A stretch of 35,250 nucleotides of DNA from Plectonema cf. radiosum LEGE 06105 (lineage in GTDB: Bacteria > Cyanobacteriota > Cyanobacteriia > Cyanobacteriales > Nostocaceae), in contig NZ_JADEWL010000069.1 in NCBI RefSeq assembly GCF_015207665.1, positions 1-35,250 of the forward strand. The letters are read 5' to 3'. The notes beneath the pieces are model-generated. The model made no database searches, had not been told where the DNA came from, and saw nothing but the letters and a program-made list of their open reading frames with translations. How positions within the stretch are numbered: the stretch's first letter is position 1; every line of letters begins with the position of its first letter. Position numbers and translations under genes: made by a program. Below are positions 1 to 35,250 of the stretch, one piece after another.

Positions 1-29
1 CCATCCCCCCATCCCCCCATCTCCCCATC
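1..29. repeat. C-rich octamer tandem repeat at the window edge
   Basis: CATCCCCC-type units recur with an 8-base period, with ATC at 3, 11, 19 and 27. The array is cut by the window edge, so its full length is unknown. The last ten bases of the window (35241-35250) carry the opposite-strand version. Confidence 0.6.
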
Positions 30-40
30 TCTTATCTAAG

Positions 41-88
41 GAGGAAGGAATCACAGCTTTGACTGATTGATTCTTTCCTCTTTTTTTT
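41..88 (+). terminator. Rho-independent terminator of a gene upstream of the window
   Basis: A 12-bp stem (GAGGAAGGAATC at 41-52 with GATTCTTTCCTC at 69-80, one G-T wobble) has a 16-base loop and is followed directly by eight T. This is a classic intrinsic terminator reading rightwards. It should end a + strand gene outside the window and insulate ribD. Just downstream, from about 89, ATTGAAATATTTT repeats with a 13-base period. Confidence 0.75.
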
Positions 89-266
89 ATTGAAATATTT
101 TATTGAAATATTTTATTGGAATATATTGTGCTGGCTCTGGCAATATGGATGCAAGAAGTCAATGCAATTCATTCTTCTTACCAACTTGAAAAAAACGGTT
201 TCCCGTCTTCAAATGGGAAATTGGCTATATTCATCCAAAAATATTCACACAAGTTCCCGTTTGATT

Positions 267-1460
267 ATGAATAATTCTCCTGCCAATCCTAGTGCAGATA
301 AATTGATATCTAATATCCGCAAGGAAAAAGAAGACAAATTTGAATTACAATCCCCAGTCAAAGCGGTAGGAAGTGAGTTTGATCGGGCGATGATGCGGCG
401 CTGTTTGGAACTGGCTCGTCGCGCTTTGGGACTGACTTCACCAAATCCAATGGTAGGGGCGGTAATTGTTAAAGATGGTGAAATTATTGGAGAAGGCTTT
501 CATCCGAAAGCTGGTGAACCTCATGCTGAAGTTTTTGCACTCAAAGCTGCTGGGGATAATGCTCGTGGAGCTACGATTTACGTGAGTTTAGAGCCTTGCA
601 ATCATTACGGACGTACTCCCCCTTGTTCCGAGGCTTTGGTAGCCGCAGGCGTGGCAAAAGTGGTGGTGGGTATGGTTGACCCCAATCCATTGGTTGCAGG
701 AGGTGGAATTGACCGTTTACGCTCTGCTGGGATAGAAGTAGTTTCGGGAGTAGAAGAAGAAGCTTGTCGCAAGTTAAATGAAGGGTTTATTCATCGTATT
801 CTTTATAAAAAGCCTTTGGGTATTTTGAAATACGCTATGACTTTGGATGGTAAGATTGCTACTAGTACAGGACATAGTGTTTGGGTAACTAATCAAGATG
901 CCCGCAATACAGTTAAAGAGTTAAGGGCTCAATGTGATGCTGTGGTGGTTGGGGGAAATACAGTACGTCAAGATAATCCCCGTCTTACTTCTCGTTTGTT
1001 AGGAGCCCACAATCCCTTACGAGTGGTTATGAGCCGCAGTCTTGATTTACCTTCCACAGCACATCTATGGCAAATTCAGGAAGCCCCTACTGTTGTATTA
1101 ACAGAACCTGGAGCAAACCCTGATTTACAAGAATTTTTACGAAAACAAGGTGTAGAAGTGGTGGAATTATCACCACTCACACCCGATAAAGCCATGACTT
1201 ATTTATATGACAAGGGTTTTTGTAGCGTGCTATGGGAATGTGGAGGAATCTTAGCTGCAAGTGCGATCGCGTCAAGAGCAGTACAAAAAGTTCTAGCATT
1301 TATCGCTCCGAAAATTATCGGTGGGAATAATGCTCCCACACCAGTCGGTGATTTGGGCTTTACTACAATGACTCAAGCCCTCGCTTTGGAACGTGTAGAG
1401 ATGAGAATTGTAGGTTCTGATTGTTTGGTATCCGGATATCTACCTCAAGGCGATCGCTAA
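267..1460 (+). CDS. ribD: Bifunctional riboflavin biosynthesis protein RibD (deaminase/reductase)
   Basis: This protein performs the second and third steps of riboflavin synthesis: deamination of the diaminopyrimidine product of GTP cyclohydrolase II, then NADPH-dependent reduction of its ribosyl chain. The N-terminal deaminase domain shows TSPNPMVGAVIV, the zinc motif PHAEVFAL and the second zinc motif PCNHYGRTPPC. The C-terminal reductase domain contains KYAMTLDGKIAT and VVGGNTVRQDNPRLTS. The frame is open to a TTG at 90, but the residues before 267 are low-complexity and unlike RibD, so the ATG at 267 (397 aa) is preferred. An ATG at 390, just before MRRCLELARRALG, is also possible. No clear Shine-Dalgarno is visible at 267. 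It stands alone on this strand; ribBA lies about 15 kb away, so the riboflavin genes are dispersed. No FMN riboswitch was recognised. Confidence 0.95.
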   Translation: MNNSPANPSADKLISNIRKEKEDKFELQSPVKAVGSEFDRAMMRRCLELARRALGLTSPNPMVGAVIVKDGEIIGEGFHPKAGEPHAEVFALKAAGDNARGATIYVSLEPCNHYGRTPPCSEALVAAGVAKVVVGMVDPNPLVAGGGIDRLRSAGIEVVSGVEEEACRKLNEGFIHRILYKKPLGILKYAMTLDGKIATSTGHSVWVTNQDARNTVKELRAQCDAVVVGGNTVRQDNPRLTSRLLGAHNPLRVVMSRSLDLPSTAHLWQIQEAPTVVLTEPGANPDLQEFLRKQGVEVVELSPLTPDKAMTYLYDKGFCSVLWECGGILAASAIASRAVQKVLAFIAPKIIGGNNAPTPVGDLGFTTMTQALALERVEMRIVGSDCLVSGYLPQGDR

Positions 1461-1552
1461 TTATTTTGGATAAATGTAGTATGGGCTGTTTGTCAAAAGT
1501 TATATGTGGTTGCTTTTGAGCAAGAAGCGATGATATTTTGAGAATTTGTTGA

Positions 1553-1816
1553 TTAATTGAACGTTGAATGTAAATTGTATTGACGTTCATGAGCTATATC
1601 ACGAATCAGAGGAAGTCGGGACTGAATGTAATCGCAAAGAAAATCGGCTTCGTGACAATCTAGCGATGCTTGGTTTTTTGTTTGTTTTACCAACAAATTA
1701 ACCAAGCTTGCATCATCCATTTGCAATAATGTCATGGCTTGAGTTTGTTCGACTACTGACCAAAGTTGACGCATGATTTTAGGAGTCATTAGACCTGCGT
1801 TGATTAAAAATTTCAT
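1553..1816 (-). CDS. Small conserved cyanobacterial protein of unknown function
   Basis: An 87-residue protein starting MKFLINAGLMTPKIMRQLWS. It resembles, from memory, a short family in filamentous cyanobacteria with an MxQLWSxVExTQA core followed by a leucine-rich DDASLVNLLVKQ stretch and a C-terminal SRLPLIRDIAHER segment. It has no signal peptide or membrane segment and looks all-helical and soluble. The frame extends upstream to 1879, but the ATG at 1816 fits the family start. Its end lies 92 bases from the end of the convergent ribD. Function is unknown, and the family recognition is moderate rather than certain. Confidence 0.6.
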   Translation of the reverse strand: MKFLINAGLMTPKIMRQLWSVVEQTQAMTLLQMDDASLVNLLVKQTKNQASLDCHEADFLCDYIQSRLPLIRDIAHERQYNLHSTFN

Positions 1817-2322
1817 TAGTTTTTTCAGGATACACAATTTAAACAGTAATGTCCGGTATTCACTTACAACATGACACAACTGTTATAAGAAACTTAATAT
1901 ATTGAATTATTAGTTGATAAAGTTTAAGAATCAACTATTACACAGACCAATTTTAAAACAAAAAATCAGAGTTTGGACATTTTTTTCATTAATAATTCTC
2001 CTCTTTGTTATTTAAACTACGAATCAATAAAAAACAATGTTTACAAGTTTTATCAATCCAATTGTAATTAGTATATTTCATAAAAGTTAATTTAAAAGGA
2101 GTATATACTATCGTTTAATATTACATTTTTGTAAACAAGGAACAATTAAGAGATTTGAAAAGGTTCCTAGTTTCCAGACTGAGCATGGAAAGAAGAATAA
2201 GAGTAAGAATGCTTTCGTTAAGAATTGTGCATTGCGATCAATCAAAATTGGCTAATTGGTAATAAATTTTATGAATTATTATTAGGCAATTTTTGATATA
2301 TTTATTGTTTGGAATTTTTAAG
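1817..2322. other. AT-rich intergenic stretch, no gene seen
   Basis: About 500 bases with no convincing coding frame. It holds a widely spaced 9-bp inverted repeat (TGTTTACAA at 2038-2046, TTGTAAACA at 2129-2137) and a small GGAAC/GTTCC pair (2139-2143 and 2163-2167). Neither is followed by a T tract. A small RNA cannot be excluded. Confidence 0.4.
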
Positions 2323-3156
2323 TTAAAGTTGTGTATTTATGTGTTGATCCACTAACTCCATAAACTCTTTTAAAATTTTTACATATCTTTCTCCTGCTAC
2401 ATAGGTAAAATCATTATGATTTGCTTCTTCTATCCATAAAGAAAGTTTTGGTGGAGGTGCTTGCTCAAATAATGTTTCGCTGTGATAAAAAGGAACAATA
2501 TCGTCAACTTTCCCATGCATTATTAATACCGGACATTTTACTCTTTTGATTTTTTCTAAATTGGGAAATCGATCAAAGGGTAGAAGTGGAAAAGGAACTT
2601 TAACTCTAAATGCAGAAATAAAAGTACTTTCGGTAATTAAACCAGCAACTGGTTTTCGAGCGGCTAAATCTATTGCTGAACCTCCACCAACGGAACGTCC
2701 AAATACTATGATTTGTTGGGGTGGTATGTTTAATTTTTGCGTTAAATAATTGTACGCTGTATCAATATCTTTATAAGCATTCTTTTCTGAAGGTTTTCCT
2801 TCACTAGTTCCATAACCGCGATAATCGTAAGCAAAGACGCTGAAACCAATAGTTTTTAATTGTTCTAATTTAGGTCTAATTGTACCTAAATCTGATGCGT
2901 TTCCGTGAGCATAAAGGACTGTGTATTTAGCTTTAGGATTTAATAGGTGAATTGCAGAAAGCTTAGTTCCATCTTCGCTGTTTAGTTTGATTATTTCATT
3001 AGTATCTTGATAGGTAGAAGGTGGGGGAAGGAAAATCATGCTGTCTGCTTGGAAATAGATATAGATAGCGAAGGATAGGTAGATGAAAATTAGGGATGTG
3101 ATCATTCTTTTGAGAAATTTGATTGTTAATAGGTTTTTTGGCTTGTGGATGGTCAT
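2323..3156 (-). CDS. Membrane-anchored alpha/beta hydrolase (BEM46/ABHD13-like)
   Basis: An alpha/beta hydrolase of about 277 residues. After a short basic N-terminus comes one hydrophobic segment (ITSLIFIYLSFAIYIYF) that should act as an uncleaved signal anchor and place the catalytic domain outside the cytoplasmic membrane. Key motifs are the oxyanion region YAHGNASDLG, the YDYRGYGTSEG stretch, the nucleophile elbow FGRSVGGGSA (Ser), the acid loop MHGKVDDIVP (Asp) and the final EANHNDF (His), so the triad appears complete. Substrate is unknown; relatives are called serine hydrolases or putative lipases/thioesterases. The frame opens as far as 3225, but the ATG at 3156 (or 3105, right before the membrane segment) gives a more normal N-terminus. 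No clear Shine-Dalgarno is present. It is transcribed away from the cassette that begins at 3555. Confidence 0.85.
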   Translation of the reverse strand: MTIHKPKNLLTIKFLKRMITSLIFIYLSFAIYIYFQADSMIFLPPPSTYQDTNEIIKLNSEDGTKLSAIHLLNPKAKYTVLYAHGNASDLGTIRPKLEQLKTIGFSVFAYDYRGYGTSEGKPSEKNAYKDIDTAYNYLTQKLNIPPQQIIVFGRSVGGGSAIDLAARKPVAGLITESTFISAFRVKVPFPLLPFDRFPNLEKIKRVKCPVLIMHGKVDDIVPFYHSETLFEQAPPPKLSLWIEEANHNDFTYVAGERYVKILKEFMELVDQHINTQL

Positions 3157-3554
3157 TGAAGGTGAGATAAATAAATTAAATTTATAGCAAACATTAATTA
3201 AGTAAAATTGTGTGATTGGAATCACTGCTATATCTGTATTAAATCACAACAATTAACAAAATATTTTTTTCATCAAAATTTATAACGATTAAGCTATTTA
3301 GCCTATGTAAGTATATATAAATCTCAACATATTCTTTGATGAAATTAATGATTAGTGAAGGGAACTTTTCAACTATATTTGTAATCTAGTTAGTAGAATC
3401 GTTAATAAAGCTTTGTACTAATAATTGATAGCAGCAAGCTTTATTAATAGCAGCTACAGCTATTCTTATGCTGTAGAAATATTTTGTGATTTTTAAATAA
3501 ATATCAAGTTCGCGTCTATCTAAGTAAATGATAGACATATTTTGGAGTACAAAA
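3157..3554. promoter_or_regulatory. Divergent intergenic region with two hairpin/operator-like dyads upstream of the modification cassette
   Basis: This AT-rich spacer lies between the divergent hydrolase and cassette genes. It contains a 7-bp hairpin, CTACAGC (3454-3460) with GCTGTAG (3470-3476) and a 9-base loop. It also contains a perfect 7-bp dyad, GTCTATC (3514-3520) N9 GATAGAC (3530-3536). The second dyad sits 7 bases before the GGAG Shine-Dalgarno (3544-3547) of the first cassette gene. It could be a repressor operator or a leader stem; the sequence alone cannot decide. No confident -35/-10 pair was found. Confidence 0.45.
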
Positions 3555-4361
3555 ATGAGTAGTAATGCGTCTCTTTTGATTGAAGACACGAACTTATCTT
3601 ACGCTTGGCGTGATGTATTTTTACATTTTTTCAACAATCGTTGTACAGAAATTTCACCGTTAGTTATCACGTTAACTGGGTTTAATAATGGTCTTCCAAA
3701 TCAAGATGCAGCTACGATCACAGCCTTAGATCAATGTCTTAAGCAACTCGGTGAATTAGAAGTAGATAAAGTAGCTCAAACAATCTTTCCTACCTCTTAC
3801 TGGCAACTGTCAAAGGATAATCGACAAGAGTTTTTTAACAACTACATTGATAACATTGATAACATCAAAGCTGCGGTTAAGCCTAAGCACCCTTGTGAGT
3901 ATTTTGAAAGACTTATTGCTTTCGGTTCAGGACCTCACAATGGTAATCAACTTGAACATATTATTTCTGAGTATAATTCTGTTTACAATTCGCATACTAG
4001 TAAGCGCTCTAGAGTGAGAAGAAGTATGTTTCAAGCATCTATTTTTGATCCAAAGCGAGACCATAAAGGCGACTGTATATACCTTCCCTTTCCTTGTTTA
4101 GGACATATAAGTTTTGTGCCAAACAAAAAAGATGGAACCTTGATTCTTAATGCTTTCTACGCAACTCAAAAGATATTGGAAAAAGGATACGGTAATTACC
4201 TTGGTCTTTGTCGGTTAGGTCATTTTATGGCTAGTGAGATGGGACTGAAATTTGAGCGAATGAACTGTTTTGTCGGTGTAGCAAAGATGGAAACAGCTAA
4301 ATATAAACTTCAAACTTTGGTAGAAAAGGTTCGTCAAACAACACCGTCAGAAATGAATTGA
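3555..4361 (+). CDS. Divergent thymidylate-synthase-like protein (putative pyrimidine C5-modifying enzyme)
   Basis: A 268-residue protein whose second half aligns by eye to the catalytic core of ThyA. SRVRRSMFQASIFDP (152-166) matches the phosphate-binding SRR region. FPCLGHISF (179-187) carries the catalytic cysteine (C181). GNYLGLCRLGHFMA (213-226) matches NIASYALLVHMMA without gaps, including the Asn (N214) that in ThyA recognises uracil. The YQRS(C)D motif and the later His/Tyr pair that hold the dUMP phosphate, folate and sugar are not conserved. The substrate is therefore probably not plain dUMP, or the fold is reused. The N-terminal 110 residues are not recognisable. Start: ATG 3555 with GGAG 7 bases upstream; an ATG frame from 3528 lacks a ribosome site. 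It is the first gene of a three-gene cassette with 4489-5622 and 5622-6530. The expected role is making a C5-substituted pyrimidine nucleotide; this is inference. Confidence 0.65.
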   Translation: MSSNASLLIEDTNLSYAWRDVFLHFFNNRCTEISPLVITLTGFNNGLPNQDAATITALDQCLKQLGELEVDKVAQTIFPTSYWQLSKDNRQEFFNNYIDNIDNIKAAVKPKHPCEYFERLIAFGSGPHNGNQLEHIISEYNSVYNSHTSKRSRVRRSMFQASIFDPKRDHKGDCIYLPFPCLGHISFVPNKKDGTLILNAFYATQKILEKGYGNYLGLCRLGHFMASEMGLKFERMNCFVGVAKMETAKYKLQTLVEKVRQTTPSEMN

Positions 4362-4444
4362 TAAGGTCAAGTATTCCGTTGGTTAAAAAAAATCATCTTA
4401 CAGGTAAAAACAATTGCGATCAATTACCATGACAGTTAAGCTTG

Positions 4445-4476
4445 TGAGCATTCATCTTATATAGAGTAGATGCTCA
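4445..4476. promoter_or_regulatory. Inverted repeat before the second cassette gene
   Basis: TGAGCAT (4445-4451) and ATGCTCA (4470-4476) form a perfect 7-bp inverted repeat around an 18-base AT-rich spacer that includes a TATATAGA stretch. It ends 12 bases before the ATG at 4489, where no Shine-Dalgarno is visible. It could be an operator over an internal promoter in the 127-base gap, or an RNA hairpin controlling expression of the second and third genes. Confidence 0.35.
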
Positions 4477-4488
4477 TCGGTTTGCAAT

Positions 4489-5622
4489 ATGGCAATTAAA
4501 CCTCAGAAACCTGTTAAAGAAAAAGACGGACAGAATTTACAGCTTAGTTTAGAACTTGGTAAATATGGGGAAAAGCCTAAGTTTACTTCTACACCTACGA
4601 TAATTTCATCACGTCTACCCGCTAAGCCTACGGTTGTTTTTGATACTTACTGGCGGTTTGCTGCTGAACGACAAAAGATTTTTTTCAACAAGTTACAAAA
4701 TACACCGATGCCTTGGACTGATGACTCTACTCTCTCAGTTTACAAATTTACCAATGCTTATCGAGCGAGCGATCGCACTAGCCAATATTTGATTCGTCGG
4801 GTTATCTACCGCTCGGATTTACCAAGTTCTAATAAAGAGGTTTTCTTTAGAATTATGCTGTTCAAGATTTTTAACAAAATTGAAACTTGGCAGCTTCTAG
4901 AAGAAAAGCTGGGTAATATTATTCATGCTGAATATTCTTTTGAACGCTATGACAAGGTTCTTACAGAAGCTATGGAATCGGGTAAAAGAATATATTCAGC
5001 AGCATACATTATGCCTTCAGGTGGTAAAACTCTGGGATACACCACGAAGCACCGCAATCATTTGAAGTTAATTGAAAAAATGATGTGTGATGAACTGCCA
5101 AAACAACTTGCAGATACACCTTCAATGCAGCAAGGTTTCGAGTTATTGCTAGCTTATCCAACTATTGGGAATTTTTTGGCATACCAGTTTATTACCGATA
5201 TTAATTATAGCGAGATTACCAACTTTAACGAAATGGAATTTGTAATTCCAGGTCCTGGTGCGCTTGATGGTATCCGCAAATGTTTTGCTGATTTGGGTGG
5301 TCTTAAGGAAACAGAAATTATTAAGTATATGGCTGATAACCAACAGTTTGAATTCGAGCGTTTAGGACTTGAATTTAAATCTCTTTGGGGTCGTCCTCTA
5401 AAACTTATTGACTGTCAAAATCTCTTTTGCGAGGTTGATAAATACGCACGAGTTAATCATCCAGAAATCTCGGGAATTTCTGGTCGAACTCGTATTAAAC
5501 AGAAATACTCAGCCAATAAACAGTCGTTTGATTGTTGGTATCCCCCAAAGTGGGAAATTAACCAATTTATTCAAGCAAATAAATCTTTATTAAACAAGAA
5601 TTCAAATCAAAGGAGTGGATAA
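4489..5622 (+). CDS. Putative DNA base hypermodification protein (5-hmdU DNA kinase helical-domain family)
   Basis: A 377-residue protein with the pattern I associate with the 5-hmdU DNA kinase helical domain / alpha-glutamyl-putrescinyl-thymine pyrophosphorylase superfamily, described by computational work on phage thymine hypermodification. Hallmarks in order: YWRFAAERQKIFF (54-66), PWTDDSTLSVYKFTNAYRAS (75-94), RTSQYLIRRVIY (96-107), FRIMLFKIFNKIETW (120-134), LLAYPTIGNFLAYQF (220-234, like a helix-hairpin-helix of DNA glycosylases), FVIPGPGALDGIRKCF (251-266), DCQNLFCEVDKY (308-319) and YPPKW (351-355). No Walker A kinase loop is present, so it is probably not itself an ATP-dependent kinase; a base-flipping or DNA-base-modifying role is the inference. 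It is coupled to the next gene: its TAA (5620-5622) overlaps that gene's ATG (5622-5624). It contains one HIP1 site near 4769. Family membership is fairly sure; the reaction is unknown. Confidence 0.75.
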   Translation: MAIKPQKPVKEKDGQNLQLSLELGKYGEKPKFTSTPTIISSRLPAKPTVVFDTYWRFAAERQKIFFNKLQNTPMPWTDDSTLSVYKFTNAYRASDRTSQYLIRRVIYRSDLPSSNKEVFFRIMLFKIFNKIETWQLLEEKLGNIIHAEYSFERYDKVLTEAMESGKRIYSAAYIMPSGGKTLGYTTKHRNHLKLIEKMMCDELPKQLADTPSMQQGFELLLAYPTIGNFLAYQFITDINYSEITNFNEMEFVIPGPGALDGIRKCFADLGGLKETEIIKYMADNQQFEFERLGLEFKSLWGRPLKLIDCQNLFCEVDKYARVNHPEISGISGRTRIKQKYSANKQSFDCWYPPKWEINQFIQANKSLLNKNSNQRSG

Positions 5623-6530
5623 TGGACTTTCGTAATTATCAAGAAAAAGCCCTGCAAACCGACCAAGTTCCTAGTGGAACCCAAAACGATAAAATTGTAC
5701 CTTTACTTGGTTTAGTAGGTGAAGCTGGTTCCCTGCTAACGGAGTATAAGAAACACCTCCGGGATGGAGACTCGTACAAATTATTTAATAAAGGTATTGC
5801 AGAAGAATTAGGAGATTTGCTTTGGTATGTAGCCAATGTCGCCAGCAAGTTTGACCTTGATTTGCAAGAAATTGCCGAAGATAATTTGAAAAAGTGTCTC
5901 GACCGTTGGAGTTGGAAAAATTCATTAGGGAATGGCACTCAAACTAAAGTTTGCTTCTTCGACAAAAACTTTCCTGAAAACGAGCGTTTACCACGTCAGT
6001 TTGAAGTTGAGATTATTGAAGTCAGCGAAAAAAATTCTGTGAAATTGGAAGCACTTATCGATGGACAAAGAGTTGAATTTGGTTCGGAGCTAACCGATAA
6101 TTCTTACAAAGGTGATGGGTATCGTTATCATGATGTTTTCCATCTTTCCTACCTAGCTGTTTTAGGTTGGTCACCAGTAATTCGTAAACTTCTTAAACGC
6201 AAAAGAAGAAGCGATTCCCTAATTGACGAGGTTGAAGACGGTGGTCGCGCTGGGGTGATTGAGGAAGGTATCTCAGCACTTGTATTCAGCTATGCAGAAA
6301 ATCACGACTTCTTAGAAGGAGTTACTGAGATAGATTACGAACTGCTAAAAACTATAAAAAATATGACCATTAATTTAGAAGTGTCTCAATGTTCGCTGGG
6401 TGAGTGGGAGAAAGCAATTCTGGTAGGTTATGAAGTTTGGCGACAAGTCAATAAAAATAAGGGAGGAAAGGTAGTAGTTAATATTGATACTCAATCTATG
6501 ACTTATCAAGTTAAATCAAAGTTTTGCTGA
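5622..6530 (+). CDS. MazG-like nucleotide pyrophosphohydrolase with C-terminal second domain
   Basis: A 302-residue protein. Residues 28-97 form a MazG-type all-alpha NTP pyrophosphohydrolase domain: LLGLVGEAGSLLTEYKKHLR (28-47), then EELGDLLWYVAN (61-72), which supplies the ExxD half of the metal site. In the first half the usual second Glu is Ser37. A long C-terminal part includes YRYHDVFHLSYLAVLGWSP (168-186) and DEVEDGGRAGVIEEGISALV (202-221), which may be a second, degenerate MazG-like helical unit. It would hydrolyse (d)NTPs or modified NTPs to monophosphates plus pyrophosphate. Start: ATG 5622 preceded by AGGAG (5611-5615), 6 bases away and overlapping the previous stop, so the two genes are translationally coupled. 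Placed with a TS-like and a hypermodification-family protein, it probably shapes the nucleotide pool or removes a normal nucleotide. The MazG call is confident; the role is inferred. Confidence 0.8.
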   Translation: MDFRNYQEKALQTDQVPSGTQNDKIVPLLGLVGEAGSLLTEYKKHLRDGDSYKLFNKGIAEELGDLLWYVANVASKFDLDLQEIAEDNLKKCLDRWSWKNSLGNGTQTKVCFFDKNFPENERLPRQFEVEIIEVSEKNSVKLEALIDGQRVEFGSELTDNSYKGDGYRYHDVFHLSYLAVLGWSPVIRKLLKRKRRSDSLIDEVEDGGRAGVIEEGISALVFSYAENHDFLEGVTEIDYELLKTIKNMTINLEVSQCSLGEWEKAILVGYEVWRQVNKNKGGKVVVNIDTQSMTYQVKSKFC

Positions 6531-6597
6531 GATTTTTTATATAATTTTTCCTCTTCAAAGCATTGGAAAATTGAAGATAAAAATATGATTTTAGTGC

Positions 6598-6683
6598 TTG
6601 AAACCGTACTACACAAACTTTGAACCGTATGGTGCGTGGACTACATATAATCAATCATTTTACTTTTGTAGCTACGGTTTCAA
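6598..6683. terminator. Long inverted repeat between convergent genes (possible bidirectional terminator)
   Basis: TTGAAACCGTA (6598-6608) is repeated inverted as TACGGTTTCAA (6673-6683), an 11-bp stem with a 64-base loop. A third near-copy, TTTGAACCGTA, lies inside the loop from about 6619. It falls exactly between the end of the cassette (6530) and the end of the opposite-strand xisI (6714). A terminator role is plausible, but the long loop and lack of a T tract make it uncertain. It could also be a degenerate repeat element. Confidence 0.35.
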
Positions 6684-6713
6684 TTACTAATTTAAGTTTT
6701 AATATTTTTAAAT

Positions 6714-7049
6714 CTAAGCTACACCATATCCCGTATAAGGATGCTTATAAGGTGGCTGCAATCCCAGCACAATATCTTCTTTTTCAACTCCTAAATCTAA
6801 GAGTTCTTGCGCTAAATCAACATCCGTCATATTCTGCTGAATCCAGATTTTACCATCTTTAATATCAAAATGCATCATGCTATGATAAACCCGCTTCAAA
6901 CCATTCCAACCTACATACATCAACTGATAATGGTCGTGTATTGTATCGAAAATTAATTCTTTTTCTACATCTTCATGCTTCGGTTTTGAACTACCGTGTT
7001 TAGTTAAAATCGTTTGAATTGATTGCCGAAAATGCTCTAGATTTGCCAT
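6714..7049 (-). CDS. xisI: XisI family protein (fdxN element excision controlling factor)
   Basis: A 111-residue protein matching XisI: the family N-terminus (YxxxIQxIL-like), the DTxxDHYQLMYVGWNG core and the FDIKDGKIWIQQNMTDVDLAQELLDLGVEKEDIVLGLQPP block near the C-terminus. In Anabaena, XisI works with XisH to allow XisF recombinase to excise the fdxN element during heterocyst differentiation. Many cyanobacteria carry extra xisH/xisI pairs of unknown role. Here no xisH is visible. The gene upstream on the same strand (7127-7495) encodes a DUF559 nuclease-like protein instead, and a palindromic repeat lies between the two. The start is ATG 7049. An orphan or re-paired accessory gene is most likely. 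No fdxN element or recombinase gene is in the window. Confidence 0.9.
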   Translation of the reverse strand: MANLEHFRQSIQTILTKHGSSKPKHEDVEKELIFDTIHDHYQLMYVGWNGLKRVYHSMMHFDIKDGKIWIQQNMTDVDLAQELLDLGVEKEDIVLGLQPPYKHPYTGYGVA

Positions 7050-7060
7050 ATTATTCTTTT

Positions 7061-7098
7061 CCCCCTCTCCTTAATAAGGAGAGGGGTTAGGGGTGAGG
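7061..7098. repeat. Dispersed palindromic repeat, CCCCTCTCCTTA family, copy 1
   Basis: A perfect odd palindrome, CCCCTCTCCTTA (7062-7073), A, TAAGGAGAGGGG (7075-7086), is followed by TTAGGGGTGAGG. The whole is the reverse complement of copies at 7622-7660 and 7736-7774. It sits between the DUF559 gene and xisI on the minus strand, where it could form a 12-bp RNA stem that limits read-through. The pattern is familiar as a dispersed repeat in filamentous cyanobacteria. Confidence 0.8.
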
Positions 7099-7126
7099 TT
7101 TTCCCTGTGAATTCTAACAAATAATC

Positions 7127-7495
7127 TTAACCTCTTAACTCTCTCACCTTCAAGGCAATACTTTCTAAAACACCATCTAAATTGTCGTATACATCATTAT
7201 TCGTAAATCTAATAAATTTAATTCCGAATGATTTAATATAACTTTGTCTTTCTCGATCGTATTCAACAGCACCTTCCATAAAATGACTTTCACCATCAAT
7301 TTCTATGGCTAGCTTTAATTTAGGACTGTAAAAATCAATCACAAATTTATCTACACTATATTGTCTGCGAAATTTACAATCTTCTATTTGTCTATTTCTT
7401 ATTTTGTCCCAAATTATTTTTTCTGCTTTTACTATGTTTTGACGTAATTTACGCCGTTTTTCTTTTTCGGATTTTTTGTTATAAAGTTGAGTCAT
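7127..7495 (-). CDS. DUF559 domain protein, PD-(D/E)XK / Vsr-like endonuclease
   Basis: A 122-residue protein of the DUF559 family, related to very-short-patch-repair endonucleases. It opens with the basic LRQNIVKAEKIIWDKIRNRQ stretch. The KFRRQYSVDKFVIDFYSPKLKLAIEIDGESH block carries the D...ExD nuclease core, and KSFGIKFIRFTNNDVYDNLDGVL ends the fold. The length is typical. It should be a small soluble DNA nuclease; the substrate is unknown. The ATG at 7495 lies 6 bases from an 18-bp stem-loop (7501-7547) that would occupy the leader and ribosome-binding region. It is upstream of xisI on the same strand, separated by 77 bases containing a palindromic repeat. XisH, the usual partner of XisI, is also thought to be nuclease-like, so this pairing may be more than chance (inference). 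Confidence 0.88.
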   Translation of the reverse strand: MTQLYNKKSEKEKRRKLRQNIVKAEKIIWDKIRNRQIEDCKFRRQYSVDKFVIDFYSPKLKLAIEIDGESHFMEGAVEYDRERQSYIKSFGIKFIRFTNNDVYDNLDGVLESIALKVRELRG

Positions 7496-7500
7496 TTTGA

Positions 7501-7547
7501 TAATTAGGTTGATATTAATGTGTTTTTAATTAATATCAGCCTAATTA
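7501..7547 (-). promoter_or_regulatory. 18-bp near-perfect hairpin in the leader of the DUF559 gene
   Basis: TAATTAGG T TGATATTAA (7501-7518) pairs with TTAATATCA G CCTAATTA (7530-7547). Seventeen of 18 pairs are Watson-Crick, plus one wobble, around an 11-base loop. It ends 6 bases before the start codon on the minus strand. A stem this strong would cover the translation start region or act as an operator. A small mobile-element remnant is another possibility. Confidence 0.6.
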
Positions 7548-7621
7548 CACTAATTCGGTTTTGGCATCCGTTAAATTACCTCACCCCCTAACGATTCTGC
7601 TCTCCTTGCAACATCGCTCGA

Positions 7622-7774
7622 AACCTCACCCCCAACCCCTCTCCTTATTAAGGAGAGGGGAGATTACTTCACCTTTGTTTTTCAAAAGAGAGGGGAGCTT
7701 ACTTACCCCTACTCTCTCCTCACTACATTGCTTGAAACCTCACCCCCAACCCCTCTCCTTAACAAGGAGAGGGG
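7622..7774. repeat. Two direct copies of the CCCCTCTCCTT palindromic repeat
   Basis: AACCTCACCCCCAA followed by a 25-base palindrome (7636-7660), and again with palindrome 7750-7774. The arms are CCCCTCTCC / GGAGAGGGG with slightly different centres. Upstream of each copy is a similar CATCGCTCG or CATTGCTTG lead-in, so about 114 bases were duplicated in tandem. A degenerate AGAGAGGGGAG lies between them (about 7689). The second copy is 8 bases past the metH stop and may form the 3' end of the metH transcript, although no T tract follows. Confidence 0.8.
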
Positions 7775-7782
7775 AGTTTAAG

Positions 7783-10700
7783 TTAAGCACTAAAATATTT
7801 AGCTACGGGATGATATGTAATTATCGCTGTTGTACTTTGCTCGGGATAAATCTGCTCGCTTTCGTCCATAAACAAGTTAATTCTGTCAGTTTTCAACAAG
7901 TCCAATTGCTTGTACTGATCGGGAATATTCGGGCAAGCTGGGTATCCAAAGCTATACCGGCTCCCACGATATCTTTGCGCTAACATATCACGAATGTTAT
8001 CTGGATCTTCTGCTGCAAAGCCCAATTCACGACGGATTCGGGCGTGTGTCCACTCAGCTAGAGCTTCTGCCATTTGGACGGCTATACCGTGAAAATACAG
8101 GTAATCGGTGTATTCATTATTGGAGAATAGCTTTTGCGCGAATTCCGTGGCAATTTCACCCATTGTCACCGCTTGCATGGGGAAAACATCAATGATTCCT
8201 GTGTCTTTGGGTGCAAAGAAGTCTGCAATACACAAACGACGCATGGATTTTTGACGGGGAAATTCAAATTCTGTAACTTTTTGGGAATGATTTTCAGTGT
8301 TGTAGATATGCAGTGTATTTCCTTCTGATTGACAAGGAAAATAACCGTAAATTACTTGAGGATGCAACAAGTTTTCTTCTACTACCCGTTTTTTCCAAGT
8401 TTCTAGATTTGGATATACTTTCTCTGCTAAGAAAGCCTGATATTCTGCTTTTGATTGGTTTTTTGGTTTTCTAAATTGCCATTGTCCGGCAATTAAAGCT
8501 TGTAAATCCAAGTACCAAAATAGTTCTTCGAGGGGAATATCTTCTGGTTGTAATAGTTTGGTTCCCCAGAATGGTGGGGTGGGACGTTCGGTGTCTATTT
8601 CGACTGCTTCGGAACGTTTAGTATCGATAATCTTTGGTTGCTCTGCTGTATTTTCTCCAGGAGATTTTTCTTTTTCTACAGATTTGTGTTCATTTTGATA
8701 GTTTAGTAATGCAAATTCACCTAAAAAACCTTTAAAATCATCCCAATTATTACCAGATTTAGCTGGCATTAATTTATCCATGAAATTCAAATCGGAAAAT
8801 GCATCTTTACCGTAAATGACTTTACCTTGATAGGTATTTTGGCAGTCTTCGTAAACGAATTTAGGAGTTAAAGCCGCACCACCTAAAATCACGGGAACGG
8901 TAATTCCTTTTTCGTTAAAAGTTTCCAGGTTATCTTTCATAAATGCCGTGGATTTTACTAATAACCCACTCATGGCAATACAATCGGGTTTATGCTCTTC
9001 GTAAGCTTTGATGATGTTTTCTACTGGTTGTTTAATGCCTAAATTAATTACCCGATAGCCGTTATTAGATAAGATAATATCTACCAGGTTTTTACCAATG
9101 TCGTGAACGTCTCCTTTGACGGTAGCAATTACAAAGGTTCCTTTGGCATTATCTTGCCCTGCTTCCGATTTTTCCATGTGCGGTTCTAAAAACGCCACCG
9201 CTGCTTTCATGGTTTCTGCTGATTGCAATACGAAAGGTAGCTGCATTTGTCCTGAACCAAACAATTCACCGACTACTTTCATGCCATCTAATAAGTAAAT
9301 ATTGACGATATCCAAAGGTGGATATTTCTGCATTGCTTCTTTGAGTGCGTCTTCTAAACCAATTCTTTCTCCGTCGATTACGTGCTGTTTGAGGCGTTCT
9401 TCAATTGGTAAACTAACATCAACACCTTTATCGCGCTTAGCGCTAACCCCTTCAAACATGGTGGTTAGTTCACCCAAGGGGTCGTAAACGCAGATATCGC
9501 CGTCAAATTTACGGTTATCGTAGATTAAGTCACGGCAAACTTTTTGGTGTTCCTGTTCAATTTGAGAAAGCGGTAAAATCTTACTCGCGCTCACAATGGC
9601 TGCATCCATTCCCACTTGTGTCGCTTCGTGCAGGAACATTGAGTTTAAAACTATCCGCGCTGCGGGATTTAAACCGAAGGATATGTTGGAAACACCTAAT
9701 ACAACATGACATCCCGGTAATTCTTGACGAATCCGGCGGATTGATTCAATTGTTGCTTTACCGTTGGCTCTATCTTCTTCAATGCCGGTAGAAATTGGTA
9801 GTGCTAGAGTATCGAAGAAAATTTCGTGAGCGGGAATCCCGTATTCTACAGCTTGACGATAAGCGCGTTGAGCAATTTCAAATTTTTTATCGGCTGTTCG
9901 TGCCATTCCATCTTCATCAATTGTACCAATTACCACACCAGCACCATATTTTTTCGCTAATTCCAACACTTTCAAAAACCGTTCTTCACCGTCTTCGTAG
10001 TTAGTGGAATTTAATAAACACTTACCACCAGCAACTTTTAAACCTGCCTCCATTTTTTCCCATTCGGTGGAGTCAAGTACCAAGGGCAAAGTAATATTGT
10101 TTACTAACCGTGAGACCAACTCGTGCATATCACGCACACCGTCACGCCCTACATAATCAACGTTAACATCAAGAACGTGTGCGCCTTCTTTAACTTGCGA
10201 TCGCGCTAGTGAAACTAATCCGTCCCAATCTTCATCATTTAACATGGTACGGCATTTTTTGGAACCGCTAGCGTTGAGCCGTTCACCGATAATCAAGAAA
10301 GAATTATCTTGGTCATATGGTTGAGTACCGTAAATCGAAGCCGCAGCCGGTTCAGTTTTTGGATTCCTAACTTTCGGTGTTAAATCCTGGGCAATTTCTG
10401 CTAAAGCTTGAATATGTTCTGGACGTGTCCCACAGCAACCCCCAATCGCTTGGACACCTAAGTCTTCGATGAAATGCATCAAATGCATTTTTAATTCTAC
10501 CGGCGTTAGTTTATAATGCGCTTGTCCGCCGACGTTTTCTGGTAATCCCGCATTGGGAATACAAGAAACAATAAATGGTGAATGCTCCGACAAGTATTTG
10601 ATATGTGGCTTCATCAAATCCGGGCCAGTAGCGCAATTTAACCCCAAAATATCGATATTATAAGGTTCTAAAATTGTCACCACCGCAGCAATTTCTGTAC

Positions 10701-11316
10701 CCACGAGCATGGTACCCATAGTTTCCATTGTCACAGAAACCATTAAAGGTCGTCTTTCCCCTTTCTTCTGAAAAACTTCTTCAATTGCATTTAGCGCTGC
10801 TTTAATTTGCAACACATCCTGACAGGTTTCTACCAAAAATAAATCAACTCCACCATCAAACAATGCTTCTGCTTGTTCAAAATAAGAGTTTTTCAAGGTG
10901 TCGAAATCAATATGTCCCAAAGTTGGTAGCTTTGTACCAGGACCCATAGAACCAGCGACAAACCGGGGTTTTTCGGGTGTAGAAAATTCCCCAGCAACTT
11001 TTTTAGCTAATTCCGCAGCGGTTTTATTGAGGTAATAAGTTTGATCTGCAAGGTCATACTCGGCAAGTACAATTGAGGTACCACCGAAAGTATCAGTTTC
11101 AATGACATCCGCACCAGCAGCCAAGAAATCACGGTGAACCGTCGCTACAGCCTCTGGTTTGGTGTGAACGAGATATTCGTTACAACCTTCGTATTCAGCA
11201 CCACCAAAGTCCTCAGCGGTGAGATTTTGTACCTGTAAATTAGTTCCCATTGCACCGTCAAAAACTAAGACAGGTCGTTTGGGACTGTTCAAGTGTTCCA
11301 AAAATGCATTAGCCAT
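7783..11316 (-). CDS. metH: Cobalamin-dependent methionine synthase MetH
   Basis: A 1177-residue full-length MetH. It transfers a methyl group from 5-methyltetrahydrofolate through methylcobalamin to homocysteine. Domains in order: homocysteine-binding barrel (about 10-315) with zinc cysteines C228 (GLNCATGP) and C294/C295 (GGCCGTRPE); pterin-binding barrel (about 335-620; [26 protein letters not shown]); cobalamin cap and Rossmann domain (about 640-850) with the axial His738 in [10 protein letters not shown]; and a C-terminal AdoMet reactivation domain (about 910-1177) with [17 protein letters not shown] charged linker near 875-910 is poorly conserved. Start ATG 11316. It is divergent from 11421 with a 104-base gap that holds no recognisable cobalamin riboswitch. 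Length and all catalytic residues look normal. Confidence 0.97.
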
Positions 11317-11420
11317 AAAATTCTAAAACTTCTAGAAAAATTTAGGTTAGCCTTAATTTATTATTTTCTCGAATTTTCAGACTTTAGGAACAATTAGATT
11401 ACATTTTCATTACATTTAAG

Positions 11421-11891
11421 ATGATACAAGATTACGTCGATCAAAATGAAGGCTTTATCCGTTCAAGTACTGAGGAAGTAAGAGGTAATTTGCTCGAAGC
11501 CCTCAAAACAGTTGTTTTTGGGGGAAAGCGTATCGTTTTACAACAAGCTGGGGAAGAAATCGCAGCAATAATCCCCATCAAAGAATTTCACCGTCTGGAA
11601 TATTTGGAACACGAACTTGTACCCCGGATTTGGGAACCTGATGAGGAGGAATATTACGAAGATGATGGGGGAATACATTGTGTTCTAGTTGATGAAATGG
11701 AAGCTGAGTTTGATGAGATTATGACTGAGGTGACGGTATACAATGAATTGTTTGGTTTGCTACCACCACAGCATTTATCGGGAAAAGAATTTGATGTTTT
11801 TGTACCTGTAGCAATTGTGATGAATATTAAAAAGTTTTGGGTGTCGGAGTATTTGGTTTACGAGAAGGATAGGTTAAAGATGTGTAGTTAA
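11421..11891 (+). CDS. Phd/YefM-like antitoxin-fold protein with acidic extension
   Basis: A 156-residue protein. Residues about 12-60 (EEVRGNLLEALKTVVFGGKR, then IVLQQAGEEIAAIIPIKEFHRLE) resemble the Phd/YefM antitoxin fold: a DNA-binding helix followed by the strand pair 'I.L...G...AAI.P..EF..LE'. It continues with an acidic linker (EPDEEEYYEDDGG) and a C-terminal segment of about 55 residues, EFDVFVPVAIVMNIKKFWVSE, that I do not recognise. No toxin gene (RelE/ParE or PIN) follows: the next gene is on the opposite strand 125 bases on. It is either an orphan regulator or an antitoxin-derived protein with a new C-terminal domain. Start ATG 11421, divergent from metH. Confidence in the Phd-like half is moderate. 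Confidence 0.6.
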   Translation: MIQDYVDQNEGFIRSSTEEVRGNLLEALKTVVFGGKRIVLQQAGEEIAAIIPIKEFHRLEYLEHELVPRIWEPDEEEYYEDDGGIHCVLVDEMEAEFDEIMTEVTVYNELFGLLPPQHLSGKEFDVFVPVAIVMNIKKFWVSEYLVYEKDRLKMCS

Positions 11892-12015
11892 GGGATAAAC
11901 CATCCTAGACGTTATTAACAGGGAACACTTAACAGAAAACTTGGTATGTGATTAATTCTGTGTGAGTAGTTATTGATAAATAGTTTTTTATCAAGTTAAA
12001 CATACTAAGAATTAA

Positions 12016-12834
12016 TTAATTTAACTTGGTTAAATTGGTTTGGGTAATTTCATCTGCGGGGAATAAGGTTTCAATTCGCAATTCCTGTAATGTGATGTCG
12101 TGGGGTGTACCGAGAGTAGCTATTGCGGAAAAGAAATTTAGATTTAATCCGTCTTTGAGAAAGTTTACGGTTAATAATGGTAGTTGCCAGGTGTGTGAGT
12201 TAGAAAGTTTCCACAACTGTGAAACATCTGGATAAGTTTGTAATTCTTGATAAAGTTTTATTGGTTGTTGACTGTTACCGCTTGTGAGTGCTTCTCGATA
12301 AGCTCTTTTGATCAAATGACTAGCAATTTCTTCCCAGTTAGCGACAAATGGTTTTAAACCTTGGGGATGGAACATCAATCGCATCAAATTGATTTTACCG
12401 TCAATGTCGAGAAGTTTTTCTAAGTCTTGTGGATTAATCAACCAGTCGATTAACTGTTGCGAAACTGCATTAGTTTGAATCAAATTCCAATATCTATCCA
12501 TGACTAAAACGGGTGAATGGATTTGAGAAAGCAAGATAAAATCTAAAGCTTTGCGGATAGGTTCAAATTCCGGTGAAGATAAATCGCTTTCGGAATAAAT
12601 CGGTGCAAATCCCGCAGCTGTGAGCATGATGTTTTGTTGCCGTAAAGGAATATCTAGTACGGTAGCGAGTTGTAATATCATTTCTTGACTGGGATTCGCT
12701 CTACCGGATTCGAGAAAACTAATGTGTTTTTGAGAAACTTCGCTAGCTAAAGCTAAATCGAGTTGGCTGAAATTTCGCTGTTTTCTCCAATGTTTGAGCA
12801 GATTACCGAAAGTTGACAGCATTGCAGTATTCAT
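12016..12834 (-). CDS. XRE-family transcriptional regulator with MmyB-like ligand-binding domain
   Basis: A 272-residue regulator. The N-terminal helix-turn-helix of the Cro/CI type covers FGNLLKHWRKQRNFSQLDLA, then SEVSQKHISFLESGRANPSQ. The rest (from about residue 85: SPVLVMDRYWNLIQTNAVSQ, then LMRLMFHPQGLKPFVANWEE) matches the MmyB-like PAS-type ligand-binding domain, which in related proteins binds fatty acids or other small molecules. Start ATG 12834 (ATG 12822 also possible). The open frame beyond 12834 runs into a palindromic repeat and is unlikely to be coding. It is divergent from two small membrane-protein genes (13037 and 13536), which are reasonable regulatory targets (inference). 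Confidence 0.88.
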   Translation of the reverse strand: MNTAMLSTFGNLLKHWRKQRNFSQLDLALASEVSQKHISFLESGRANPSQEMILQLATVLDIPLRQQNIMLTAAGFAPIYSESDLSSPEFEPIRKALDFILLSQIHSPVLVMDRYWNLIQTNAVSQQLIDWLINPQDLEKLLDIDGKINLMRLMFHPQGLKPFVANWEEIASHLIKRAYREALTSGNSQQPIKLYQELQTYPDVSQLWKLSNSHTWQLPLLTVNFLKDGLNLNFFSAIATLGTPHDITLQELRIETLFPADEITQTNLTKLN

Positions 12835-12859
12835 AACTAAAAACAAATAAATAATGTAG

Positions 12860-12880
12860 AGACGTTGCAATGCAACGTCT
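12860..12880. repeat. Odd palindrome AGACGTTGCA-A-TGCAACGTCT upstream of the regulator
   Basis: Perfect 10-bp arms (12860-12869 and 12871-12880) around one base, preceded by GTAG and followed by CCCC. A partial copy of the same motif, GAGACGTAGCA, begins near 12934. The motif is a familiar dispersed repeat in filamentous cyanobacteria, but its place in the divergent promoter region also makes an operator conceivable. Confidence 0.65.
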
Positions 12881-13036
12881 CCCCGGATTTTAATTTATAT
12901 CGATTACTGCAATATACATACCCGCAGATTATTAGAGACGTAGCATTATTACCTCAAAGGTAATTGTTTCTCTCGAATACAGCAATCATAATCAAAACAA
13001 CAACAATGATTGAATTTTACTCAGAGGTTACAAACC

Positions 13037-13414
13037 ATGTCCAACACAACTTATCAAAATCAATTACCTGTATCTAATAAATTATTTTCCGCCAAATCGC
13101 TTTATCTGCTGCTGGTAATTATTGGAAGTATTGCACCTGGGATTCTTATCCTCAAATTCTTTTCTCAAAATGGTTTTTCTATTAGTTCATTAATTTTAAA
13201 AGGATTCGATAATTACGCTGCGGCTGCATTTGGAACAGATTTGCTGATTAGTACATTGGTTTTTTTCTGCTTTGCGTTTATTGAATTACAACGATTGGGT
13301 TTATCTCGTAGTAGATTATTGATTTATCTTGCAGCAACTTTTGGAGTTGGTTTAAGTTGTAGTTTACCGCTGTTTTTCTATTTCCGTGAAGGAGTATTAG
13401 AAAGTCAGAATTAG
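13037..13414 (+). CDS. Small membrane protein, DUF2834-like
   Basis: A 125-residue integral membrane protein with about three hydrophobic segments: SLYLLLVIIGSIAPGILIL; the AAFGTDLLISTLVFFCFAFI region; and LLIYLAATFGVGLSCSLPLF. The pattern of GSIAPGIL, AAFGTDLLIS and FIELQRLGLSR corresponds to the DUF2834 family as I remember it. Function is unknown. The ATG at 13037 with AGAGG (13023-13027) is preferred over an in-frame TTG at 13010. It is divergent from the XRE/MmyB regulator and followed on the same strand by another small membrane protein. Confidence 0.75.
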   Translation: MSNTTYQNQLPVSNKLFSAKSLYLLLVIIGSIAPGILILKFFSQNGFSISSLILKGFDNYAAAAFGTDLLISTLVFFCFAFIELQRLGLSRSRLLIYLAATFGVGLSCSLPLFFYFREGVLESQN

Positions 13415-13438
13415 GGCTACACTTCTTTACTAATCAAT

Positions 13439-13510
13439 GGTGCGTTACGGCATTTCAAATTTGTAACCTCAAACATTACTTATTTGTGCCGTAACACACC
13501 CTACAAGATA
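13439..13510. repeat. Inverted repeat GGTGCGTTACGGCA ... TGCCGTAACACACC
   Basis: 14-base arms (13439-13452 and 13497-13510) match at 13 positions around a 44-base loop. This is a familiar cyanobacterial dispersed inverted repeat. It lies in the 121-base gap between the two membrane-protein genes and could reduce read-through. Confidence 0.7.
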
Positions 13511-13535
13511 AAATCTGTTTTATATTTAATCTCTA

Positions 13536-13952
13536 ATGAAAAACTTACTTTTCTATTTAAGCTTTGCGACGATTATAACTCACGAACTTGATGCGATGAC
13601 GCAATCGGAATGGAAACTTTTATTTGTACTGCGAAACCTACCCGAATGCATTGCATCACCGATTTTTGTTGCTATTCATATCCCATTGATTACAGTACTT
13701 CTATGGTTGACAAATAATCAATCTCAACCTGTTAAAAAATGGTCACGAATTGGACTTGCTACATTTATGGTGATTCATAGCGGACTTCATAAGTTATTAG
13801 AAAATAATCCCAACTACACTTTCAACTCCTTGCTTTCTTTGGGGCTGATTTATGGTGGTGGTTTGCTAGGATTTCTTTATTTGATTTCTATTTTTGTATC
13901 TTGGCAAAGCGTGTTTAATCATGTTGTTGAAGCAACTCGAAATGAAACTTAG
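13536..13952 (+). CDS. Small four-helix membrane protein (DUF6713-like), function unknown
   Basis: A 138-residue protein with four probable membrane segments: LLFYLSFATIITHELDA; IFVAIHIPLITVLLWLT; WSRIGLATFMVIHSGLH; and SLGLIYGGGLLGFLYLISIF. The conserved THELDAMTQSEWKLL motif at the end of helix 1, with His residues in helices 2 and 3, suggests a buried metal or haem-like site. It resembles the DUF6713 group as far as I can recall, but no function is known. The start is ATG 13536. Its stop lies 7 bases from the end of the convergent rloB remnant, leaving no room for a separate terminator. Confidence 0.6.
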   Translation: MKNLLFYLSFATIITHELDAMTQSEWKLLFVLRNLPECIASPIFVAIHIPLITVLLWLTNNQSQPVKKWSRIGLATFMVIHSGLHKLLENNPNYTFNSLLSLGLIYGGGLLGFLYLISIFVSWQSVFNHVVEATRNET

Positions 13953-13959
13953 TGGTGCT

Positions 13960-14628
13960 TTATTGAAAATCTTTTTGACTTTGCAGCTTCTTAACTAAAA
14001 TATGTATTTTTGTAGATGGATTTAAATTTTCGTGATTATATTCTTGATATTTATCTAATTTTTCTGCATTCTCAATAGCATCTTGAAGTTTTGGCTTTAA
14101 AATTTTGTACCAATCAGAATTATTTTTATCATAATATTCTTTAGATTTTAAAATTTCTAATTTTTTTAACTCTGATTCCAACTTTTGACACACTTGCTTA
14201 CAATCAGAAAAAGGACTGCTAGTATTACAGCAGTGTAGCAAAAACCATATTTCAAAACATGGAATAGATGTGATAGCTAAAATATTATTCTTTTCGGCTT
14301 TGGTTAAAGCTTCATTGTATTTTTTTATTTGATTATCTTGGTCGAAAACACAAATTACTTCATCATATTTAGGCTCACCTTGTTTTTTACTCAGCCTAAC
14401 TTGTTCTTGTAATAAATTTTCAGCTTTTTCTACAACATCTAAAGGACTACCGCCAGAGGCTCGTGTAACTTTTATTTATGTTGTCTTAAGTTTTAAATCA
14501 TCCTTTAAAGAATTTAGATAATTATATTCTGTTTCTTGACCTTCAACTACAATTAAAATATATTTTCTCGGTTTTTTGTTTCCTTTGTGTCTTTGTAACT
14601 GAATACTCGTTTTACCTCTTTTCGGCAT
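13960..14628 (-). pseudogene. rloB: rloB (AbiLii-type Toprim-like protein) interrupted by an in-frame stop
   Basis: Read from the ATG at 14628, the frame encodes MPKRGKTSIQLQRHKG, then YILIVVEGQETEYNYLNSL, and meets TAA at codon 51 (14476-14478). The same frame then continues without shift for 171 codons to 13960: SGGSPLDVVEKAENLL, VICVFDQDN and IPCFEIWFLLHCC. These are RloB family marks: the Toprim-like VEGxxTE..Y motif, the DxD strand and the PCFExWxLLH motif. A single C to T change of a CAA codon would explain the stop. No ATG or GTG restart is visible before the TTG at 14241. RloB pairs with RloA in abortive-infection (AbiL-like) systems, and the start here overlaps the rloA end by 17 bases, as in an operon. 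The protein is probably truncated and inactive unless the stop is read through. Confidence 0.82.
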
Positions 14629-15943
14629 GATTTATATTATTTAGTCCATGAATAAAAGGAACAGCACCATATCTACCTAAAAGGTATCCTTTTTGCAAAG
14701 ATTCATCATTTCGAGTCATAAAATCAAGTAATGAGTATAACTTTGTTGCGCTTTTTTCTTTTTCAGTAAACCATATTTGGTCTTGTCTAAATAACTCTGT
14801 ATCTAAAAGTGTAGTATCATGAATTGTAAAAATAATCTGAGCATTTTTTTGATTAATATCTGGATTATTAAACATTTTTATTAATGATTTTGTCAGAACT
14901 GGATGCAAACTTCTACCTAGTTCATCTACAATTAATATTTCACCATGCTGCAACACGTACAACCAAAGTCCTGCTAGCTGAAATAAACGCTGTGTTCCAT
15001 CTGATTCTTCTTCCATCTCAAATTCTACTTCTTGCTCGGAATCATTCATTTGATGCATCGTTTTTACATCTAATGATTGCAATTGTTCAATATCGATATC
15101 CCCTTCAAATTCTTGATTTTCAAGCACTTGTTTCATTAAAAATTGTTTAAATAAACTTTTTTCTCTATCTGAGATTGATTTATGTTCAATTTTTAAATCT
15201 GAAATTCCAATATCTGCTTCACTTAATAAATTAACTACTTGTTGCCGAAAAATATCGTCTTCATTGCAAATTCTTAATGTAAATGCTTCAACTATAGAAT
15301 TTGATGTCAGAATATTAATTTCTGATTGAAACCATTCAAAAATTTGTGTCAGTTGAGCATGATTATTTTGTGCAGCATGAGAAAGAAACAAAGAATTAGA
15401 GCGAACAAGTTTTTTAATACGTTCTTTTTCTCCTTTTAATGCTTTTCCAAAAGACCATTTATATTGTTGATTGTTGTTTATCTCGGAATTTTCTACTAAA
15501 TATTTACGAGAAAACCAATTTTGCGGACGTTCATTCGGGTAAGCTATTAACCATTCTTCATATACCCGTTCCTTAGTTAAAATAACTCCATATTCAAAAC
15601 GAATATCTTGATGAATAAAAATAATGAAAAAACTAGTTGGTTGATTTTTATATTTAGAATTTAATCGAAATGATTCTACAGGAAGTTTATCACCAGCCTG
15701 CATTCTACTAGCAGAATCGACTACAAGTCTTTTTAGAGTTTGCATCCCTCGTAACAAGTTACTTTTTCCTGAAGCGTTAGCACCATAAATTACAGCACTA
15801 GTAATTAAGCGCAGTTTATCTGATAAATTAGGCGTAGAAAAAGTGTTATTCTCAAGCATGGCTTTATCTTCAGAAGCGACCATACTCAAAGTTTGCCGTT
15901 TTTGAATTGAACGATAGTTTTCAACACTAAACTCTATAAGCAT
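14612..15943 (-). CDS. rloA: RloA / AbiLi-type AAA ATPase
   Basis: A 443-residue ABC-like AAA ATPase of the SMC/RecF superfamily found in phage-defence operons. Visible motifs: N-terminal MLIEFSVENYRSI, Walker A GANASGKSN (54-62), signature-like EESDGTQRLF (312-321), Walker B ILIVDELGRSLHP (336-348) and the H-loop FTIHDTTLL (372-380). The middle region with lysine/glutamate-rich helices is the short coiled-coil insertion. In AbiL/RloAB systems it is thought to sense infection and activate the Toprim-like partner RloB. Start ATG 15943. It overlaps rloB by 17 bases. The ATPase looks intact while rloB is interrupted. A stand-alone OLD- or AAA15-like ATPase is the alternative reading. Confidence 0.88.
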   Translation of the reverse strand: MLIEFSVENYRSIQKRQTLSMVASEDKAMLENNTFSTPNLSDKLRLITSAVIYGANASGKSNLLRGMQTLKRLVVDSASRMQAGDKLPVESFRLNSKYKNQPTSFFIIFIHQDIRFEYGVILTKERVYEEWLIAYPNERPQNWFSRKYLVENSEINNNQQYKWSFGKALKGEKERIKKLVRSNSLFLSHAAQNNHAQLTQIFEWFQSEINILTSNSIVEAFTLRICNEDDIFRQQVVNLLSEADIGISDLKIEHKSISDREKSLFKQFLMKQVLENQEFEGDIDIEQLQSLDVKTMHQMNDSEQEVEFEMEEESDGTQRLFQLAGLWLYVLQHGEILIVDELGRSLHPVLTKSLIKMFNNPDINQKNAQIIFTIHDTTLLDTELFRQDQIWFTEKEKSATKLYSLLDFMTRNDESLQKGYLLGRYGAVPFIHGLNNINHAEKR

Positions 15944-16149
15944 TGCTGCATCTCAAGTTGATTGTTTCCACCTAAGTAGTAAATTTTTACCAATATTAAC
16001 TGTCCTATAAAGTCTTAAAAGTCCTTAGTAAATTATTCAGATAATTTTAAACACATTAAAATTGTACCTATTGTCCGATTTAAAGACAAAGGTACATGAT
16101 TATTACTAATTATAAAGTTTTATTGACTTTTCCAAGAAGCAGTTTTACT

Positions 16150-16183
16150 AAGTCGGGTTTTTATGAGAAAAAACCCAACTTCT
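16150..16183 (-). terminator. AAGTCGGGTTT-type inverted repeat downstream of ribBA
   Basis: AAGTCGGGTTTTT (16150-16162) pairs with AAAAACCCAACTT (16169-16181) with one mismatch, 27 bases past the ribBA stop. It is one of three copies of this repeat in the window (also 19353-19416 and 33757-33820). A short G+C-containing stem with A/T flanks after a stop codon suggests transcript ending. Confidence 0.55.
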
Positions 16184-16210
16184 GATAGTAGTTGTAGCAA
16201 TATCTTCTCC

Positions 16211-17944
16211 CTACTTCCCAAAACTATAAAAACTATAAATCTTCTGGGTTTCTAACTCGTCGCTAAGTGAAGAAGGTAGTTGACTTAATTGAAAACCTTG
16301 TCGATCTAACTGTACCTGTAGTTTACTTAATGGGTCTACTCCAGGAGAAATCAGAAATTCCAATTTTTCAAGATAAGGCAATTCCACAACTTTGTCGAGA
16401 ATATTCATCACAGCCTGTAGGTAAGGATGGTCTTTTTCTTGATACCAATCCTCAGAAGCAACGTTGGCTTGATCTAAACCCAGGTGTACCGTTAAAGATG
16501 GTTTCGTAAACAAAGCTAAACCCAAAGGACGAGTTTCTTCTTGCAATAGTAAATGACGATTTTTTGCTAGATGTCGTATCTTGTCCAAACGTTCGTAACG
16601 TTGGGTAATTGATAACGGTTCATCTTGCCAATGCAGTGCTAATGTTACCAAATAAGTCTGCAACAGCATATGACCCAGCTTTTTGGCTTTTGTCGCTAGG
16701 TAATAACTATTGTAATCGTTGGCTTCGATTAATAAAGGTACTCGATCTACCACTTCCATTCCGTACCCTTTCAACCCAGCAATTTTACGGGGATTATTGG
16801 TAATCAAACGTATTTGATGCACAGCTAAATCCATCAGCATTTGCGCTCCCATACCGTAGTCGCGCAAATCAGCGGGAAATCCCAAACGTTCGTTTGCTTC
16901 TACAGTATCCAACCCCATATCTTGCAAGGAATAGGCTTTTAATTTATTCACCAATCCAATACCGCGACCTTCTTGACGCAAGTAGACAACAACACCTTCC
17001 CCTGCTGTTTCAATCATTTTTAAGGCTGCTTGTAACTGCATTCGACAATCGCAGCGTAGAGAACCTAAAGCATCTCCGGTGAGACATTCGGAATGCATCC
17101 GCACCATTACGGGTTTATCGCTGAATTCTGCCGGGTCGCCCTTGACAATGGCTACGTGTTCTGTATCATCCAGAGTATGACGGTAAGCGTAGATTTTAAA
17201 ATTGCCGAACTGCGTAGGTAAATCGGCAACAGTTTCCCGTTTAATTATCCGGTCGTAACGCAGACGATAACTAATTAAATCCGCAATACTAATGATTTTT
17301 AATTTATGATGTTTTGCATAGTCAATTAATTCCGGTAGCCGTGCCATGGAACCGTTGGGGTTTTGGATTTCACAAATTACTCCCGCTGGATATAAACCGG
17401 CTAACCGAGACAAGTCTACAGCAGCTTCTGTATGTCCCGCTCGTTTGAGTACCCCTCCCTTTTTAGCCCGAATCGGAAAAATATGACCGGGACGGCGTAA
17501 GTCTTGCGGTTTCGTATGGGGGTTGAGGGCGACTTGAATTGTGCGGGCGCGGTCTTCGGCGGAAATGCCTGTGGTTACTCCTAATTCGGGACCTGCATCA
17601 ATGCTAACGGTGAAAGCAGTTTGATTGGTATCTGTAATGTTGTTTACCATCAAAGGTAGATCCAGTTCATCAAGGCGATCGCCAGTCATTGCCAGGCAAA
17701 TCAAGCCTCGTGCTTCCACTGCCATCAAGTTGATTATATCTGGAGTTGCAAACTGGGCTGCACAAATCAAATCGCCTTCATTTTCTCGATTTTCGTCATC
17801 TACCACCACCAAAGGGCGACCAGCTTTCAAATCAGCCAATGCGGTGTCAATGGAATCAAATTTAAATACTTGATTTAAAGAAGCAGTAACTGGGGTGGAT
17901 TTCCCACCTTGCGGATAGTGCGTTTCGGTATTATGCTGCGACAC
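16211..17944 (-). CDS. ribBA: RibBA: 3,4-dihydroxy-2-butanone 4-phosphate synthase / GTP cyclohydrolase II
   Basis: A 577-residue bifunctional enzyme that opens both branches of riboflavin synthesis. RibB domain (about 28-230): DDENRENEGDLI (49-60), RPGHIFPIRA (151-160), HTEAAVDL (171-178). RibA domain (about 235-430): zinc cysteines C287, C298 and C300 in ECLTGDALGSLRCDC; YLRQEGRGIGL (321-331); DYGMGAQ (362-368). A further 150 residues (about 428-577) without known motifs form the C-terminal extension usual in cyanobacterial RibBA. The start codon is GTG at 17944, with no clear Shine-Dalgarno and a small GAGAA-T-TTCTC palindrome just upstream (17946-17956). It is divergent from argC with about 258 bases between. 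An AAGTCGGGTTT stem at 16150-16183 lies downstream. Confidence 0.96.
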   Translation of the reverse strand: MSQHNTETHYPQGGKSTPVTASLNQVFKFDSIDTALADLKAGRPLVVVDDENRENEGDLICAAQFATPDIINLMAVEARGLICLAMTGDRLDELDLPLMVNNITDTNQTAFTVSIDAGPELGVTTGISAEDRARTIQVALNPHTKPQDLRRPGHIFPIRAKKGGVLKRAGHTEAAVDLSRLAGLYPAGVICEIQNPNGSMARLPELIDYAKHHKLKIISIADLISYRLRYDRIIKRETVADLPTQFGNFKIYAYRHTLDDTEHVAIVKGDPAEFSDKPVMVRMHSECLTGDALGSLRCDCRMQLQAALKMIETAGEGVVVYLRQEGRGIGLVNKLKAYSLQDMGLDTVEANERLGFPADLRDYGMGAQMLMDLAVHQIRLITNNPRKIAGLKGYGMEVVDRVPLLIEANDYNSYYLATKAKKLGHMLLQTYLVTLALHWQDEPLSITQRYERLDKIRHLAKNRHLLLQEETRPLGLALFTKPSLTVHLGLDQANVASEDWYQEKDHPYLQAVMNILDKVVELPYLEKLEFLISPGVDPLSKLQVQLDRQGFQLSQLPSSLSDELETQKIYSFYSFGK

Positions 17945-18202
17945 AGAGAATTTCTCGAAGAGCGAACGTTAATTTTTTTTAATAAACCTTATTCTTTATT
18001 GTAGCTCTTTTATGAAATACCGTCTTCAAAGTGGCAATGATTCGATAACATAGCAGAAGTTTCTACCCACTAACAGTCTGGGTTTACTACCTAATGACAG
18101 TGTGAGGGTGTGAGTCTTCCCTGTGTCATCCGACTGCGAGTTAAAGCATGAAGCACATAGCAATTGCATCAACACGGAAAATCATTGGATAAGGATTTTA
18201 AC

Positions 18203-19261
18203 ATGGGCAATTTTAGGCGCGTACCCGTGGGAATTATTGGCGCGTCAGGCTACGGCGGAGTTCAGTTGGTGCGACTGCTGCTAAATCACCCAGAACTAGA
18301 ACTGGTTTATTTAGGCGGGGAAGCTAGTGCTGGAAAGTCTTTTGGCGATATTTATCCTCACTTAGCCCACATCATAAATCTTCCGATTGAAGCGTTAAAA
18401 CCGGAGGCAATTGCACGTCGTTGCGAAGTCGTTTTTTTCTCGCTACCCAACGGATTAGCCTGCGAAATTGCGCCAAAACTGCTCGAATATGGATGTAAAA
18501 TCCTCGATTTGTCAGCAGATTATCGATTTCGCGACTTGACAACTTACACTAATTGGTACGGCAAAAAGCGTCAAGATATTAAAACCGCTGGGGAAGCTAT
18601 TTACGGATTACCAGAGCTTTATCGCGATCGCATTTCTGATACGCAACTTGTAGGCTGTCCGGGTTGTTACCCTACCGCCAGTTTACTCGCAGTTTCACCT
18701 CTGCTCAAGCAAGGATTAATCGTACCCGAAACTGCGATTATTGATGCTAAAGGAGGTACTTCAATCGGCGGCAGACAACCGCAAACTAATTTACTACTGT
18801 CGGAAGCAGACAATAGTATTGCAGCTTACAGTGTCGTCAGCCACCGTCATACACCAGAAATCGAACAGGTTTGCAGTGATTTAGCCGGGCATGAAGTAAC
18901 CGTACAATTCACACCCCATCTCATACCTATGGTGCGCGGTATTTTATCAACTGTATATGCAACTCTACGCGACCCAGGATTAGTCAGGGATGATTTAATT
19001 ACTATATATAAAGCCTTTTATCGTAACTCCCCTTGGGTGAAAATCTGCGAACCAGGAGTTTACCCCCAAACTAAATGGGCTACTGGCAGTAATTTATGCT
19101 ATTTGGGTATCGAAGTTGACACCCGAACCCGCCGCGTTATAGTCATATCGGCGATTGATAATTTAGTCAAAGGACACGCAGGTCAAGCAATCCAGTGTTT
19201 AAATATTATCATGGGTTGGGATGAAACTTTGGGGCTACCAAGTTTAGGTTTTTATCCCTAG
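18203..19261 (+). CDS. argC: N-acetyl-gamma-glutamyl-phosphate reductase ArgC
   Basis: A 352-residue enzyme for the third step of arginine synthesis: NADPH-dependent reduction of N-acetylglutamyl phosphate to the semialdehyde. The Rossmann motif [10 protein letters not shown] (10-19) lies at the N-terminus. [12 protein letters not shown] (149-160) carries the catalytic cysteine C155. The conserved His is in [10 protein letters not shown], and [11 protein letters not shown] lies near the C-terminus. ATG 18203 is chosen because AAGGA (18191-18195) lies 7 bases before it; a longer ATG frame from 18164 adds residues not seen in the family. It is divergent from ribBA and ends 92 bases before an inverted-repeat terminator shared with the convergent gene at 19431. 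Confidence 0.96.
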
Positions 19262-19352
19262 TTGGGTGAAAAAACCTTCGCTATTGAATTCAATACTTCG
19301 ATTGCTGTTTAAATTATCAGCAAGCTGTAAAAACTTGATTTTTTCTGGGGTT

Positions 19353-19416
19353 AGAAGTCGGGTTTTGATCGCGATTGTCTGTTAGTACTGAAATTTATCC
19401 TATAAACCCGACTTCT
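19353..19416. terminator. AGAAGTCGGGTTT inverted repeat between convergent genes
   Basis: Perfect 13-bp arms, AGAAGTCGGGTTT (19353-19365) and AAACCCGACTTCT (19404-19416), with a 38-base loop. They lie between argC (ends 19261) and the opposite-strand gene ending at 19431. The place between two converging genes supports a bidirectional terminator. The loop end (ATTTATCCTATAAA) resembles the copy at 33757-33820, so this is a repeat family, not a chance stem. Confidence 0.6.
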
Positions 19417-19430
19417 ATGAGAGTTGCTCA

Positions 19431-19901
19431 CTATTCGGAAGCCTTTTCCTCAATTTTCGTATATCCCAATTTCCAATTATCCAATTGCTGTAACTCTTGT
19501 TGCTTACCTTGCAAAATTAAGGCGATCGCAATTCGGGTATTTAACATTCCCTTCATCAAATAATATCCGGGTTTAGCATACACACCATCAGTTGTAACTG
19601 TTCCACCGTAGGAAAGTATTCCGCAGTATGTACCTTTGCCGGGTATTTCTACCTGTAATAATTTATCGTTGAGATAGCCGCCCGGAATTTGAAATATAGC
19701 ATACACATGATGTTGCCCCCGCCAAGGTTCAACTACTATCTTTTCCGGATAAACATAGTATTTTTCAGCTGGAGAGGAAAATCCCCATTCATAACAAGCT
19801 GTGACTGGCGATTTTTTGGACACATAGGAAAAACCGAGTATACCGATTAAACTGAATAAAAATAATATATAAGTGAATTTACGCAAAATGGCTAGTAACA
19901 A
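19431..19901 (-). CDS. Secreted or membrane-anchored hypothetical protein
   Basis: A 156-residue protein with a hydrophobic N-terminus (FTYILFLFSLIGILGFSYV) typical of a signal peptide or anchor. A soluble domain of about 125 residues follows: ACYEWGFSSPAEKYYVYPEK, WRGQHHVYAIFQIPGGYL, KGTYCGILSYGGTV and KPGYYLMKGMLNTRIAIALI. The two cysteines could form a disulphide outside the cytoplasm. The only start available is TTG (19901), which is unusual. I do not recognise the family beyond an impression of a cyanobacterial conserved hypothetical. It is convergent with argC. Confidence 0.6.
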   Translation of the reverse strand: MLLAILRKFTYILFLFSLIGILGFSYVSKKSPVTACYEWGFSSPAEKYYVYPEKIVVEPWRGQHHVYAIFQIPGGYLNDKLLQVEIPGKGTYCGILSYGGTVTTDGVYAKPGYYLMKGMLNTRIAIALILQGKQQELQQLDNWKLGYTKIEEKASE

Positions 19902-20111
19902 AGCTAATCATATTTACAAATTACTGTTACAGTTTATGAGCTTCAAATTAGGATATCAAGTGATGTTTTACTCAACTATCTTTTCAACAAAAAGTTGTGT
20001 TCAATACAAATGTCATACTTAGTACTCATTTAACTTTATTTTTTGCGGATAACGATAGCATAATCAGTGGCAGAGAAAGTCAATTTATATACAGAAAATT
20101 TGAGTATAATC

Positions 20112-22130
20112 ATGACCATCACATCTGCTCGCTTCCCGGATATTACAAATCATTGGGCGCGTCCATTTATTGAAGCTTTAGCGCGTCGCGGAATTTTGAA
20201 TGGGTATCCCAACGGAACATTTCGTCCCGATAATTCAGTTACCCGTGCTGAATTTGCCGCTATTATCACCACTACATTTTCTCGAATTCCCAAAAAACGC
20301 GAATATGTAGCATTTCAAGATGTTGCCGATAATTATTGGGCAGCTTCTGCAATTAGAAGAGCTTACGAAACAGTATTTATTACTGGATTTCCCAATAATT
20401 ATTTTCGTCCCGCAGACAGAATTCAAAGAATACACGCACTTTTAAGTATCATTAGTGGGTTGGGTATGACATCCAAAGTCTCATCGGATTTATTACCTGT
20501 ACTTGGGCAAATTTACCAAGATGCTCAGACAATACCAGATTACGCAAAACCAACAGCAGCAATCACTACCCGTGCTGGTATGGTAGTCAGTTATCCAAAT
20601 CCCAAATTACTCAATCCCACTTTAGCTGCAACTCGTGCCGATATTTCAGCTTTTGTTTATCAAGCTTTAGTTTGGCTGGGTGAGGAAGAAAAAATTCCTT
20701 CACCATATATTGTTCAACCCCCAGAAAAGGTAAATGTACCCACACCACCACCGGGAAGCATTCAAATTGAGCCGAATCGAGAATTCCGGGGTGCTTGGGT
20801 TGCTTCCGTTTGGAATAGCGACTGGCCAAGTCGTGGGGGGTTATCCATTGATCAACAAAAAGCTGAGTTAATTCAAATTCTCGATAAATTACAAGAATTA
20901 AACTTTAACGCTTTAATATTACAGGTTCGACCGGAAGGAGATGCATTGTACAATTCTAAATACGAACCTTGGAGTGCTTGGTTGACTGGAACTCAAGGTA
21001 AAGCACCAGGATATGACCCCTTAGAATTTGCGATCGCCGAATGTCACAAGCGCAATATCGAGTTTCACGCTTGGTTTAACCCTTACCGTGCTAGTACTTC
21101 CCATGTAAGAGTTAAGAATGTTGCTCCTCACATAGCGGTGACTAATCCAGAAGTAGTTTATCGTTGGGGAACTCAGTTATGGATGGACCCAGGCGCAAAA
21201 GTTGTCCAGGACAGAGCTTACAATGTAATCATGGATGTTGTGCAGCGCTACGATATTGATGGCATTCACCTTGACGATTATTTCTATCCTTACCCGATTA
21301 GCGGTGAGTCGTTTCCTGATAGTAAAACCTATGCAGCTTATCGAAATGCCGGTGGTACTTTAAGTTTAAACGACTGGCGCAGGGACAATGTTAATCGGAT
21401 GATGCAGCGGTTATGGCAAGGGATTAAGTCAGTCAAATCTCATGTGAAGTTTGGTATCAGTCCTTTCGGAATTTATCGTCCCGGAGAACCTAGTGGTATT
21501 CAAGGTTTGGACGCTTACTCTGTACTTTATGCCGATGCTAAGAAATGGTTACAAGAAGGCTGGTTAGATTATATCGCGCCGCAACTATATTGGCGTATTG
21601 ACCAAACTGCACAAAGCTATCCCATATTACTAGAGTGGTGGACGAGTATTAATTCCAAACAACGCCACGTCTATGCAGGTAACACCATAGCCCGTTTGGA
21701 TGGAGAAGCTTGGAAGCAAGAGGAAATCATTAAGCAAGTAGCCATCAGTCGCAGCTTGAATAAAAGTTTATCATTGGGGAATATTTTCTTTAGCGTCAAT
21801 GCTATCAAAGAAAATCGTCAAAATATCGCCGACAAATTTAAATCTTTACTATATAAAGAACCTGCATTAGTACCTGTAATGCAATGGCGAAACACTTTAC
21901 CACCAGCATCACCAATTAAAGTAGAAACCAAAAACCGTAAAATTATTTGGGCTACTGGAGGTGGTGAAATTCGTTCTTGGACGCTTTATAAAAAGACTGG
22001 TAATGATTGGAAACTTCAGCGAATTTTATCCAAAGGTACAACCGAAGCCACCGTTGAACCTGGAACTTATGCCCTATGTGCCGTCAATCGAATGGCAGTG
22101 CAGAGTGCAGGTGTAATTATCTCAGTGTGA
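20112..22130 (+). CDS. S-layer homology domains plus GHL10 glycoside-hydrolase-like protein
   Basis: A 672-residue protein. Three SLH-type repeats make up about residues 5-190: FPDITNHWARPFIEALARRG with GYPNGTFRPDNSVTRAEFAA; FQDVADNYWAASAIRRAYE; and a third, weaker one. A proline-rich linker (EKVNVPTPPPG) leads to a GHL10/YddW-like barrel (about 222-550): EFRGAWVASVWNSDWPS, LQVRPEGDALYNS, HAWFNPYRAS and DIDGIHLDDYFYPYP with its acidic residues. A C-terminal beta domain of about 110 residues follows. It is expected to bind cell-wall polymer through SLH and cut a glycan or peptidoglycan-related sugar. No signal peptide precedes the first SLH motif. The ATG at 20112 is preferred over GTG 20067, which adds a short non-hydrophobic peptide. 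Confidence 0.88.
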   Translation: MTITSARFPDITNHWARPFIEALARRGILNGYPNGTFRPDNSVTRAEFAAIITTTFSRIPKKREYVAFQDVADNYWAASAIRRAYETVFITGFPNNYFRPADRIQRIHALLSIISGLGMTSKVSSDLLPVLGQIYQDAQTIPDYAKPTAAITTRAGMVVSYPNPKLLNPTLAATRADISAFVYQALVWLGEEEKIPSPYIVQPPEKVNVPTPPPGSIQIEPNREFRGAWVASVWNSDWPSRGGLSIDQQKAELIQILDKLQELNFNALILQVRPEGDALYNSKYEPWSAWLTGTQGKAPGYDPLEFAIAECHKRNIEFHAWFNPYRASTSHVRVKNVAPHIAVTNPEVVYRWGTQLWMDPGAKVVQDRAYNVIMDVVQRYDIDGIHLDDYFYPYPISGESFPDSKTYAAYRNAGGTLSLNDWRRDNVNRMMQRLWQGIKSVKSHVKFGISPFGIYRPGEPSGIQGLDAYSVLYADAKKWLQEGWLDYIAPQLYWRIDQTAQSYPILLEWWTSINSKQRHVYAGNTIARLDGEAWKQEEIIKQVAISRSLNKSLSLGNIFFSVNAIKENRQNIADKFKSLLYKEPALVPVMQWRNTLPPASPIKVETKNRKIIWATGGGEIRSWTLYKKTGNDWKLQRILSKGTTEATVEPGTYALCAVNRMAVQSAGVIISV

Positions 22131-22131
22131 A

Positions 22132-22222
22132 GGTAATTGGTAATGGGTAATTGGTAATGGGTAATGGGTAATGGGTAATTGGTAATTGGTAATGGGTAAT
22201 TGGTAATGGGTAATGGGTAATT
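22132..22222. repeat. Heptanucleotide tandem repeat GGTAATT/GGTAATG, 13 units
   Basis: Thirteen uninterrupted 7-base units alternate between GGTAATT and GGTAATG, starting directly after the stop of the SLH/GHL10 gene. This is the STRR type of repeat known from heterocystous cyanobacteria. Confidence 0.95.
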
Positions 22223-23110
22223 AGGCATTATTCATTACTTATTGCCAGTAACTCAAATCACCCTTGACAAATCGCCTCATCTAGGTTTTTAAATTCGATA
22301 ATACTGAAAATATCGCAGCACTTAAAATATTAATGCTGCGTATTATCTCATAATTTGTTATTTTTTTACTGCAAAATATAATCTTATAAATACACTCTTA
22401 TCCGTAATATTTATACTTTGCATCATGTAACTAATTTATTTAGATCCGAATTGTGATTTATTAACTATCTAATTCATAACTTGTCTGTTCCATAACACAT
22501 TTAAATAAATAATCAGTATCAGTTAGGGCTTAAAGAATAATCGTATTTACTAGCAGAATATTCCTTCAAACTCCCGTAATATATAGGTTGTACAGCCGTA
22601 ATCAGTTCAATTAGGTCATTTGCTATTGATTAGAATAACTCAACTATTATCGGTATTTTATTTTAATTACTAAACTAAAGAAGATTTACCTAAGTATCAT
22701 TTAGGGTAAAAACCTGTTGAATAAAATACTTTAATATGACCAAAAAATGTATCAATTTTTATATTAGAGTCAATAGACAGACGATTGATTTAATTTTTTA
22801 ATCACTTAAATTATAAAAAATAAATTTTGTAATTTATCTAAAAATTGTTACATTGCCAAACTCAAGATGAGACAACGGTTTTACCCTTGCAATGCGGTGT
22901 TAATTTCTGATAATTTGACAGTAATCTACGGTAAATTTCGGATATCGAAGTTGCAAGCTTCGTGTTAATGTGTTGCAGTTAATAAATAAATCGTGAGAAC
23001 AAAAAGTTTCAAATTTTGGGGGATTTCGCGACCGATTAATATATTCATTCCGTCGTTCCGTGAATCATCAAGCCTCAGATATTTTGTCGCTTTAATTATT
23101 ACTTAGAAGC
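22223..23110. other. Long AT-rich region upstream of the RlpA-like gene
   Basis: About 890 bases with no convincing coding frame. Contents: a hairpin CGCAGCA (22314-22320), one bulged C, TTAA/TTAA, TGCTGCG (22334-22340); and near the gene a small CGAAG/CTTCG stem in the 22940s-22960s and an ATTCA/TGAAT pair near 23045-23065. I looked for the c-di-AMP (ydaO) riboswitch that precedes rlpA-like genes in some bacteria and could not match its conserved core. A long leader or a small RNA is possible. Confidence 0.4.
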
Positions 23111-24127
23111 ATGAATCAAAAACTTTTGTGGACTGTTGTAACTGTACTTTCAACCTTTGTTGGAACAACTTCTATTAGCCGCGCTCAAACGGCAACAGAA
23201 GCATCAATTACCTCTCAAAAAATGCCCAGCCAAAATGTAGTAGAGGTAAATACTAAAGGCTCGAATGCTCTTTTTACCAAAGTTTATGCACACAAGTTAT
23301 CAGATCGTCAGGCAGCAACTCTGTACGTCCGCAACATTCCTGTTTTCACCTTTTTAAGTTCGACACCCGTTAATGCTTCTGACAATCACAATAGTTCAAC
23401 AGAAGCAATACTAGTTAACAGCGACTACAACAACCCTGTAGAAAAAGCGAATCTACTAGCCGCAAAAATCAACGATTTAATCGATCGCAAAGTTGACGCT
23501 AGCAAAATTACCGTTAGTTGGAACGGAAGCGCTCAATCTAAGTCTGGAGCAAAGTCTATAGCCGAACGCTACATTATCAAAGTTGACGGCTCCGAACTTG
23601 TAGAAATCAACAGTGATACAATCCTTCCCGATGCAACTCAAAACCCCAAACAAGATGCACTCCAAGCAACCAATCGCTTGCGGAGACTCGTTGGTAAAGC
23701 ATCTCCTCTATCTACAATTGATGGCTTACCTCCAGAATTAACAGCAGTTCAAACAAAGCCAGAAAAACAAACGACAGCCAAAAAAACACCCTCTAACAAG
23801 AATACAAAAAAGGTTGCAAATCGAAGAGGAGGAAGAAGTTATAGAGGTATGGCTTCCTTCTACGGTTATGATGGTTCGGGGAACAAGACTGCTTCTGGTG
23901 AAAGATTTAATCCAGAAAAAATGACAGCCGCTCATCGCAGCTTGCCTTTTGGAACAAAAGTTCGCGTTACGAACGTAAACAATGGTCGTTCTGTCGTAGT
24001 CAGAATCAATGACCGAGGACCTTTCATCCGTGGTCGCATTATTGACCTTTCCCATGGTGCTGCACGAGTTATCCAAATGATTGGTAGAGGTGTTGCACCA
24101 GTCAAAATTGAAGTTTTAGGAAGGTAG
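23111..24127 (+). CDS. RlpA-like septal ring lytic transglycosylase family protein
   Basis: A 338-residue exported protein. The signal peptide is about 1-25 ([16 protein letters not shown], then SISRA before QT). Residues about 30-200 are a variable region. A lysine-rich linker (about 215-240: [19 protein letters not shown]) follows. The C-terminal double-psi beta-barrel (about 243-338) has [55 protein letters not shown] and AA. RlpA proteins cleave naked glycan strands of peptidoglycan or act at the septum; several cyanobacterial members have this N-terminal extension. The catalytic-type Asp in NDRGPF and the His of AAH are present. It is preceded by an unusually long non-coding region and followed by a GGTTAAA heptad array. 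Confidence 0.87.
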
Positions 24128-24134
24128 AAATTAA

Positions 24135-24169
24135 GGTTAAAGGTTAAAGGTTAAAGGTCAAAGGTTAAG
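24135..24169. repeat. Heptanucleotide repeat GGTTAAA, five units
   Basis: Three GGTTAAA units are followed by GGTCAAA and GGTTAAG, 8 bases after the rlpA-like stop. A near-identical five-unit array with the same GGTCAAA variant one position earlier lies at 27778-27812. Confidence 0.9.
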
Positions 24170-24344
24170 AATTGGGAATAGTTAGGGATGAGGATTTAAG
24201 AGTAGGGAATAGAAAGTAAAAAATTGATTTATTTCTCCCCATTTCAAATCAAGAATAATCTTGAGATTCCTCTATTTATTTAGCCCCTTTCCCCAAATTC
24301 GGATATAAACTAACGGGGGAAAGCTAGTAGATAGAGGTTTTTTT

Positions 24345-25949
24345 GTGCGCCTGTTGACAACGGTCGCAGCATTACGCTGCTATTTGAATAAACTCCGTTG
24401 GCGAATCTTGCCTTTGCATTCTGATGAGCCACTACCCCATGAAATGACAACTCGCTTCCCAACAGCAGTAGGATTAGTTCCCACAATGGGAGCTTTGCAT
24501 CAGGGCCATTTAAGCTTGATTGAACGGGCGCGGCAAGAAAATGCCATAGTCATAGTTAGTATTTTTGTCAACCCCCTGCAATTTGGTCCCGAAGAAGATT
24601 TTGAACGCTATCCCCGCACTTTAGAGCAAGACCAGCAATTCTGCCAACAAGCTGGGGTAGATGCTATGTTTGTACCAAATCCGGAAGAGATCGGGGTTGC
24701 TCGGAAGAATATACAAGATTTAATTGTTACACAAGTTACTCCACCATCTGATATGATATCAGGCTTGTGTGGTCGTACTCGGCTAGGACATTTTCAGGGT
24801 GTGGCTACTATTGTTACCAAGCTTTTCAACTTGGTGCAGCCAGATCGGGCTTACTTTGGTCAAAAAGATGCTCAACAATTAGCCATCATTAAACGGCTAG
24901 TTACGGATCTTAATTTTCCAATAGAAATTGTCGCTTGTCCAATCATCAGGGAAGCGAATGGTCTTGCTTTAAGTTCCCGCAACCAATATTTAAGTGCAAG
25001 TCAGAAACAGCAAGCAGCTGTTTTGCATCGTGGCTTGCAGAAAGCTCATGCTGTTTTTCGCAGCGGAGTTCGTAAAAGTAACAAGCTGATCAAAGCTGTT
25101 CTTCAAGAAATAGCAACTGTCAGTGCTGTATCTGTGGAATATATTGAATTGATTGAACCAACTACGTTAATACCCTTAGATGAAATTCAGGAGGAAGGAA
25201 TGATTGCGATCGCCGCTCATATTGGTCCGACACGATTGATTGACAATATTATTTTGCGCGATCGCCAACCGATAATCGCCATCGATGGACCCGCTGGTGC
25301 CGGTAAATCTACCGTAGCTCGTCAAGTTGCGGCGAAGCTAGGACTAGTATTTTTAGATACAGGTGCTATGTACCGTGCCGTTACGTGGCTGGTATTGCAA
25401 AAGGGAATTCCTTTAGATGATGAATGTGCGATCGCCGAGTTGGCAAACTGCTGTTTAATTAAATTAACTCCCAGTGAAGATTTAAAATCGCCGGTACAGG
25501 TGTGGATTAATGGCAATGACGTTACCAATAAAATTCGGACAACCGAGGTAACATCAAAAGTATCAGCAATCGCCGCACAAAGTGCCGTGCGAAGCGCCTT
25601 GGTAAAACAACAGCAAAGCTGGGGTAAAAAAGGCGGTTTAGTAGCGGAAGGACGGGATATCGGTACTCAAGTTTTTCCTGATGCTGAGGTAAAAATCTTC
25701 TTGACTGCAACCGTTACCGAACGTGCATACCGCCGTCTACAAGATTTTGAAAAACAAGGACAGCCGTCAGTGAGCCTTGAGGAACTCGAACGCAGCATTA
25801 AAGAACGGGATTGGAAAGACAGTACCAGGCTGGTTTCACCGCTCAGAAAAGCCGCAGATGCCATAGAAATAGTTACCGATGGTTTAACGATTGATCAAGT
25901 CACAACTATAATTGTGGACTTTTATCAGCAGTGTTTGGCTCATTTGTAA
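24345..25949 (+). CDS. panC/cmk: Fused pantothenate synthetase / cytidylate kinase (PanC-CMK)
   Basis: A 534-residue bifunctional protein. The PanC half (about 1-304) joins pantoate and beta-alanine using ATP: PTMGALHQGH (46-55), FVNPLQFGPEEDFERYP (74-90), FGQKDAQQ (171-178), SSRN (210-213). The CMK half (about 308-534) phosphorylates CMP/dCMP: P-loop DGPAGAGKST (314-323), LDTGAMYR (337-344), the EGRDIGTQVFP region and the ARG-type ERAYRR lid. The fusion is characteristic of cyanobacteria. The PanC N-terminus has a short insert before PTMG (HSDEPLPHEMTTRFPTAVG). The start is GTG 24345, with GAGG at about 24334 as Shine-Dalgarno; no upstream alternative fits. It lies alone on this strand after a heptad repeat. 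Confidence 0.96.
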   Translation: MRLLTTVAALRCYLNKLRWRILPLHSDEPLPHEMTTRFPTAVGLVPTMGALHQGHLSLIERARQENAIVIVSIFVNPLQFGPEEDFERYPRTLEQDQQFCQQAGVDAMFVPNPEEIGVARKNIQDLIVTQVTPPSDMISGLCGRTRLGHFQGVATIVTKLFNLVQPDRAYFGQKDAQQLAIIKRLVTDLNFPIEIVACPIIREANGLALSSRNQYLSASQKQQAAVLHRGLQKAHAVFRSGVRKSNKLIKAVLQEIATVSAVSVEYIELIEPTTLIPLDEIQEEGMIAIAAHIGPTRLIDNIILRDRQPIIAIDGPAGAGKSTVARQVAAKLGLVFLDTGAMYRAVTWLVLQKGIPLDDECAIAELANCCLIKLTPSEDLKSPVQVWINGNDVTNKIRTTEVTSKVSAIAAQSAVRSALVKQQQSWGKKGGLVAEGRDIGTQVFPDAEVKIFLTATVTERAYRRLQDFEKQGQPSVSLEELERSIKERDWKDSTRLVSPLRKAADAIEIVTDGLTIDQVTTIIVDFYQQCLAHL

Positions 25950-26292
25950 TCTCCGTTAGCTCTTAACATCTATTTTTTGTAATTGGAGAATTTAGCGACC
26001 AGTTTTTATTGTGGCATGATTATGAGGCTCTGTCATCCTTTGCAGGTGATGGAGTTCTCACATTGCAGCTCGTATTATTTAGATTTCTCATAGAATCGAA
26101 AATAAAAAAATATCCTTATAGAAGGAAAGTTACCCAAGATGAAGGGTTGCTTAGGTTACACAATAGCACTAAGCTAAATGGGGTAGGGGGGGATAGCAAG
26201 AGTCAAAATCAAGAGTTCTAGATTCTAACTTTTACTTCCCTAAATTTTCTACAAACATCTTGAAAATAAGCCTTCTCCGTAAAAAAAAAATC
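25950..26292. other. Intergenic region upstream of sodN
   Basis: A 343-base gap. A 70-codon open frame (26009-26221) crosses it but shows no family features. No clear promoter pair was found. A run of ten A (26281-26290) lies directly before the sodN ATG in place of a Shine-Dalgarno; slippage there would affect only the untranslated leader. Confidence 0.4.
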
Positions 26293-26766
26293 ATGTTCAA
26301 ACAAATTGCTGCCAAGTTAAAATCCAATTTTCCCGCACCACAAGTACACGCTCATTGCGACGGCCCTTGCGGAGTTTATGACCCTTCTTCCGCTAGAATT
26401 ACAGCAGAAGCAGTACTCTCCATGACCAAAAAAATCATGGATTTAGAGCCTCCAGCAAGCAGCGACAAAGCCGCAATGGTTGCTTACCACAACACTTTGT
26501 CCCGCTACATTGCTATTAAGGAAGAACAAGCTCAAAAAACTAAAGAAGATTTATTAATTCTTTGGACAGATTATTTCAAACCAGTACATCTAGAAAAATA
26601 TCCTGATCTACACGATACTTTCTGGAAAGCAGCAAAACTTTGCTCCGCTTGTAAAGTAGAAGTTAGCCTCCAACACGCTAACGAATTAATGGAAGCTGTA
26701 CATAAAATTCATCATATGTTCTGGGCAACCAAAGACCGCGATGTTTCTTGGTACAAAGCTAGCTAA
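26293..26766 (+). CDS. sodN: Nickel superoxide dismutase precursor SodN
   Basis: A 157-residue precursor of the homohexameric Ni-SOD, which dismutates superoxide. A 20-residue propeptide (MFKQIAAKLKSNFPAPQVHA) precedes the nickel hook HCDGPCGVYDP, where His21, Cys22 and Cys26 become His1, Cys2 and Cys6 of the mature protein. The helical body follows (ARITAEAVLSMTKKIMDLE; WTDYFKPVHLEKYPDLHDTF; LMEAVHKIHHMFWATK). ATG 26293 is chosen because the family starts there; an upstream in-frame ATG at 26260 gives an unusual lysine run. The maturation protease gene sodX lies downstream at 27174, the usual partner. In mature form it acts in the cytoplasm. Confidence 0.97.
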   Translation: MFKQIAAKLKSNFPAPQVHAHCDGPCGVYDPSSARITAEAVLSMTKKIMDLEPPASSDKAAMVAYHNTLSRYIAIKEEQAQKTKEDLLILWTDYFKPVHLEKYPDLHDTFWKAAKLCSACKVEVSLQHANELMEAVHKIHHMFWATKDRDVSWYKAS

Positions 26767-27173
26767 TTTAAATTAAAATTAGTTTGGGTTAATAACCAAC
26801 AATTATTAAAATGTCGGTAAAGCGATAAACTTGGCTGAATTCGCAGTCACTGACTCAACCAAGACAGGGATTGAGCTTGCAAAGAACAAACTTTGCGACG
26901 TAAGCAGCGACTAGCACTTGAGCCGTTAATTGGTACAGACTTTCAGGTATTTCCCTAGCCTGGATTATCTCTAAAACTATTTGTTTAGTTGCTTTTAGAA
27001 AAGACATCTTATTAACGGTGTGCGAAGGGACTTAAACGGGTTTGCTAGTTCCTGGGATTATATCCATTTCAAAAACTAGCATTCAATAAATATTCACGGT
27101 GGTTAAAACCACTCGTGTCGCTTACCTAGACCGTACTAAAGTAACTGAGTTTCCCGCTTTCCGCGTGTTTCTT
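26767..27173. other. 407-base spacer between sodN and its protease gene, with hairpins
   Basis: This gap is longer than the usual sodN-sodX spacing. It contains GCAAAG (26879-26884) AACAAA CTTTGC (26891-26896), and a CTCAA (26854-26858) / TTGAG (26871-26875) pair. The two stems are adjacent. No gene or tRNA was recognised. A transcript-processing site, a small RNA or a separate sodX promoter would all fit. Confidence 0.4.
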
Positions 27174-27518
27174 ATGAATGAGGAACTAAGAACAGCTTTA
27201 AAATTGCTACAGTTGCTTTTAGGAATACGAAAAAGATTGCGCGTTAGCGGTTCTTCTATGCTTCCTCAACTTCAGCCAGGAGAGGAAATATTATTCAACC
27301 CACAAGCTTATCGGCAAAAACTACCACAAGTAGGTGATATCGTAGTTGCACGACATCCCTATCAAACAAAGCAAATAATTAAGAGAGTGGCTTTAGTACT
27401 TGAAGATGGTTCTTGTTTTCTTACAGGAGACAACCCCGAAGCAAGTACTGATAGCCGCTCTTACGGTTTTATTCCCCTTAACAAAATTCTTGGTAAAGTT
27501 ACGTCGAAGTTTCTTTGA
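27174..27518 (+). CDS. sodX: Nickel-type SOD maturation protease SodX (S26-like)
   Basis: A 114-residue small signal-peptidase-type protease. The motifs are RVSGSSMLPQL (Ser28 as nucleophile), VGDIVVARHP and IIKRVALV with the general-base Lys70, then GDNPEASTDSR. These match the S26 family member linked to nickel SOD, which trims the SodN propeptide to free His1. It lacks a strong membrane anchor (only LKLLQLLLGI), as expected for a cytoplasmic member. The start is taken at ATG 27174 (MNEELRTALK); an in-frame GTG at 27099 would add 25 residues not typical of the family. Context with sodN 400 bases upstream makes the call firm. Confidence 0.93.
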   Translation: MNEELRTALKLLQLLLGIRKRLRVSGSSMLPQLQPGEEILFNPQAYRQKLPQVGDIVVARHPYQTKQIIKRVALVLEDGSCFLTGDNPEASTDSRSYGFIPLNKILGKVTSKFL

Positions 27519-27553
27519 CAATTATCAATTACCAACGACCAATTAATAATCCC

Positions 27554-27760
27554 ATGAACAGTACTGAACTTGCACGTTATATTGAAGCGACTCAAAGCAT
27601 TTCTAAACCTTGGTTGCTAGTACAATTACGTCTTCTTAAACTAGAAGAGAACCGAGCAACGCTTTCAGAAAACGAATACGCCGAAAATTTACAAGATATC
27701 CACCAAGATTTAATGAATTTAGGTGAATGGTGGGTTGGTATCGAAAATCAAGTATTTTAA
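27554..27760 (+). CDS. Small conserved cyanobacterial protein
   Basis: A 68-residue acidic, helical protein starting MNSTELARYIEATQSISKPW and containing LLVQLRLLKLEENRATLSEN and LMNLGEWWVGIE. It has no signal peptide or domain I can name. It follows sodX by 35 bases and may be co-transcribed. An in-frame start at 27515, overlapping the sodX stop, is less likely. The function is unknown. Confidence 0.65.
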   Translation: MNSTELARYIEATQSISKPWLLVQLRLLKLEENRATLSENEYAENLQDIHQDLMNLGEWWVGIENQVF

Positions 27761-27777
27761 TAATTATCAACTAATTA

Positions 27778-27884
27778 GGTTAAAGGTTAAAGGTCAAAGG
27801 TTAAAGGTTAAAGATATAACAACAACCAACAACCATCAACCAACAACCAACAACTAACAACTAACAACCATCAACTAACAACTA
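27778..27884. repeat. Two adjacent heptad arrays: GGTTAAA and CAACAAC/CAACTAA
   Basis: Five GGTTAAA units with one GGTCAAA variant (27778-27812) are followed by a degenerate heptad run of AACAACC, ATCAACC and AACAACT units (27818-27884) that reaches to within 2 bases of the purM ATG. The array therefore occupies the place where a promoter and ribosome site would be expected. Confidence 0.9.
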
Positions 27885-27886
27885 AT

Positions 27887-28915
27887 ATGGACTATCGGGA
27901 TGCAGGTGTCGATGTTGAAGCTGGACGCGATTTTGTCGGTCAAATTCGTAATTTGGTTCATAGTACTTTTAGAAAGGAAGTAATTGGTGGATTGGGTGGC
28001 TTTGGAGGTTGTTTTGAGTTACCCCCAGGTTATAAGCAACCTGTTCTAGTTTCTGGCACTGATGGTGTGGGAACTAAGTTGAAAATTGCCAATATTCTCA
28101 ACCGTCACGATACTGTTGGCATAGATTTAGTTGCTATGTGTGTTAATGATGTACTAACATCCGGTGCCGAGCCTTTATTTTTTCTCGATTATTTAGCTAC
28201 AGGTAAACTCAATCAAGAACAGTTAACCCAAGTTGTTGCGGGTGTCGCTTCTGGTTGTAAACAAGCTGGTTGTGCTTTACTGGGAGGAGAAACCGCTGAA
28301 ATGCCCGGTTTTTACCAAGTTGGTGAATATGACTTGGCTGGCTTCTGCGTGGGAATTGTCGAGAAAAGTCAGATGCTTGATGGAAGTCTCTTAGAAGTTG
28401 GAGATGTCGCTATAGGTTTAGCTAGTTCTGGAGTACACAGCAATGGCTTTAGTCTTGTCAGAAAAATTATTAGCGATAAACAATTTAGTTGGGACGATAC
28501 CCCAAGTTTATTTGGTGGTAAATCTTTAGGTGAAACTTATTTAACGCCGACACGCATTTACGTAAAATCAATATTAGCAGCCCAAAAAGCCGGTTTGAAA
28601 ATCCATGCAATGGCTCACATTACAGGTGGTGGATTACCAGAAAATTTACCTAGATGTTTGGGAGAAGGAAAAGCCATAGAAATTCAACCCGATAGTTGGA
28701 TGATTCCACCCGTGTTTGAATGGTTAGCCCAAGTCGGTGATGTTAATCAGCAAGCTATGTACAATACTTTTAATATGGGAATTGGTTTTGTTGTGTTAGT
28801 TCCACCGTCACAAGCACAGCAGACAATTAGTTTTTTTGAATCTCACGATATTGCAGCTTATAACATCGGTAAGGTAATTTCTGGCAGTGGGGAATTAATT
28901 GGTTTACTAAATTAA
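27887..28915 (+). CDS. purM: Phosphoribosylformylglycinamidine cyclo-ligase PurM (AIR synthetase)
   Basis: A 342-residue enzyme for the fifth step of purine synthesis: ATP-dependent closure of FGAM to aminoimidazole ribotide. Motifs: [13 protein letters not shown] at the start, [72 protein letters not shown] and FNMGIGFV. Normal length, all conserved. The start ATG 27887 has no Shine-Dalgarno: the upstream 70 bases are CAACAAC-type heptads. Other pur genes are not in the window. Confidence 0.97.
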
Positions 28916-29271
28916 TGCAATAAATAATACATATATTTATAAAAATATTAATTGAATTTAATGCATCTTTTTCAAGAAAAAAAGGCGATATATTTCTGTG
29001 TATAGTATTTTGACTTATTGTAGACAAACTATTTTGACGCCTAATTACTTAAGTAATTAGAATTATTTATTACTGCAATACTGATAATTCATCGAAAGTA
29101 CTCATACCATAAAGATTAAAATTTGCTAAGTTAGTCTTAACATATTGAAAAATTTTGCTAAAAAAACGCAAAAAGTTGGTAGTAAAACAAATCCGGATTA
29201 TTAGTGTTTTCCGGAGTACAGTGTGAGCGAGTGGAGTGTTAAGAATAAATAATTTTACACAAGAAAAGGCT
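28916..29271. other. Intergenic region with a perfect 20-bp palindrome
   Basis: An AT-rich gap between purM and the PHP gene. CTAATTACTT / AAGTAATTAG (29041-29060) is an exact palindrome of 20 bases, either an operator-like site or a remnant repeat. No gene was seen. Confidence 0.6.
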
Positions 29272-29958
29272 ATGGTTGTGAATTTTGCCCGTACTTGTGC
29301 TTCTAAGACGCTTTTAAAAGAAGTATTTCAGAATTTAGACGCACAAAGTTGCCCGAATAATTATAACTTTCATATGCATACTGTATGTTCTGATGGTAAA
29401 ATAAAACCTTCAGAATTAATGCAGCAGGCAATTAATATTGGTTTGAAAGGACTTGCAGTTACCGACCATCACAGTACTGAAGGTTATCAAGCTGCTCAAA
29501 AATGGTTGGAAGATTGGAAGTGGAATAATCCTGGTGCTGATGCACCTTATTTATGGAGTGGTGTTGAAATTAACGCTAATCTTTTGAATGTGGAAGTTCA
29601 CATTTTAGGTTATGCTTTTGAACCACAACATCCGAGTATAGAACCTTACACTCAGGGAAAATCAGTTACAGGTTGTGAATATCAAGCTGCAAATGTAATT
29701 TCTGCAATTCAACAAGCTGGAGGATTAGCGGTACTTGCTCATCCAGCACGTTATAGAAGAACGCATTTTGATTTGATTCCTGCTGCTGCTCAATTAGGTA
29801 TCGATGGTGTGGAAAGCTTTTATGCTTATAATAATCCCAAACCTTGGAAACCTAGTCCAACGCGATCGCAACAAATACAGCGATTAGCTGCTGAATATGG
29901 ATTATACAGCACTTGCGGTACCGATACACACGGTTTAAGTCTACTTCAGCGGTTGTAA
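29272..29958 (+). CDS. PHP-domain metal-dependent phosphoesterase
   Basis: A 228-residue single-domain PHP protein. Metal ligands are visible as FHMHTVCSDG (H34, H36, D41), VTDHHS (H66/H67), SGVEIN (E99), LAHPAR (H157) and CGTDTHG (D218, H220). Proteins of this type are 3',5'-nucleoside bisphosphate phosphatases or 5' RNA/DNA exonucleases (RNase AM/TrpH group); which applies is not decided by the motifs. The ATG at 29272 with AAGG a few bases upstream is preferred to a GTG/TTG-type longer frame from 29236. It stands alone, with a heptad array 8 bases after its stop. Confidence 0.88.
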   Translation: MVVNFARTCASKTLLKEVFQNLDAQSCPNNYNFHMHTVCSDGKIKPSELMQQAINIGLKGLAVTDHHSTEGYQAAQKWLEDWKWNNPGADAPYLWSGVEINANLLNVEVHILGYAFEPQHPSIEPYTQGKSVTGCEYQAANVISAIQQAGGLAVLAHPARYRRTHFDLIPAAAQLGIDGVESFYAYNNPKPWKPSPTRSQQIQRLAAEYGLYSTCGTDTHGLSLLQRL

Positions 29959-29966
29959 GCAATTTT

Positions 29967-30061
29967 AGTTGTTAGTAGTTAGTTGTTAGTGGTTAATTAT
30001 TAGTTGTAGATTTCACAAAAACGACTATCAATTATCAACTATCAACAACTATCAGCTATCA
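29967..30061. repeat. Oppositely oriented heptad arrays (AGTTGTT, then CAACTAT)
   Basis: Six AGTTGTT-like units (29967-30008) are followed after 13 bases by CGACTAT, CAATTAT, CAACTAT, CAACTAT and CAGCTAT units (30022-30061). The two are roughly inverted copies, so the transcript could fold into a long imperfect stem between the convergent PHP and Uma2 genes. Confidence 0.85.
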
Positions 30062-30069
30062 AATGAATA

Positions 30070-30711
30070 TTATTTTTGGAATTCGGATAATAACCAAGCA
30101 ATAACTTGACTATGATTCATTTGACGAGAACGACGAAAAGCTTCTTCAAAAATTGAAATATCTAAACCTGGTAATATCTGAGATTGAGTAATTCGGCGAC
30201 TACCATTATTTTCGATCAAAAAAGCGATAATTTGAACATTTTTTACATCTACAATCCAATATTCATTTACAGATAATTCTTCATAAAGTAAACGTTTTTC
30301 TCCTTTATCATCTGCAAGAGAACTATTCGCAACCTCAATAACTAAATTCGGTGCTGGAAATTCGTCAAGATTAATTATAGAAGTTCCAAAAGGAATTGCA
30401 TCGGCATTATCTCCAATGTAATAAGAAACATCAGGTTGTACTTGTTTACAGCCAGTTTTACGGTAGGTACAGTTATCTCTTCCAGTCATAGGAATACCTT
30501 TGATAGCTGCATAGTTACTAGCTGCTAAGATAATCAGCGTATGATCTAGTGAATGGTCGTTTCCTAATGCCGACATTTCAATCCTCATTCTACCGTTGTA
30601 ATAGTAGCCCTTCGCTTTTTCATAAGCAGGATTTTCGATGATTTGGATATATTCATCCCAAGATGCTACTACCCAAGTGTCAGTTGGTATTTTTGTCTGT
30701 AAATCGCTCAT
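30070..30711 (-). CDS. Uma2 family endonuclease-like protein
   Basis: A 213-residue member of the Uma2 (DUF820) family, expanded in cyanobacteria, with a PD-(D/E)XK fold. Key pieces: YEKAKGYYYNGRMRIEMSAL, NDHSLDHTLII, CTYRKTGCKQVQPDVSYYIG (Asp), PNLVIEVANSSLADDKGEKR (ExA motif, Lys) and LLYEELSVNEYWIVD. The active-site Asp and Glu are in place. The biological role of the family is unknown; links to transposon or defence DNA have been suggested. Start ATG 30711, without a clear Shine-Dalgarno. Repeat arrays flank it on both sides. Confidence 0.92.
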   Translation of the reverse strand: MSDLQTKIPTDTWVVASWDEYIQIIENPAYEKAKGYYYNGRMRIEMSALGNDHSLDHTLIILAASNYAAIKGIPMTGRDNCTYRKTGCKQVQPDVSYYIGDNADAIPFGTSIINLDEFPAPNLVIEVANSSLADDKGEKRLLYEELSVNEYWIVDVKNVQIIAFLIENNGSRRITQSQILPGLDISIFEEAFRRSRQMNHSQVIAWLLSEFQK

Positions 30712-30761
30712 GATTGATTTGAGCCGAGAATAGTTTACTTTATTATGACAGTGGATTTTAA

Positions 30762-31150
30762 CAGTTATCAGTTATCAGTTATCAGTTATCAGTTATCAGT
30801 TATCAGTTATCAGTTATCAGTTATCAGTCACGCCCGTTAATTTTTTAAGGTTTGTTAGCTCCGCGTGTCCGTCAGGACATAGCCCCCGGATTTATCCGTG
30901 GATTTCTACTCTGTAGAAGCATCATTATTTATTTATGGGGAATTAATTACGAATTACGTTACTCTAACGAGTCAGCAAGCTGAACGCGTAGCGTCTCCCG
31001 GAGGGAGATATTACGAATTACGAATTATACTCACGTTTATACTTGGGAAAGGTTAGTACCCCACTGCATTTGTGTGATCGGCGTTGGAGTATTAGTTTAA
31101 ATCCCTCACCATACGCCTGTGTTTACTGTTCACTGTTCACTGTTCACTGA
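30762..31150. repeat. Repeat cluster: CAGTTAT heptads, four hairpins, ACTGTTC heptads
   Basis: Nine perfect CAGTTAT units (30762-30824). Then hairpins TGTCC-GTCA-GGACA (30866-30879), CGGAT-TT-ATCCG (30887-30898), TTCTAC-TCT-GTAGAA (30904-30918) and TCTCCC-GGA-GGGAGA (30994-31008). ATTACGAATTACG-type direct repeats flank the last of these. Finally three ACTGTTC units (31125-31145) end just before the acpH stop. The cluster fills the 447-base gap between Uma2 and acpH. No gene lies within it. Confidence 0.88.
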
Positions 31151-31158
31151 TTTAAAGT

Positions 31159-31734
31159 TTAGTAGCAGTAGTTTTTTGTGTAATCGATTAATTCTGGGAA
31201 AAATTGCGAAAAATCTCTTTGAAGTTGCTGATAGTTGAAAAATAATTCCTCGACTCCACCAAATAAATTATTTTTTCTTTTAATTCTGCGAGAAATTCCG
31301 TTTATCGCTCGGTCAATAGTACATATACTTTTGTATGATGCTAACAAATTGGATGCAACCATATTTGGCAGAATACGCTTTAATCTTTCAGGAAGTATAT
31401 TTTGATTGTCTTGTAATACTTGATAAACATTATTTGTAAAATTTTCGAGTGAAACAGTAGAATATTCAGACCAATTCTTAGCTAAAAAATGGTCGTAAAA
31501 TACATCAATCATAATTCCTGCAAACCTATTTCTTTTAAGACTAATAAGACTTTTACTTGACCTAAATATAGGATGAGAGTCAGTGAAGCTATCTATTTTG
31601 CGATGCGAATAAATACCTTTGATGATTTCCTTGGGATAAATATCTATCGAACCTTTGACAAAATCTCCTAAAAAATTTCCAATTAGAGATTCTGTTGTAC
31701 CTTCTGATAAAAATAAATGAGCTAGATAATTCAT
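31159..31734 (-). CDS. acpH: Acyl carrier protein phosphodiesterase AcpH (DUF479)
   Basis: A 191-residue HD-like hydrolase of the AcpH family, which removes the phosphopantetheine arm from holo-ACP. Family marks: MNYLAHLFLS at the start, GNFLGDFVKG (19-28), HRKIDSFTDSHP (44-55), AGIMIDVFYDHFLAKNW (72-88), and the C-terminal RRIKRKNN / LQRDFSQFFP section. The metal ligands D24, H44, D52 and D77/D81-H82 are in place. The start is ATG 31734. Substrate preference is from family knowledge only. It is divergent from 31871. Confidence 0.92.
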   Translation of the reverse strand: MNYLAHLFLSEGTTESLIGNFLGDFVKGSIDIYPKEIIKGIYSHRKIDSFTDSHPIFRSSKSLISLKRNRFAGIMIDVFYDHFLAKNWSEYSTVSLENFTNNVYQVLQDNQNILPERLKRILPNMVASNLLASYKSICTIDRAINGISRRIKRKNNLFGGVEELFFNYQQLQRDFSQFFPELIDYTKNYCY

Positions 31735-31870
31735 CTGTACTAAGTATCGCGGTAAATATTTGATACGATGTAATGCTTATAACTTTAATTATTCAGCAAC
31801 TAAGATTATAAAATAATTAGGAAAAATATGTAAGTTGGTTGTTTAACGAATAAGTTTATCAATACTATTT

Positions 31871-32590
31871 ATGAATCAATTGTGGAATAGCCAAAATTTA
31901 GTATTGTATGACCGGATGGGATTAACGTTATTAATTGCAATTGCCTTTGCTACTGGAATTGTATGGCAAATTCCCGGCGGTAAAATAATTCTTTATCCAT
32001 TGACTTTACTATCAACTTGGTATCATGAAATGGCACATGGTTTAATGGTTGTGCTGTTAGGAGGAAATTTTCAAAAATTAGAGATTTTTGCTAATGGTAG
32101 TGGAGTAGCCCGCTATCAATATCGCGGTTCGCTATTTTTAGGAAAAATTGGTCAAGTACTTGTTTATGCTGCTGGTCCCATGGGACCTCCTATTATGGGT
32201 TCTGGTTTTATTTTAGCTTCTCGTAACTTACAAATTTCTCAAAATATATTAGTTATTTTGGGTATATTTATGTTAGTTTCAGTTTTAATTTGGATACGTA
32301 CCGGAATTGGAATTTTGGTTATTAGTTTACTAGGTTTAATAATTTTAGGAATTGGATTAGAAGCATCTCCACAAGTAAAAGTTTTTGTAATTCAGTTTCT
32401 TGGTGTACAAGCTTGTATAAGTACATTTCGCGATTTTAATTATGTTTTTAGCTATTGGAATGGTAATTCTGATACTGCCCAAATTGCTAAAATTTTGATT
32501 TTACCGCATTGGTTTTGGGGAATTTTGATTACAATTTCATCAATTTTTCTTTTAATACAGAGTCTTCGTATGGCTTATTTTGCAAAGTAA
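31871..32590 (+). CDS. M50-like integral membrane metalloprotease
   Basis: A 239-residue membrane protein with about six hydrophobic segments. HEMAH (52-56), inside a membrane-embedded STWYHEMAHGLMVVLLGG stretch, is the zinc-binding HExxH of M50-type proteases; FANGSGVARYQYRG and YAAGPMGPPIMGS follow. It most resembles the M50B-like family rather than a site-2 protease with PDZ domains, since no PDZ is present. A later LLGLIILGIGLEASPQ and DFNYVFSYWNGNSDTAQIAK support this family. The function in cyanobacteria is unknown. Start ATG 31871, divergent from acpH. Confidence 0.85.
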   Translation: MNQLWNSQNLVLYDRMGLTLLIAIAFATGIVWQIPGGKIILYPLTLLSTWYHEMAHGLMVVLLGGNFQKLEIFANGSGVARYQYRGSLFLGKIGQVLVYAAGPMGPPIMGSGFILASRNLQISQNILVILGIFMLVSVLIWIRTGIGILVISLLGLIILGIGLEASPQVKVFVIQFLGVQACISTFRDFNYVFSYWNGNSDTAQIAKILILPHWFWGILITISSIFLLIQSLRMAYFAK

Positions 32591-32740
32591 TTAGTAGTTA
32601 AAGATTAATTGATATATAAAAATATTCTGTGTGTAGAAAAATATATTGCAGTTGATAAAGTATTTATTATAAATTGGCAAATAAATCTAATTTGAATCGT
32701 TTTTGCAATTGGATTTGGCAATTGATTCCAAGGTGCTTTG

Positions 32741-33559
32741 ATGTTTGACAATCTTTGTAAATTTCTAGTCGAAAACTTTCCCGATGACTTTGCTACTTGG
32801 TTATTAGGAGAACCAGTAACTTTAACTGAGTTAAGCCCTAAAGAACTTTCTCTAGAACCAATTCGCGCTGATGCTCTTATCTTAAGACAGTCAGAAGAAC
32901 TAATTTTACACGTTGAATTTCAAACTCAACCAGATGTCAAGATTCCCTTTCGGATGGCTGACTATCGTTTACGAGGATATCGTCGTTTTCCCCATAAACG
33001 AATGCTTCAAGTCGTAATTTACTTAAAGCAAACCAATTCTGAAGAAGTTTACAAAACTACTTTTGAGCTTGAAGAAACCTTACATCGGTTTCAAGTCATC
33101 CGACTTTGGGAACAACCGACAGAAATATTTTTACAAACCCCCGGTTTGTTTCCATTTGCGGTTTTAAGTAATGCTGAGAATAGACTCAACACCTTACAAC
33201 AAGTCGCAACCCAAATCGATAACATTGAAGATAAACAAATTCAAATGGATGTGGCTGCGTCTACATTTATTCTGGCTGGGCTAGTATTGAAACAAGAAGA
33301 TATCCAACGTTTACTGAGGAGGGATATAATGCGCGAGTCAGTAACTTACCAATTGTTAGTGGATGAAGGGAAAGCCGAAGGTAGAGCCCAAGGTAAAGCC
33401 GAAGGTAAAGCCGAAGGTAAAGCCGAAGGTAGTCAAGAAGCTACTCGAAATATTGCTGTCAATATGCTCAAGGAAGGACTTGCAATTGATTTAATTGTTA
33501 AAACTACTGGTTTAACGGTTGAGGAAGTGCAGCAATTACAAAATAATCAAGCTGAGTAA
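32741..33559 (+). CDS. Rpn-family recombination-promoting nuclease / putative transposase
   Basis: A 272-residue PD-(D/E)XK nuclease of the Rpn group, very common in cyanobacteria. N-terminal motifs: MFDNLCKFLVENFPDDFATW, LSLEPIRADALIL (Asp), LILHVEFQTQPD (ExQ) and FRMADYRLRGYRRFPHK. The middle is VIRLWEQPTEIFL. Near the C-terminus are a short KAEG repeat region and a small helical domain ending EEVQQLQNN. Start ATG 32741 (AAGG 7 bases upstream); a TTG directly before it also fits. RpnA-like proteins in E. coli cut DNA and promote recA-independent recombination; whether this one is active is unknown. A strong terminator lies 31 bases downstream. Confidence 0.88.
   Translation: MFDNLCKFLVENFPDDFATWLLGEPVTLTELSPKELSLEPIRADALILRQSEELILHVEFQTQPDVKIPFRMADYRLRGYRRFPHKRMLQVVIYLKQTNSEEVYKTTFELEETLHRFQVIRLWEQPTEIFLQTPGLFPFAVLSNAENRLNTLQQVATQIDNIEDKQIQMDVAASTFILAGLVLKQEDIQRLLRRDIMRESVTYQLLVDEGKAEGRAQGKAEGKAEGKAEGSQEATRNIAVNMLKEGLAIDLIVKTTGLTVEEVQQLQNNQAE
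33368..33427 (+). repeat. In-gene 12-base tandem repeat encoding KAEG
   Basis: Five 12-base units of the GGTAAAGCCGAA type, the second diverged, encode GKAE-GRAQ-GKAE-GKAE-GKAE. Three are identical. The unit length keeps the reading frame, so copy-number changes would only lengthen or shorten the linker. Confidence 0.9.
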
Positions 33560-33590
33560 ATACTTTTGAGTTGTATTTTTTATGAAATTT

Positions 33591-33621
33591 CCAGCGTGTT
33601 TAGTGTGCGCTGGATTTTTTT
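33591..33621 (+). terminator. Rho-independent terminator of the Rpn gene
   Basis: CCAGCG (33591-33596), an 11-base loop, CGCTGG (33608-33613), then ATTTTTTT. It lies 31 bases after the Rpn stop and reads rightwards. Confidence 0.85.
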
Positions 33622-33786
33622 GTGAGAATTTTTGGTGATAATCAATTTTATCCTCAAAATCTTCGCAGCCAAGATATGTTACCAGATTCTGACGCTGAAC
33701 AAGGTTTTTATGTCTTACCCTTTTTACTAAAACAACGTGAGTTGGATAACAATCACAGAAGTCGGGTTTTTATTACTGTTTTGTGA
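33622..33786 (+). pseudogene. Possible short gene remnant
   Basis: A 54-codon frame (GTG start) encodes FGDNQFYPQNLRSQ, then MLPDSDAEQGFYVLPFLLKQ. The composition looks like a protein core, not random AT-rich sequence, but I do not recognise the family and there is no Shine-Dalgarno. The last codons overlap the left arm of an AGAAGTCGGGTTT repeat, so the original gene may have been cut by the repeat. It may also be non-coding. Confidence 0.25.
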
Positions 33787-33820
33787 TATTAAGGATATTT
33801 ATCCTAAAAACTTGACTTCT
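33757..33820. repeat. Third copy of the AGAAGTCGGGTTT inverted repeat
   Basis: AGAAGTCGGGTTTTT (33757-33771) and AAAAACTTGACTTCT (33806-33820) match at 13 of 15 positions. The loop contains ATATTTATCCTA, also present in the copy at 19353-19416. Confidence 0.7.
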
Positions 33821-34367
33821 TACCCCACGAAAAATTAAATTTTTACAGCTTCTTTTCGTTTCTGATTCAATAATCGAGAGTTTGCCATCCAACTCACCTT
33901 AAAACAGTATCTTATCGTGCAAATATTTAACATTTTTTTCAATCGTTATTAATATTACTCAGTAAAAAAAAATTAAATTATCAGTCCATGATCATGAAAA
34001 TCACTTTCTCTACAGGTTCTTACATCCCCACACGGATATGAACACAATAGAAAAATCATCGTAACACTTAGGATTTTTATTACTTTAAAATCTAGCTGAT
34101 ACAAGATTAACTAACAGCAAATTATGATTCAACAACTACGGTGAAAGTAAAGTTCTTGTAAAAAACTGCTTCAGGTAGATGCGTAATGTCCCTCCGGAAT
34201 GATAAATAAATAATAATTGAGTTTATTAAATCACTTTAATTGATTCTCGGTTGCAGTCAATCACAGCATTTACTTGTCTCAAAATATCACCATTCCACTC
34301 CTCGCACTCAAATTTTACTCAACCGAGCAAAATTCCCAAATACAACATCGACAACCGCGCATTTACG
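33821..34367. other. AT-rich intergenic region upstream of the DUF5895 gene
   Basis: About 550 bases with no recognisable gene. An open frame starts at 34251 in phase with the next gene, but the sequence before 34368 does not look like the family. No terminator or clear promoter was seen. Confidence 0.4.
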
Positions 34368-35240
34368 ATGAAAGCATCTGCAAAATTCGACTTTGAAGAC
34401 GAGAAGTTCAACGCACCACCTTCTCGTATTATCCCTTGGTGTCAAATGATTAATCCCAGATATGGCACCGATGGCGTAACATCCTACGGTTTGGCGATTA
34501 AACTAGATAATGCTCGTGCTGTTGGCTTTGTACCGGATGAAAATTGGCAGCAGGTAGAACATGAATTTAGTTCTGGAGTGGAAACAGTTTTTCTTACCAC
34601 CACACCAAATATAGTTATAGTCCGTCGTGGTCCTTTATCGGTCAAAGACCGTGAAACAGGGGCAAAATTAGGAACTCTCAAGGATAATTATGATGCTTTT
34701 TTAGCAGACAAACTTAAATTTAAAACTTTTACTCGCTATTTAATTTTTTTAGCCGGGGAAGATAAGAATTTTTTACATGAATTGCCTTTGCAATTAACTT
34801 TGAATGGTGCAGCAGGAGCAAGTTTTAGTAAAGCTTATTGCGAATATCAACAAGGAAGAGCAACTGGAGGATTTGTGACTGAATTAGAACGAGCCTATGC
34901 AGGATACCGCAGGCAAGCTGCAAACCCAAAAGGTCCTTTATTTCACGCTCACGGCATTTTTTCACCAATAATTGAATGCGAAGAAAGAGGAATTGCCACA
35001 AATACAGTTTTGGTTGCAGCAACTGTTGACTACAAACATCCTACAGTTTCCACATTAACTAACTATTTGATTGCTTCAGACTCAAAAGAATCCGCACTGA
35101 TTTCTAAAACCTTTGAAGAATACAAAGATTTTGCCAAAGAACCCGTCAAAACAGAAACACCCCGTCCAATGGTAGCTGCTGGGGTTTCTAGTTCTTACAT
35201 TTATCCAGAAGACGATGATTTTGGATATCCACCTTATTAA
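34368..35240 (+). CDS. DUF5895-family cyanobacterial protein
   Basis: A 290-residue soluble protein. The start KASAKFDFEDEKFNAPPSRI and then IPWCQMINPRYGTDGVTSYG, VGFVPDENWQQVEHEFSSG, RGPLSVKDRETG, YLIFLAGEDKNFLHELPLQL and FHAHGIFSPIIECEERG match the cyanobacterial DUF5895 family as I recall it. Function is unknown; the fold is not evident from motifs. The C-terminal tail is acidic and aromatic (YIYPEDDDFGYPPY), a feature seen in ssDNA-binding proteins, but that link is only a thought. ATG 34368 fits the family start; upstream in-frame codons to 34251 are probably leader. The stop lies 10 bases from the window end. Confidence 0.75.
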   Translation: MKASAKFDFEDEKFNAPPSRIIPWCQMINPRYGTDGVTSYGLAIKLDNARAVGFVPDENWQQVEHEFSSGVETVFLTTTPNIVIVRRGPLSVKDRETGAKLGTLKDNYDAFLADKLKFKTFTRYLIFLAGEDKNFLHELPLQLTLNGAAGASFSKAYCEYQQGRATGGFVTELERAYAGYRRQAANPKGPLFHAHGIFSPIIECEERGIATNTVLVAATVDYKHPTVSTLTNYLIASDSKESALISKTFEEYKDFAKEPVKTETPRPMVAAGVSSSYIYPEDDDFGYPPY

Positions 35241-35250
35241 GGGATGGGGG

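Follow-up and report, generated by a model that had tools for sequence, protein, structure and literature searches.

Hypermodification of thymine is known as a means by which phages shield their DNA. The phage gene clusters behind it (Yuavirus and Kuttervirus type) hold a PF18748 kinase, a PF18723 HMUDK_hel protein, a thymidylate synthase (TS), NMAD and radical SAM genes, and in phage PAC9 the genes for TS, a P-loop 5-hmdU kinase, HMUDK_hel and an NMAD protein are clustered. In phage Det7, the gene adjoining HMUDK_hel is annotated as MazG-like and gives no Pfam match at 0.01. A protective function for phage DNA is ascribed to such enzymes (PMC6449724).

For bacteria, the available part of a study introducing DefensePredictor (PMC13092281, 2026) reports a TS domain and a 5-hydroxymethyluracil kinase domain as newly validated against phage in E. 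coli, with MazG, MazG-C, aGPT-Pplase and NMAD as predicted defence domains. The domains are listed there individually, and a shared system is not stated in that part for TS and the 5-hmdU kinase. Burroughs et al. 2015, on nucleotide-centric conflict systems, is cited in the same text as predicting several such defence domains.

Here, we describe a three-gene locus of Plectonema cf. radiosum LEGE 06105, found in a stretch of 35,250 nucleotides (contig NZ_JADEWL010000069.1; hereafter the window). We propose, with moderate confidence, that these genes supply the central enzymes of a mobile and modular bacterial conflict system, which would make or install an altered C5-pyrimidine, most likely to halt phage replication, and that this strain has the system in reduced form.

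The three genes and their products

The three ORFs, all open, stand in single file on the + strand (window 3555-6530) in the order TS-fold, HMUDK_hel, MazG + MazG_C. The features are as follows.

3161..7053, strand not given: strain-specific segment holding the trio (alignment to genus relatives)
3555..4361, + strand: ORF1, divergent TS-fold protein, 268 aa (ATG start; profile and AlphaFold model)
4489..5622, + strand: ORF2, stand-alone HMUDK_hel (PF18723) protein, 377 aa (Pfam)
5610..5624, + strand: AAGGAG ribosome-binding site and stop/start overlap of ORF2 and ORF3 (read from the sequence)
5622..6530, + strand: ORF3, MazG + MazG_C protein, 302 aa (Pfam)
6714..7049, - strand: XisI gene, right edge of the strain-specific segment (Pfam)
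7127..7495, - strand: DUF559/MTES_1575 endonuclease-like gene, beyond the segment (Pfam)

A first-pass annotation of this DNA had described three adjacent same-strand genes here, the last two translationally coupled, encoding a TS-like protein, a member of the hypermodification family and a two-part MazG-like protein, and this outline stands. The stop codon of ORF2 and the start codon of ORF3 share one base (TAATG, 5620-5624), with AAGGAG upstream at 5610-5615, which points to coupling of both. ORF3 combines PF03819 MazG (2.9e-5) with PF18722 MazG_C (3.1e-80) by Pfam. We take the metal site motif of MazG to be ExxE...ExxD; in ORF3 the ExxD motif is kept and the first motif reads ExxS, with one ligand changed, as it does in the second copy of the cassette that the window's genome holds, the loci L030, L079 and L099 having ExxE.

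ORF1 was listed as 3528-4361, but an ATG further in, at 3555, makes a better start: GGAG precedes it at 3544-3547, and close relatives begin at the same position. The Pfam search returned no match for this protein, and its match to the NCBIfam thymidylate synthase model (E=1.6e-6, 27.7 bits) falls far short of the 174.55 bits that the model requires. The TS fold is indicated by its AlphaFold model (pLDDT 88.4), for which Foldseek finds TS-fold structures at E values down to 2e-9, and by hhalign to PF00303-type sequences (88%, E 2.8e-6). The equivalents of the catalytic Cys (C181, codon 4095-4097) and of the base-selecting Asn (N214, codon 4194-4196) are both kept, being invariant in 35/35 alignment rows, and the Asn presumably points to a uracil base. 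The phosphate-binding Arg (E. coli R166) is replaced by Ala, and Asp169 by Lys; at the R166 position the 33 rows linked to HMUDK_hel have A, G or P, with R only in L096 and L097. Since real TS uses this Arg to bind phosphate, dUMP may not be a substrate of the TS-like protein. Its nearest solved folds include MilA, a TS-fold CMP hydroxymethylase, and AfhB, a phage dCMP hydroxylase, although these share 14-16% identity with ORF1, which has no R166 equivalent. A search of 50,697 phage records at an E threshold of 1e-5 gave no match to the gene, and a relative of its product is encoded on 3 IMG/VR contigs.

In other settings the TS and MazG families do housekeeping work, and on that ground the trio could serve ordinary nucleotide housekeeping, namely thymidylate supply and house-cleaning. 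We regard this as very improbable given the ThyX-family gene present in the window's genome, the loss from ORF1 of the dUMP phosphate-binding Arg, a patchy and partly plasmid-borne distribution, and a site that is empty of the cassette in 5/6 relatives.

ORF2 matches PF18723 HMUDK_hel far above the curated cutoff (382.5 bits against 25; E=1.6e-114; residues 49-328 of 377, covering profile positions 2-280 of 281), with no second family by Pfam, which agrees with the first-pass placing of this gene in the hypermodification superfamily. A reading of this gene as a kinase is not supported: Pfam finds no P-loop kinase domain in ORF2 (PF18748 or thymidylate-kinase-like) and no kinase domain in any of the three proteins, and in other loci the kinase part is separate from HMUDK_hel or fused to it, as a thymidylate-kinase-like domain in 3/3 long forms scanned. 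A PF18748 profile search gave no match in the window's genome but none in the control genomes either, and so does not establish absence.

The best fold match of ORF2, a weak one by Foldseek, is gp46/PUGT (PDB 8z2n), the 5-phosphomethyl-deoxyuridine (5-PmdU) glycinyltransferase from a Pseudomonas phage, which has 8-9% identity to ORF2, weak scores and no profile-level sequence match. Top matches have E 0.09-0.1, probability 0.92-0.93 and TM 0.34-0.43, and PUGT or HhH-GPD DNA glycosylases account for 38 of the 50 rows listed, likewise at weak scores; the first 41 residues of the model have pLDDT under 50. From this predicted structure we infer that the HMUDK_hel protein may be a base-flipping, glycosylase-fold transferase and not a kinase. 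A search of the ORF2 profile against the PDB matched seven aquaporin sequences alone, which we take as chance.

Co-occurrence and the larger operon

Among 386 genomes of the phylum, HMUDK_hel occurs in 17, MazG_C in 12 (including G385, which has fragments only) and the TS-like gene in 7, and all 7 of the last also have HMUDK_hel, the two matches lying 114-275 bp apart. With the window's genome excluded, the hypergeometric P values, which ignore the shared ancestry of genomes, are 1.8e-9 for TS-like/HMUDK_hel (6/6 TS genomes) and 5e-15 for MazG_C/HMUDK_hel (10/11 MazG_C genomes). The trio's genes belong together and are not chance neighbours. The co-occurrence check thereby agrees with the first-pass annotation, which had considered the three families linked; its picture of a stand-alone trio does not survive, as relatives carry a larger XRE/ImmA/ACP operon.

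XRE and ImmA/IrrE genes lie upstream in 32/35 loci, from several phyla, that have at least 2 kb of upstream sequence, and an acyl-carrier-like (ACP-like) gene is also present upstream in 28/35 of these. Across 40 loci with the TS-like gene, HMUDK_hel is found in 38 (one truncated), MazG_C in 28, a holo-ACP synthase (AcpS) in 17, DUF1643 in 7 and radical SAM in 5; the HMM seeds for this survey came partly from the same contigs as the loci counted, and near-duplicate loci (L061/L069, L070/L071, L089-L091, L030/L066, L031/L063) inflate the counts. Where there was no Pfam call, genes were named by eye, among them ribD, metH, transposase and type I restriction genes. Some minus-strand reference proteins lack their initial Met, and a stop codon was included in two codon comparisons, with matches unaffected. 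A motif likeness that would make DUF1643 a relative of uracil-DNA glycosylase found no support in hhalign (0.8%) or a PDB search.

The window has no ACP, XRE, ImmA or AcpS match, the upstream front half of the operon being absent, and the sole ImmA/IrrE match in its genome is on another contig and of a different, XRE-fused type. In both TS and HMUDK_hel trees, the window copy falls among cyanobacterial copies that carry the full operon, and it looks like the trimmed enzyme half of a widespread, plasmid-borne operon. With carrier and regulator genes missing, this strain would thus have a reduced, possibly failing version.

In other loci, HMUDK_hel has as neighbours a second TS gene (3 scanned) or a dCTP-deaminase-like gene (2). 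Defence by dCTP deaminase or dGTPase acts through dNTP pools, and the cassette might similarly drain or corrupt pyrimidine dNTPs during infection, the DNA never being modified, given that MazG and the dCTP-deaminase-like and second TS genes of the variants all act on free nucleotides. We consider such a pool attack unlikely because HMUDK_hel, present in 38/40 loci, is of a DNA-modification family and has a weak likeness to base-flipping enzymes, and because depletion gives ACP and AcpS no evident role.

Mobility and the strain-specific segment

TS, HMUDK_hel and MazG_C-type genes are carried on conjugative plasmids of Nostoc, Allocoleopsis, Rhizobium and Sinorhizobium, on two of which the set adjoins SIR2 or ABC-three-component genes. 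The order on a Gloeothece plasmid is an annotated CBASS phospholipase, then HMUDK_hel and MazG_C, then TIR and Nmad2.

In the window's strain, the segment with the cassette is missing from 5/6 genus relatives checked, in which the flanks stop at 3160-3173 (left) and 7035-7058 (right; 6721 in G388) and are separated by 0.2-0.75 kb of different DNA. The XisI gene is also present in G388, without the cassette. The sixth and nearest relative keeps TS and has lost most of HMUDK_hel and MazG_C, the start of the former being joined to the end of the latter in a 107-aa ORF. This fusion ORF suggests that the cassette could be a relic in the window's strain, a core that has outlasted its regulatory and carrier genes and is itself being deleted, as do an upstream region with no ACP, XRE or ImmA remnant and a second copy in the genome that could do the work. 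We think this possible but doubtful, as the three ORFs are all open, HMUDK_hel and MazG_C look constrained (dN/dS 0.14 and 0.20 against L070; TS 0.35 against L058) and residues that are invariant across the families have not changed.

The first-pass annotation saw no restriction enzyme or integrase adjoining the trio, which has to be amended for the XisI gene (6714-7049) and the DUF559/MTES_1575 endonuclease-like gene (7127-7495), the latter 597 bp from the trio. An endonuclease gene so placed would suit self-marking, in which host DNA is modified as an epigenetic or protective mark that an unlinked restriction partner reads. Enzymes of these types are, as noted, credited with shielding phage DNA (PMC6449724), and type I restriction genes, named by eye, adjoin the Gastranaerophilales copies, REase_I models matching 3/100 flank ORFs. 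Self-marking is nonetheless quite unlikely in our view: the DUF559/MTES_1575 region aligns at the same site in 4/6 relatives, which lack the cassette (G305, G386, G387, G390), no nuclease gene recurs among the labelled genes of the 40 loci, and XRE/ImmA control suggests induced use.

A possible role and comparison with known systems

How, then, might a conflict system of this kind work? We infer its induction, substrate, product and antiviral effect as follows. In the complete operon, the ImmA/IrrE protease would relieve the XRE repressor upon infection or DNA damage, turning the enzymes on. The TS-fold enzyme would use its Cys to make C5 of a deoxyuridine residue reactive, and the HMUDK_hel transferase would join a substituent, possibly carried on the dedicated acyl-carrier-like protein, to a hydroxymethyl or phosphomethyl group prepared by the kinase domain that is fused in some relatives. 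MazG/MazG_C would hydrolyse leftover abnormal dNTPs and so spare the host. A more specific and rather speculative version, unlikely to hold in full, is that the dedicated ACP-like protein and its own AcpS load an acyl or aminoacyl group that HMUDK_hel transfers to the C5-activated deoxyuridine under ImmA/XRE control, poisoning phage DNA; if true, pyrimidine hypermodification combined with ACP chemistry would here be directed against viruses.

The defence role raised by the first-pass annotation, still a candidate role, has become likelier through the validated TS and 5-hmdU kinase domains (PMC13092281, available part). When two relatives were compared by blastn with 20,395 E. coli records, there was no match, and hence no sequence tie to those domains, and with E values up to 1 allowed, no PADLOC 2023 family matched any of the trio proteins. 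Flank ORFs matched 244 PADLOC families and control ORFs 106, numbers to be read with overlapping models, hits unresolved per locus and a type I-D/III CRISPR locus in the control. The flank set comprised 100/166 ORFs from 34/40 loci (L063, L066, L069, L071, L090 and L091 were dropped as near-duplicates) and the control 100/119 ORFs from 16 arbitrary stretches.

The cassette resembles the phage clusters in its TS-fold gene with HMUDK_hel, and in the kinase or radical SAM of its variants; it differs in being chromosomal or plasmid-borne, in the XRE/ImmA and ACP/AcpS genes of most relatives and, for the window trio, in having no kinase domain. The DefensePredictor domains are of the same families and likewise bacterial, whereas the available part of PMC13092281 names no ACP, XRE or ImmA partner and no mechanism. 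The newest feature of the cassette is the ACP partner: in the literature searched, an ACP-like gene and holo-ACP synthase chemistry beside a DNA-modification family are undescribed, although an earlier account is possible (Burroughs 2015; Iyer 2013; Lee 2021; Lee 2018). The 40 loci are ready candidates for testing, the window locus being of lesser interest as a trimmed copy. Built from the same kinds of parts as thymine-altering phages use, the operon may be carried by bacteria as an anti-phage weapon, and a regulated, plasmid-borne bacterial operon with these enzyme types would mean that bacteria use hypermodification chemistry too.

The three genes and their predicted folds

The cassette in the window consists of three genes, with a ribosome-binding site ahead of the one-base overlap of the last two; PADLOC returned no match for any of the three.

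3555-4361 (listed from 3528), + strand: ORF1, thymidylate synthase (TS)-like, from the ORF listing
4489-5622, + strand: ORF2, HMUDK_hel (PF18723, residues 49-328), from Pfam
5622-6530, + strand: ORF3, MazG and MazG_C, from Pfam

The assignment of these parts as TS-like, HMUDK_hel and MazG-type in the first-pass annotation is borne out by domain and fold matches. ORF1 is a TS-fold protein other than an ordinary thymidylate synthase. Pfam gave no match for it, and its match to the NCBIfam TS model falls below threshold; its AlphaFold model (pLDDT 88.4, built on a 35-sequence alignment) matches the CMP hydroxymethylase MilA, thymidylate synthases and the phage dCMP hydroxylase AfhB, with MilA also being the top PDB sequence match of a 6-sequence ORF1 profile (E=0.014). 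When family residues were mapped by aligning them to E. coli ThyA and to TS-type sequences, the equivalents of Cys146 and Asn177 were invariant (35/35 rows), that of Arg166 was A, G or P in the 33 HMUDK_hel-linked rows, and those of Glu58 and Asp169 were not conserved across the alignment. ORF1 may plausibly use cysteine chemistry and Asn-type base selection; it is doubtful whether it binds a normal 5'-monophosphate. For thymidylate, the genome carries a ThyX-family gene.

In the domain scan ORF2 has HMUDK_hel alone and no kinase domain. Phage PAC9 carries a 5-hmdU kinase (PF18748) adjoining HMUDK_hel as two separate genes, and in three comparison loci (L067, L075, L083) a thymidylate-kinase-like domain is fused N-terminal of HMUDK_hel, the proteins of L084-L086 being equal in length to these fused forms. 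For the ORF2 model (pLDDT 81.7) Foldseek ranks a phage 5-PmdU glycinyltransferase (PUGT) first, ahead of HhH-GPD DNA glycosylases; these two groups fill 38 of the best 50 of 227 rows, with weak scores throughout (227 matches at E<=10, none at E<=0.001); the sequence profile of ORF2 gave no link to either group. From this model, ORF2 is read as a predicted base-flipping transferase or reader.

A larger operon in relatives

The cassette had been described as a complete stand-alone trio, a view that does not hold, as relatives carry a larger operon with XRE, ImmA/IrrE and acyl carrier protein (ACP)-like genes upstream. Searching named genomes with the TS-like alignment yielded 40 loci, with hosts among cyanobacteria, Gastranaerophilales, Bacteroidota, Acidobacteria, Rubrobacter, Chloroflexi (Dehalococcoidia), Planctomycetota, Deltaproteobacteria and relatives, and Burkholderiales. 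HMUDK_hel is present in 38/40 (truncated in L058), MazG_C in 28, holo-ACP synthase (AcpS) in 17, DUF1643 in 7 and radical SAM in 5. Where at least 2 kb of upstream sequence was available, XRE and ImmA/IrrE were found in 32 of 35 loci and the ACP-like gene in 28 of 35. This small first gene had no Pfam match in the three proteins scanned; two plasmid records label its product an "acyl carrier protein" and further ones a "hypothetical protein". One aligned Ser is kept in 31/31 aligned sequences, the DS motif around it being gone in several Bacteroidota.

Among the 12 loci without MazG_C, five have radical SAM, five have a second TS (L076, L082 and L083 by PF00303; L085 and L086 by alignment) and two, L058 and L088, have neither. 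A dCTP-deaminase-like gene is additional in L080 and L085. In seven Bacteroidota loci (L074 included) the MazG_C protein is just 187-217 aa and thus too short to hold a MazG domain too. Two Burkholderiales loci (L096:6941-9705, L097:6907-9654) have MazG_C, TS-like and, by eye, uracil-DNA-glycosylase-like genes in a row, with TS-like proteins that keep the phosphate-binding Arg; this set is possibly ancestral or a separate system.

The anatomy, folds and distribution described here are observed, and from the protein families we propose how the full operon might work: ImmA/XRE would sense infection, the TS-fold protein would activate C5 of a deoxyuridine, HMUDK_hel would attach a substituent, sometimes with a kinase or radical SAM, with ACP as its possible donor, and MazG/MazG_C would remove abnormal dNTPs.

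A reduced, strain-specific copy

Among 386 genomes of the phylum, HMUDK_hel occurs in 17, MazG_C in 12 (including G385, with fragments only) and the TS-like gene in 7. The linkage proposed earlier stands, with TS-like and HMUDK_hel genes together in all seven (gaps 114-275 bp). Of the ten HMUDK_hel genomes without a TS-like gene, seven have the row HMUDK_hel, DUF1643, MazG_C; in the others, HMUDK_hel and DUF1643 lie at the end of a contig (G087), HMUDK_hel is on a 3.8-kb contig (G155), or HMUDK_hel has neither partner (G382). The window's own genome has a second cassette of this row, without a TS-like gene, near one end of contig C74 (L005:679-3566; identity to the window copy 53% for HMUDK_hel and 66% for the MazG_C protein). 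In G002 (L032:8492-12183) the TS-like gene is interrupted by about 2.8 kb with two transposase-like ORFs (by eye), HMUDK_hel and MazG_C being intact downstream; in effect, the TS-like step has been knocked out naturally here.

The copy in the window is a reduced one and specific to this strain. ACP, XRE, ImmA, AcpS and DUF1643 have no match within the window, and the genome's sole ImmA/IrrE (Peptidase_M78) match is a protein with an XRE-like start (by eye) on contig C303. In trees with several poorly supported deep nodes, the window copy groups with cyanobacterial sequences, relatives of which carry the complete operon, the upstream side of its close relatives L070 and L071 being cut off; loss would therefore be the simplest history. 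Across eight genus genomes, its own included, the flanking hydrolase is present in 8/8 and the metH-like gene in 7/8, and the cassette is absent from this site in five of the six relatives compared; the sixth (G389) keeps TS and is deleted from the HMUDK_hel start to the MazG_C end. Against the window, Richelia SL_2_1 (L058) is 97-98% identical in the left-hand genes, 99.7% in XisI and 93.8% in the metH-like gene but just 76.6% in TS, which, judged from sequence, points to allele replacement or fast change within the cassette. A dispersed repeat of about 40 bp, also scattered in relatives at this site, flanks the DUF559 gene on both sides (7062-7100, 7621-7660, 7735-7777).

Mobile copies and reported defence domains

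The TS-like gene was matched in 6 of 72,556 plasmid records, five typed conjugative and two with weak matches (24-26% identity), and in none of 50,697 phage records; HMUDK_hel was matched in 477 phage and 22 plasmid records. In IMG/VR, a TS-like relative lies on 3 contigs and HMUDK_hel on 19; one 22.9-kb contig classed as viral (L151/L131) has a complete operon of ACP, XRE, ImmA, TS, HMUDK_hel (564 aa) and radical SAM. Close to the TS-like or HMUDK_hel genes, plasmids carry SIR2, AAA and N-6 methylase genes (one record), ABC-three-component and VapBC genes, a caspase-family gene (one plasmid) and, near HMUDK_hel, CBASS-annotated phospholipase, TIR and Nmad2 genes; TIR, Nmad2 and radical SAM genes are neighbours in Parabacteroides, and other plasmid loci have none of these neighbours.

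Three loci differ in arrangement. On Gloeothece pP742404 (L099:114-4660) HMUDK_hel is overlapped by a gene annotated as CBASS cGAMP-activated phospholipase, and MazG_C-type, TIR and Nmad2 genes come next; this set looks like a signalling-type variant. Brevibacterium phage LuckyBarnes (L113:1846-5861) has HMUDK_hel, thymidylate synthase and two glycosyltransferase genes in a row, perhaps a glycosylated-thymine pathway. HMUDK_hel of an Acinetobacter plasmid (L108:7977-8929) is annotated as two adjacent ORFs, perhaps a decayed or two-part form.

PMC13092281, in the passages considered here, reports new validation of TS and 5-hmdU kinase domains in anti-phage defence and predicts defence roles for MazG, MazG-C and aGPT-Pplase; those passages assign the domains to no one system and give no mechanism. 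Some of the cassette's description may already be in print; we regard it as a new form of a known type, chiefly on account of the ACP/AcpS and XRE/ImmA modules.
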